Assembly (NCBI GenBank): GCA_032158295.1
Contig: CM063260.1
Coordinates: 8,350,767-8,414,766, forward strand
DNA: 64,000 bases
Origin: Pycnopodia helianthoides
Lineage: Eukaryota > Echinodermata > Asteroidea > Forcipulatida > Asteriidae
Reading direction: 5' to 3'
How positions within the stretch are numbered: position 1 is the first letter of the stretch; each line of letters opens with the position of its first letter. The notes below the pieces were generated by a model. The model made no database searches, was not told where the DNA came from, and saw only the letters and a list, made by a program, of their open reading frames with translations. Both the position numbers and the translations under genes were made by a program. Of this stretch, positions 1 through 64,000 are shown piece by piece.

Positions 1-66
1 AGATCCAAACAGACTATATGATTATGAAGCATTTATAAACCACAACCTAGGCCCTAGCTGCCACTG

Positions 67-89
67 GTTAGGGTTAGGGTTAAGGTTAT
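67..89. repeat. Short telomere-like TTAGGG run
   Basis: About three TTAGGG or near-TTAGGG units lie together (one reads TTAAGG). This is too short to be a telomere. It could be an interstitial relic or a junction within a repeat. A longer degenerate run lies at 45979-46080. Confidence 0.35.
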
Positions 90-142
90 ATTTAATAGGT
101 CTGTTTGGTTATACATGTACATGTTATACGGACAAGCCGTCG

Positions 143-200
143 AGTTGTCAGACCCTTCCAGATCCAGTTGTCAGACCCTTCCAGTTGTCAGACCCTTCCA
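143..200 (+). repeat. Short direct repeats, unit AGTTGTCAGACCCTTCC
   Basis: Three copies of a 17-base word start at about 143, 166 and 183, the first two separated by a 6-base spacer. No coding sense is evident. It borders the cluster of inverted-repeat elements that follows. Confidence 0.6.
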
Positions 201-277
201 ATGCATTTGTCTGGGGCTGACCGGTTGAGTTGTCCGACTGTGGAGCTGTCTGACATCCCATGGTCGAGGCTACTCCT

Positions 278-639
278 AGTCTAGATCTAGTTGCGATAAT
301 CATAACCCTCCATCCTCCCGACGGTCGGAGACCGGAGGGTTACGAGTCATGCAGTGCAAAAAAATCAATAAGTTTTTGTCTTTTTTTCTTAAAATATTTT
401 CTCAATGATGTTTTGAGTAATACGAATGGATTCATGACACATTGATGATCACATCCATGTTTTTAGAATATGTGTCATGTTTTTTGAAAGTGGTAAAAAT
501 TGGGCAAATCTGGTGACTAGTCTGACCAAAATAGTTGAAATTGCAGTTTCGCCACTTTTTTTGCATTGCATGACTCATAACCTTCCGGTCTCCGACCGTC
601 GGGAGGATGGAGGGTTACGATTATTGCAACTAGTCTAGA
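278..639. mobile_element. Inverted-repeat element (MITE-like) A
   Basis: The left arm (about 278-360) and right arm (about 560-639) are near-perfect reverse complements over roughly 80 bases. They share CTAGTTGC, AACCCTCCATCC and the inner GACGGTCGGAGACCGG. The core of about 200 bases is AT-rich and has no convincing ORF. The structure is that of a non-autonomous foldback or MITE. Its right end abuts the next inverted-repeat element through a shared CTAGAC. Confidence 0.75.
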
Positions 640-1100
640 CCCAGTTACTGGGGCGCTGTAGGCCCTACTCCTTTTTCGAAAAATGTTGACGGTTATCGGT
701 CGTACTAGCGCCCCAGGAACTTATTGTACGTAACATCAATGCGATCATGCTCTCAACAGGATCCCGGGTGCCCTGCCTCAACCGTGAAACCACGCGGTTG
801 AGGCAGGGGCACCTGTCAAATTGTAGACGGGTGCCCTGCCTCAACTGTGACAAGGCAGTTGAGGGGGGTAGGGTATCCGTCTAATCCGTCTCAACCTTGT
901 TGTCGTCACAGTTGAGGCAGGGCACCCGTCTACAATTTGACAGGTGCCCTGCCTCAACCGCATGGTTTCACGGTTGAGGCAGGGCACCCGGTAAAATAAA
1001 GATTGATGTAGTTACGCACAATAAGTTCCTGGGGCGCTAGTACGACCGATAAACGTCAACATTTTTAGAAAAAGGAGTACAGCGCCCCAGTAACTGGGTC
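638..1100. mobile_element. Nested inverted-repeat element B (hairpin inside hairpin)
   Basis: Outer arms of about 100 bases (638-745 and about 998-1100) begin with GACCCAGTTACTGGGGCGC and are reverse complements. Inside lies a second inverted repeat (about 768-855 against 898-992), built from several copies of GTGCCCTGCCTCAAC in both orientations. The arms themselves contain small hairpins, so the whole segment could fold into a branched stem. No protein is encoded. Confidence 0.8.
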
Positions 1101-1106
1101 TTCTCC

Positions 1107-1390
1107 ATAGTTCTTATATATAAGAACTAGAGGGCGCACTGGCAATACTGCGTGCACAAACGCGCCGGGTCTGCAAGGAGACACGAGCGCCATTTAATAA
1201 AGGGAAAAATTGAGTACGAAGTATCTGATGTGCGTATGGTAAATTCAGCATCACGCGCTCGGTGTTCATGTTGTTGTTTTGCGTACAGTAAAGTAATGGT
1301 AGTGGTACTTAAAACATGGCCGCACCACCCGCGCGACGAGTCACGTAACTTGGCTAGTGCGCCCTCTAGTTCTTCATATATAACTCTATG
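1107..1390. mobile_element. MITE C flanked by a 9-bp direct repeat
   Basis: Inverted arms of about 37 bases (1107-1143 and 1354-1390) contain AACTAGAGGGCGCACT. The 9-mer GTCTTCTCC occurs directly on both sides (1098-1106 and 1391-1399) and looks like a target-site duplication. A 9-bp duplication is typical of Mutator-like (MULE) transposons, so a non-autonomous MULE is the best guess. The left duplication overlaps the right end of element B, so C probably inserted after B. Confidence 0.7.
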
Positions 1391-1467
1391 GTCTTCTCCT
1401 AGTCCTATACTTAAGTCCTAGCATGACTAGAGTAGACCTAGTCCTACTCCAGTCCTGGAATTGTGAG

Positions 1468-1500
1468 GTTCGATCCGCTATCGTCGATAGCGGATCGAAC
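1468..1500. repeat. Perfect palindrome with 16-bp arms and 1-base centre
   Basis: The arm GTTCGATCCGCTATCG is followed by one T and then its exact reverse complement. Imperfect symmetry continues outward (GAATTGTGA against TCATAATTC). Just downstream, a 21-base unit containing ATTTACAGAAATATT is repeated twice (1515-1552). It is unlikely to be a terminator in this genome. It may be the fused ends of a small transposon. Confidence 0.8.
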
Positions 1501-1552
1501 GTCATAATTCTAGGCTATTTACAGAAATATTACATCTATTTACAGAAATATT

Positions 1553-2988
1553 TCAATAACTGTAGTGCCAAGAAAATTACAAAAATGTTTGAAACAATAA
1601 TACTGGCCTAATATCAGTCGTGTACCCGTCTCACAGTAGAGAGAACACAAAATATATATCATAAGGCGCCAGACTAATTTCAACCACGTTAACGAGTAAC
1701 GAGTGTGAAGTAGTTGTCAAACCATGCAGGTACGGTACCTCCGTAAAAAAACTCAAGCCACGGTCCACGGAGGAAGACAAAAACGTGGCATTACTGAATA
1801 TGTTTCTATGTTATATATCTGGTAACATTTGTATTTCTTAATACTCACAAGATTATTTTAACCAAAACAGCTGTCTGAAGGGAGTTTCAATGGCGAAATC
1901 CTGCCGTAAGTTAACAACGTCGTGTGCACACCGTCAACGTTTGAATTTGGGGTACCTTTGCGTCACGGTTGTCCGTTTGTAAAATTCGCCCAACCCAGAA
2001 TCAAATTACATGGTGGTAATTGGACAGATTCCGAATAATGCAAGGATTGTCATTTGGGCACAAATGTGAAAAACACAAATCGGGTAATTTCATCGTCTGT
2101 ATTTTAGCTCGTAAAAAGCATCAGAAAATATCTTTCCGGTGATGGGAAAAGTTAGCATCAAGTGGATTTGTGTTCATTAATGTTTCAGGAGTAATCCCTG
2201 AAATTTTTGAAAGATTGTGTCTTCCTCCATGGTTCAAGTAAATAAGGCCGGGACCATTACTATTATTAGTAGTATTCCTCAACGTTTCGTTGCAGCCAAC
2301 AGCCATAGCCATGAGTCTACCATAGCCAAAGTCGATTGATTACGGCCAAAGAATGATTGTTATGACAATATTTCAGACAGTGCTTGGCCTAAATCTAAAA
2401 ACAACCGGAATGCATTTTGTCTTTCAAACGAATTGTCAAACTCAGTTAGAAGTAAAAATCCAGCAGACATTACTTTGTTAACCATAATGGTGGTAGCTAC
2501 CTCCATGTTTTAACTTACCCTTTTAACCTCCAATAAGTAAATACTTTTCATCACATACAGCATATTTCACGACAAGTTTTTGAAGTAGTTTGGGGTGAAA
2601 ATTACACCTGGAATCAAGACCTCCTTTTGTATTAATTATCCCTCTATTGTTTTTACCATGCCTGCCCTAGGTGTTACAGTCTAATTCCCAGTTACTGGAC
2701 CCAACAATGCTTTTTAAAGATTATTTTGAACATTGGAAGCCTACTCAATCACGAGATAATGTCCAAAAAGGTTAAACAAGCATTGCATGGTTCCAGTAAC
2801 TCGGACTTATTGCCCAATTTTATTGCTCTGCTTACTATGGAAATCTGTGCTTAACATTCCATAGAATGTCACTTTGTTTGTAGGAACAGCGAGGGATAAC
2901 CGCCACTTCCTACAAAATGCTCCCAATGGCATGCGTCTCAAACAGCTTTGAATAGCCAAGTCCAGCTCCTGGCCTTCACATGTGGCTC
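1553..2988. other. No gene seen; one weak inverted repeat
   Basis: I see no convincing coding region here. The words CCCAGTTACTGG near 2688 and CCAGTAACT near 2803 form a weak inverted pair resembling the ends of element B. A relic of a MITE related to the foldback at 3690 (CCCAATTT, CTCTGCTTAC words) starts near 2813. Confidence 0.4.
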
Positions 2989-3689
2989 ACACTTCAAGTC
3001 TGGTGGAACCGTTTCAACCAACACGAGAAGGGGTGAGAGGCGGTCCACTGGCGCCTTAAAACCAGTTGCTTCGGACAATGGTTAGTTCATCTAAGAGAAG
3101 TAAAACTCTCATTCCAAACCTCCACTGCCTTGTGGCGAACCCAATCATAGGAATCACAAAGGCTTTGGGAGTAAACCCTTAGATTAAATCCGGTGTCGGA
3201 GTCCCTAAGGCAGTCCCTAAGGCAGTCTGATGTTGTCTTCAATGTCCTTCTGGCAACTCCTACAACACTACTGGTACCAAACTATATCGATCTTCTTCAC
3301 TCCTTTGGACCCGACCACCAGTTGCGTGGAGAAAGGGAACCTGCTATGGGCAACAGCTTGTTCTCCTTCACCCTGCCCAGGCTTGCGAGGACACTCCAGC
3401 TTCACTTCACAGTGTCAACACAACACAGGAAACAGCAGTTTACTGGTTATAAGCCTCAGAATTGATTGGCGTAGTACGTGGCGCCAGAGGTTGCTTCCGA
3501 CGGTGGGAGAGATCTTAGGACCTCACTGGACAGCTACCGTCTGCTTCAAGCCAAGCTAGGCAGCCCCCAGCCAATAAGGTGTTGTCCCGCCACAGTCTGC
3601 CTTCCTCATCGGGTTTCAACAAGTGGACTGTAAAATACCGTACCAGGCAAGAAACAAGCAAAAAACAAGCAAAAAGAAAAAAAAAGACC

Positions 3690-3818
3690 TGGGCCCAATT
3701 TCATGACTCTGCTTACCGCGGAATTCTGCGCTTACGGAGCCCTTGTACATGTAGCACATAATTCTATGATACGTAAGCGCAGAATTCCGCGGTAAGCAGA
3801 GCCAAGAAATTGGGCCCA
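3690..3818. mobile_element. Foldback/MITE, 129 bp, 47-base arms
   Basis: The arms start TGGGCCCAATTTC and include CTCTGCTTACCGCGGAATTC. They are reverse complements apart from two or three changes and are separated by about 35 bases. It sits immediately upstream of the LINE endonuclease frame and appears to have inserted there. Diverged relatives are seen near 2813 and 31560. Confidence 0.85.
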
Positions 3819-4205
3819 ACTCTTAAACTGGGATGTTGGAACGTTCAAACGATGTTGACTGGCCTCTCTGAAAACCTTCACGATATCAGTGACGTTCGAA
3901 AGACAGCTGTCATCAATGACAAGCTAAAGAGCCTTCAGGTGGACATAGCCACACTCCAGGAAACACACATTGTAGGCAAACTGAAAGAGAAAGACTTCAC
4001 CTTCTTCTTCTGGCAAGGTAAAGACCCTGACACTGTAAGAGAGCATGGAGTAGGCTTCACAGTCAGAAATTTACTGCTGAGATTGATTGAACAAGGTGAA
4101 GATGGATCTGAGCAGCTGCTGAGTTTCCATCTTTACACTTCTGAAGGCCCAGTCACCCTCATCTGCGTGTATGCTTCATCCGAAGCAAAGGACGAGTTCT
4201 ATTAA
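3810..4205 (+). pseudogene. LINE endonuclease domain, decayed ORF
   Basis: A 131-residue open stretch carries the N-terminal part of an exonuclease-endonuclease-phosphatase domain. The first strand (LGCWNVQTM, residues 6-14) and the QETH motif (Gln, Glu and the metal-binding Glu) are visible. The frame breaks at 4205, but similarity continues in other frames (GAFNARVGAN, the DxN motif of the family). The start Met lies inside the inserted foldback, so this is not the original start codon. Confidence 0.7.
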
Positions 4206-5016
4206 CAACCTGAGACAGTCATCAGGAGGATCCCCAGCCAGAAACAACTAATTCTTTAGGGTGCCTTTAACGCCAGAGTAGGCGCCAATCATGACTCCTG
4301 GCCGTCTGGTCTGGGCCGTTTTGGAATCGCCAAGGTCAATGAAAATGGTCAATCGGCTACTGGAATTCTGTTCCTACCATGGCCTCTGTGTGCCAAATTC
4401 CTACTTTCAGACCAAGCCTCAACACAAGGTTTCATGGAGACACCCTTGATCAAAATACTGGCACCAGCTGGACTGCGACACCGACCACTTGTTGGTATGC
4501 TGTAAGATCAGGCTGCAACCAAAGAAGCTTCATCACTCAAAACAACAAGGAAGACCATGCATTGACATCACTAAAATGCATCTCCCTGAAAAAGTTTAAC
4601 AATTCACCAAATCTTGTGAAGATACGCTGCACACTGCACATCCCGGTGATTCTACCAACCTGAATTGGAAACACCTCCAAGAGACCTTGCACAGCACGGC
4701 CTACGCCATCTTTGGCTAGAAGATTGCCAAGAACAACGACTGGTTTGTAGCAAAGCTCAATGATATGTCTCCTGCCATTGCGGCAAATTGTACTGCCCTC
4801 GCTGAGTACAAGCGCTCACCAAGAGAGAAGATACTTCAAACACTAAAAGCTGCAAGGACCAGAATACTGCCAGACGGTGTGCCGAGTACTGGCTACAGCT
4901 CAGCAGTGGTATCCAGGCTACAGCTGTAACAGGAAACATCAGGGGAATGTGGAATCAAGAAAGCCCTTGGTCCTGTTTAGAACAAGACAGCACCCCTCAA
5001 ATCCTCCAGTGGGGAA

Positions 5017-5310
5017 GTGATTTTGGACAGAGGTAACCAGATAGAGCGATGGGTAGAACACTACTCTGAGCTTTACTCAAGAGAGAACACAGTCACACAC
5101 TCGACCCTTGATACCATAAACTGCCTGCCCATCATGGATGAGAAACCTACCCTGGAAGATCTCAGCAAGGCCATTGACAGCCTGGCTTGTGGAAAAGCTC
5201 CTGGTAATGATGGTATCCCACCAGACCTGATCAAGTGTTGTAGAAGTATACTCCTGCATCCCCTACACGATGTCCTCTGTCAGTGCTGGAGAGAAGGGGC
5301 TGTACCATAA
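5017..5310 (+). pseudogene. LINE reverse transcriptase N-terminal fragment
   Basis: Ninety-seven open codons read as the region before and including RT block 1-2: IERWVEHYSELYSRE, then LACGKAPGNDGIPPDLIK. This is typical of non-LTR reverse transcriptases. It continues after a stop into a frame containing RGISLLSIVGKLF. It belongs to the LINE starting upstream. Confidence 0.8.
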
Positions 5311-5828
5311 AACATGCAAGATGCCAAGATCATCACTCTTCATAAGAACAAGGGTGACAGGAGTGATTGTAACAACTACAGGGGCATCTCCCTCCTGAGC
5401 ATCGTTGGAAAGCTCTTTGCACGCATCAATTGGTTCGGCTCCAAAAACTAGTCGGGCTCATTTACCCGAGTCACAGAGTGGCTTTCGTGCAAAATGATCC
5501 ACTATCGACATGATCTTCTCAATGACAACTTCAGGAAAAGTGCAGGGAGCAGCATAAGCCCCTTTATGTTCTAAAGCATGCTTTTGGGTCGTCGACCGAG
5601 GAAATCTATCTTTATACTATTAGGTCAGACGGACGACTGTTCATCCTTGCATGCCAAAACCTGAACTATTAACATCTAGATCAATGCTGCACCTCAAGGT
5701 ACAGACGAGATAGACACATTGCTACTGGTCAGGAGAGACACAGCCTCACTACCATGGGCAGTGCGCCGTATTGATACATCTTGTCACTAGCCCCTGGTAG
5801 GGATGTACTGAAAAAATAACGCTGATTG

Positions 5829-6155
5829 GCGAGTTGGTCTATAAAAAGTGTTTGTAACCGTTTGTTATAAAATGCATATCGTTAGAAAGATGTTTTAAAA
5901 GTAGAATACAATGATCCACACAAATATGCCTTGAAATTGCGTGGTTTTCCTTTAACTTTGCGAACTAACATGGTCGGCCATTTTGTGGAGTGACTCCACA
6001 AAATGGCCGACCGTGTTAGTTCATGATAAAAAAGGAAAACCATGCAATTTCGAGGCATATTTGTGTGGATCATTGTATTCTCCTTTTAAAACATTTTTCT
6101 AACCAAATGCATTTTATAACAAACGGTTACAAACGCTTTTTATAGACCAACTCGC
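5829..6155. mobile_element. Foldback element with about 160-base arms
   Basis: Reading outward from about 5994, the two halves are reverse complements: ACTCCACAAAATGGCCGACC at the centre and GGCGAGTTGGTCTATAAAAA at the outer ends. A single half copy of the same family, extending slightly further, lies at 28262-28442. Confidence 0.85.
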
Positions 6156-6179
6156 CCGATACAAGACAACGTGTACCTT

Positions 6180-8070
6180 TAACATCATCTTGTATTTTAT
6201 AAACATCATCTTGTCAAACTCAACAAGGGTATTAATCAAACTCATTTAGTTGACATTTTATGCTTTAAGTTGGATTATCTTTTATTAAAAACTTTATATC
6301 AAATATGAAATCATTACTTGTAATGTTCCTGTTCAAAATAGTACTGACACATATTCACTCAAGTTAAAAGTTTTAATATTAAACATTGAAAGAATTATTT
6401 GTGAGCAACAAAATGGATAAAATGTTTGAGAGATAAAATGCAACTCCAGTAAGTTCTTGTTTGATGGATATTACAAACATCACATGCAAAATTTAATATC
6501 AATCCCAGTCTCCATTTGTTTCAGTTAGATGGGAGTCTATGGAGTATGGAGTATTTTGACTTTGCTGGGTGGTTTTGTTCATATCAACTAACATGACTCT
6601 TCCCTGAGGATTACAGTGTGAATGAATGAACTATACTGTGAAAGGTCTTTATTATTGGCTTTTTCATTAATTACATCAATGTACAAATTGATTAAGTTAA
6701 CATTTCATTTCAAAACAACATGGGTAAAAAAATTACCACGGTGTACATTAAAAGATTGTCATTCTTTTCAATTGTACAATTATTGTCAATTAGTTTTTTC
6801 TGTATTGTTATGAAGGTGAATGTTAGGCCAAATCCGTCATTACAATCTATTCTTTTTACATAACCTGACTGAAAAGCTGCACAATTTTTGTTTTATTTTC
6901 CAGATTATAACATGCAATCTTTCCTGATAACATGCAATCTTCTAACAAGAAGTTATACATGTAGCTGTTGTAAACTACTTGCCAAACAAAACAACTTGTG
7001 GTTTACATGTAAATGCATTAAAGAATGTGTGGCGTTACTACATGTACCTTGTCCCTATGCCATGTACACATAACAGTTTGTGCTGATGAAATAATAATCA
7101 GCTGAAAATACACGTTACTCTTAATACTCTCTCAATATGTATATTTTTACATCTTATTTCATTTAAAATAATGCTCTCTAAGAACACCTACAAAGCATGC
7201 TCATGATGTTACATCACTAGTGGAAGAAACATAACCAAAATATCTGAATTTTATACAGGCATGTACTGTTGTGGCAACACATACATTTCTCAGAATTTCT
7301 CATTCCACCAGTGAAGTCAAATATAAAATGAGGAGCCAGGCTTGTTTTGGGAAAGCATGTCCAAATGAAATACATTGAAAAATAAATATATATTATAAAG
7401 AAGTAAAAACAGGTATATTTTCAGTAAATATTTTCTTTATTAACAACAAACTGTGATATGGCATAATGGTCAAGGCACTATGGCACAAATTCTTAAAGTG
7501 GATTTTATAAAGGCTACATGTTTTGACTTAAGGCCCTGTCTGAATTGGCGGCTACTGCAACGGTTAGAGATTTCTGTGTTATCATGTGTTGAAGTATAGG
7601 ACGTCCTTTACAACACTCTAAGCAACAGTCGTATCCATAACCATAGCCACCAACTTGGATGGGAAATAAACCAGATATAAAACATGAACCTCCCTGAGCC
7701 ATGAAAATACACAGCATTTTGTTGGGTGCAACTTAAATAACTATAAGTTAGAAAAGTAATGACACGATACATGTGTGGTGACATTCTACTTTAAAATGCT
7801 TTTTAAAATGAAACAAAATTCACTTAATATTTAAATTTCAGGACAATCTCACTCATTTAAGTTGTCCTAAAAAACAAGTGAGGAGAATGAGCGGATATCT
7901 TGGAATTCAGATCCTTAAACTTAAAAATAAGAATGATCAAAAAGATGCCTGGTAACAACTATTATCAAAAAAGATAGCCCTTATTTTTTAAAGATAAAGC
8001 ATGTCAAATTAAATTGTTTACAGGATGACAAGAATCTACAACTTTAAATCAAAATGTGAACTACATAAGT
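6180..8070. other. AT-rich stretch downstream of ACOT7, no gene seen
   Basis: This probably holds the 3' UTR of the minus-strand ACOT7 gene just below 8089. A reverse-strand AATAAA occurs at 7436-7441, but the true poly(A) site cannot be fixed by eye. No other coding exon, RNA gene or clear transposon is visible. Confidence 0.4.
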
Positions 8071-8088
8071 GCTGATTTTGAATTCCAT

Positions 8089-8205
8089 TTACGAGCAAGA
8101 TGCTGTATTTTGTGCAGGCCTTTTCTCCTTTGAGCGAGCTTGTTTGCGCAATTCATACCTTGCTACTCCTTCCTTAAATCTGGATATCTCACCTTCAGTC
8201 TGTAC
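8089..8205 (-). CDS. ACOT7: ACOT7 exon 7 (C terminus, stop)
   Basis: It is too short and split to appear as a start-to-stop frame. After TCCAG it reads VQTEGEISRFKEGVARYELR and a basic tail ending SCS, then TAA (8089-8091). It matches the charged C-terminal helix ending mammalian ACOT7 (RFEEGKGRY). Phase 0 agrees with exon 6. Confidence 0.9.
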   Translation of the reverse strand, partial: VQTEGEISRFKEGVARYELRKQARSKEKRPAQNTASCS

Positions 8206-11200
8206 CTGGAGTGAAAAAAAATATGTAGTCAGTAAATCTAAATGGAAAAAGAAATGGTATTAATATTCAACACTTTACAAATACAGTAATAAAATTTATT
8301 CTACAGAGCTTACAACAGCCACTTATTTCTTTCAACTTCTGGTTGGAATATCATGAATATGTGGTCAAAAGCCAATGAAGAGTTTATGCATTTTTTCAAG
8401 ACCTTTGTTACCATGATGTCACAACAGTAATGTTCTAAAGATTGCAAGTATGTTTTTTAATGGACAAACCCCACTCAAAAGAACAAGAACAACAAGCAGA
8501 ACTAGACTTAAGTTGTTGTTTCAAAACAAAACAGGGTGTTCGGCATTTGTTCAATAAATCATTCGTTCAAGTTTTGATATTACTCTGGTTGTGGTGGAGT
8601 AATGTAAGAATTGGTCGAAAATGAGAAGACATTGTTTTGCTGATAACGCTTTTATGATGTATCCAAAGCCTTTTTCTTGTCGGATCATAAGTTTGAATCT
8701 TTTTGGATTTATGCAACAGGTTTTCAAAAATTAATAGTTTCTTTTTTGAAATTTGGCACGAGAGGGCACTGTTGAAGTTATTATCATTTCTCTTTCAATT
8801 GAAATGCCAAGGGGTCAAATTTTATTCATACAAAGAGACCTAATCCTAATTGTAGATCAGTATGTTTTTGTATCACAAAACGAGGGCTGAGAATATTTAT
8901 TTTCAAACAGGCCACTGTTTGTGTAAGGTCGAATGGAGCCACACTCTGTGTAGCATTTGTGAAGCTGATAAAATGCTTTTCCAATGATGTACAGATTGGA
9001 AAAAATCCAATGTGGGGTTCAGGAATTATGATTTTTCAATGATTAAATTTCAACTTCTGGATTAAACAGAAAGTCAAGGTCAAATGGGGTCAAGTTTTGT
9101 GTAACTTTTGTTGAATTTCACGACCTGTCCGATGATGTGTATCGAACTTGTGGTTCATGAGTTATGATTGTTTTCCGTTACTAAACTTCAACTTCCGGTT
9201 TTAACCGGAATCAAGGTTTACACTCTGTGTATCATCCATTAAGTTTTTAAATACCTTTCTGATGCTTTGTAAATAAAAAAAATCACATGTCTGGTTCGGG
9301 AGTAATGATTTTTTCAAATATTATAAGATGGGTGATTTGCCACCTGCCCGTCTTCGCACCCACAAGCCTTCATTTTATTCCACTGGAGTGGATTGCTTTG
9401 GCCCGATGACTATCAAGGTTGGCAGAAGAAACGAGAAGTGGCATCATTTTCAAATGCATGACTACCAGAGCAGTACACCTCGACCTGCTTGACAGTTTGA
9501 ACACTGATGCTTTCCTGATGGCTCTTAGACAATTCATCGCCAGACGGGGAAAACCCTACGAGATCTTGTCAGACTGCGGTACCAATTTCAAGGGTGGAAG
9601 CTCTGAACTCCAGAATGACTTCGCTTGTATGGAACCAAACCAACAACAGGAGCTTGTCAAGCACCAAGTGAAGTTCGTGTTTAACCCACCAAAGGCCCCC
9701 CATTTCGGAGGAGTGTGGGAGCGGGAGATTAATCAGGCAAAGATGGCCTCAGGGTTTCCCTCAATGACCAAACTGTTCCAGAGCCAGTACTGCGCACAGT
9801 TCTTATCGAGGTTGAAGGAATTCTCAACTCGAAGCCATTGGGGTATGTGTCTTCAGATGTTGCAGACCCAGATCCAGTCACTCCATCATCATCATCCTTC
9901 GTTCTTGGACGGAATAGTGGAAGCAGCTTTGATGAAATGATGCCAGGTTGCTTTATCCCTCATGAGTAGTTGGGTTTAGTTTAGATTGAGATTTGTGTCT
10001 TTGGTGATGGTGTCTGGATAGCACATTTTCCTCCTGCCGCGATTTGGGTGTCCGCCAGTAGGATTCCAGAAGATCAGGTCACTCCAAATTTTCTTCTAAT
10101 GGGTCGTTATGACGCATTGTTACCACAAGTCGTCTACCCAGCAAGGGAGCTCCTAGGAAGGCGCCGTTGGAAGAATAGTCAAGTGCTCGCTGATCATTTC
10201 TGGTCAAGATTCATTAAGTTCTACTTACCAGACCTACAGAAGTCAGAAGTGGCAGACTAACTCAGCCGAAGTATCCCCCATTGATGTCATTATGATTGTT
10301 GATCCATCCCTCAACAGAGCTCAGTGGCCCATCGGTAGGATTGCTGAAACATTCCCAGGCTCAGACGCGAACTGCTAGCGTGAAGATTAGAGACAAGATC
10401 TACACTCGCCCTGTTGCAAGGCAGATACAGCTCCCAGAGATGACTGATTCCAATGTCAAGGAAGATAGTGACGAAGTCCCTACCGAGACCTGAGACGAAG
10501 TTATCTACACAGATGAGCTTTCTTTTGAGTTAAATTTAGTGCCCAAATTTAAGGGGCGGCTGTACGAAAGCACCTTAATACAGTTTATGTGATAGCGCCC
10601 TCTCTCGAATCAATATGACCAATGATTTCCATGATCAAACCAATCGCCATTTTCTGAACAATGATTCCAAACTAATCCCGTTAATTCTCCAAATAATTCC
10701 TAAATATCCAGGTCAATTTAATCCTCGAATCCTTTCCAATAATAACCAATGTCCCGTGCGTACATCATAAGAGTATTGTTTTAATTATTGTAAAAGGTGA
10801 TTCTTAGGAGATTTGTTATTCCATGTAATTCAAGTTAAGCTTTCATTACATGTAAACATTGTTGCCAATACATATAGGCTATTAAACCTTAGTTAATGTA
10901 GGCCCTATTGTTTATAAAGATGATTACTGTTACATGCCCAATATGTATAACTGATTTGGGTTTATTTGCATTTCTCTTTGTAGAACCACAGGTATATGAT
11001 CAACAGTACAGTAAAACCAGTTCAGAATAAACACCTTGCACCTTCTTTTCAAGGTTTATTCTGCTAGTAAAGAGCTACATGTAACTATGTGCGAAGTTTG
11101 AAGGTTTTGTGAGCTTGGGAAGTGTGTCTTTGTTGGCCGACAAAAATGCTTAAATTTTGCGTTTATGTTGATTAGTCTTACACAGCCTACAGCCCAGTGC

Positions 11201-14200
11201 TTCTGCATTATACACAGTTTAAATGCAGATTAACACATACGTGGGCTTTAATGTCCAATTTTCGACCAGAAGTCAAGGTTAAATTGGTATTATATCTATG
11301 TACAGCCTGATGTAAGAATTTTGACTTAAAGGCAGGATATATTCTTCTGGTAATTGTCAAAGACTACTATCCTCACTTGTTGTATCCCAACATGTGCATC
11401 AAATAACAAACCTGTAAAAATTTGGGCTCAATTGGTCATCGAAGTTGCAAGCTTGTTGCATAGAATTGTGCGCTTTTAAATGGCTGAAGAGTGAAGCCTT
11501 TTTCAGATTCAAATATTTTAGTGAGAAATTACCTCTTTCTCAAAAACTACAATACTTCAGAGGGAGTCGTCTCTCACAATATTTTATACAATCAGCAGCT
11601 CTCACGTGCTCCTTACCAAGTAATTTTTTATTGTAAATTTATTTCTTGAGTAAACACCAAAAGTATATCCACTGCCTTTAAGTGTAAATAGTTCTTGAGA
11701 TATGAATTTTTGAAATTTTAAATTTCCATTTTGAACCCAAAGTCAAGTTCAAATGGGGTCACACTCTGTGTAGCATTTCGAAAGACCTCTCCGATGATGT
11801 ATAGATTGTAAAAATCTATTGTGTGGTTCATGAGGTTTAATTTTCAAATATTAAACTTACATGTATATTTAATGTAACTCAAAACCTAATGACGCCATCA
11901 TGATGCCACATTTTTGGGATAATCTTCAAGTTACAGTCTAACTACGTGTAAAGTTTCAAGTTGATATAAGTCTTGCAATATTCATTTTCTTGCAGACAAA
12001 CAACTCTGAGAAGAAAAATCAAAACTGTTAAAAACTAGACATAAGTTTTTGTTACATAACAAAAACAAGGTGTTCCGTCAAATCTTGGATGTAACACATC
12101 CCATCTTGAGTTTCAGCTTGACCAAGCATTTATTTGATGTAACACATCCCAGCTTGAATACATGCAAAGTTTCAGCTTGATTGCCAAAGTTGCTCTATAG
12201 ATCTTGTAAAACACTACCTTGGTGGTCATATAACTTAAAAATCGATGACTTCATAAAGACGTTACTCCATATTTTATCAATTTACTACCTTTCAAGCTTG
12301 ATGCAAAACAAAATTTGATTGCAGCTTGCTTTGTTCACAAGATATGTGATAAATGGCAAAAATTTTGAAAATCAGTAAAAAACAGTGTGATGACGTCATC
12401 ATGACGTCACTTCAAATACAAGCAGTCAATGAAGTTGTCTAACAATAAGTCAAGTTTCAACTCAGTCGGACTTGTGGCTTCAAATATTGCACCTTTAAGG
12501 CAACACCACGTGACACATGATGACATCAATCTACGACTTCACACATGTGTTGTATACATGAAGGTCAACATGTATACCAATTTTGAAAAGGCTATCATAA
12601 ATTTGCAAAAAAAGCTAAATCTCAATTTCAACTAAGTAAAAATAATGAGTAAAACACCACTGAAATGTTCTAGATTGGACCAGAGAGCATCTAATACTAA
12701 TTTTTTCCCGAGGCCCTAAAGCAAGCCCTGTACCCCACGCCATAAAGGCTTCGCATTCACTCAGTCTTCACATAAAATGCCTTACGCAACACATGCAAGT
12801 ACATCCTGGCCAGGTTGCTGTTTCTACATAAATGGCAAGCATCTGTCCCCTTTTTCGTTAGCCAACTTATCCTCCCTTAAAACTTAAAAAACAAGATCAT
12901 ATTGCTGTAAAGCAAATAAAGTATATATTCTGTAAACCTGGGTAAAAATGATGTGTTGAACACCTTTGAAATATCCTAGACTGCACCAGAGAGCATCTAA
13001 TGTTAAAAAAATTTCCAAGCCGGCCCCAGACCCCACACAGTAAAGGCTTCACGTTTGCTCGTTCTTGCAATTACATCCTGGCTAGAATGCTGTTGCAATA
13101 GGATTGGTATACAAAAGGCTAGCAGGGGGCCGGCCAGTTTCCCCCCTAAAAAAATTAACGAAACGATTATGAATAGGCAAACAAAGCAAATGATCAACTG
13201 GGTAACCAATAATGTGTAAAATGCCAGAGAGCACCTAATGTTAAAAATGTTCACAGTCCCGGACCCCACTCCATAAGGTTTTATGCTTTGCTGTAGAAAT
13301 CTCCCACACTATAATACAAGGGGGGGTGCCACACAGTGACAATCATAAAAGGATCTCTGTATAATTAGTATTACTGAATGCAGTTATCTTATTACATAAT
13401 TTTACAGCCCGAAAAGGATTGAACTTGGTCATGTAGGCATTATAAACCAATGGAACATGGGGGTCAGGGCACGAACTATATATGGTGGTTAACATTTGAA
13501 AAGATTGGGTGCCGCCCGCATAAAAGAATCCTTGATCTGCACCTGTTTCACATTGCTATCAATCATGTGTCATACAGTTGAGTTTATTGTTTTGCTAAGA
13601 ATTGTGTTCTTTAATGTGATAACGTAAATGTATGTACTCTAAATAGATGCTTGCTGTTGAATGTATTTATGAGTATAATAAACGACTCAGAAGACAATAC
13701 AGGCAATCTGCATTGCACAGCGCCCTCTACAGTTTTACCAGGACAAGCCATTTGTGCAAGTTATTATGGGGAAAAGGACAACAAGTTTTGGTGGTCCACA
13801 CCCAGTGCCCATCACATGACCCCAAGTGTTTTTAAGTTTGATCATGGTTTGCAAGGTAGCAAGGTTGTATTTGTTTGTGTTTATGGTATGAGATGACATT
13901 TTTTGTGAGGCCATTGAATGTTTTTTCACATTTATGTCAGACATTTAAAGTCACCTGGAAATAGAATTTTTTTTAAACATAAGAGTTTATGTTCATCAAC
14001 AATAAAACAATTTTTTGAGTAATTGTTTGTGAGGATTTATATGTTAAAAAAAAAATAGATAAAGTTGTTCGGGGGTGACTCCGCCCATCCCCTTTTGTGA
14101 CGTCAATCAAGGCAGTCCCAGTAGTGATCTTGTACGTTTCGAAAAAGGGTTTTTTCTTGCATTTTCCGGCCATGTCGACCAGGTGTATTGCTGCTGTATG

Positions 14201-17200
14201 CAGCTAAACAACTAATGATGGGGCCAGTCTGCATTTGTTTCCTGCAGATCCCAAGCATAAGCGGTTGTGGGCCGCGAAAGTCAGGCTAACGACGTCGTTT
14301 TCGGCGCGATGTGCCATGTTTAAAAAACTAATTTTTAAAAACCTTAGTTAACTGTTTATTCACATTCCACTCATTAAAATACATATATTAATGACAAAAG
14401 CTATATTTTTACAAAATACCACTGCCAGGTTTCCTTTAAAAGTCCCACACTACCCAGATGTGCTGCCGAGTTGCAAGTAGTCGACCCTTTGGGGGGAAAA
14501 CTGACTCTCCACTGAAGAGGGTGCACTTTACTGCAAATAAGTGTGTTAAATAACCAGTACTAGTTGTTTCAGTAGTTTTACTATTTCCTAAAACAGTACG
14601 TGAAGAAACTTACCTTAAGATGAGGAATAACTAGAACCTCTTTGTTATTGCCAAGTGACACAAAGGTGAAAAATGCATGCACTGCCCTCTGCTTCTTAGA
14701 ATGTCCTTTAAACATGGTCTCCATGTCAACAAATACTTCAACCTCTATGGAATGCTTACTGGTAAAAGTAGGTCGACCCACAACATGCATCACAGATCCT
14801 AAAAGTAGTGAAAGTTATGAGAATAATTGTGCATTCACTAAAATGTTTAGCAACCTAAATACACAATCATTTACATACTATTGAATATTCTCAGAGCAGC
14901 TGTAATATTTCTTGCATTATACAGATAAACAAGAATGCTAAATACCAGATTTTCTAGTGATTTTCAAGGCTTGAAGTCAAAAGTCAAAAAAAATGTCATC
15001 AAGCCTTTTGCCCAAAAAGAGACGTTCATGTTATGTCTGCAAATTGGGTTTATTGTATCATTTTTCATTTTCTCATCAACTTTATCTTTCTTTCTTTATT
15101 TGACTATTTATTCCTTTTATTCTACAAATAATGAGAGATTGTTTTGCCATCATTTGTTATTCACCTCTATTTAGCACATTGCCATTCTGGGATTCGAACC
15201 CACGACCTTTGCAATGCTAGAGCAGATGTCTTACCACCAGACCACCGGGCTAGTGTTTTTGGGGGGGGGGGATGAAAAAAGTGCTTTCGTTTAACATTTG
15301 TGCGTGGTTTAGACTAACAAAGGCTCTTGCCAAATCAAGCCTCGTGTACATTCTAATCGATGAACCATCTGATCAATGAAGCGGAACAACCAGCCACAGT
15401 GCAGTTTGTAATATACACAGTAAATGCGGGTCAATACATAGGTAACTTTTAATGTCTGATTTCGAAGTTGAGGTGAAATTGTTATTATTTCCGTGCAAAA
15501 GTTTGAGCAGGCTATCAGACCTACGATCTGATGTAAAAATTGTGATAAAATATTAAGTAGTTATTGAGATATGAATTTTTTAAATGTTCCAACTTCTGGT
15601 TTGAACCAGAAGTCGAGGTCAAAAGGGGTCACACGCTATGCATTGTTTGTTGAGTGTTTGAAGCCCTTTCCGATGATGTATACATTGTAAAGGTCAAATG
15701 TGGCGTTCAGGAGTTATGATTTTTTTTCAAATATTAAACTTTGATTAAATGCAACTCAATAACTAGTGATGTCATCATGACGTAACTAAAGCGGTTTCAT
15801 CTCCTAATAAATATCTAACTATATGTGAAATTTCAAGTTGATATGAGCTTGGGAAGTGTGCTTTTGTTAGCAGACAAAGACGGGGAGAAGAAGAAGAAGT
15901 ATTAAGAAAAGAAAAAAGAACAAGAAAACCAAGAGGTGTTACGTGCTACGCTACAAACACCTAATAATAATTTTTTTTTTTTTAAACGCTTTCCATGTCA
16001 CATAGACATCACAAAGTGCTGTACAATAAAAAAATCCATAAGTTATTAAGAAATACAGATAACTGATTAACAATGACAATGACAACAACAATATTAAGTT
16101 ATAAAAGAGAGACAAAGAAAAAAGTGACATTCATCTCTGCACTGACTAAGAAAGTTGACTACAATTCAGATAATTAACCCAAGCATAAAGAAATCGATTA
16201 ATTGCTAGCACAATTGTATTAACCAAAAAAATGAGTCGATTGTTCACATTCCTCAGTAAAATTGGGGACTTGATATGTAAGTTTTGCTTTTTTTCTCAAA
16301 TAGGAATTGTGGGAAGACATGAAAAAGCAGTCCTGTCTGCAGCCAAGAAAGCAATCCCACAGGAAAGGAAAAGTACGCAGTTTTGGATCTCACCACAGAC
16401 CTTAAATCTGACAGACAGAAGGAAGGAAGCGAAAGCAGCCAGTGATCAAAAGAAATGGGCACACCTGATCGAAGAGGTTTTTTCTGAGTGTTAAGAAAAA
16501 TAAGACAAGTTTCTTTGAAAAGGAGCGCAAGGAAACGGAGAACTGTAAAAGGGTTTCAGGAAAAGCATTTGCTAAAGTAAAGGAATTAACAATTAGAAGT
16601 GGGTTCCAGGGATGGATGTTATAAATGACGAAAACAAAAATAATCTAACTGAAAGCGAAAACATCGAGAAGAGATGTGTGGAAAAACAGCACCATGACCA
16701 GCAAGTACATGTACATCATCGAGAAAGAGAAATTGATGACAAAGAACAACCGCCACCTAGGTCAGAATTGGAACAGGCTTTGAAACAAAAAAATGAGAGA
16801 TCAAATTGTCACCATCAGAAATGTTGACAAGAATTTTTTTTATAACTTTCGGAATCGTTGGCGATTACACAAGGTATCTAAAAAAATCCTCATTATCAAC
16901 ATGATGGAATCCAATGATAGTTTTAAACACTGCCACCAGGAATAATATCAAGAAATGCAGGGAACACAAGCTTTCTCTATGCATGTGTTTCAATGACTAC
17001 AGCAAGGCATGTGACTGTGTCAGCCATGCTAAATTGTGGGAAACAATGGTGACCATGAGATTTCAAACTAACCTTGTACAATGTACAACTAATCAGCAGC
17101 CAATACGAAGACCAAGAATCTGCAGTCTGAACCAGTGGCCGTATTACAGAATGGTTCAAGATCAGAAGAGGGCTTTGACAAGGCAACATATTATTAACAA

Positions 17201-20200
17201 AACTCTTCAACATCTACTCTGAAGACATCATAAGAGATGCTCCAGAAGAATTTGAAGGCGGAATGTGAAGTTTGGAGGCACCAAGATCACAAACTTGTGA
17301 TACATAGACCATACAATACCACTTTATGCAACAGCAGGGAGGAATTGATTGATTTTTTTAATTGCATTATAGACGCCAGTGACGAGAAGGGACTTATTCT
17401 CAATACAAATTGTCATTGACAGAAAAAGAGAAGAAGAGTCTTCTTCTTTAGAAAGGCAGAAGATTTAAGAGGTCAAGTAATTTGAATACCAGCTGTCCAT
17501 GATAACCACCATTGGTGAATGTGCAACAGAGATCAAGAGAATCAAGAGAAGACTTACAATAACAACAACAACTACACAGAATATGATAAACATCTGGAAA
17601 AGCCAAGGACTGTCAATGAATCTGAAGATACGCCTTCTATGTGCAATTATCCTTTCACTTGCCAGTGAAGAAAAGGGTTGATGCTTTTGAAGTGTGGTGT
17701 TATAGAAGGTTATAACAAGTATCATGAAAAGATTGAAAGAAAAACAACCGGGTGCTGAAGCAGATTGATACAGACTTCATAATCAGGAAGAGAAGTTTGA
17801 AAGGAAGTTGCAATACTTTGTCTATATTTTTAGGAAAGGTAACCGCATAGAAAAACAAACACTCCCAGGATCTGTGGAAGGCTGACGTGGAAGGGGACAT
17901 TCAGCTATATGATGGACAGACAATGGGGAAGCTGTTTCTAGTACAGCAATGTAAGCTGCTACAAGCCTGGCTTGGGACAGAAACAGATGATGTACTCTAG
18001 TGAGTGCCACCTGACACTTAGAAGAAGTGTCTTTTGTTGGTGTAGCTTCAATTTATCAGTAAGTCTTACTATTTTATTACTCACTCTATGGTACAGGTTT
18101 GATTGAAATGATAGCATTTGACTTTACCTCTTGGTATCGCTTGATGGAAGTTAACTGCATCCATAGATGCAGTTACTACTGTTGTTTTGCAGTGTTTAAA
18201 TGCTGTGATCCCAGCTACTTCATCCATTAATTTCATTGTCACACCTCCATTAACATAGCTGGCAAAGTTGCAATCTGTTACACCAGCTAGATGGATCAGG
18301 CTTGACTGAGCATAAGGAACAGAGTGTTCTGTAATACCTAAATGCACAAATAAAAAATCTCAATCAATTTCATTTTACAAATGAGTTTAAAGAACAATGC
18401 AAATCAGTGATAACCTGTTCCAAGAAGAGACACCATACAGTAAGACACACATTGTTCTCAGTAGTCTAGTTCCTTCTAACAAGCAATCATCATTTGGGAC
18501 TTAGAACTCGACTTCAAACTTTTTGTCAGGGATTTACACAACTAGTTTTCCTGAAAAGTCCCCAGGGTTTGTCAGTTTTATGTCTGACCAACCCACATCA
18601 AAGTATGACAAGCCTGTTACAGTATTTTGACCATTCTATTTATTGCAGTTTTGGGTGGTGCCCATACAATGTGCTATTTGCTGTATTTTTGGTGACAGTG
18701 AGAACCACTTGACTCAGAGGCATCCAATTTGATGAATCCATAGTATCGTTGCACTCTTTGTATGGGCAGGTGAGCAGACTTCTCCACAGGGGCAATTACA
18801 ACATATTTGTTTGAAATTAGTTGTTTTTTGGGAATCTGGCTTTTGTGACTATTAAGGACACAGACATTTATTAGCACTTCTATTGGATGTCGAAAAGTCT
18901 ACATGACACTTTTGAAAGCGCATTGATGCAAAGACCAGGAAAACAGAGGCTATGGCCTCTGTGGTATTCCAGGCCTGCCAGGTAAAGAAGAAACTTCTTT
19001 TTGAGAAAAAAAATCTGAGAGAATATTATTTTGTTTCTCTTTATCGTAGGAAAGTTCTATGTGGTTAATCAAACTTTGACAAGCAGAACATCATTGATAG
19101 AGTTCACACGAACCACTTGTCTCTGCATCTAATTGTTTGGAGAGCTGAATTTTGTTCAAATGTCATTGTTAAAGAATGTCTCTTTTCTTCAACAAGGAGG
19201 GGTAACATGCTGGGATTGCTATAGATCCCAACATAGATGCATTTTATACACCAACAGCAATCCCATATAAATTACAGAATGATGCAGCTTTATCCCACTG
19301 TTTGTTATATATTGTAGTGATTGTGGCTAGGGGTTGAACCTAGCAGCAGCCTATAGATATAATAACCCAAGACGTCTCCGTCGAAGAGGTTAAAATCACG
19401 CCTACGAGGGGTTGGGAACTCAAGAAGAAGACCGGCACACACAGTTTGGATTCAGGAACACGACTGACTCGACTGGTCGCACCCAAAGGCAACAACCAGG
19501 CCCCGGTCATGCATGGATGGTTTATTGCATAATCGCTGCTCACTACAATATCAATTCCCTATGATGCTAGCAGCTATATCGTTGTCTAATGAGCAAATGG
19601 AAGAAACAAACCTGGTACACTGTTTAAATTATTGAAGTGAAGTTAGGAATAAATAGTTCAACTTACAATTGTCTTGATCCATCATGTGTTCTACCTCTGC
19701 CATAGAGAAGCTAACTGTGCTACCAAGACCCTGTCTCCTTCTTGCTTCTTTCTGTTTTTTGTAACGTTCCCATCCAGCAGCCTCTTCCTCTGCTGAGGAA
19801 TAACTAATCTTTGGAATGGGAAGTACTTTACCCAAAGTCTTAACACTTGTCGGTACATACCATAGGGTTGCCTCATTAGTCATTCTTTTGGTGCCTGAGT
19901 GAAAAATGAAGAAAGACCCAGTTTATGCTTAATTCATGAGGCACATTTTGGGGGCAACATTTAAATGTAGAATCCTCATAATCACCACTGTGTATCAGTT
20001 TTAGATGCGACATTCAAAAAGTATTAAAAGGCTTCAAAAGCTTCAAATTCTTCAGTTTCATTGTTTAAATGAACTTTTTACATACATGTATTAACAGATT
20101 CTCTTCACTCAAAAATAAAAAAATCTAATTTAACCTTTCGGGCCGAACAGCTGTACTTAAAGGCACAGTACACGTTTGGTAATGACTCTGAAAATTAATG

Positions 20201-23200
20201 GCAATAAAAACAAACTTGGTAAGAAGTACAGCAGCGTTGGGTAGTATAATGAATTTTGAAAAACTTTTAACTTTGAAGTACCACGGTAATGGAAAATATA
20301 TCACTTTTAATTGCCCAAAATTTGAATTTGAGACTGTGTATTCATATGGGGAATATTCTTCCTGCGTGGAAGTATTCGCTCCGGTTTTTCGATGATATCT
20401 CAAAAACGCGACCACCTTTTGAAGTGAAATTTTCACAGGTTAGTTTTATGTATGTACACATTTATATAATAATATAACTTATTTGTACAGCCCCTACTGC
20501 AGGCCAGCCTCTAAGCGCTTTAACATTCAGTATTTTTCCTGCAAGGTATTGTGGAGTATTTTCTGTAATAGAACTCAAACTTTCCAATGAAAGTTGATTA
20601 CAAGTTAAAAGTTGAATCCTATAAACTCAAAACAATTTTTCTTAGGTAAAATATAATGATTATCAATACACACTTGAATTTGGATCAAGAAAAAGATTGC
20701 CAAATGGCTTGAAGTAAAATTGTAGTTCATCCTCTTCATTCTTACCATGCATTACATCCTCTGCCCATACTCTTACTTGTACTTCCATGGAGTGGTATGC
20801 TGTGTGTGTTATCTCTGCATGAAGTTGAGCAACTTCTCCTATATACATAGGTTGTACAAAGTCCGTCTTCTCCACCCGTACTAAACCTGCCACACATTGT
20901 TCAAAATCATCCTCTGATGTGGACTCCTATCAAATGACCAGACACCATATTGTACATGTAAAAATTTCATCTATTTGAATCAGTTATTTTCCTCATATAA
21001 AGGAGAAAATAACCCACAGCGGCTTGTTTAATATCAAGCATATCTTGATAAGTGTTATATTTAGATTACTACAGATCTTAAGATGGCGTGTCGTGGTCAA
21101 GCACACAGGACTCAAGCTCTGGTGTTTCTCACCAGCAGAGTGTGGTTTCGAGTCCCAGTCTTGACACTTAACCATTGGTACATGGTGCTATATTTAAACA
21201 GCTCCACGTATACCTTGTAGAATCAGCATTTTGAGACACCCTTGGGTGTGATAAAGAGCTATAACAGTGTCTTATTATTAAATTGTATGATGATGAAACA
21301 TGACTGTTTAACTTTACTACCAAAAGAATCATAGAACTGAAATCACATTACTCAAAAAAACAAAAAACAATTTAACACCCATGTAGATCCTTGTCATGAT
21401 TGGGTGATAGTAGGTCACACAGCATTTATTTATTCAAATCATTACATGGCCTACATAAACCATGACTTGTTGTACCATTTATGATTCAACAAGCATTTTG
21501 GTCCCATTCTGTTTGTCTATATAGCATGCTAGACATCACCATGCATTTTACACAGCAACCTTGCAGTGGATGACAATCAAATGACAAAGATCTGTTCCAA
21601 GTTGATGTTAAATAAAAGGAATTAATTAATGTTTTGCATTTAATTTGTGCAATTGAGAGCATACTTTTATGAGTTGCAATGGAATTTTACAATTTTACAA
21701 CCATTGCACTCAAAACCATTCCTTGTTTGTAAAATATTTGAATCAAAATAAAATGTCAACATGTCAACTACTGAACTATTAAATGTTAGTGTCGCTTTTG
21801 AAACCATGGAATATAAAATATAGTTGAAACTCCTAAAGTCAAACACTCCTCCCAAAAGAGATTTACTCATGTTGCACTCACAAGTTTACAAGTTAAAGTT
21901 ACTTGCTATTACAGTGTATTATCATTATTATTATTAAGCATGGTTATACTGACGTGTCTCCTCATGACATTACAGTGTCTAGTTGAAACAATCAGGCCTG
22001 CTTGTTCAATCATCTTAATATAACACCTCCATGAACATTTCCTGATATGTTGGCATCTTGTGGACCCATCAATCTAATATTCAAAACAAAAACACTTATC
22101 ACAGACTCATAAAATTTGTAAATGACATATGGATCATGAACATATAAAAATATTAAAATGTCAGTTAGAAAAGTTATAAATTCTATCAACTAAACAATGG
22201 GAATCAATGAACAGAGAAATGACCAAATTTTCACTGCATAGCAATGACCGACCTGGCTGCTATTGATGGACCTTGGGTTCCATCCTTAGATACAAAGTAA
22301 AAGACTACCAACTATCCAAAAACTACTCATTATAATTTTACCAATTTGCAGTTTTTTCAAACAAACCCTAGCACTGTGGCAGGCAGGTTGTACCACTCCA
22401 TCGGCAGTATTATGCTCAAGGTTGTGTGAGCTTGAGAAGTGTGTCTTTGCTGGCCGACAGAAATGCTCACATTTGGCGTTTGCATGATTAGACTAACACG
22501 ACCTAATGCCAAATCAGGTGGACTTTAAACCTTCTGATCAGTGGAGCGGAACAGCCAGCCACAGTGCTTTTGCATTATAAACAGTTAAAATGCGGGTCAA
22601 CACATACGTGAGCTTTAATGTCCAATTTCGACCGGAACTAAAGGTCAAAATAGTATCATCTTTGTGCAAAAGTTTGAGAAGGCTCAAGGACCTACAATCT
22701 GGTGTTGAACATTTTGACTAAAATATTTAAAGCAGTTCTTGAGATACAATGTATGAATTGTTGAGGTTTTCAATATCTGTTTTCAACCGGAAGTCAAGGT
22801 GAAATGGGGTCACATTGTTTGTAGCATTTGTTAAGTTTTGATAAACCTCTCTGATGATGTATAGATTGCAAACATCCATTTAGTGGTTCATGAGTTATGA
22901 TTTTTTCAAATATTAAACTTTAATTTAATTTAACTCGACACCTGATAACGTCATTATAACGGCGCTACTTCTCCTGAAACTTAAAGTATATTCTAACTGC
23001 ATGTCAGCTTTTGAGTTGATACAAGCTTTGCAACAAAACAAAACAAAACAATAACAATATGTGTTCAGCTGTTGTCCGAACACCTAATAATAACTAGATA
23101 GTCAGTTTGTGTTACATCATTACAGACTGTGAAGGAGGTAACCCTGTTCCAGCCCCAGGAGTAGGTGACAGTTGATTTGGGTCTACAGCCCTCACCTTGA

Positions 23201-26200
23201 AGTGGCCGTCCGGCCTTGTGAGTTAGGTGATATCTCACTTTAAAAGAAAACATTTTAAATCATAAAACCAAGGTGTCCAGGCTTCTCATAGTTTCATAAT
23301 GAATAATATACAAATAATGAATGGTTATGAGTGCAATGGTGCGAATATTTTCATGAGTTGAAAGATGGAATGTTCCATTCAACGAGGCGGACCCGAGTTG
23401 AATGGAATATTCCATCTTTCAACTCATGAAAATATTCTCACTATTGCACGGATGAAAAACATTCATTATTTGTTTTATATACATTTGTACATGTAACATC
23501 CAAGTAGATCTTTGTAATTTTGATTTGAGGATACAACTTTCAAAACTAACAAAGCGTACAGTATTTAAATGTGACATTACACCCATTTCTTTTGGTTCGG
23601 CTTGTTTGGATTCACCAGTGACTAAGTGCGTTCTGTACTTCTATTTTGAGACACGCGGGCACTGTATTGTAGTATGCCTTGCAGTATAACTGTACTGCTG
23701 CATTTTCAAAGAGACGCGCACGCAATAGTGGTACGCACCGTGCAATTTATAACAAATCGGATGGAACGAAAAATGCACGGTGAATGGAACGAAAAATGCA
23801 CGGGTGCAATTGTACGTTTATTTGCTATCACGTGATGGACAATTCTCCAATCAAATGGCAAGGATCTGCTTGGGTGTTATATAGGCTAACATAGTATTCT
23901 TCATGATTTATGATTCAAGGCTCAAGTCAAGATTCATAGTAGATGTCTGATGTCACCAGGTGGCACTGGTACCCACTGATATTAATCAAATAATGATATC
24001 ATCAATTGAAGGCTAGACTATTTTTGAAGCCTTTGTTTAATAATATATAGATTGTACTACAGTATATGGAACGCCAAAGAGGCAAATATTCTGAACAACA
24101 CATTGATCATTTTTTTGCATCGATCGATCAGTCTTTTGCATCGATCGATGGATCTTTTGCGTCGATCGATGGATCTTTTGCGTCGATCGATGGATCTTTT
24201 GCGTCGATCGATGGATCTTTTGCATCGATCGATGGATCTTTTGCATCGATCGATGGATCTTTTGCATCGATCGATGGATCTTTTGCATCGATCAACATCA
24301 ATTTAGACAAATAACAAGATAATTAAAGTGGAATCACCCCCCCCCCCCAAAAAAAGACAGAACATAAAAGTGCGGTTCAAGTCAATAAACTTGAACAGTA
24401 ACTGTTTGGCCGCTACTCAATTCAGTCAAATGTACAATGTATGGGTAAACTTAAGAAACTGATGTCCACACTGCTTCTGTTAAACTATACCTTCTTTATT
24501 AACTTTACATCAAACACTCTGGCCTGTGATTTGTACCAATATATTCATCTAAAAATAGTTAAACTGAAATGACAGATAAATGGCACCGAAATACAAGGTT
24601 ACAGTGTCTACTGTACACTTTCTTTAATATTAACCCTCTTGCTGTCTGACCATTCAATACCATTCACTGTGGTTTTGAATGATAGATTTGAAACTATGCC
24701 AGCCTGCAATATGATACCATGAGGGAATGCATGTATGTACACAGTACACAGTTAGTTCTGTGCAGTTGTGCCACCGTACACAACCTTGGCAGTCGACCGG
24801 TTTCAAATGGTTGGTCAACTCACTGAAAATGTTGCCAAGAGTCACTGACAGTAGGAGGGCTAATGTATGGTGGCCCTGAAGGGACATCGCATATCGCAAA
24901 CGTGTGCGCATACGTATGCAATGTCGTGAAACAAATCGCGAATATGTGCGCACACGTATGCAATGTCGTGAAACAATTCGCGAATATGTGCGCACACGTA
25001 TGCAATGTCGTGAAGCAAATCGTGAATGTGTGCGCACACGTATGCAATGTCGTGAAACAATTCGCGAATATGTGCGCACACGGTATGCAATGTCGTGAAA
25101 CAATTCCGATATATGTGCGCACACGTCTGCGAATATATTTGCGATGTCGTGAATTTTTTTGCATACCATGTTGCATACCTTTGAATAAAATGTCTAATGA
25201 TCTGGGTGGTTTCTTGCCTACAGTGAGATAAGCGGTAGTCATTGCAGCGGTTGCAAGCGAGGCGGGTGGTCTTCCGGTATGGCAAGACTTGGCCTGGTGC
25301 TAAGTTCCTGGGTACATGCTTACAGGGAGCCTGACCTGACTGTAGCGCCACGTACTCCCTAGGTCACTAACAAATTGTTCGCAACTATGAAATCACCCCA
25401 AAGGTATGCAACATGGTATGCAATAAAATTCACGACATCGCAAATATATTCGCAGACGTGTGCGCACATATTCGCGAATTGTTTCACGACATTGCATACG
25501 TGTGCGCACATATTCGCGATTTGGTTCACGACATTGCATACGTATGCGCACATATTCGCGAATTGTTTCACGACATTGCATACGTGTGCGCACATATTCG
25601 CGAATTGTTTCACGACATTGCATACGTATGCGCACATATTCGCGAATTGTTTCACGACATTGCATACGTGTGCGCACACGTTTGCGATATGCGATGTCCC
25701 TTCAGGGCCACCATACTAATGCAATTTTTGGTAGTGTGTTAGACAGATTAGTTGCAATCAAAAGAACTCATACGCTTCCCTGGTAATTATGAGCAGTGTA
25801 CTTTAAAACTGGTGGACAATCGATTGTATGTTGTGTACTGCCCAAGTCCATTGTGGTTCTTATAATGATCAGTTGCCTTAAAGTTGACCACTTGAGGAAA
25901 CTCACACCCCAAAAATTATCCAAACCTGTTATTTTTTTTTATAGCTAGCAATGAACCATAACATATTAATGAAATAACTGTCAATACATTTTCTCATACT
26001 TCAGCAGTTGTTATGATCGAGGTACAAAATCTGAGGTTGTAATGTTCGATAGGATTCCACTTTTTAATAGTTCAAATATTACATTTATTTTAATGTAATT
26101 CAAGACCCTTCCTCAGTGTTGAGGTTCAATATCTAGACCAATTGCACTCTCCAGGTCACGCGACCTACATGGTATCTGGATATTAAACACCAACAAACAA

Positions 26201-27828
26201 GGCATCCTACATAGGAAAGTGCTGTTGTTGTAAAGTAAATGACAATTGTTGCATACTTTGTTTATTCGATCAAGGGTTTTCTTTCTCAAAATTAGTGAAG
26301 AATATTCCATAGTTTGTACCAGAGTGGCTGAATAAAGCCAGATAAGGGCAGTTCCAGCAAGCATTGGAAATTCCACAAAGAATGTTCTGTTCACAATATG
26401 GTGCTTACACGAATGATCGCGATCACACACTTTTCAAAACAAGAAGCTGAAGCTGAAATCATCCAAAAGAAAAGGCTTTCAATAACTGTGTGATTCTTTC
26501 ATTGAAATTCCGCAAAAGCTTAATGTTAATTTTGGGAATACATGTACTCTTAATATTACCATGTAGTCTGATAACACATGTGGACGTGAGTTTTAGTGTA
26601 CATAGAATGTACAGCGTATGAATACGCCGCTCGCGGCTGTTGCATTGTATTTTGACCATCCAAAAATTGTCACCCAAACACCCTCCTTAACTATACACAA
26701 ACTCATAACTTTGAAATTAAACTTAACTGAATCTTCAAACTCATCAGATAATTGAACCTCAATATATAGACGGCACCTGAAAAATGACGTCAAGATTACA
26801 TCATCGTGTCAAATTTTAAATCAAAGTTTAAGATGCAAAGAAATCATACCTCCTGAAGTTAAACTACTCATGGATTTTATATGCATCACATTGGAAAAGT
26901 ATTTAATCAACTCAACAAATGCTAGAGAGTGTCAACCCAATTGACCTGGACTTCAAGTTCAAACGGGAAAATCAAGTTTAATATTTGAAAAATTCCTAAC
27001 TCCTAAACCACACATTGCCTGGATTGTTAAAATCTATTATCAACAGCAAGATCTTCAAAGACTTACTAAACGATACACAAAGTGTGACCTCATTTGGCCA
27101 TGACTTTCAGTTCAAAGCGGAAGCTGAATTTTATTATTTGAATTTTTTTCATAACTCCTGAAACCACACATTGGATTTTTACAATCTAACAACTATCGGA
27201 AGGTTTTTAAAACTTAACAAACATACACATTCGACCTTGACTTCTAGTTCTACTAATTAAGAACTTCTAAGTTCTAGTTCCACCGGAAGTTGAAGTTTAA
27301 TATTTCAAAAAATCACCAACCACACATTGGATTTTTAGTCTTTAAATATAGTATAACATTCAAAAAGTTCTCCATTGTATTAAAGTAAACACAAGTTACA
27401 AAGATAACCCAAATTTGACCTGGTCATTCGTGGGAGTAAGAAAAGTTGTTTTTGAAATTTAACTTACAAATCATGAAAATCAAATGAGAAGTCTAAAGTT
27501 AATATTACAAACAAATGTCTCTATCGAAGTTACGTCACCTGCAAACTTCAACAGATTTCTGTTCCCCAAGCGTTGCACTAGTAGTACCACTAGTTGCCAT
27601 CTTGGAGTACTGACAGACTGCTTTTAAAGCTTTGTTTCCAGTGATTGGATCTTGATGATAGCGTTTCTTTGCTGGTGATGCCGAACCACCGTTATTCAAG
27701 ACACAACATGAACAAGGTCTTCGTGGTGCGTTGACTTGACTTTTTCTTGTAGGGTCACGTCCATAACAAACAATTGTTTGAAACTTCGTTCTTTGATGAA
27801 AATTTGCCCACAATCTAAGAAGGTACAT
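8089..27828 (-). CDS. ACOT7: Acyl-CoA thioesterase 7 homologue (whole gene, 7 coding exons)
   Basis: The gene encodes a brain-type acyl-CoA hydrolase, which cleaves long-chain acyl-CoA to fatty acid and CoA. Exons join in phase (27539-27828, 21954-22073, 20746-20926, 19667-19894, 18128-18337, 14614-14798, 8089-8205) to about 443 residues. There are two hotdog domains. The first includes GNVHGG, VEKTDFVQPMYIGEV and ATLWYVP. The second includes SSLIHL, GGVTMKLMDEVAG and TFTSKHSIEVEV. The residues matching the catalytic pair of mammalian ACOT7 are present: Asn in GNVHGG (about 109 in the long form) and Asp in LMDEVAG (about 312). Human isoforms are shorter; the extra length is at the N terminus and in the linker. 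One base is missing in exon 2 relative to the family frame, probably a sequence error. Family assignment is very secure; exact splice edges are read by eye. Confidence 0.93.
8750..9325 (+). repeat. Dispersed repeat family R1, copy 1
   Basis: It shares the words GGTCAAATGGGGTCA, GATGATGTATAGATTG or close variants, and TCATGAGTTATGAT with stretches at 11080-12030, 15297-15955, 22420-23090 and (inverted) 26750-27480. The family has no ORF and may be the 3' tail of a LINE or a large MITE. Confidence 0.65.
9330..10500 (+). pseudogene. BEL/Pao retrotransposon integrase and C-terminal relic
   Basis: Frames split by shifts read an integrase core. The segments are VDCFGPMTIKVGRR (first Asp), CMTTRAVHLDLL, ILSDCGTNFKG (second Asp) and PHFGGVWEREI (Glu), completing D-D-E. 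Downstream are LNSKPLG, VTPNFLLMGR, RRRWKNSQVLADHFW and DPSLNRAQWP-like words, the usual end of BEL/Pao Pol. At least three frameshifts or stops are present. It sits in the last ACOT7 intron, opposite to the host gene. Gag, protease and RT are not seen, so it is 5'-truncated. Confidence 0.85.
10550..10760 (+). repeat. Possible 3' LTR start of the BEL/Pao relic
   Basis: A purine-rich AAGGGGCGGC tract is followed by TGTACGAAAGCACC shortly after the Pol relic, as expected for a polypurine tract and LTR start. The far end cannot be fixed because no 5' LTR is in view. Confidence 0.35.
11080..12520 (+). repeat. Dispersed repeat family R1, copies 2 (at least two fragments)
   Basis: It contains GAGCTTGGGAAGTGTGTC, the AACACATACGTGGGCTTTAA region and GGTCAAATGGGG variants also seen at 15.3-15.9 and 22.4-23.1 kb. 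A related tail runs from 12060 with two GATGTAACACATCCCA words. No gene is evident. Confidence 0.6.
12640..13290 (+). repeat. Three diverged tandem copies (CAGAGAGCATCTAAT family)
   Basis: Units at about 12640, 12945 and 13205 share CCAGAGAGC(A)TCTAATGTTAAAA and CCCCAC..CATAAAGGCTTC words in the same order. They are separated by 200-300 bases. No ORF is conserved between copies. Confidence 0.7.
13944..14440 (+). mobile_element. TIR-flanked insert carrying a THAP-domain fragment
   Basis: The ends TTTAAAGTCACCTGG and (reverse) TTTAAAGGAAACCTGG form imperfect terminal inverted repeats. Inside, from Met at 14172, the reading STRCIAAVCS, a stop, then SLHLFPADPKHKRLWAAKVRL is the first half of a THAP zinc finger: the first Cys pair and the Pro-Trp core spacing. 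The distal Cys/His pair is missing. THAP domains are the DNA-binding part of P-element-type transposases and of host proteins. A non-autonomous P-like element or a captured exon are both possible. Confidence 0.6.
14614..14798 (-). CDS. ACOT7: ACOT7 exon 6
   Basis: It begins after TTTTAG in phase 1 and reads GSVMHVVGRPTFTSKHS, IEVEVFVDMETMF and AVHAFFTFVSL. These are the closing strands of the second hotdog. The donor AAG|GTAAGT is consensus, phase 0. Confidence 0.93.
15176..15262 (-). repeat. tRNA-derived SINE head
   Basis: On the minus strand it reads a tRNA-like 5' part with an A-box (GTGGTCTGGTGGTAAGAC) and a B-box (GGTTCGAATCCC). A perfect acceptor stem is not formed and there are no tRNA-gene flanks, so I call a SINE rather than a functional tRNA. 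A G-run (15258-15270) borders it. Confidence 0.65.
15297..15960 (+). repeat. Dispersed repeat family R1, copy 3
   Basis: It aligns by eye with 22420-23090: AGCGGAACAACCAGCCACAG, AATGCGGGTCAA, GAACCAGAAGTCGAGGTCAA, GATGATGTATA and a final CACCTAATAATAA. It ends next to a poly(T) run at about 15968. Confidence 0.75.
16231..17990 (+). pseudogene. RTE-like LINE relic (endonuclease-RT C-terminal part)
   Basis: It is heavily broken but recognisable. KKAIPQERKSTQFWIS is near 16345 and MCFNDYSKACDCVSHAKLWE, the RT block around the first catalytic Asp, is at 16980. FGGTKITNL near 17270 leads toward the YADD position, where YIDHT replaces it. Then come ITTIGECATEIKRIKRRL, IWKSQGLSMNLKIRLL and the terminal LKQIDTDFIIRKRSLK. 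Many stops are present. It is on the opposite strand to the ACOT7 intron that contains it. Confidence 0.75.
18128..18337 (-). CDS. ACOT7: ACOT7 exon 5 (catalytic core of hotdog 2)
   Basis: This encodes AQSSLIHLAGVTDC, then GGVTMKLMDEVAG with the catalytic Asp, and HCKTTVVTASMDAVNFH. It is the most conserved segment of the gene. The acceptor is TTTAG|GT and the donor GAG|GTAAAG, phase 1. Confidence 0.94.
19313..19547. mobile_element. Solo LTR with 4-bp target duplication
   Basis: A 235-bp segment begins TGTAGTGA and ends TCACTACA, the TG...CA ends with short inverted repeats typical of retroviral-type LTRs. ATAT lies directly on both sides (19309-19312 and 19548-19551). There is no internal region, so it is a solo LTR left by recombination. 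Orientation is not certain. It lies in ACOT7 intron 4. Confidence 0.75.
19667..19894 (-). CDS. ACOT7: ACOT7 exon 4 (end of hotdog 1 and linker)
   Basis: It begins TKRMTNEATLWYVP, the final strand of the first hotdog. The charged linker WERYKKQKEARRRQG follows, then a longer Ser/Met/Asp-rich linker not present in human ACOT7. It starts after CTCAG and ends AATT|GTAAGT in phase 1. The intron on its 3' side contains a solo LTR. Confidence 0.92.
20136..20480 (+). repeat. MITE-like repeat starting TTAAAGGCACAGTACAC
   Basis: The TTAAAGGCAC(A)GTACAC end resembles the ends of other TTTAAAG-ended inserts in this window, such as 40956 and 28626. No clear opposite end is seen. It lies in ACOT7 intron 3. 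Overlapping short open frames here are not coding. Confidence 0.4.
20746..20926 (-). CDS. ACOT7: ACOT7 exon 3
   Basis: The exon follows GATAG and starts ESTSEDDFEQC. It then carries the conserved first-hotdog strand block VRVEKTDFVQPMYIGEV and HAEITHTAYHSMEVQV. It ends CATG|GTAAGA in phase 1. The ESTSEDD insert replaces the shorter NSQNGE loop of vertebrates. Identity with vertebrate ACOT7 is high across the strands. Confidence 0.92.
21085..21281 (+). repeat. tRNA-derived SINE, plus strand
   Basis: Its head GTGTCGTGGTCAAGCACA...CTCAAGCTCTGGTGTTTCT and the B-box-like GGTTTCGAGTCCC match the SINE at 33703-34043. The 3' part differs, and the copy ends near a TTATTATTA tract. It lies in ACOT7 intron 2. 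Confidence 0.75.
21954..22073 (-). CDS. ACOT7: ACOT7 exon 2 with one-base deletion
   Basis: The acceptor ATTAG is followed by an A that completes the Arg begun in exon 1, then LMGPQDANISGNVHGG, the first hotdog helix start with the catalytic Asn. Directly after VIL the frame is lost: TTAAG stands where the family Lys-Met-Ile-Glu needs one more base (near 22014-22016). After that point IEQAG and STRHCN read in the next frame. The donor is either CAC|GTCAGT (chosen) or AAT|GTCATG, both phase 0. The deletion is in a short A run and the rest of the gene is intact, so a base-call error is more likely than true inactivation. Confidence 0.85.
22420..23095 (+). repeat. Dispersed repeat family R1, copy 4
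   Basis: This is the best-preserved copy: GAGCTTGAGAAGTGTGTC, AGCGGAACAGCCAGCCACAG, CAACCGGAAGTCAAGG, GATGATGTATAGATTGC, ending AACACCTAATAATAA. It lies in the long first ACOT7 intron. Confidence 0.75.
23311..23472. mobile_element. Foldback element, about 70-base arms
   Basis: The outer CAAATAATGAATG and its complement CATTCATTATTTG frame arms reading GAATATTTTCATGAGTTGAA and GATGGAAT(G/A)TTCCATTCAAC. The centre is the short ACGAGGCGGACCCG. It is likely a non-autonomous foldback. Confidence 0.8.
24114..24293. repeat. 21-bp minisatellite, about 8.5 copies
   Basis: The unit is CGATCGATGGATCTTTTGCRT, with only a C/T variant at one site. Because 21 is a multiple of three, several frames are open through the array (FASIDGS or LHRSMDL repeats); these are not evidence of a protein. 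Each unit holds the self-complementary ATCGATCGAT. Confidence 0.95.
24866..25715. mobile_element. Foldback transposon with arms of 42-bp tandem repeats, 6-bp TSD
   Basis: Each end reads TATGGTGGCCCTGAAGGGAC inverted. Inside, each arm is a tandem array of a 42-base unit (GTATGCAATGTCGTGAAACA...GCGCACAC), about six units per arm, in opposite orientation. The inner ends are also mirrored (GCATACCATGTTGCATACCT). The central 25195-25385 is unique and non-coding. CTAATG flanks both sides (24860-24865 and 25716-25721) as a target duplication. It resembles Drosophila FB-type elements in design, with no transposase. It lies in ACOT7 intron 1. Confidence 0.9.
26750..27480 (-). repeat. Dispersed repeat family R1, inverted copy
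   Basis: On the minus strand the GGTCAAATGAGGTCACACTT-like block, GATTGTAAAAATCCAATGTG and the TCAGGAGTTATGA words recur. It may be two overlapping copies, since the CACACATTGGATTTTTA word appears twice. It lies between ACOT7 exons 1 and 2. Confidence 0.55.
27539..27828 (-). CDS. ACOT7: ACOT7 exon 1 (two candidate starts)
   Basis: The exon begins at Met1 (27828), with an in-frame TAG upstream, and ends at GCAG|GTGACG, phase 2. Residues 1-76 are rich in Arg, Lys, Ser and Cys with almost no acid early on (MYLLRLWANFHQR...), consistent with a mitochondrial presequence. Met77 (27598-27600) lies in a strong AAGATGG context. It gives MATSG...VEVCR, which lines up with the start of the cytosolic mammalian isoform just before the conserved RxMxPxDAN segment. 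Leaky scanning could yield two forms; that is inference. Confidence 0.75.
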
Positions 27829-28200
27829 AGCCTTTAGTTTAAATATTGAAATAAATACATTAGTAAGTGTTTGTTCCTTGCTCTATAATTAAAATGGTTC
27901 AACGTTGATGACAACATTAACAATACATGCTCATCAAGAAAAGAGCGCATTGATTCAACTGCCCGGCCGCGATTTTTTTTTCCGTACCACACTAGAGCCA
28001 AAAAGCTTTCCCGGATCCCTTCACTGTTGACCCCCTGTCTCAAGTGTGGTACGAAAGAAAATATTGCTGCCCGGCCGCGCAGATTCGTTGTAAATAGTAA
28101 AGTGCGCCCTCTTACGATATGATTTAACCAACTTTTGCCAGTCAAGTTGGTTCAATCATGCCGCAAGAGGGCGCACTAAACCCGCAGCGCCCAGAGCCGT
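27829..28200 (-). promoter_or_regulatory. Probable ACOT7 5' flank, GC-richer with inverted repeats
   Basis: This is the region immediately upstream of ACOT7 Met1. It is more CpG-rich than its surroundings and contains the inverted words GCCCGGCCGCG (27960 and 28070) and GTACCACACT..GAG. An inverted repeat (28101-28177) has outer arms AGTGCGCCCTCTT. No TATA box is placed with confidence. Promoter status is inferred from position only. Confidence 0.4.
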
Positions 28201-28261
28201 ATATACGATATTTTTTTCTTCATACCACACGCTAGCTAATATATACACGCATAAGGTATGG

Positions 28262-28442
28262 GCCGAACGCGTTAGTTCACGATGTAAAATGAAAACCACG
28301 CAATTTTGAGGCATATTTGTGTGGATCATTGTATTCTACATTTAAAACATGTTTTTTTTTAACCATATGCATTTTACAACAAACGGTTACAAAAACGCTT
28401 TTTATAGACCAACTCGCCCGATCTAAGGCAACGTGTACCTTT
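28262..28442 (-). mobile_element. Half copy of the foldback family of 5829-6155
   Basis: GTTAGTTCACGATG, GGCATATTTGTGTGGATCAT, CATTTTAC(A)ACAAACGGTTAC and ATAGACCAACTCGCCCGAT match one arm of the foldback at 5829-6155. The match then continues as CAACGTGTACCTTTAA. The other arm is absent. Confidence 0.8.
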
Positions 28443-28625
28443 AAAACGTCACTGCAATGAAATCATTGTATCCAATGAAGTCATTGGGCCTGTAAGACGA
28501 ATGTATGTCTTTAACCTTGCGGACAGGGGAACAGTCTACACTACTTAGCCTGAACATCTGACGTCGAGGGTCGAAAAACGCCAGATACCAGCCTGACCTG
28601 CATTCATTTCACGCGGAGATTCGCA

Positions 28626-28992
28626 GTTAAAGGAACATTACAGAATTGGTTTTTCTAACAAAACAGTTGCTGGCAGTGTAAGCACTTTATGTAATCCACC
28701 ATATACATAAACTGACAAACCTGTAGAAGTTTGAGATCGATCGGCCATCTGGGTCACGAGAAAATAGTGAAAAACCGATTACACATTTGCATGATTGAAA
28801 TCATATAGATTCAACAAATGAATAAAACGCTCACTGAGCGATAAACTCCAATCGGAAAATTAGTTTATTCATTTCTCATCAAATATGGCATTTCAGATAG
28901 TCATCATCATTAGACAGTGTAAGTTTTGTGTAACTCTGTGATCAAAAGTATATTTCACAAGTTTTTTTCTTACCAATGTAATGTTCCTTTAA
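28626..28992. mobile_element. MITE with TTAAAGGAACATTAC ends
   Basis: It begins GTTAAAGGAACATTACAGAA and ends with TGTAATGTTCCTTTAA, a terminal inverted repeat of about 16 bases. The length is 367 bp and there is no ORF. Similar TTAAAGG ends recur in the window. Confidence 0.75.
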
Positions 28993-29197
28993 GTCACATG
29001 CAAATTATGTACGCTTATAGTTAATAAAATAACGTTACGTTATGTACAAACACTATGCACACGCTGCATGCAGACGATCGAGTGCAAGCTGACAAATTAC
29101 ATCACCTCTCAGGCCAATCAGAACACATTACTCTGTCTTTATCCTTGCGGATAAAAACAGGGGAACAGTCTGGCGCTGCAAGACGTTGCTTCTACTT

Positions 29198-30483
29198 CTA
29201 CTTGAATACTCGGTAGGATCCATAAGTCTGGATGTAATGCCGAGGGAATTCTTGTCCATGAGCGGTGCAGGGCCGGGTGTGTAACACATGTGTACAATGT
29301 GCAAGTAAAAACTCAGCGCTGCTTACATGTGTGTGCAGCCAAACCACTCCCCTAAATGCCTCAACTGAAGGTGAGGCAATGATATGTTGCCTGGGAGTGT
29401 GTTCCATATGACAGTTCTTGGGAAAAATGAATTGTAGAAAAGCTGTATCCTATACCTGGGATGATCTGGTATTTCTTGGAATGGTATGCCCTGATGTTAC
29501 TTGGGATGGCTGGGCTAAGGTATACATCTGGATTGACTGCAATAGTTTGGTTCTGAATCTTGTAGAGGAGTGTGAGGCTGGCTGCCTTGCGTCGCGCCTT
29601 TCTAAGGTGTCCCATTCCAAGGTGTTCAACATGGCTGACACGCTTTCAGTACGGTGGTATGACTGTAGAACGAACCTAGCAGCACGTCTTTGTATGGCTT
29701 CGATTCTGGTAGTATCTTTCTGGGGGTATGGAGTCCAGACAGGGCTGCAATATTCCAGGTGGGGTCTGACAAGTGACGAATAAGCTTGCTGGCGTATTTT
29801 GACTGAGCATCTTCTAAGGTTACGCCGAACAAGACCTAACATTTCTGTTGGCACGAGTTGAGATTTTGTTGATGTGTTTCTGCCATGACATATTATTGGA
29901 GAAGGTGAGGCCCAGATACGGGTGGTCGGTGACTGTGGCAAGGTTTCTTCCTCCAAGGTGATAATTTTAGATGGTAGGGTTGCGGCGCAGAGTAAATCGC
30001 ATTACATGACACTTGTCGGTGTTGAATTTCATTTGCCAGGATTTGGACCATTGATGTAATCAATCGGTCAAGATCTTCTTGAAGCTTAACACTGTCACTG
30101 GCGTTGGCTACGGAGCAATACATCATCTGCGAAGAGGCGCAGGTTGGAAGTGATACCATCAGGCAAGTCATTGATGAAGGTTAAAAACAACAGGGGACAT
30201 AGTACAGTACCCTGTGGAACACCCGACTCAACTGGTACCTAATCTGATCTGCTTGGCCATCCACGACTACCCGCTGGCTACGGTTGGTGAGAAAGTTTTC
30301 CATCCATTGCAGTAAAGAACCCCTAATCCCATAGTGGTGTAACTTAAGCAGCAACCGTTGATGGGGAACCCGGTCAAAGGCTTTGGAAAAATCCAAAACC
30401 ACAGCATCAACTTGTTCACGGTTGCCTAGTGACTTGGAGAGATCATGTGCAGTTATGAGGAGCTGCGTCTCCCCAGCAAACAA
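29198..30483 (-). pseudogene. CR1/Daphne-like LINE, 3' half of RT ORF
   Basis: Starting at 30483 it reads VVLDFSKAFDRVPHQRLL (RT block A, catalytic Asp), then [18 protein letters not shown] text in a shifted frame. NDLPDGI and the catalytic FADDV follow near 30115-30140. Next are YSSLVRPHLEYCSPVWTP and AIQRRAARFV near 29700, the conserved RT C terminus. It ends near 29200 with ASPSVEAFRG. Frameshifts and stops show it is dead, and the 5' part is missing. Confidence 0.85.
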
Positions 30484-31385
30484 AATAACGTCCCCTCGAC
30501 GTCGCTAGGACGTTATTCGAATGTTGGGAGAACGCTTTTATTTAACGTCGTACGGACGGATAAGTGTGGAGTTTTGTCAACGTCTAGATGACGTTGCGTT
30601 ATGACGTTTTATAATAACGTTGTGACAACGTAAAAACTGCACTGAAAAAAAAACAAGGTATTTCTTAACGCAATTATATGATTTTTTTTTTCAGAAGTTT
30701 TTCGATCAAGTATAAATTGTTTATATTATATAATAGTTTCATGAATATTAGTAATTGAGACAACAACATAATCAATTAATTTCAACAATGTAAACTGACC
30801 AGTAGGTCATTACTACTCGTTGCGGTTGCCCGACTTCACTGTATATGTACCTCATGTACTATATAAGTGCATACCAACTTCCTGCTTTGGCAATCATGGG
30901 TGTGTATTTTTACTACAGTTTTTCCACTTTAATAATATTTTTTGAAAGTAAAATTTTATCTTTAGTTACTACATTAAATTTGCCACTAAATCCTCTGATA
31001 GTTTAGACACATACATGAAGAAATGAGTACACCTAATTCATAAATTTGGCAAATTTCTCGAACTTTGTTGTAAATATGTTACAACTTCTTAGCCCAATCT
31101 ACTAATTTGCATATGTGATATTACGTTGTCATAACGTTCCCAAGTAACCTGACAAAACTACAACATTCAAGCAACGTTGTAAAAAACGTTAACGCGACTT
31201 TATTTAGAGGTGTTGAAGAAACATTGCCATAACGTTCTATTTATGTTTTCAAATAACGTGACAAAACCACAACCTTCAGGTAACGTTATGAAAGAACATT
31301 CACCTAACGTTTGTCTATGAAGTCAAAAACCAACGTTGGAAAACATCGTATCTGCGTTACCAAGTAACGTGACAGAACCGGTAAA
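30484..31385. repeat. AACGTT-rich diverged tandem region
   Basis: AACGT or ACGTT words occur dozens of times. Around 31130-31380 a unit of about 110 bases (AAGTAAC(G)TGACA-AACCACAACNTTC) recurs three times. Flanking 30640-31120 is plain AT-rich DNA. It is perhaps the end region of a DNA transposon or a decayed satellite. The G+C and CpG content differ from the surroundings. Confidence 0.55.
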
Positions 31386-32498
31386 CAAATTTTCGTGCTT
31401 ACTGTAGCAGAAAAAAAATGCTTTTAAGTGTAAAGCGTATTTCACAGCGTTCACCGTATATTTGCAGTGGTCATTCATTTCCGTACAGTAAGCACTGGTG
31501 GGAGGTTAGTATGCCTTTTCGTTCGCTTACGGTTAGCTGTGCTATGAAATGAAACTACCACACTTTTGTTAAGCACAAAATCGGTTGTTAAGCAGCTCTA
31601 TGAAGTTGGGCACATTTTGGCGACCCTAATCAGAAACACATTTGAGTTTTGGTCAATCATGTCAATAGTTGAGCGTTTTCGCGTGTTCGGCAGGCTGACC
31701 AAACCGTAACCGACTTGTTGGCTCGACTAGGCTTGGTTTCAATATGGCGTACTCTTTAAAAACTGTTGGAAAATGTCAATGGAATTCTTTTTAAAACGAA
31801 ATACCATTGAGCATAACAATTACATAATGTTGATAAAATAACACAGACTAAGTTCCATTACTTGAAAATAAAATTAAGGAATAATAACTCATACTATTCT
31901 ACTAAAATAATTGCTCTAATTTTAGCTGCCCTAAGGTTTTCTCAGTCAAATTCGGCAAATGAGCAGCCAATTTAATTTTCGTGCGTTCGAATGAAAGCTA
32001 TTTTGCCTCTCCAGTTTCTTACTGCGTTTCAAATTCAGAATTCGGGCATTTAATTTCGTTTTGAGGCATTCAAATTCCATTAGCACTGTGGTCAATTTAG
32101 CATATCGTCATTCTTTTTTGTGCACTGGACGCAAAATCATCGATCAATAATTTAGCAAAATTTTTACTGATTACATTTTTCTTCAATTTCGTAAAGAGGC
32201 AATCAATTTCGCTAAATGAGAATTCAAATAATTACGATAAAGAAATGCGAATAAACAGATAAACTGTACTAGGCAACTGTTTCGTATCTTCACTTTAATT
32301 CAGGCAAACCTTATTTTCTTTATTCATGTTTCCAGTAGATTTTACATGGGGCCCATTAGGTTTTTTTTTCTTCTTTGTTTTCTTCTTTATTCTTTTCTTG
32401 ATTTTTGGGGGATCTTTAATGGTTCATAACTGACCATACCTAATTTTGTATTGTGTTTAAATGGGGCGTTCTTTATGTTTTTCCTGGTTTCTTATTGT

Positions 32499-34132
32499 TT
32501 AAGCTGTTTCTTCCTCAACCATCAATCTGTTGGCGTGCCAAACATCTTGGCATGTTTGGGTATGGTTGTACCACTGCATGCACTTCACTTAGGTGATGAC
32601 ATCAACGCTCTGAATGGCTGCTTGTTGAAGGAGATCGCACCTCCGCTGTTGCATGTTCATTCCTGCTTGCCGGCCAGCCCGTCTGTCTCGACACGTTGTT
32701 GCCACTCACTCCATGCTCCAAGGTAACCCATGTGATGCGTTTAAAACTGCAGCCTTGAATTAAGAGTGTACCATCTCAGTGCTGTTCAGGAATGGGGAGT
32801 GTAGGGAGGGAGGCGCTTCAGCTGGATCATTGGGTTGGCACCTCCAAGGAGTTGGGCTCGCACGTGAGGCTTCGCATTGTCGTCTGGGAAAACTGCAGCA
32901 CATTCTTGAATTCCGCAAGAAACTCCTCGAGTCTCTCTTCGCGTCACAGTTTCGAATGCGATTCGGTGGTGCACCAAGCTTACTTCACTAGAAACAGCGA
33001 AGATGACATTGCAATTTCTCCCTCGTTGTCTGTCGACGACTCGTCTCTCGGTGCGGCGATCCCTCGCGGAGCTCTCTACCCTAGGAGCGTCGAGTCCAGA
33101 CAATATAACCTGTCTCGTCATAGACTTGATTCAAGTCCCTTTCTCGTACGAGGTCCCCAACACACATGTAACGCGCCAGCATGCAGCCAACTTGTCCCGC
33201 GCTCGGAACAGGTTGGGGAATGCAGAGCGCAAAACAATAGTTTTCTGACGATGAGGCAAGGAAGGGCCTTGCACTTGGGACTTGAGTCAAGTCTAGTCTT
33301 GTCAATGAGGACTAGATGCGCCAGAACACCATGCGCAGGAACCACTCTCACCATACTGGACGCGTTGATCAAGAACTTCAGGGGAATTTCTTGCATCAGG
33401 AACGTCCTCCACTAGTTTCAGTGTAACCATCATCCCATACAAGGCCCTGGCTATGGTGGCAGTAGAAACCTCGGGCTTCTCTGGCAGATGCCTACTCAAA
33501 CTAAAGCCTTCATTTGTTGAAGTGTCAAGATGGGATTAGCGTCAAGAATGCCTTGCAGATGGTTTCGCATGTCATCATCCATCTTGCTGTGGATTTCTCC
33601 TCCTCTTACCAGCGTCTCTTGCCTTCCGGTCCTCAAATATGTTGCAACAATTGATCTTGCTGTGGACTTGTTGATGTTCAAATTGACCGCAAGCTCAAGG
33701 TAATACTAATAATAATAATATTCGGTTTTTATATAGCGCTTTAAACACCATGTCTCAAAGCGCTTCCAACATTATTACCCTGATCACTGGGCCATTTCAT
33801 TCCTTAAACCATCTCAGCTCCCTGGGGAGTATACAGCCTGTGCTGCACTAAGCTAAATCAATCACAAGAACCATCTCTGCCCTCACAGGTACCCATTTAC
33901 CCCTGGGTGGAGAGAAGCAATTATAGTAAAGTGTCTTGCTCAGGGACACAGGTGTCACGACCGGGATTCGAACCCACACTCTGCTGAACAGAAACACCAG
34001 AGCTTGAGTTCGGTGCTCTTATCCGCTCGGCCACGACACCCCATCCTAGTCTTGCTCGTTTCCCTCGAAGGCCTCAATCAACCTTTCTCGATCTATCTGG
34101 GACACTCTTGCGTAGCGACCACGATCTGCCAT
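32499..34132 (-). pseudogene. Tc1/IS630-like transposase, broken
   Basis: It begins at Met 34132: ADRGRYARVSQIDRERLI, the first helix-turn-helix. After the SINE it resumes with NLNINKSTARSIVATYLRTG (second HTH) and ALVSRHLPEKPEVS-type text. The DDE core is visible across shifted frames: VYDETGYIVWTRRS (Asp 1, about 33125), FAVSSEVSLVHHRIAFETVT, FPDDNAKPHV (Asp 2, about 32860) and LPPYTPHSPFLN-TEM (Glu, about 32775). The C terminus ends VWHANRLMVEEETA before TAA at 32499-32501. Without the SINE it would be about 430 codons. Several frameshifts remain, so it is inactive. Confidence 0.85.
33703..34043 (-). repeat. tRNA-derived SINE inside the transposase gene
   Basis: Minus strand: the head GGTGTCGTGGCCGAGCGGAT, a B-box GGTTCGAATCCCG, then a body ending AGCGCTTTGAGACATGG...TATATAAAAACC and an ATTATTATT tail. 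The head is tRNA-like (class II, leucine or serine style). The same head occurs at 21085. Splitting of a continuous transposase frame (EGNEQD on one side, LELAVNLN on the other) shows it inserted later. Confidence 0.9.
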
Positions 34133-35169
34133 TTCTAGAAATATGCGTGTAAAACTGTAACTGTTAAAGCTCGTCTTCGAAGTACATTGGCAAAGTGACT
34201 CAAATGCCAATAAGTGAACCGTATTTATGCCTTTAACATTCGAAAGGAAACAAAAGTTTAACAGGGCGTTTTTGTAGATTGCACAAATTCCAGAAATGCC
34301 TGCCCAAAAATAAATTTGAATGACTAAACACACGCCTCAAAAAGCTCCTGCGAATTTTAATGCTGCTTTGTTGATTTGTTATTGAATGATTACTTTGTTA
34401 ATCGAATGACGCAACAGTATAAAATTTGACCAGTCATAAAACAAAATCGAATTACCCATTCAACAGCATTCGATTTCGCGCAAAATTGAATGGCGCAGTG
34501 GTTAAATTGGCTGCTCATTTGCCGAAATTGACTAAGAAAACCTATACATATGCATACATTGTAGATGGTCATGTAGGTCAAATGACCTCCAGATAATTGT
34601 CTTAAGGACATTGAAGTCTTGGTCAGCAAAACTGGAATCCTTGGAGTCCTTGCCAGTCAGCAAAAGCATGGTTTTCCTGAAACAAAGTCCTTCAGAGTTC
34701 AGCCCTTGTTTTATTTTAAACAATGATGATGTGGCACTGCCAGCCAGGGGTATAAAACCCAGCTCAAGACCAACAAAAGAATGAGATTCAATTGGGGAGA
34801 AAGGATTGAGACATGACTGGACGCTGAGAGTTTGAGTCTTTATATCATGAGTTAATGCATGGAAGTCTTGCAGCTCATCACCAGGACCACAGGATGATGA
34901 GAATTTCAACAATCGTACGAATGAATCCCTATATCACCATGCACGCTAAGACACCAGAACTGACGTCTTAATGCCCGTCCAACTTTAGACACCCCATCCA
35001 CCTGTTGAGGAATCCGAAAGAGGAATCATCACAAGACGAGTCATGTAAAAGCACGTGTTTTATTCATGAACTCTTTCGAAAGCCGGCTCGCAATTACAAA
35101 CACAAAGGTACCATTGGGGAATAATAGGACTTTCAAAGTTTAATAAACAAAATGTATAATAAACAAGTA

Positions 35170-36556
35170 TGTCCCACTCGACGACGAAGTTCTGGCGCTC
35201 TTTAACAAAGCCTACGAGTTGGGAGAGCTACCTGAGGAGTGGGTTACTCTTAACATTATACCAGTACCCAAATCGGGTGACCTCTACACCAGATAACTAC
35301 CGGGGGATCAGTCTGTCCTCGCTTGTCATGAAGACATACACCGTATAATGATTCTAAATCGCATACGCCCTGTGCTTGAACCGCTTCTGAGAAACTCGCA
35401 GAATGGTTTCCGTCCAAAGAACCACAACTGGGCAGATCCTTGCCCTGAGGCGAATACTGGAAGGAGTCAGGGACAAGAACATGTCGTGTGTCACCACCTT
35501 CATCGACTTCAAGAAAGACTTCGACACTGTACACCGAGGCAAGCTCATTGAGACCTTCGAGCATGTTGTTCCAGGGAAGGTAGTCGTGGCAATCATTGCA
35601 AGCTAACAGCAAGACGTGGGCTAAAGTGGTCACCCCAGATGGTACCACAGACCTCTTTGAAATCACGGCTGGAGTTCTGCAGGGAGACACACTAGCACCA
35701 TTCTTGTTCGTGCTCGTCTTGGATTATGCTTTGAGGTGTGCTATCAATGGAAGGGAGGAGGAGCTAGGCTTCACGCTTGCCAGGCGCCGGAGTAGGAGAG
35801 TGCCAGCTGTAGTGATTACAGACCTTGACTATCTGACGACATCAGTCTCCTTTCAGACACAGTGGATCAGGCACAAAAACTGCTTGCAGCTGTTGAGCTC
35901 CAGTGTAGCCGAGTTGGCCTGCAGCTCAACTCGAAGAAGACAAAGGTGATGGCATTTAACTCAGTAGACAGTACCATCAAGACCCGAGATGGCGTTTCCC
36001 CTAGAGGTCATTGAAGAGTTTAAATACTTTGGCGTCCTCATAGGATCAACTGAGAGTGAGATAGAGCTTTGGCATGGAAGGCCCTTCGTGGCAGGCGAGT
36101 TTGGAGGGCTGGTCTCAACGATGACATCAAGAGACGTCTGTTCGGCTACAGTTGAGTCTGTACTTCTATATGGAGCCGAGACATGGACTCTGACAGCCAG
36201 TCAAGAAAGAGCACTAGACGGATACAAGAATGCTACGGATGGCCCTTGATGTACACTGGGAAGACCATATGCCAAACTCCAGCTCTACGATTCCCTACCA
36301 AGAGTATCTGTCAAGATCAGGGAACGAAGGAAGAGGCTGGCTGGCCTCTGTGTCCGTCATCCAGAGCTAGCTGTGACTCCCCGCTAGTTCTTTGGGAACC
36401 CATCGATGGAAACAGGAGCAAGGGCAGGAGGAGACTTTCGTGAATCAGCTGAAGAGGGACGCAACACAACAAGAAACAACTGAGCTTAGGACGCTGATGC
36501 TAGACCGGGATGCATGGAAGACGACCATCAGAGTTTCCCGAGAAGGCGTCGGCTGA
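35170..36556 (+). pseudogene. RTE/craniofacial-type LINE, RT to 3' end
   Basis: It reads DDEVLALFNKAYELGELPEEW and IIPVPKSGDL, then RGISLSSLVMKTY. TTFIDFKKDFDTVHRGKL (Asp of block A), EITAGVLQGDTLAPFLFVLVLDYALR and a frameshifted ..LDYL-DDISLLSDTVD (catalytic site) follow. Next come LNSKKTKVMAFNS, FKYFGVLIGST, ESVLLYGAETWTLTASQERALDG and the end RDAWKTTIRVSREGVG before TGA. At least four frame breaks. It is 5'-truncated at about 35170. Confidence 0.85.
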
Positions 36557-36794
36557 AGACAACCTCTCACTCAACTACTAAACAAATGTAATTAAACTGA
36601 CAATTTATCACTGATGGAGAGAAGACGATTTTATTAATAAAATTCTCTATAAATTATAATGTAAATCAGTTGAAGTATCTTGCTATCTTTTGTTGTGTGG
36701 TATTATAATATTCCATTGTGACTCATTATTGCACATGCCCCATAACAATATTTTCTATATTAAGGTTGCATATTTGCGAACTAAGCAATGGCCG

Positions 36795-37892
36795 AAAGAA
36801 TTGACCCAATCCCTGATTTTACAACCCTTCCAAATAAAGGCAACTTAAGACTCAGTGCCAGAATTACAGAACCATCAGCCTAATCAGCTATCCCAGTAAA
36901 GTGATGCCAAGGTATACTCATGAACAGACAAAGGGGAAAGGCAAAGAAAACCCTAGCAGAAGATTAGGCTGGATTTAGAGTCTGAATAGACTGTGCAAGT
37001 CTCGCGCGTACCGGAACGAGAAAACACGCTAAACGAAGAACATGCTTTTTCTGAAATCAAATGTTAGTTTTGAATATCTATGAGGAAATGTAAACAATAG
37101 GCCTATATACAATGTATACTCATTAAAATTGTATACAATTTATTTTAACTGTAAATTGAATACACACTAATTTGTTTATTATTATTGAAACAAATAAAAA
37201 CTCTGGGACAAAGGATATTTACTTGATCTTGACGTTTTAGAAACCCCTTTTGTAAATCTACGCCCGAATAATTTTACACTACTATAAAAGCTTGTTTATA
37301 CGCGCAATTAACGCGTGACGCAGTCTAAAGAAGACGTATGACGCTTCAACGACCAATGAAAGGGTCTTTCATCCCGCGCGACCAAAACAAGCGTTTACAT
37401 AATTTTTGTGCTCGGGTGGGCACAAATTTTTTATTTTTTGCAAGTTACCGGAAGCTGAGGTCAATTTTAATTCTCGGGTTTTCTTCGTTATACTGTATTC
37501 TCAACAATATATATAATTTTCATGGTCATAAACTAAGTTAAACCAAAATAATTGACGAAACAAAATCTCACCAACGTAAAACTCCACATGGTTGGGACCA
37601 CCATAGGTCACAGAAGTTGAAATTATACGCGAGACTTGCACAGTCTATGAACCAAAGAGGAGCACTTCGAAACAGATTTTCAACATCAGATTATTTACCG
37701 AGAAGTATCTCCAACACCTGCGAAAGAAAGCCTTCGACCGCGTCTGGCATGAAGGCTTGTGGCAAGTGATGAGAAAATTTCAACTTTACATTAACCTCAT
37801 CCAAGTCATCGAAGCACTGTATCAAAATTCCACAGTGCTGTTCTCTTAAACAACAACCTTTGCATGAGACTTCTTCAAATTAACAGTTGGTT
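36795..37892 (+). pseudogene. Third LINE RT relic, split by a TA-flanked MITE
   Basis: The left piece (36795-36988) reads FTTLPNKGNLRL, then AEDxAGFRV. After the MITE (36989-37645) the RT resumes in another frame: FNIRLFTEKYLQHLR-like text, KAFDRVWHEGLWQVMRKFQL (block A, with catalytic Asp) and DFFKLTVG, where a second MITE (37894) cuts it. It is not the same sequence as the RT at 35170-36556. Confidence 0.8.
36989..37645. mobile_element. 657-bp MITE, perfect 18-bp TIR, TA target duplication
   Basis: The ends GACTGTGCAAGTCTCGCG are perfect inverted repeats. TA lies on each side (36987-36988 and 37646-37647). Tc1/mariner-type insertion is the natural reading. There is no transposase; a short open stretch at 37338-37541 has no recognisable domain. 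It sits inside an RT coding relic. Confidence 0.9.
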
Positions 37893-37893
37893 A

Positions 37894-38448
37894 TGGCGAG
37901 CCAAAGTAACATTTATTACTATGAGCAAACGTCTTTAAAACATTTTAGAGATATCTCTAAATGATTAAGATCAAAGAGATATCTCTAATTACTTAGAGAT
38001 ATCTCTAAATGATTTAGAGATAATTTAAAATCATTTATAAATACCTCTAAATCATTTACAGATATCTCTAAATCATTTAGAGACATCTCTAATCAGTTAC
38101 AGCTCCGTTAAGTTCACAAATTAGGAAGCGCCGCACACTCAGGTCAATGATGTTATTCTCGGAATGCATTCCATTTAATCGAAGTTGCAAACGAACGAGT
38201 TTCAAGTCATCCACCTTGCCAAATAATGCACTTGATGTCAGCATTGTTGCCAACAAAATCACACATTTATTTCAACTGTGTTGTTAATAGATGTTTTATG
38301 AAAAGACATCGTTGTGAGCAATAAACATTTAGAGAATAGTTCTAAATGAATCTGAGATATCTCTAATCAAGTTAAAAACGATTAAGAGATATCTCTAAAA
38401 TGTTTTAAAGACCTTGTTCATAGTAATACATGTTACTTTGGCTCGCCA
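37894..38448. mobile_element. 555-bp MITE with long TIRs and AGAGATATCTCT repeats
   Basis: The ends TGGCGAGCCAAAGTAACAT and ATTACTATGA..CAA..TCTTTAAAACA extend as inverted repeats of about 70 bases. TA flanks each side (37892-37893 and 38449-38450). The inner part is full of the palindrome AGAGATATCTCTAAATGATT in varied copies. It joins two unrelated LINE relics: plus-strand on the left, minus-strand on the right. Confidence 0.9.
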
Positions 38449-38450
38449 TA

Positions 38451-40420
38451 GCGAGAGACAAAACTTCATCGGGCAAATTATTAACGTAAACAAGAAAGAA
38501 GTGGGATCAAGTACCGAGCCTCGTGGAACCCCGGAATTGATGGAACAGGTAGGAGAAGTTTGACCCTCAAGGGCAACCTTCAACTTGCGGTTGGAAAGGA
38601 AAGCAGAGTTTATAGACAACCTTCTGCCTGACACCCATATGACTGAAGCTTGTGGAGCAGGTCAGTATATATGCCAACTTTGTCGAAGGCCTTTGAGATG
38701 TCCAATGCTACAACACGAGCCTCACCCCTGCGATCTAAGGCCCTGCTAAAATGATCAGTAATTAGGGAAAGCAGATCACCGGTTGAGCGGGAACGGCGAA
38801 ACCCCAAGCAGTCAGTCAGAAGGTCGTTGTCCTCCAGGTATCCAAGTAGCTGTTGATTAACTAAGCATTCAAAGATCTTACTTATTATGGGAAGCAGACT
38901 AATAGGACGATAATTTAGTAGCTTCAGAACGCTCACAAGCATCCTTAAAGACGGGGACCAGATGCCACTTTCCAAGATGAAGGAAACACAGAGACTGCCA
39001 AAACACATTTTAAACAGCTTGGCAAGAATGGGTGAAAGTTCTGGGGAACACATTTTCAAAACAATTGCAGGGTTCCATCAGGGCCAGTAGCCTTGGAGGC
39101 ATGCAAGGAATTAATAATCCGGTCAATCTTCTTATAGGGTGGATAAGAGGATCGGATACTACAGTGGCTGTTCGAGATGGAAAGACATGAAGTATGCCCC
39201 TCATCACTGAGTGTTGAGTTAGATGCAAAGTTGTCAGCAAAATGGTTTGCCTGATCTTGAGGACAAGTAAGAACTTCGGGTCCATGAAAGAGAGGAGGAA
39301 TGGAGGACTTGTTGCGGTTCAGTACACTATTGGCAATCCGCCAAAAGTCCCTGGAACCAAGCCGCTGTGTTGAAATAGAGCTAGCAACAGAGTTGGCATA
39401 TTGCGTCTTAGCATCCTCTAAAACTCTCTTACATCGATTTCGAGCTTCATGGAAAAGACGCTTACTATCCAAAGTTCTCGAATGATGATACTTCTTTAAA
39501 AAAAAAAAAAAATGGTTACGATGCTGCAGCACAAGGCTGGAGTGATACCAAGGTTGAGAATGTGCCTTGATCTGGTAGGTGAAGAGGGATGTAAATCTCC
39601 ATACCAAGGTTAATCCATTGGGATAACTCGTCAGCCGCCAAATCAGGACCAAGACTTAGAATCGAAGACCAAGGCACATCAGCGAGAAAATACCGAAAAC
39701 CATCCCAGTCAGCCTTTCAAAACTGAAAAACAGTACGGTGAAAATGGAATGTAGTTGTGTGAGAAGAATATGATACAGATACAGAGACAATTGAGTGATC
39801 AGAGTTACCAATTGGAGGCAAGACTTTAGCAACGCAGTAATCTGGAAACACGAAAAGAGGTCCAGCAAGTCTACCATCAGAAGCACGATCCGGAATGTGA
39901 GTAGGTGATGAAACGATCTGAGTAAGATCCTGGGAGATAGAAAAATTATGTGTTGCAATACCAGGAATGTCAATATTACGAGAATGGGTCAGCCACTCCT
40001 TGTGATGAACATTGAAGTCACCGAATACCATGACTTGAGCTGAAAGTGCTGAGAAATAGCAAAGTCAACGCCATCAGAGATAGCATCGAGCACAGCGCAG
40101 GATGATGATGAAGGTGAACGATACAGGAAAAACAGGTAGGATGTGGAATGGAGAAGCGAAAGGCGGAGTTGTCAAATTCCAAAGTGCTTTCACTGGCTAA
40201 GGGGGAGAGTTTCTTTGACATAGACACCCAGACCATGTGATAGAGGGTGGTCAAGGCGAGGAAAGATATATCCTGGTAACTTGAAAGAATCTGAAGAAAT
40301 GTTACAATTCAGTCTGCTCTCAGATAGAACTAGCAAATCAGGAGAGTTGTTGAGATTGAGAACAAAAGACTGAACAGAAGTGGAGTTGGAACGAAAGCCC
40401 CTGATTGGAAAAGGCAATTA
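38451..40420 (-). pseudogene. CR1/jockey-like LINE: endonuclease and RT up to block C
   Basis: From 40420 it reads LLVLSESRLN and YIFPRLDH..GLGVYVKE, then VFGDFNVHHKEWLT (endonuclease DxN) and GNSDHSIVSVSV (catalytic SDH). NRCKRVLEDAKTQYAN, ATGPDGT, NYRPISLLPIISKIFECLV and GFRRSRSTGDLL follow, then RVVALDISKAFDKV (RT block A) and SGVPRGSVLDP (block B). It stops at a MITE just before the YADD block. Frameshifts separate about six open pieces. Confidence 0.85.
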
Positions 40421-40429
40421 ATACCAAGA

Positions 40430-40955
40430 GGCTCATTTGAACGCTGCGCACGGGCAGGTGGATTAGCGCGAGCAGGTGAGGTGTCTTTATTCTTTGTTTG
40501 TTTATTCATGTTTTGATTTATTATAAAAAAGAGTCTCAGGTAGTCTTAAGTTTAAAATCTGCCCCCCAAAAAAAACAGAGGAAAGAAATGAACTCATGCG
40601 AACTCCTCAGGAATGCAAACGGAAGTGGCTGCACGGACCACCACCAATCCATGCTTGTTGTCCATGGCACTAATACAACCACTTCGACATTAACACCTGT
40701 TTCATCAGCCTCTCCATCAGAGCATTTCCACTGAGTTCGGGATCCTGTACTTTTCGCGTCCTGACAGGCGGCCATGGCTTGTTCTGAGTTGGGAGGGTCT
40801 ATAGACTAACTGAGAAGAGATAGAAGGAAAGATAGGAATGAGAGGGGGAAAGGGAAACTGGCAGAACTCGATCGCCTAGCCCAGAAACAAGCTCAAACCT
40901 CTTCACTGGACCACTGCAAACTGTTACCAAACCTAAGATTGGATGAACAGGCTGT
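40430..40955. other. No gene recognised
   Basis: Two overlapping open stretches near 40498-40775 on opposite strands have no recognisable domain. They may be 5' sequence of the LINE that ends at 40420. A pur/pyr-rich tract follows to 40955. Confidence 0.4.
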
Positions 40956-41345
40956 TTTAAAGGCAGTGGACACTATTGGTAATTACTCAAAATAATTATT
41001 AGCATATAAAACCTTACTTGGTAACGAGTAAGGGGGAGAGGTTGACAGTATAAAACACTGTGAGAAACGGCTCCCTCTGAAGTGACATAGTTTTCAAGTA
41101 AAAAGTAATTTTCCACGAATTTGATTTCGAGACCTCAGAATTAGATTTTGAGGTCTCGAAATCAACCATCTGAAAGCACACAACTTCGTGTGACAAGGGT
41201 GTTTTTTCTTTCATAGTTATCTCGCAACTTCGACGACCAATTGAGCTCAAGTTTTTACAGGTTTGTTATTTTGTGTATATGTTGAGATACACCAAGTGAG
41301 AAGACTGGTCTTTGACAATTACCAAAGGTGTCCAGTGTCTTTAAA
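40956..41345. mobile_element. MITE family M1, copy 1
   Basis: The ends TTTAAAGGCAGTGGACAC..TTGGTAATTAC and AATTACCAAAGGTGTCCAGTGTCTTTAAA are inverted. Inside, GAAACGGCTCCCTCTGAAGT and an inverted GATTTCGAGACCTCA pair occur. The second copy is at 58788-59153. No ORF. Confidence 0.9.
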
Positions 41346-41928
41346 TCACAGTGGTTTTCACTTGTATTCATCCTGGCCATAACTCCCTCCAACTTCCCCT
41401 TTTCTCAATCCACTCCCCTTCTATACTTTCCTCATCCCCGCACCCATTCCTTCCTCCATGATGTACCTCTATAATATACATTTATTCTTTTTGATTGGTA
41501 TTTATTATGCAATTTATCTTTCATCTTGACTGTCCTTGATGTATGACATTTCTTACTTTGTATACATGTTTGTATTTTGAGTGTTAATTGTTGGCCGAAT
41601 AAAAAATAATTGTTGGCCGAATAAATAATAATAATAGTAATACGATTTTGGGCACAAATCGTGAATATTTACGTAAATATTCTCCTTCACGTGCAATGTA
41701 TTTTTGTGAAAATAAATAGACTCACACATACACTAGCCTTTGGTCCAAGCGACTGGAACCAGAGAACGCGCGTGGTCTCTGATTCCAGTCACTTTGTTGC
41801 TACGAAGAAGCTGCCCAGGCCACGAAGGCCTTGACAAAAGGCTATCTATACGCTACACACGCGACCCCATCGATGTCACCACGTCTCGCACACTCTCTGC
41901 CTGTTCGCTCTGCTACTAATAATAATAC

Positions 41929-41948
41929 TGACGTCACCATTAACCAAT
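41929..41948 (+). promoter_or_regulatory. Candidate CRE plus CCAAT box
   Basis: A perfect TGACGTCA (41929-41936) lies eight bases before CCAAT (41944-41948), about 1 kb upstream of the plus-strand gene at 42946. This pairing is common in core promoters, but both words can occur by chance. No 5' UTR exon has been identified. Confidence 0.3.
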
Positions 41949-42945
41949 CAATGTTGTCGTCAGTGCTTAGTAACAGACAACTGTTTATAGCTCAACAAAA
42001 CGCCGCGAAAAAAATATTGACACAGTTGGCAATGTGAAAGTTGTACAAGAATCCGATGAAATTTTGCAAAATGTGTGTCACAAGCTGGAATCCTGAATGT
42101 GTTTGTTCATTTGTTTATGAAATATGTTGATGTCATCTCACATATCTGAGGAAAATACTGCTGAACTGTGGTCAACATCAAAATCGTGACACTCGGCGGC
42201 TTGCTCATGAACGAGTCAACGCATAATAGACTATATGACTATGAGCATACAGAGCAAGGAACACTCAACTGCATTGCACTTGCAGCATCTGCAGCCTACC
42301 TTTACTGCACTAGCACTAGCAGCTACTTCAAGTTACATTACTATTCAACCAACAGTGTTTATTTCAAGTTTACGTTAGATCAAATCTTTGCTTTAATGAT
42401 GATTGATGGTTAGAAAAAGGACTTGATTGTTTGGCATGTCGTGGTGTCGTTAGCAAGTTGCACTGCTCTACACTGTCCTGAGTACTGTACTGAGGCTCGC
42501 CGACAAGCAATGTTGCCGTTTCCATGGGATTATACTTCACTCGCAGCGTTCATGCCTACTTATCTTACCTTTACAAGTGTATAATCATAATGGTAACGGT
42601 TAGTTAATTCCGAGACAATGTTATATGTAATGAATTGAAATGGAGCATTTCAGATGAATCTGCCCGGTGTTGATGAGCTGCTAAGACAGTGCTACTGATA
42701 ACCTGTGTGATGTGTTGCTACGTATTGACTTTAAAATACAATATTGTCCTCAGACTTCTTATTTTATATGACATTGACATTGAGTGAAGGTAACACCAAG
42801 CTACATTTATGTGTCTACATGGAAGCATATGAATACTGCTAGGAATTACTCGCAATGTGCATGCGCAAGTTTGATTTACAAGAACACCTGAGTGTTATTT
42901 TAAGAAAACACATGATGTAGGCATACTTTACCAAGAAATTTCACT

Positions 42946-43339
42946 ATGGCGAAAGTGCTACCCCCAGCTAGCTATTTGACAGTAAAGAGAGGACCCTCAG
43001 CTCCACTTAGTGGAAGTTCATCTGAGGGTGAGAACTCTGACCTGGAAGATATACCACCATCACCCTGCAGTAGTACATCTAGTGGTCCAATATACGTACG
43101 CCCAGCTGGATTTAAACATCATGCTCAAGAAATCCAGGCATTGAAGTTGCATGTACGCACTTGCAACTCAGTTAAGTTGAAAAAAAAGATAAAGAAGAAT
43201 GCTGTCACGACTGTTCCTAAAGACAACTTGTTTTGTCAAGATGTCCAAGATTCTGGAAGGGATAAAAACAATAATAACAGCAATAGCAATAAACTATCCT
43301 CAGTTTCACAGAGCAGGGCCAAACAAAAGACGAAAAAGG
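42946..43339 (+). CDS. TEAD-motif gene exon 1
   Basis: Residues 1-131. Start Met has an upstream in-frame TGA at 42913-42915. It contains a Ser/Glu/Asp tract (SGSSSEGENSDLED, 22-35), PPSPCSSTSSGPIYVRP, a likely helix HHAQEIQALKLHV and the basic KLKKKIKK. It ends AAAAAGG|GTAAGC in phase 1. A poly-Asn/Ser stretch (108-115) is low complexity. Confidence 0.78.
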
Positions 43340-46300
43340 GTAAGCATTGTTATTGTGGTTTTTTGCAGTTATGTGGAGCATTAATTGCTCCTATCATTTC
43401 AAGGATTTACAAAAGCCCATACACTACCACATGGCCATAGTGCCACAGAAAGCATGTTGATTGTCAATAAGGGATTACAAAACAATTCCCAAATTAATTA
43501 ATTTGAATCATCAAATGTGTCGCAAAGAAAGCCTTTCCCTTTATGCAATCCCATATGGTCCAATGCTAAAGTAAAGATAAACAATCAAAATTTGCAAAAA
43601 TAAAAAATTATATAGAATACTGAATACTTTTGAGTTCGCATTTCTTTTCAATTTAACAATGACAATTAACATAAAGAAAACAGCAACCTTTCCCCTCTTT
43701 CCACTGAAGAACCTTTAGGCGCTCGAGTGAGATTTGAACACGAACAAGATTTCTGGTCCCAGTGTAGTCAAATTAATTAGTAAACACAGTACATGTACAT
43801 TACTTTTGGCAGGTTTTCAGCAATGAACATGACCTCGATTATTTTAATTTGTAAAAAAAAAAATTGCACAGAGTAGGGGCTACACGGATTTGACTGAATT
43901 CAAATTTTAATAAGCTTTGCATTTGGCATTATGTCAATGTATGTGCCATACTTCATACTCATTTAATTAGCACTAAAAACGTTTAGTTTAGATTATACCA
44001 CTGCTCTATGAATGAATTAAACTACTGAAACCTGTCATTAGGGCTTGAAGTAAACACTGGACCACTAGCCAGAGACCTTCAATTTTTGCATTGGGCCTAA
44101 TTAACCCAACAGCTGAACATCATTATCATTTGACTACCCAGTACATGTACATAAATTTTGACAAACCTTGTGATGCTGTGATCATAGACTGAAATACAGG
44201 ATTTGGTACATGTAACATTGATCACATCAACAACGATTAGAATTGTCAGTAGTTATCTGGGCTAGACAATTAATGATGGTGTTTGAAGTAAGTATTTTTG
44301 ACTAGCCTACCCTGTTGCAAGTAATAATCAAAGATGGCCTGTATGCGTTCTTGACTAGTGTGTGTGTTTGCATGGGGGTTTATAGTAATATACAATCCAG
44401 CCCTGTATTGTATGCAGTTTGAGAAAACGAATGCACATCTCACGTTTTATTGATGTGTAGTTTTTATAAAGCTGTGTGGTTTTTTTATCATGGAATGGAG
44501 GAACAAAACCCATATTTCATTGCCATGATAGAGATCTGTCCTAATATACTGTACACCAAGCGTACATCCATGTAATGAAGCAGAAACACAATTGTGATGC
44601 TATAGCAACTGTTGCTATGCAACCTTCTTTCATGTATAAAATAGGTTTCTTGTGATGATGGTGAACGTTATTAAGAATATGATTAGCAGGCATTGCTAAA
44701 TTACATGTTTGAGATGAAAACAATAACAAGTGGTATTGTATTTCATTGGTTCTTGAACATCTAACTTGGTTGCTTAGTAACAGTAATGTCATTGTGCCAA
44801 AAGTGGTTGAAACAGTTTTTTGTTTCCACAAAGTGACGGATTGTAGCCTTGTGCATGTGTTTACTGTATATTGCACGTTGTGTTTTAGTTCTTACAAAAT
44901 GGCCGAATCACACCACACAGAGCAAAATACAAAATACAGCTGTATCCAGTATGTCACGAAGTGACACAATTCCCTATTAGTACATTACTAATATACACAT
45001 GGAATTTAATTGTCACCTTGTGAAAACCGTGTATATGGATTTTTTTTTGCGTTTTCAACAAGTAATATTTTTGGTTTATAACTAAATATTACTCATTGAT
45101 AGTTGTTTATACCCTGAACAAACAGTTTTGTGTCCTTTGAGATTTCAGCTTTCCAACAATGTAAACAATTTAAATTGTTAAGTCAACGTCTACATGTATC
45201 TGTAAAATCTGAAAACGTGGTTTAACTCCTTGTGTGCATGGTCTAATTATTTGACACTTTGTAAAAACTGTGATGATGTGTTCATTTTAATGATACAGCA
45301 ATTTTCAATCTGAAAGCTCACTGACACTGACTATGTACGTAAACGAAATTTGTCTGAAATAGTCAAAGTTGATAAAAAAAACCAGTTGAATATCTTTTGT
45401 TCTTATTTTGATTGCTGCAATTAATTAAAGAGGTGCAGAATTGTGAACATTTTTACATGTATGTGGACATTGTATTTAAATATACAAATATTGAATGCAT
45501 GTGAGTGCATTGTCACATAATATACATGAAGTGTAATCTGGACTATATTCTATTTCACACAGCCAATGGAAATGGCAGATTGCAACAATAGTCTGCGAGT
45601 CTGCGACAATGCACAAACAAAATGTGTCCAATATTTATTTTATACTCAACACACATGTCCTTGTCAGTTGATTTTTTTCACAATAAACACAGAATAGACA
45701 CAAAGAAACTCGTCAATTTAGTTTTGACATTTTTGAGTTATAAATCAATTGTACATGTAGGCCTACGTGTTCCACTTTAACAATCGGTGGTTATACTGAG
45801 CAGAACGACCTGATCCTCTTCATGTAAATTATGATTGTTAAAAACTTGCCCTATTAGTGTTGTCTGTTGACAGTCACAGAAAGTCATGATCTTAACCAAA
45901 GTGCCCTTCCTCATGCTTCATAACATACCGTATTGATGTTGACTGCCCTGTGTTCTTGCCCCCTCATGATCTACATGCTAAGGTTAGGGTTAGGGCTAGG
46001 AAAATGGTTAGGGCTTGGGTTAAGGTTAGGGCTTGGGTTAGTGTTAGCATGGTTAGGGTTAGAGTTAGGGTTAGGTGTAGGTTTGTAAACTTTTGAGATC
46101 TTTATTCAGATACAGTACATGTTTTAATGGTTAGGTTTGCTTTGCAAGAAGAAATCATTCTGTCACAGTACATGTTTACCACTGTGTTTGATATTTGTGT
46201 GATTAAGCTCTTAATTCCCATATTTGATTGCTTATTTTGTATTCAGATCCATTACCTATGAAACTACGAGCTTTACCACAATCCTTTTGGCAACAGCCAA

Positions 46301-48677
46301 ATACAGTCAACACAGCACCACCTGGAGCAATGTATACTGTGTTACCACCCGTCTCTAAAACAGAGCAACCATGTATTGCTGAAATCACAGGTTAGTTTAG
46401 GGTTTTTATTCTCAAATTGTAATGGTTTAAATGATCAAGACTTGTAAATCACTGTAATTGGATCACATCTCACAAAGATTTATACTAATAATGGATTATT
46501 GTAATGATAGTGAACGTTATTAAGAATATGATTAGCAGGCATTGCTAAAATACATGTTAATGAGATGAAAACAACAATTGGTATTGTTTTTAATTTGTTA
46601 GTTTTTTGTTGTTGTTTTTTTTTACTTAAAGAGAATGTGGATTTTGAGAGTTTAGAAAAATCCTGATGCATGCTGATCACTGTGTTGCAAATGGCAAAGA
46701 ATGCTTGACTTTGGCTGTAAAAAGTTGCTCAAAATGTTTGTTGTTATCTTCAAAGTGTTTGTCGCAAAGGTAATGAATTCTAGAAATTAAGTTGATCAGT
46801 TTTGTTTTTCAATTGGTAAACAGAAGACAATAATATGCAAAGTAGCAGGAAGGTACATGTCATGTACATTGTTATTATGAACAGTAGAGTGAAATCCATG
46901 TGACCTCATTAACACTAAGGACATGCAATAATAGCATTCAGGTTGAAATAACTAAATCATCTTTCTTCAAAAAGATAATGAATTTGTCTAACAATTTTAT
47001 TGTATCGTCAATTTTACTTTGATCCACAAGATGTACGGCCAGTTACACCACCATCAGACCAAGAGGGAAAGCAAACCAAATCAGTGGTGAAATGTGAATG
47101 GTTAGAGAGACCTCCAAAAACACTTTCACAATGTGATAGGCAAGATAATAGCAGATCAGTTGAGACATTACAAGATACATCCAGAGAGGGAGAAACTGAC
47201 ACTCTGGTAAGGGAACGTATCAAATCCAAGCAACTTAAACCTGCAGCTAGAAGGATACTAAGAGTATCGGCAACAAGTTCCAACCTTCTTGCTAAATTAT
47301 TTGATGGAATAGACAAGGAAAAGAAAAGCAATGTAAACTCATCAATCAAAAGAGGAAGGTAAGCTGATGTGAAGAGGTCCAAGTTTTAGAATGATAATAG
47401 CAGTCAGACAATAGTCTAGTGGGTCAAAAAGTGTTTTCTTCTCTGTGCTTTGTTTCTGACATTTTATTGTATTGTGTTAACAACCTCTTTTTTGTGTGAT
47501 TGTAGTTGGGAAAACCCACACACTTGTCAAAAGTTGTGACCAACATGACGAATTATGTCTGAACCCCGCTTGAACTTTAGCACTTTCTTAAATGTCAACA
47601 TGTTTAATGGATATTATGTCGTCAAACATTTGACACAAAAAATAGATAATAGTAGGAGTGATTTGATAAAACTCTAAAAAGGAGAGAATTATCACAATAA
47701 TCTTTAGTTCCTTTGCAATGAAGTAATAAAATAAAATAGTCAGTCAAGCTGTGCACTTATCCACGTAGAACACATTTCTTTGAAAATTGATAGACTTTTT
47801 GCATTGACGTAATCACACCGCCAAAATAAGAATTAGAAATGATTTACACATTTAATTTAAACAAAGTTCTGTACATTCAGTTACAATTTTATTTTAGGTT
47901 TTACCGATCCTTGCCCCTTATCCAGAATATCTTTTAAGGGTTTAAAATGATTTTTTTCTCTTTAAAATAACCAATTATATACTGATTTATTTATTTCAGA
48001 AAGGTAGGTAGCCAACAAGTTTTAACCATAAAACTTGTTGGCTACCAACCTTTCTGAAATAAATAAATAAGTATATAATTGGTTATTTTGAAGAAAAAAA
48101 AATCATTTTAAATCCTTAAATTCTTAAAATTTGAAGTTGTGCCGGTCCTTTCTCTAATTTTGCGCGCTTTTGAGGTTTCAACATTTTTGCTAAAGTTGGA
48201 ACCAAAGGAAACAGTACGGGGCGGAACGACAGAACTTGTTGGCTACCTGATTAAAAAAATGTTAGTGACCAACTTGACGTCGTGTGTGTGGGTGCGTGCG
48301 TTTGTGTCGATGCACAAAATGTACACTAAGACTAAATGTACAAATGTCAGGTACATGTAGGTTTGTCACCTACTTTGGAAATTGTCGGAGTATTGATGAA
48401 TTAAAGTTACAACTGTTTGTTTTTTAACAGACCAAAGAGAGACTGTTCTCAGTCGCATCACAAGCATGTGATTGGTGAAGATCCATATATGATAGATGCT
48501 GTTGCAGATGGGCTCCTACCGCTACTGAGTATTGAATCACATCGACAGAGTGTTGGACCTTCTTCACATCTATCAGTTGTAGCCGTGAAAGATGGTGATA
48601 AAACACTTACTTTACCATCGTTAAGTATTGAACAGAACTATCCAGCCATGTTGTCAGAGCTTGTCAAAGCATTATGA
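42946..48677 (+). CDS. Putative TEAD-binding protein with YAP/FAM181-like omega-loop (4 exons)
   Basis: Four exons (42946-43339, 46247-46390, 47031-47358, 48431-48677) join in phase to 370 residues. They are preceded by an in-frame stop (42913) and followed by AATAAA at 48881. Residues 135-146 read PMKLRALPQSFW. This matches the omega-loop of YAP/TAZ and FAM181A/B: Met, Leu, Arg, Leu-Pro, Ser-Phe and an aromatic at the second Phe position (Trp as in FAM181A). Residues 266-270, LAKLF, form an LxxLF helix like the other YAP contact. There are no WW domains. A basic patch at 77-84 suggests nuclear entry, and residues 22-35 form an acidic Ser tract. The likely role is a transcription cofactor of TEAD/Scalloped. 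Orthology to FAM181 is uncertain, because its N-terminal block was not recognised. Confidence 0.75.
44651..44750 (+). repeat. Dispersed repeat R2, copy 1
   Basis: The words GAACGTTATTAAGAATATGA and TTAGCAGGCATTGCTAAA recur at 46500-46595 in the same orientation with few changes. The two copies lie in introns 1 and 2 of the same gene. Confidence 0.85.
45979..46080 (+). repeat. Degenerate telomere-like (TTAGGG)n tract
   Basis: About ten TTAGGG or one-off variants (TTAGGGCTTGGG, TTAAGG) lie over 100 bases, about 170 bases upstream of the omega-loop exon. The variants show it is an old interstitial array, not a chromosome end. Confidence 0.8.
46247..46390 (+). CDS. TEAD-motif gene exon 2 (omega-loop exon)
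   Basis: The acceptor TTTTGTATTCAG leads into DPLPMKLRALPQSFW and a Pro-rich tail QQPNTV..PPGAMYTVLPP. It ends ATCACAG|GTTAGT in phase 1. The exon has no internal Met-to-stop frame on this strand, so it is easily missed. The conserved positions of the motif (Met136, Leu138, Arg139, Leu141, Pro142, Ser144, Phe145, Trp146) are all filled. Confidence 0.8.
46500..46595 (+). repeat. Dispersed repeat R2, copy 2
   Basis: Near-identical to 44651-44750 (GTGAACGTTATTAAGAATAT, ATGATTAGCAGGCATTGCTA). It lies in intron 2, about 110 bases after exon 2. Confidence 0.85.
47031..47358 (+). CDS. TEAD-motif gene exon 3 (LxxLF helix)
   Basis: It follows GATCCACAAG. Residues 180-289 are mostly charged and Ser/Thr-rich. 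The segment PAARRILRVSATSSNLLAKL then FDGIDKEKK (250-278) looks helical. It contains LxxLF at 266-270, similar in pattern to the alpha-1 TEAD contact of YAP (LEALF). It ends GGAAG|GTAAGC in phase 2. Confidence 0.78.
47938..48117. mobile_element. Foldback of about 90-base arms inside intron 3
   Basis: The arms share TTTAAAATGATTTTTTT, AATAACCAATTATATAC and TTTATTTATTTCAGAAAGGT, then GGTAGCCAACAAGTTTTA at the centre (about 48028). The word ACTTGTTGGCTACC appears a third time at about 48234. Weaker inverted similarity extends to about 47500 and 48300 (CCACACAC, GTGACCAAC). It could be a larger foldback of which this is the core. Confidence 0.8.
48431..48677 (+). CDS. TEAD-motif gene exon 4 and stop
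   Basis: The acceptor TTTTTTAACAG completes Arg289 and continues PKRDCSQSHHKHVIGEDPYM. A probable helix IDAVADGLLPLL follows. It ends with LSELVKAL and TGA at 48675-48677. AATAAA at 48881-48886 is a likely poly(A) signal. Confidence 0.78.
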
Positions 48678-50269
48678 ACATCTTAGCAAGTCATTGTGTA
48701 TAGAATTTTTACAGGACTTTATTTGTTCTTATAGATACGTAAATGTATGCCGATAATGTGTAGATCTTTGGTTCCCGAACTAACGGATACTGTATTTAAT
48801 TCTCTCCCACTGTTGAAACGTCTGGACCAGTTGTTTTCAAAATCTAGATTCAACATTTTGATCTAAACTGCTATTTATCCAATAAATCTTGACTTCTATT
48901 AGTCTTGATCTCTGACATGGACTACTTCACAATGATCTTGGCTTCAATTGCACCGTCGGCACCAAGGTAACATACAACTTTAGATACATCCTGAAATATG
49001 TTTTCAAAAGTCGTAAAAAGTTGTAAAGGGAGAAAAAAGACTTACTTCATCTGTTGCAAGGCAAATATTTTGATTTGATGTTTGCCTTTACAAGTAACTG
49101 TTTAAATTTATCATTAAATAATATGTATTTATCCAATAAATCATGGAGGAAGATATAACTGAAAACAAATGAACAAAATATACACATGTATACAAAGTTG
49201 AACCCTAGAAGTTTGTCAACATTTATGTACAGAGTATGTGTTAGGTTTTTGGGGTTTTGCAAGTCTGTTTGAAAGACAGGATTAGTACTAATGTATGTAT
49301 GTGGAAGTTACAAATGTACACACAGTCATGCATGCAATTACTACCCAGGATAAACCAGCAATTATGTAGAATGTAGTATGGCTTCTTTTTGATCTTCCAT
49401 ATAATTGAACAATTCATTGGATACAAAAATTGCTCAGCATCTCTGCATTTACAGCTAAGCTCTTTTGACATAAATTAGTGATTTTTTGCTCTGCATCTCA
49501 TCCTAGTAGTACTGTCTAATTTAGTTGTTTCAATAGGTTTCTTAATACAAGTGTGTAAATTGCCAAAGCACTGTTTTTATGCATCAATTTTGTTCTCACC
49601 CCTTTCCTATATGCACACATATCCTCATTAGGCACACCACTTAGCAGTATGTGAAATAAGCTAGCTCTCATTGTTCAAATTAAAGACTTTAACCAAGTTT
49701 AAACACTGTTTGTCACTCAAGTCTAGTGTGTGTGTTTGCGCATGTGTTGGTTATGCATCCTCAATTCGAAAGAAAATGTGAACATCACACATGCATAATG
49801 TACACGTATGATGACTGAAAGTGAAACATGTGTTTACATGTATTGGAGTTTATTTGAGAAAATAAAAACTTAAGGCTTCAAACAGAATTCAGTGCATCTT
49901 ATTTTGAACAACATTTATTACTAATGAAGATGTACAAATAACAAGAAAATATACAATGCAATGTTTTGGCCATTACACTTTAGTGCACGAGACGAACAAG
50001 CAAATACCAGAAACATGCGAAATACATGGGTGTCCCGCACCTATAACTGTTTAATGTGTGAGCAATAGGCATATACACACAATGAGCACTGAATGATAAA
50101 ATGCAGATACATGTAGTAGGCTACATTAATTTTTGAACTTTGAGAGCTGGATTAGTTCCTGAAAATAACTGACTAAATAAAAAAATTTACATCAAAATTC
50201 GGAACATAAATGTATTCAGCCATTATAATGTAATTAATTAGCTTTTCAAAGGTACGATTTTAATGATAG
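48678..50269. other. 3' flank of the TEAD-motif gene, no further gene seen
   Basis: AT-rich DNA, probably 3' UTR up to about 48900 and then intergenic. No transposon ends were recognised. Confidence 0.4.
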
Positions 50270-50728
50270 ATGGAAGACATTTTCTGCATTGGAAACAATG
50301 CCTTGTATACAGCATGTCACTCTAGTATCTATGCATCCTCCAGGGCTATTGAAGCCCCTACTAATAGTACTATACACCACTGTGACAATGTTTCAAGCCT
50401 CTACCTGAGTGTACATATTATAAATGCACAGACAAATCTATTGGGGATGCCCAGCTGTATTGGTGTTTTCTGCCATTATTACTGGGAGGCAAATGCGCCC
50501 AGTGTTCAGTTTTCAAACGTACCACAGGGCATTTCTGACCATGATGTTGAGGTAATATTAACGCCAGCGTGGTGTAATATAAAGTCTGTGTCTTATGCAA
50601 ACGCCAGCTTAAAAGACTTTGAATTATGGCAGAAACCACAGAGTGAACTAGAAAAAAGATTATACCACTGTGGCAATCTCAAAGCCCCCAGACAACATAT
50701 GCACTTCTATGGCAAATTGGTGTTCTAA
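50270..50728 (+). CDS. Unidentified 152-codon open frame
   Basis: An uninterrupted ATG-to-stop frame with balanced codons, Cys and Tyr scattered through it, and no recognised domain, signal peptide or membrane segment. A frame of this length is only marginally longer than chance in AT-rich DNA of this size. I keep it as a low-confidence hypothetical. It could also be an exon-like part of a long 3' UTR. Confidence 0.2.
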   Translation: MEDIFCIGNNALYTACHSSIYASSRAIEAPTNSTIHHCDNVSSLYLSVHIINAQTNLLGMPSCIGVFCHYYWEANAPSVQFSNVPQGISDHDVEVILTPAWCNIKSVSYANASLKDFELWQKPQSELEKRLYHCGNLKAPRQHMHFYGKLVF

Positions 50729-50729
50729 T

Positions 50730-53295
50730 CTGATAAAGTCTTTATGAAACACACCACTGTGAAAAATGGATGGTTTAAAGATCTTGCACTACATTACCAC
50801 TTTAACAATTGTGGGTACATGTAATTGTAAATCCTGTGTTTTTAACTTTCTGCAAGTACCAGTGTGTCAGAAGCCTTCATATATCTCAGGTTCATGGTCA
50901 CCAGTGTGAAACAAAGGTCAGAAGTCCCTATTGTACATGCAAATATTGCAGTTGTGACCTAGGACCTTTACATTGCAACTGTCTTTAGTTGGTATCAACT
51001 TATATTAAATTGAACTTAATGTACATTTGTACATAAAAAGATAGGTGTGTGCGGTTTATAAAGATAGATATAGTACTATTTTTATACATATTTGTGGTAA
51101 ATTGTTTAATTCATATTGTGAATAATAATGGAAACATACAAGAAAAATATTTATGATCGAGGCTTGACTTATTTTTGTTCAAACTACAATTAATTGATTT
51201 CAAAAGGTTAACAATAAAAATAACACATGCCATTGTCTCTCTATTGTATTTTTAGTTAAATGTCTGATTTACTATTGCCTTTATAACATATTAATGTTGG
51301 TATTTTACTTTTATTTTGTGGTTGTTGTGGTTTCAAATGGATGACTTATAGAAACTATAGAAATAGTGCTAACTGAGTCATATTCACACAAATCATGTTG
51401 TGAGACCATTTAATGGACATTGTAAGTGGCCATTTTATGACACCTCCTTTTGGACACTTTTATGACAATGATATCCAGTGGCGCGGATGTATGGCAAAAT
51501 TTGATCAACCAACACAATTTGTACAAGTGCCTTTATTATGCATGTCGCCATTTTGTCATATACATACATGTATCTGGGATATAATTTTGCCATCATGCAT
51601 GTCGGTAGGTATCAATACACCAACATCCACACAGCAGGCCGACACAAATGACTTGCGGTAATAATTCAGCGTTTTCTCCAGGTTTCAGGTATTCAGGATG
51701 TGCTATAAATGTATCTGATAACATCCGTCCATTTGACTTCAAATTACCATAGTAATAGTCTACATACACATACGTTGTTATATGGTAAGAAATACTTTTT
51801 TCTTGAAAACAAGGCTTTAGTATAGGTCCAGAGTAAAAGTTGGTACCACCACAGTATGGTCAACTGAAAAATATTAAAACAAATGTTACATACGTACCAA
51901 TGCAGAAAGTTGCGTTTGACAAGCAAGTAAAGTGTGTATGAATGTGTGCTATGACATCAGTTGCCTTCATCTTGCCTCATGTGAAACATGCATCACTTGA
52001 TGTGAACAGCAATGTCAGTGATTCTCATTGAAATAAAATGTACTCTAATACACTACAAACTATATTAGATATTGCAGCAGTTATTACTGGAATCATTTCT
52101 CATTGTAGTTACACATGTATGTAGACCACCTGCAGATACATGCTCAAATAAGCATGATCCACTACGATAAAGATATACAAGAGTAACTATTGACCTATGA
52201 AAATGTCTCCATTTAAGTACCTTTCATCATTCTTTGTTAAGGGTACAATTTGTATTTATTTATTTTCATGGTTTATATGTTATTTTTTTTGTGTAACAAA
52301 CATAAATATGTAATACTATTTCTAGTCTGAGGTCACTATACTTGTTGTTTGATTTGAAATAATTCAACTGACACATGCCACAGTTCATGCTTTACCTGTT
52401 TACTTGTCCTTGTGCAAGACCAATAGACCCATTGCATTGGCCGCCACTGCTGTAATATGCACCAAGCACAACTTTCAGCCAATGGTGATTCTTCCTTTGA
52501 GGGCGCTTTGAACTTGTGATGCCATGTGCAAGGGGTCTATCCATTCAAGGCCATTTTCATACATGTCCTGCAAGTGGTTTCCACTGTAACTGGGATGCAT
52601 TATTTCATGCTCTCCTATTGTGACTAGGCATTCACCACAGGACGGCACTAATGTACAAATAGTTTGGAAATAACTTGACTATCATTGAATACAATATGGT
52701 GTAGGCATGTGACTAATTAATTTATTTGTCAATATCTGATTTGTGGTTTCTTATATTAAGTAAGATTTGAAGCTTTGCATAATGTGGGTAAACAGGAAAC
52801 TAGTTTACTGATTACATATTTGTACGTGTAATAATACTCTCTTCATGGAAAAAATGATGGTTGTTCTTGGAAGACCCCAGAGGTGAGATAATTGACATTC
52901 AAAGTGTACTTTGTTCATCTTTTCTTTAAAAGTAACAAGTTTCAAAGTTCGTATTGATTCTTGTAATTGTGCAAATGTCTTCATGAAGGCCATGTGACAT
53001 TCTAGGTTCTGTGTCTGGCTGGAGATGTTTTTTATAAATGATATTGAACAAACGGAAATGTATTGAGATAGAAGCATTAAAGTATTGTTTATAGATCAAC
53101 ATACTGCATGACGAAAGTACTTTCTTCATATACCAGGTATATGTACTTTAATTTCCATTACCACTGGATTATTGGAGGCTCAATATCGGTGACAGCCCGA
53201 CTTGAAAAATTGACTGAAATGTTAACACGAATACCAATATTTCAAAAAGTTTTTTGTTATGGCGCTTTGGTAATCTTTTGCAAAGTAGAAGATGT
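50730..53295. other. No gene seen
   Basis: Plain AT-rich sequence with short frames on both strands. None shows a domain or exon-like borders that I can support. Confidence 0.4.
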
Positions 53296-53300
53296 GTTAA

Positions 53301-53579
53301 CACCTTGACTGCCGTCTACGAGTATATTCGTAGTAACAGGTGTAACGGATTCTGCCACTATGAGTATAGTCGTAGAAAATGAAAGGGCTTTGTATTGTTA
53401 TTTAAATACACTGGCATCACTGAGCATGCAACACGTACGCCGGCAGTGGTGAGGACATACATCCTTAGAATGCGTATGTTCAATTTTGTTTTTGTATGGT
53501 ACCTATTTGGTATGCACGCATGCGCACCGCACTTGGCAAATGGGAACGCCCTACGAATATATGACCGGCAGTCAACGTG
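53301..53579. mobile_element. piggyBac-like MITE with TTAA target sites
   Basis: The ends CACCTTGACTGCCGTCTACG and (inverted) CACGTTGACTGCCGGTCATA are TIRs with TTAA directly outside on both sides (53297-53300 and 53580-53583). TTAA is the piggyBac signature. At 279 bp there is no transposase. Confidence 0.85.
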
Positions 53580-53662
53580 TTAAAGCTAATGGGCTTGTTT
53601 TTGTGAAAGTTTTGATTTAGAGAAGTCAAGTTATATGAATAATTGAAAACAGTATATGCAGC

Positions 53663-54207
53663 CTATATCTTCACCGTTTTCACGAAGAGCCACTTATGTC
53701 CAATTGCTTGATTAAGATTTATATTTAACACTGTGCTTGGCTGAAAACTGGAAAATCAGTAATACTAAAGCCACAGTTGGCAGTTTAAGACCGCTCATAT
53801 GGTTCTGTAAAAGTTTAACCTCTAAATTGACTAACAAATTTCTGTAAATATTTTGGCTAATTGCCATAGTAATTAGTCAAAGATATGTGTCTCTTCGAGA
53901 AACCTAAAACGTGAGATGATCTACTTAATCACCCAACTGAGTAACGTATTTTTACATAGGAAAGGGGGTGGGCATATCATGTGATCACGCACACACTCAC
54001 TAGTGGCTCTTACTGAAACACGAAAATCAATTTGACCTACAGTTACACTCTTCTGTTGCAATGTATTACCGGTACATGCATCTTCGGGGGCTTGTGGCTC
54101 TTTATGAAAATGCAAAATGCAATTATTGAGATATGCCCCTTCCTGTATTAATCAATAATTTGTAATTTTTAAGATATGTGGCTCTTCGTGAAAACGGTGA
54201 TGATGAT
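53663..54207. mobile_element. MITE family M2, copy 1
   Basis: It starts ATCTTCACCGTTTTCACGAA and ends with the inverse. The word GTGGCTCTTCGTGAAAAC or a variant recurs about five times within the element in both orientations. The second copy is at 62353-62869. TATGCAGC occurs just outside both ends and may be a target duplication. Confidence 0.85.
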
Positions 54208-54209
54208 TA

Positions 54210-55310
54210 TGCAGCTGTGTGTTCAATTCTCAATGCGTGTCCATCCTGTGATTTTGTTTTGAAAACTTTCTTGGTTAACTTTAATTCCATTTCAGTAACT
54301 CACTGCACCAATAACACAATATTTGTTTTGCGTTTTGCCATAAACATCTTAAAATAAGTCTGAACAAGTCTAAGTTGAATAACACAATGTAAACACATTC
54401 ATTTCCATGCATTTAAAGTATTTTATTAAATCTTTAATATTTATCAAATCTCGGATTGTAGCTTGTGTAATAACATTTATGCTCCGATTATGTTTTGCAT
54501 GTTAAATATACACCATGCAGACTTGCAATTAACAAGTTCAGATCCGTTATTGAACATTACAAGAATTCATCATTTATTTGTTAGGCTTTCAAAATAAACA
54601 GACATACATGTATTTTAAATTGATGAAACTGAAATATTTTTTTGTTCCAAGTCATCAGCACATGTATAATTTAATGTTGCATCAAGGAACAAACAGACTG
54701 CCTTAGACATGATGTTACTAGTCTCTCCATGTCAAACCTGGTCAATGATAATTTATAACAACAATTCAATGTACTGTAATGTGTATGTTATAAATTTCAT
54801 GTCCTATCTTTGGTGTAAACACAAATCCACAGAAGACGAGTTCAAATTATGGTCATCATGAAATACTTCTCAACATTTACATGAAACAATGTATTCAATC
54901 AATAAGAATGATGAGATACTTAATTATACAGTGTATTATAAATGACTGTTTATAAAAAAAAAAGTAAGTAAATTTTCAGACAGAAACTGATACTTTTTCT
55001 CCAATAGTTGCCCACTCTGTACATTGTGTATCAGATGATGTGTTTATCTGCAAATCTTTTTGGACAGATGACTTAAGGGGGGACACACGTTTTTAAACTT
55101 CCAGTACAATACTAGATTTTCCTGATTTTGTTGCTGATATTTACGGCATGGACGGCTGACGATCCACCCGTACTTTCAAGTGTGTAGCGTACACAAGCAG
55201 GCACCTACCGTGATACGCTTTGTATCACCCAAGAGAGATAACAGGTCCTGGAAAACTGCCTTGTAAAATCCCTTTACCCCCCCCCCCACAACCACCATTC
55301 CAGACCTTTG
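54210..55310. other. No gene seen
   Basis: AT-rich. A C-run (55279-55289) lies in the pyrimidine tract before a candidate acceptor at 55324. Confidence 0.4.
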
Positions 55311-55324
55311 TCCTGTCCTTACAG

Positions 55325-55568
55325 AAATGTGGCATACAAGAATGGACAGGCTGCCACCATTGTCTGTCATCATATTCGGCTCAAAGGAGGCAAATCTGAG
55401 CATTCTGGGATTCTAGCATACCATGGCATATTTTCGGCCATGGCTCAAGGCCAGGATCTGGGAATCACGGTGATTGCTTACTCATCTTTCTCACACAACA
55501 TCAGAACTAATTATGAGAACATTGTTATCTTTCCTTGTGATTACTCAAGAAGCCCCAACAAATTCTGA
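55325..55568 (+). CDS. Candidate terminal exon of an unidentified gene
   Basis: A pyrimidine-rich stretch and TTACAG precede a fully open 244-base segment ending TGA at 55566-55568. AATAAA follows at about 55748. The reading NVAYKNGQAATIVCHHIRLK, GGKSEHSGILAYHG, QGQDLGITVIAYSSFSHN is globular-looking with coding-like codon choice. I recognise no family. No upstream exon was found, so this may be an isolated fragment. Confidence 0.35.
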
Positions 55569-55983
55569 ACAATAATATCATGGATGGGCAAGGAAATCTT
55601 TTATAAATACCTGCGTGGGGTGGTTATTAGATGAAATGTATCAAAATTTGAATTCTCTGTTAATTTTAAGAAGGAAATGAGCTGCAAAAGATGCTGACAC
55701 AGTCTGTCTCCATCCCCTTTAAGATAATGTGCAAAATGGTGCATGTAAATAAAATAGTGATACAGAGAGCTGTTAAACAAATCAAACTTGTTAACAATCC
55801 AATGTTTTATATTTTTCCTGTGTAGGGTTTAATAGTGCATAGCAGAACTTTAAAAAAAAAAATCAAAAATTAAGCTTTATCACTTCACAAATAAGAGAAG
55901 GGCAAATAAATCAGGGAAATCCCCCTTGGAGACAATCATCAGTCATATTCATGCTGGCATACTCTCATGATTTATGAAAACCT

Positions 55984-56639
55984 CAGAGCTATATATATTG
56001 ACTAGAGCGCTAACTTGCTCTGAGTTTAGAAGCCACCCTGGGCGCAGACATGTTTGATGTGTTGCGTGACTACGGAACGATTTTAATTTTAAGAGAGCAC
56101 ACATGGCCGTGAAAATTTTGCATTCGGCGTGCGCGCTTACGTACGCGCCATATTTAATCTAACGATCATTGCTCTTGTAAACAGGTGATTTTAGTGATGT
56201 CTTAAAAAAATATGTAGTAGGTGATTCTCTGATGTTGTTACTTACGTCTTAGGAAAAATGCTGAGTCGAACTAAAGCCTTGTTTGGGAGGATTCAATGCT
56301 TCAAGATGTCAAGGGAAAAAAAACGAAATCTGCTTCTAGGATACACAATATGCCGGCAAGAATGACGAACTAAAAAAAAAAAACGTATACGCCCAAACGC
56401 ACATGTTAAACATGATGCACATGACGTAGATTGTGCGTTCTCATTTGCTGCATATTTGGTTCGATGACGCATAGAAAAGAACAAACGCTTTATCATGCAA
56501 ATAGCCGTACAAATGCCGTACAAAATTTCAAGCTTTTGTATTGGTTTGTACATAAACATGGATGTGCCCACACGGCTTCAAAACCTTAGTGCGTGTATAA
56601 CGGGGTGTTAGCGCTCTAGTCAATATATATAGCTCTATG
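55984..56639. mobile_element. hAT-like MITE with 8-bp target duplication
   Basis: It starts CAGAGCTATATATATTGACT and ends with the inverse (AGTCAATATATATAGCTCTATG). The TIR continues AGAGCGCTAAC on both sides. GAAAACCT flanks it directly at 55976-55983 and 56640-56647. CAGAG ends and 8-bp duplication are hAT features. No transposase domain was seen inside. Confidence 0.85.
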
Positions 56640-56649
56640 GAAAACCTTG

Positions 56650-58454
56650 TTGAGATTTCCTGATGAAAAATTAGTTTCTATGCACAACAATGCCTGTATG
56701 TATATAATTTAGTGCATTATTTTTGTCCAAAGACAACTCAATCAATTTTTGTAATATGTGATGATAATGATCTATGAACATGTCAAGCCAGAAATGACCT
56801 GTACATGGCCTAACTTTCCAAATCAGAACAATCATGATTTCTCTGTTTTAGTTTATGTTTGAATTAAAGACCTCCAGTCCCCCACAGCAACCTAGTGGTA
56901 CGTTTTGTAAAACAAGTCCAGCACATAGCAAAGTAGGTCTACATGTAGTACATTTACCATTTGGGTTGAACTTTTAATTGAATGAATCATTTATTGTTCA
57001 AATAATTTGAATTATTTAACTGAATCAATAAATTCAAGGTATCAAAGTGTTAAACATGAAAAAGAACCCTCTTTATAAAAGCTAAAGACCAAATCACCCA
57101 CAGTTGTCCAAATAATTAAGTTATTGAAAATAAGGTTCATATGAAAAAACAAGCCCACATCATGAATACAAATGAACCCGACTTTGCAACATGACTGCTG
57201 GTTGCTGACTGCAGTGTTCAAATTACAACAAATCAAAACAATTCATTTCACTTATTATTCAATAACAGCATAAGAAATTCGCTTGGCATTTAAATTTTGT
57301 CACTTAAGTTTTTCTCCAAGGTGAACTCAATTTTGATGATGGAGTTCTGAATATTTGTGACAGTCCTTAAAAAGTTTTTGGTTGCATATACAAATACAGC
57401 CTTGTTTTTTTTTTGGCAGGCAAGAGATTGTTTATAAATGCATTGTGTAGGGGAAGAGTATGTTGGCCAAGCTGGTAAATAATAAGTAATTCCAATGTTT
57501 CATACAACAGCTTTTAGTCAGCATGATCCCAAAGTACAGATTAAGAGACACATCATAAAATTCACCTGGAAAGGTTTTTTCAATGTTTTTTTTGTTGGAA
57601 ACATTCAGTTCATTTGAATAAGAGTGGATTCAAGTACAACCTTCTTGAAAGTGACAGTATTTCAGACATAAATATTTCCTTAGTGACGACATTACTAACT
57701 GAAAGTCAACTGTTGAATTCAAAATACTTGTATTATCATCAATATCTTCAGTATCATTGGGAACGTTTTCCTGGTTGAATTACTATAGTGTTATTACACG
57801 TTCATTAGCTTTATCATACCTAAGGAAAGAAACCCTTCATATTGTGATTACTAACATGAGTTGATACGTCACATTCAGGAGTTAAACTAAAATGTATATT
57901 TACATAATAATTTATTAGTTTCTATGACATCAAAAATTAACCATAGGCAGGTTTGACTTTTAAAAAATAACAATAACAAAACGTTTTTTTAAAACAGCAG
58001 GTTATATACTGAAAAGTATCATAAAATAACAACCCAATTTATGCCCCTCTCTACCTACTTGACAGTTTCCAGATGACCAACTTTACATCTGATCATAGAG
58101 CCTTGTGCATGATCTTTTCCCAGCAGTGTTTTGCCAATCCTGGCATTTCCAGTACAGCAGTACACATGTAGCAGTTATCATTAGATGCATGTTAAAAGTA
58201 TTTTTCTTCAAATTCAATCAAGTTGGTTTGTCATACTATACTACCAGGTTCTTCCAGATGGGTTTGTTTGAAGGTGGGTGGCTAGGCTAATTGTACTTAT
58301 GCTGTTGTTTTGGATGTCATTCCAAGTTTGAAAATACAGGGAACAAGATTTTATGAAAATGAAATGGTTGACAAACCAGATGAAATATTTGTAATGATGT
58401 TTATTGCTTATGCATGACAGCTATATAATACATATGTGATTTCAAAGTGATTTT
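56650..58454. other. No gene seen
   Basis: AT-rich sequence with only short, featureless frames. Confidence 0.4.
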
Positions 58455-58459
58455 GTGAA

Positions 58460-58700
58460 AATAAGACCAGCATCGTTTCTACAAGACCAATTAGTTGGTG
58501 CAGGGACATGTTCTTTGCAAAGTGTTTCCATTGAAAAGGCACCAGGACAATGTCAGGCAAAGAGAGGGAAAAAGCTGCAAAGAGACAAGAGTGGTCTCCC
58601 TTCAAAAATCTGGACAGACAACCTGAAAACATGGACAGGAGGACTGAGTAGCCAACAAATGCAACAGCCATCTCTGGTGTCTAAGGTTTCTTTAACTTAA
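58460..58700 (+). pseudogene. Possible LINE RT C-terminal scrap
   Basis: The open stretch ends with SKIWTDNLKTWTGG, which resembles the WxDNIxxWTG motif near the C terminus of RTE-type LINE polyproteins. The preceding basic KRGKKLQRDKSG is compatible with this. Nothing else of the element is recognisable. Confidence 0.3.
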
Positions 58701-58787
58701 ACTGGGTTTCTTTTAATATAAGATAAGACTGATTACTGCAAACAACTTTTTGTACAACACCTACCACAATTTGCTTTACTTCAACCC

Positions 58788-59153
58788 TTTTAAGGTACTG
58801 GACACTTTTGGTAATTACTCAAAATAATTATTAGCATAAAAACTTACTTGGTAACGAGCAATGGAGAGCTGATGATAGTATCAAACATTGTGAGAAACGG
58901 CTCCCTCTGAAGTAACGTAGTTTTTGAGAAAGCGGTAATTTCTCACTATAAAATACTTCAGCTGAAGCCTTTTATTATGCATCTAAAATCGCACAAAATA
59001 ATGCAACAAGGGTGTTTTTTCTTTCATTATTCTCTTGCAAATTCGATGACCAATTGAGCCCAAATTTTCACAGGTTTGTTATTTTATGCGTTGGGATACA
59101 CCAAGTGAGAATACTGGTCTTCGACAATTACCAAAGGTGTCCAGTGCCTTTAA
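58788..59153. mobile_element. MITE family M1, copy 2
   Basis: Same ends and inner words as 40956-41345 (TACTCAAAATAATTATTAGC, TTGTGAGAAACGGCTCCCTC, ACAGGTTTGTTATTTTATG). It differs in the middle, where the inverted GATTTCGAGACCTCA pair is replaced. Confidence 0.9.
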
Positions 59154-59608
59154 CATAAAACCCAATATTGTGTTGAAGTTACCTTGGTTCACTCCAAATT
59201 TAAAAGAGGGCTCTCATGTCACTTTCTGCAAAACCATTCATCAAATGCTTTAAAATGATCACCTTTATACCACTTCCATAATGCTGCTGAATCACAATGT
59301 CATCCATGAAATAAGATCCTAGTAGTTATTTTCTCAATCTGAAAGAAGACACTATTTAATTAAAGAAGGTATAACACATGTAATAATTATATCCAGTTAG
59401 CCATGTTTTAAAAAACAAGCACAACACTCAAATCTGTTTTTGTCAGTCTTAATTTCATGTAAGAAGAAGATACTTGTAGCTAAATTGTTCAATTGCTTAC
59501 AAATTGCATACTGAAAGAACCATGCTTTTTAACTTTTAACACTTGCCAGCTGGACTACATAAAGTTAACATTTAAAAAATATATATTTTGATCAATGACA
59601 TTTAAAAT

Positions 59609-59641
59609 ATAAATATATATATTTATATATATATATATATA
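59609..59641. repeat. AT dinucleotide microsatellite
   Basis: An imperfect (TA)n run with two interruptions. Confidence 0.9.
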
Positions 59642-60267
59642 CAAGAACAACTGAATATTTTTGTAGCATGTTACTCTCCATACAACTATCCCAAGATACA
59701 GACACATTCATTACAATAACATTATTTGAAAGAACACTAAAGCAATGTATGCTTCAATGCTCAGAACAGTCCTGGATGCCTTTTTGAAGGAGTTCTGAGC
59801 ATTAAAATTTACTTAAATGTATTATTACATGCACACTGTATACATTGTATATCATCCTTAAAATCCAAAGAAATGCTTAAAATGTGAACAATCTACTCGA
59901 AAAAATTTACACAAGATACTATTTTTTAACAGATAAATCAAACGGCAATTGTTTTACAATGAAATTAACATTTCTTTTAGATGACGACATCCATACATGT
60001 AACTCTCCTTACCTCCTAAGCAATAATGCCAATGTGGAACAGAAAAGGCAAGTGGGAAAACTTTCCCAAAGAACTTGAAAATGAACAGTCAAAGAAGGGC
60101 AAGCAAATTTCTTCTTAAGCAAAAAATGTATAACACCTGTTTTATACTGTGCAATTCAAAATAAACCAACAAACTATACACATAGTGTGCTGTCAAATCT
60201 TCCTAAAGCTACCACATGGTTGACATACAGAAAATCCAATGAGGAAAGCTTGTCCCTTAGATGAATA

Positions 60268-60465
60268 CAACCATTAAATATGAGAGTAGATTCACAGCTC
60301 CATGTCCTACAAATGGTACCATAAGCTAGCTCTGCATATCTTAATGCAAAACAACCATTAAATAGGAGTGTAGATTCACAGCTCCATGTCCTACAAATGG
60401 TACCATAAGCTAGCTCTGCATATCTTAATGCAAAACAACCATTAAATAGGAGTGTAGATTCATGG
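60268..60465 (+). repeat. 84-bp tandem repeat, about 2.3 copies
   Basis: CCATTAAATA starts at 60271, 60355 and 60439. The unit includes GTAGATTCACAGCTCCATGT and GGTACCATAAGCTAGCTCTG with almost no differences between copies, so the duplication is recent. Confidence 0.95.
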
Positions 60466-61599
60466 CTGTATTAATTGTGATCGACAATTATAAACCTGCA
60501 AACAATACATGTCATAGATTTGTGAACCCAGTTTACTTCTTGCAAATTTTAACGCCGGTGTCACAGGGGATCCAGTTCGGGTTGTTGATTCATTTGACCT
60601 TAATTCTACCGCAGTGCAAAATACCTGGTGATGATGATACAGTCCGACTGCACCAGAGCCTGCATTGGACACCTGGGGTCGATTTCACAAAGCACTGAGA
60701 TTCATCTTAAGATGAGTTATCAGTATTACCATAGTGATTTGTATTGTGACATCACTCTTTGCTAAGCAACTGCGATGGATTTGCAGTTACGATCAGTCTG
60801 AACTCTTTGTGAAATTGGCCCCAGTTCCTCAATGTGTCCGAACGTACGGTACCAGTCGGACACAATCAACTGTCAGTAACAGTCATTTTCAACATAACGC
60901 AACACTTTACAATTATACAATTTTTCTAAACGTTCTACGTATAAGAGTCCCATACACAAACTGTTGCTGAATGCCTCAATATAAATTATGCAAATTAGCC
61001 TCAATTTCATATGCCTGATGCACTGCCAAATTTGTCAAGACACTGTTTTGATTCACATTCGTAGACTTGCCCAGTCCCTCTGAGCCAGTCGATGTTGCAC
61101 CCTCTACTCGTGACTAAAACAAAATCTAGCGTCGCCAATCAAAACTGTTGTAACTACTGTGAATGCACATTAACATCATTTCAGACAATTTTCATATGCC
61201 CTGCACCATTGCTGAGATGCAGTTACACTGGCGTTTGCATAACAAGCAAGCTTTAATGCCATTATGCTAGCACTGCATAAAGTTGCATTAGCATTATTGG
61301 TGAAAGATGCCTAAAAATATGAAGACTGTGTGCAATGAATTGGATTAGTGCCTACCCAGTGATGACGGCACCTACATGTAACAGTCACTCTAATCCCTCT
61401 ATTGACATTCATGGGCTCCAATCCCTGACAACAACAAATGTCATTGGCAATTTTACAAATCATAACAAATCATAATGAATACCAGCACTTTTGTTTTGAA
61501 CCTTTGTGATATGTATATTATGATATTGATGAGCAACTGAATTCTCCAGTTGGATACAAAACAGTATGCTGTAGATACTGCAGATTACTGATGCAATCA
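60466..61599. other. No gene seen
   Basis: Short open frames only. This would lie 3' of the minus-strand gene ending at 61600 and may include its 3' UTR. Confidence 0.35.
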
Positions 61600-61728
61600 T
61601 TACACCATGGTACTCTCTATCTCCTGACTACGTGATCTTGCACGGACTTGTTCAGGTACACTACTGAAGCTAGATGAATAACCTATCTCCTGACGAAGCT
61701 TCCTTCCTAATGCCCTACCAAGGGATCC
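61600..61728 (-). CDS. Last coding exon of an unidentified gene, PDZ-ligand-like end
   Basis: After TTTGCTAG it reads GSLGRALGRKLRQEIG, then YSSSFSSVPEQVRARSRSQE, and ends IESTMV with TAA at 61600-61602. The final Thr-Met-Val fits a class I PDZ-binding motif (S/T-x-V). The tail is basic and Ser-rich, as in cytoplasmic ends of membrane or scaffold proteins (inference). It joins the exon at 63315-63453 in phase 0. Confidence 0.65.
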   Translation of the reverse strand, partial: GSLGRALGRKLRQEIGYSSSFSSVPEQVRARSRSQEIESTMV

Positions 61729-61789
61729 CTAGCAAATAATAATGAAACAAAAGAGTACACAATTTAAACGGCACTGGAAACAAAAATAA

Positions 61790-62100
61790 TTGATTAGCAT
61801 CCCATCTGCTCTTCAAGGCTTTCTTTAGTTTGCATGTTTGATAGTTGATCCAGCAGCCTTTCTGATGCACTTGTCTACATTTGAATTGAGGGATAGGCTT
61901 GATTGAGACTGTTGATCCAAGGTACATGTAAGTGAGATCTTCAACTACTTGTGGGATGTTTTCAACATTCTAGATGGTTGGTTTGGGCTGCCAGTTGGGG
62001 CCACTGACTTTTGCCTTTTACAGGATAATTTTGAGACTAAACTCAATGTGGGGATGCATAGGGAAAAGGGTCTTAACAGAGAGGCCTCACTGCATTTGAT
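61790..62100 (-). pseudogene. LINE RT C-terminal fragment in the intron
   Basis: Minus strand, split frames: SLKTKVM, then YLGSTVS, LSLNSNVDKCIRKA-like and LKKALKSRWDANQ. The YLGSTVS block is the standard region after the RT domain in RTE-type elements. Frameshifts are present. Confidence 0.65.
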
Positions 62101-62352
62101 TACTTTGGGTATTATTCCATTGCTTCATAAGAGACTTTAATACTAAAAAATCAATAGATGGCCATGCTGAGCTCCTCTGGGCTCGTAGTTGCATCTTGTT
62201 CCTCCATTGAAGGCAGGTACTCATATTTCTAATAGCAACGTCTGTCTACTCATTTGGCCATCTGTTTCTCTCTATCCTCAATTCAGATTCCTGCAGACAA
62301 CTTTAGAGGTGATGTGTATCCCACAGCTTTCTGTAAGCTGTCATACCTGCCA

Positions 62353-62869
62353 CATATCGTCACCATTTTCACGAAGAGCCACTTATGTCCAAACGCTTAT
62401 TTGAGATTTACATTTTACGCTATGCTTGGCTTAAAACTGCAAAATCTGCCATACTAAAGCCACGGTTTGCAGTTAAAAACCTATCATATGATTCTGTATA
62501 AGTTTAACCTCTCCATTGACTAACTCATTTCTGTAGATATATTGGCTAATTGCCATAGTAATCAGTCAAAGATACGTGGCTCTTTGTGAAAACTAAAAAG
62601 TGAGATGACCTACTTAAACACCTCACTAGAGAACGTATTAAACATAGGAAAGGGGCGCGCATGTCAAGTGATCACGCGCGCGCGAAGATAGGTGGCTGTT
62701 CGTGAAACGTGAAAAACAACTTTTACAACATATTGCAATGCATTTTCGGGGCCGATGGCTGTTTGTGAAAACATAAAATTCATTTATTGAGATAAAGGCC
62801 CCTTCCTGTAATAGTCAATAATTTGTCAATAAAAGATAGGTGGCTCTTCGTGAAAACGGTGACGATATG
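62353..62869. mobile_element. MITE family M2, copy 2
   Basis: Perfect outer ends CATATCGTCACC on both sides (inverted), then TTTTCACGAAGAGCCAC. Internal GTGGCTCTTCGTGAAAA variants match copy 1 at 53663-54207. It lies in the intron of the minus-strand gene at the right end. Confidence 0.9.
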
Positions 62870-62953
62870 TTGCAGCACTCACCGGAGCGCTAGCGCTCTG
62901 ATAATAGCTTCTTTTAATGTTTGGAAAGTCAAATTAATCTTTTTTACTTTTAG

Positions 62954-63211
62954 ACAGTATGTAATGATTGCTCAGACCTACATTGTACACCTACAAGAAC
63001 AATGCAGAGACAGTGTGTCCCTTTGGTAGCTACACCAACTGCAGGGCATAAACAAAACAATTCAACAGAGCCTCAGAGATCTCCAAGGTCTGCAATTTAC
63101 GGGTATTCAAAAAAATATAAAAAATTGGAACCTAGTAGCCACAATTTGGCATCAGGTATCTGGCTCAGTCCTCAGTTAGTTTCACCTGTTATGTCTCTGT
63201 CAATATCGTAG
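62954..63211 (+). CDS. Possible exon on the plus strand, unidentified
   Basis: TTTTTTACTTTTAG precedes 85 open codons reading VCNDCSDLHCTPTRTMQRQC, then SPRSAIYGYSKKYKKLE and ending SLSIS before TAG. It has a Cys cluster at the start and is antisense within the intron of the minus-strand gene. No upstream partner exon was found and length alone is not significant. Confidence 0.22.
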   Translation, partial: TVCNDCSDLHCTPTRTMQRQCVPLVATPTAGHKQNNSTEPQRSPRSAIYGYSKKYKKLEPSSHNLASGIWLSPQLVSPVMSLSIS

Positions 63212-63314
63212 TAAAGGATGTGCTCACCATTTTTTACCTTGTATGCCATGCCAATGTGGTTTTCATTTTTGCTAAATCAATTCAAAAAAGACAGACTGTT
63301 CAAAGAAAACCTAC

Positions 63315-63453
63315 CCTAAATGTTGGTTTGGGCCTGCTCTTATCATCATTAGGGCTGGTATAAGATCTCTGAAATGATCTGCCAAGCGTACCTCCTCCAC
63401 TACTCCTCCTGGAACGGTTATCACTTGCAGCATTGAACAAATCCTGTGTGGCT
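63315..63453 (-). CDS. Penultimate exon of the same unidentified gene
   Basis: After TATAG it reads ATQDLFNAASDNRSRRSSGG, then TLGRSFQRSYTSPNDDKSR and PKPTFR. It ends AGG|GTAGGT in phase 0, matching the next exon. It is rich in Ser, Arg and Gly, probably disordered and phosphorylated (inference). Earlier exons lie beyond the window. Confidence 0.6.
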
Positions 63454-64000
63454 CTATACATCAATGCAAAAAACACATCTCAAATTAGCAACAACAAGTT
63501 TTGAACTTTGTTTAAAGAGAGACCCATTCCTTTCTGGTTCGTTTTTAAATTACTCTTGCAATCATGCAAGAAGCCCATGGGAGCACACATGCAGACATTC
63601 CCAGTTTCAATTTTGCATGCTTCTGAAAATGTCTCTATTGCCTTAGGATTCACTGCTAAACTGCAACAAAAATTGATACTTTTGTTGAAGGTGCGAACCA
63701 GCACTTGTAGAAGGTTTGACATGGAACATGCATGAAAATTTGTTGTTAACTTTAAATCAGCCCATGCTAAATAACCATCAGTTAACAAGCCTCAGAGCTA
63801 CACACATGTATATAATGCCTGTACAGAAAAAAGTCACAATACTAAAAATTACATCTCAAGTTATTTCCAAAATGTATTTCAACATCTTTATATACTCGTA
63901 TTACGATCGTACAGTTTAGTCTCAAGTTTAATAAGTAAACACTTAGGAGTAGTTTCCTGTTTCCTGCAAAATTGTCATAAAATACAACAGCCCAAGAATT
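63454..64000. other. Intron sequence of the right-hand gene, nothing else seen
   Basis: Short frames on both strands between 63446 and 63919 show no domain and no convincing splice borders. Confidence 0.35.

What the first reader, a model, noticed from the sequence alone, without database searches (positions are those of the whole stretch)
42946..48677. New-looking TEAD-binding cofactor: YAP-type omega-loop and LxxLF helix in reversed order, no WW domain
Exon 2 encodes PMKLRALPQSFW. At every key position (Met, Leu, Arg, Leu-Pro, Ser, Phe, aromatic) this equals the omega-loop by which YAP/TAZ and FAM181A/B grip TEAD factors. Exon 3 adds LAKLF (266-270), fitting the LxxLF helix that is YAP's second contact. 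In YAP the helix comes before the loop; here it comes about 120 residues after. The rest (acidic Ser tract, basic patch, conserved-looking C terminus IDAVADGLLPLL) matches nothing I recognise. It may be an invertebrate FAM181 relative or an undescribed Hippo-pathway output factor.
Basis: partly seen in the sequence, partly recalled or inferred. Interest (0 to 1): 0.85.

Follow-up and report, generated by a model that had tools for sequence, protein, structure and literature searches.

The report
Conserved invertebrate TEAD-binding cofactor candidate
A sea-star gene encodes an uncharacterised protein, conserved across many invertebrate phyla, that carries the peptide loop by which growth-control proteins such as YAP grip TEAD transcription factors, followed (in reversed order) by a YAP-like helix motif, so it is probably an unstudied regulator of the Hippo growth pathway.

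Summary
The gene is real: four GT-AG exons (42946-48677, +) encode 370 aa, 93% identical over full length to an uncharacterised Asterias amurensis protein. Its omega-loop passes Pfam's TEADIR3 cut-off; the family profile's only PDB matches at E<=10 (11 of 177,635 distinct sequences) are YAP and FAM181A chains. Named homologues span nine phyla, no vertebrate among them. The loop pattern is in 103 of 114 retrieved sequences; 95 of those 103 have LxxLF after it, 0 of 103 before it. So the reversed order is an ancient family trait. It is not a FAM181A orthologue: the FAM181A N-terminal signature is in 120 of 120 listed FAM181A-type hits and 0 of 114 here; YAP and VGLL hallmarks are missing, and PERCC1's described order does not fit. 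Weak point: the helix profile finds nothing in PDB and matches YAP's helix only at P 0.0058, probability 6%. Best reading: an undescribed bilaterian TEAD/Scalloped cofactor anchored by the omega-loop; the helix as second TEAD contact is about even odds. TEAD binding was not tested.

The parts
42946..43339 (+). exon 1: start Met, KRGPS near the N terminus, acidic Ser tract, SGPIYVRPAGFKHH motif, basic patch
   Evidence: conserved in A2
43081..43131 (+). SGPIYVRPAGFKHHAQE motif (residues 46-62)
   Evidence: S[GE]P.Y.R pattern in 48 of 57 aligned homologues
46247..46390 (+). exon 2: carries the omega-loop
46255..46290 (+). omega-loop PMKLRALPQSFW (residues 135-146), predicted TEAD interface 3
   Evidence: Pfam TEADIR3 E 3e-6; profile hits in PDB only YAP and FAM181A chains; invariant residues
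47031..47358 (+). exon 3: RPVTPP motif, variable linker, LxxLF helix, first part of RGRP
47036..47053 (+). RPVTPP motif (residues 182-187), possible phospho-site (inference)
   Evidence: R[PS].[TS]P[PT] in 48 of 57
47288..47302 (+). LAKLF (residues 266-270), LxxLF helix, candidate TEAD interface 2
   Evidence: LF invariant in 57 of 57; helix in AlphaFold models of two homologues; no PDB profile match
47351..47358 (+). RGRP AT-hook-like core, first part (continues in exon 4, 48431-48434)
   Evidence: RGRP after the helix in 51 of 57; Pfam AT_hook only 1 of 57 at E 0.74
48431..48677 (+). exon 4: DPYMIDAVADGLLPLL motif and C-terminal module, stop codon
48555..48674 (+). C-terminal conserved module, predicted beta-hairpin plus helix ending LSELVKAL
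   Evidence: LSELV-type end in 57 of 57; AlphaFold pLDDT 65-89 by 10-residue block over this part in two homologues; no PDB profile match

Best explanation
The gene encodes a mostly disordered, probably nuclear cofactor of TEAD/Scalloped. It docks by its omega-loop (residues 135-146) in the interface-3 pocket that YAP, FAM181A and Vestigial also use. Shown here: the gene model, the loop's match to TEAD-binding loops, deep conservation, and the order loop - LxxLF helix - RGRP - C-terminal module. Inferred: the loop binds TEAD; the LxxLF helix, on a flexible linker (34-206 residues in the family), sits in the interface-2 groove or recruits another partner; basic stretches and RGRP hold the complex on AT-rich DNA; so the protein competes with Yorkie/YAP for TEAD and changes its output. 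Without WW domains and with no conserved LATS site it should not be under direct Hippo-kinase control as YAP is.
For: Pfam TEADIR3 above its cut-off, and at E<=1 in 57 of 57 homologues. In the PDB profile search 11 of 11 hits at E<=10 are TEAD-ligand chains, ten YAP and one FAM181A. hhalign to FAM181A E 3.3e-6 and to recalled YAP/TAZ/Yki segments E 4.6e-6, both at the loop. Positions that I align with YAP Met86, Leu91, Phe95 (named as the hydrophobic core in passages of PMC7566471), Arg89 and Ser94 are invariant; the residue at YAP Phe96 is Trp in 55 of 57, as in Vg Trp334. Order loop-helix-RGRP-LSELV in 51 of 57. Helix predicted at LxxLF in both modelled homologues. Echinoderms have TEAD (PMC13204635 passages) and a separate Yorkie/YAP (PMC3522738 passages).
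Against: No binding, expression or localisation data. The helix profile has 0 PDB hits at E<=10, hhalign gives only 6.4% probability to YAP's helix, and the HMMER match to recalled YAP/TAZ/Yki covers just the LFxxV part, not the whole LxxLF. AlphaFold models are of low confidence (mean pLDDT 51.4 and 56.4, pTM about 0.2) and are of homologues, not of the window protein. The complex with TEAD was not modelled.
Confidence: 0.72

Rival explanations
1. Omega-loop-only cofactor (a rival on the helix only, so its odds overlap with the main reading): TEAD is bound by the loop alone and the LxxLF helix is an activation or corepressor-binding helix for another partner.
For: PMC10146773 passages say FAM181A binds TEAD only at interface 3. 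The LxxLF profile finds no PDB chain, nothing in FAM181A and is weak against YAP. The consensus TDLLFKLF also looks like a short acidic-hydrophobic activation helix (recalled p53-type motifs, no call).
Against: The helix aligns in register with YAP's at P 0.0058; recalled YAP, TAZ and Yki segments are reached by only 9, 3 and 3 of 2000 residue shuffles. Per the same passages YAP, TAZ and VGLL2 use the loop together with interface 2.
Confidence: 0.4
2. It is a diverged invertebrate orthologue of FAM181 (or of PERCC1).
For: Same Pfam family; loop similarity to FAM181A E 3.3e-6. PERCC1 and FAM181 homologues are reported in invertebrates (PMC9710580). An annelid gene called FAM181B (PMC10380512 passages) may be an automatic name for this family or a true FAM181.
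Against: RKYLQKQ is in 120 of 120 listed FAM181A-type hits and RKYLQ/HRKYL in 0 of 114 here. PERCC1 is described with consecutive interfaces 2 and 3 and as absent from hexapods; here 0 of 103 have LxxLF anywhere before the loop and named hexapods have the gene. PERCC1, FAM181B and invertebrate FAM181 sequences were not in hand.
Confidence: 0.1
3. The loop-like peptide is convergent and binds something other than TEAD; the protein is a chromatin factor unrelated to Hippo.
For: The match is short, and the rest of the protein matches no known TEAD cofactor.
Against: The TEAD-contact positions are invariant while neighbouring ones vary; the only PDB matches of the profile are TEAD ligands.
Confidence: 0.1

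Closest known systems
FAM181A/FAM181B
   Same: Omega-loop with Trp at the YAP Phe96 position; closest PDB chain to the loop (6l9f_C, E 0.0057)
   Different: Of 120 listed FAM181A-type hits 120 have RKYLQKQ, 2 LxxLF, 2 RGRP and 0 the LSELV-type end. Papers disagree on whether FAM181 has interface 2: yes in PMC9710580, no in PMC10146773. FAM181B not compared
YAP/TAZ/Yorkie
   Same: Omega-loop contact residues; an LxxLF motif
   Different: YAP order is strand-helix-loop (PMC7566471 passages); here loop then helix; no WW domain; LATS pattern HxRxx[ST] in 2 of 57 (8% of shuffles) and a loose form in 11 of 57, neither in the window protein
PERCC1
   Same: Described as having interfaces 2 and 3, with invertebrate homologues (PMC9710580)
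   Different: Interfaces 2 and 3 consecutive in PERCC1; reported absent from hexapods. Sequences not compared here
Vestigial/VGLL2
   Same: Omega-loop; Trp at the aromatic position in Vg
   Different: TONDU VxxHF motif in 0 of 57

Membership tests
Pfam PF15238 TEADIR3 (omega-loop) | Score above the curated cut-off | tested here: met
   27.7 bits against 26 for the window protein
FAM181 | Omega-loop of FAM181 type | tested here: met
   hhalign E 3.3e-6, probability 88%, loop neighbourhood only
FAM181 | Conserved N-terminal region (RKYLQKQ) | tested here: not met
   RKYLQ/HRKYL in 0 of 114; RKYLQKQ in 120 of 120 listed FAM181A-type hits
YAP/TAZ | WW domain | tested here: not met
   Pfam scans at E up to 10 and up to 1; rough WW spacing pattern in 0 of 57
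YAP/TAZ | Interface-2 LxxLF helix before the loop | tested here: not met
   0 of 103 loop-bearing sequences have LxxLF anywhere upstream; a relaxed pattern within 120 residues occurs in 3 of 103, different each time
YAP/TAZ | LxxLF helix homologous to interface 2, any order | tested here: inconclusive
   No PDB hit; hhalign P 0.0058, probability 6.4%
YAP/TAZ | LATS phosphorylation sites HxRxx[ST] | tested here: not met
   2 of 57, against 237 of 2850 shuffles; loose pattern 11 of 57; none in the window protein
PERCC1 | Consecutive interfaces 2 and 3 in that order | tested here: not met
   against the description in PMC9710580
PERCC1 | Conserved PERCC1 N- and C-terminal regions | not tested
   no PERCC1 sequence was in hand
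Vestigial/VGLL | TONDU motif VxxHF | tested here: not met
   0 of 57
TEAD cofactor (works like) | Direct TEAD binding | not testable with these tools
   needs a binding assay or a complex model
AT-hook proteins | Pfam AT_hook match | tested here: inconclusive
   1 of 57 at E 0.74, although RGRP follows the helix in 51 of 57

The most novel reading that the evidence does not exclude
A further ancient class of TEAD cofactor, spread through protostomes and invertebrate deuterostomes and apparently lost in vertebrates and flies, that wraps TEAD with YAP's two main contacts in permuted order (interface 3, then interface 2) and also touches DNA itself through an AT-hook, acting as a Hippo-kinase-independent competitor of Yorkie/YAP.
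Probability: 0.3. Interest if true: 0.85.

Novelty: new variant of a known kind. Interest (0 to 1): 0.62.

Why it matters
TEAD output is mostly explained by YAP/TAZ and Vestigial/VGLL. A conserved cofactor missing from the usual models would have been overlooked in growth, regeneration and larval development of many invertebrates, and a permuted order of contacts would show that TEAD ligands are assembled from interchangeable short motifs. The prediction is testable with one peptide.

Full report
Gene. Four exons on the + strand (42946-43339, 46247-46390, 47031-47358, 48431-48677) have GT-AG borders and give a 370-aa ORF. A protein search of about 5.8 billion sequences found 96 proteins at E<=10; the best is an uncharacterised Asterias amurensis protein, 93% identical over its whole length, so the window comes from that genus or a close relative (inference). 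This homologue, a database prediction, supports the splice joins; no transcript was seen.

Spread. By the organism names listed and my knowledge of their phyla, named hits come from Echinodermata, Hemichordata, Chordata (amphioxus), Mollusca, Brachiopoda, Annelida, Nemertea, Bryozoa and Arthropoda (horseshoe crab, ticks, scorpion, millipede, crustaceans, mayflies, cockroaches, termite, stick insects, locusts, ground beetle). This is absence from two word-based searches (only the 7988 candidates sharing most words were scored), not proof of loss. Where a source gives a name it is mostly 'uncharacterized', 'hypothetical' or 'unnamed'; a few names look automatic and wrong (mucin-2-like, phg2-like). 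In one search, 82 of 96 hits carry a precomputed PF15238 tag.

The loop. Pfam gives a single match, TEADIR3, E 3e-6, above its cut-off; 57 of 57 aligned homologues match it at E<=1. The 25-aa loop finds FAM181A (6l9f_C, E 0.0057) and then nine YAP sequences, E 0.13 to 0.92. With the whole-family profile all 11 PDB matches at E<=10 are TEAD ligands: ten YAP sequences (one, 4re1_C, is called 'Yorkie homolog', a name also used for human YAP1, recalled) and FAM181A; best E 0.00056. Over 57 sequences P, M, R, L, P, Q, S, F and the closing P are invariant. By my alignment with YAP these include Met86, Arg89, Leu91, Ser94 and Phe95. Passages of PMC7566471 name Met86, Leu91 and Phe95 as the hydrophobic core and give the salt bridge and hydrogen bond of the matching Arg and Ser of Vestigial; PMC9710580 says Ser94 is required for TEAD binding. 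The loop pattern is in 103 of 114 sequences. Of the other 11, P0035 and P0103 have Phe for Leu, P0096 has Tyr for Phe, P0040 and P0065 start inside the loop, and P0085, P0086, P0089, P0091, P0106 and P0114 lack it.

The order. Of the 103, 95 have a Pro-free LxxLF downstream (gap 34-206 residues, median 65) and none has LxxLF anywhere upstream. Of the eight without it, P0030 and P0048 have FxxLF and P0082 IxxLF; P0037, P0090, P0093, P0111 and P0112 end in other sequence and look truncated. With a relaxed pattern 57 of 57 in A2 have it, and 51 of 57 show the full order loop, helix, RGRP, LSELV-type end; the other six (P0015-P0018, P0022, P0057) lack RGRP. In shuffles 6% of proteins contain LxxLF (173 of 2850), so one motif in one protein would mean little; conservation across phyla is what counts, and homologues are not independent. 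AlphaFold puts a helix there in both homologues modelled (residues 258-267 of P0001, 191-197 of P0031), in otherwise mostly disordered chains.

Is the helix interface 2? The direct tests are weak. Its profile finds no PDB chain at E<=10 although YAP chains are in that set, and nothing in FAM181A. Against recalled YAP/TAZ/Yki segments hhalign finds the right register but only P 0.0058 and probability 6.4%; 9, 3 and 3 of 2000 residue shuffles score as high, and the HMMER alignment spans just LFxxV. I put about 50% on it. The rival is a helix for another partner, with TEAD held by the loop alone, as PMC10146773 reports for FAM181A (passages). PMC9710580 instead ascribes interfaces 2 and 3 to FAM181, so the literature is split on that comparison.

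Not FAM181A. hhalign against 20 vertebrate FAM181A proteins aligns 45 columns around the loop (E 3.3e-6) and nothing else. RKYLQKQ is in 120 of 120 listed FAM181A-type hits; RKYLQ/HRKYL is in 0 of 114 here. Those 120 are the best of 409 for a FAM181A query; FAM181B and invertebrate FAM181 were not compared. PERCC1 (PMC9710580; parts 1 and 2 of 3 read, supplement not seen) is described with consecutive interfaces 2 and 3, and as absent from hexapods; that does not fit, but no PERCC1 sequence could be compared.

Other conserved parts. S[GE]P.Y.R (48 of 57), R[PS].[TS]P[PT] (48 of 57) and an LSELV-type end (57 of 57), RGRP (51 of 57). The C terminus is predicted as a beta-hairpin plus helix, pLDDT 65-89 by block, without PDB relatives by profile; whole-model fold searches found nothing significant.

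Partners. TEAD is described in the sea cucumber Apostichopus and aligned there with Acanthaster and Patiria (PMC13204635 passages); an echinoderm Yorkie/YAP and TEAD are in the trees of PMC3522738 (passages). So this protein is an addition to YAP, not its replacement (inference). An annelid gene labelled FAM181B is among the top ten hub genes of a module tied to larval cilia in Urechis (PMC10380512 passages); whether it is this family is unknown.

Verdict. The TEAD link through the loop is likely (about 0.85), the two-contact permuted mode is open (about 0.5), and function in vivo is untested.

Noticed in passing
45982-46075: Degenerate telomere-like GGTTAG repeats inside intron 1.
   Followed up: no
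47933-48120: A 92-nt inverted repeat, 95% complementary with 4 nt between the arms, inside intron 3; perhaps a MITE-type or fold-back element.
   Followed up: no
44637-44709 and 46486-46558: A 73-nt direct repeat, 89% identical, in introns 1 and 2.
   Followed up: no
38610-40064 (-): Pieces of a non-LTR-type retrotransposon upstream of the gene: reverse transcriptase match (PF00078, E 3.6e-9) and a sub-cut-off endonuclease match (PF14529, E 0.00038).
   Followed up: partly
P0106 (Sinanodonta woodiana): A predicted homologue keeps both ends of the protein but lacks the loop and the helix, perhaps an exon-skipping model.
   Followed up: no
48555-48674: A conserved C-terminal module (predicted beta-hairpin plus helix) with no Pfam match in the family scan and no PDB profile match; might deserve its own domain entry.
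   Followed up: partly
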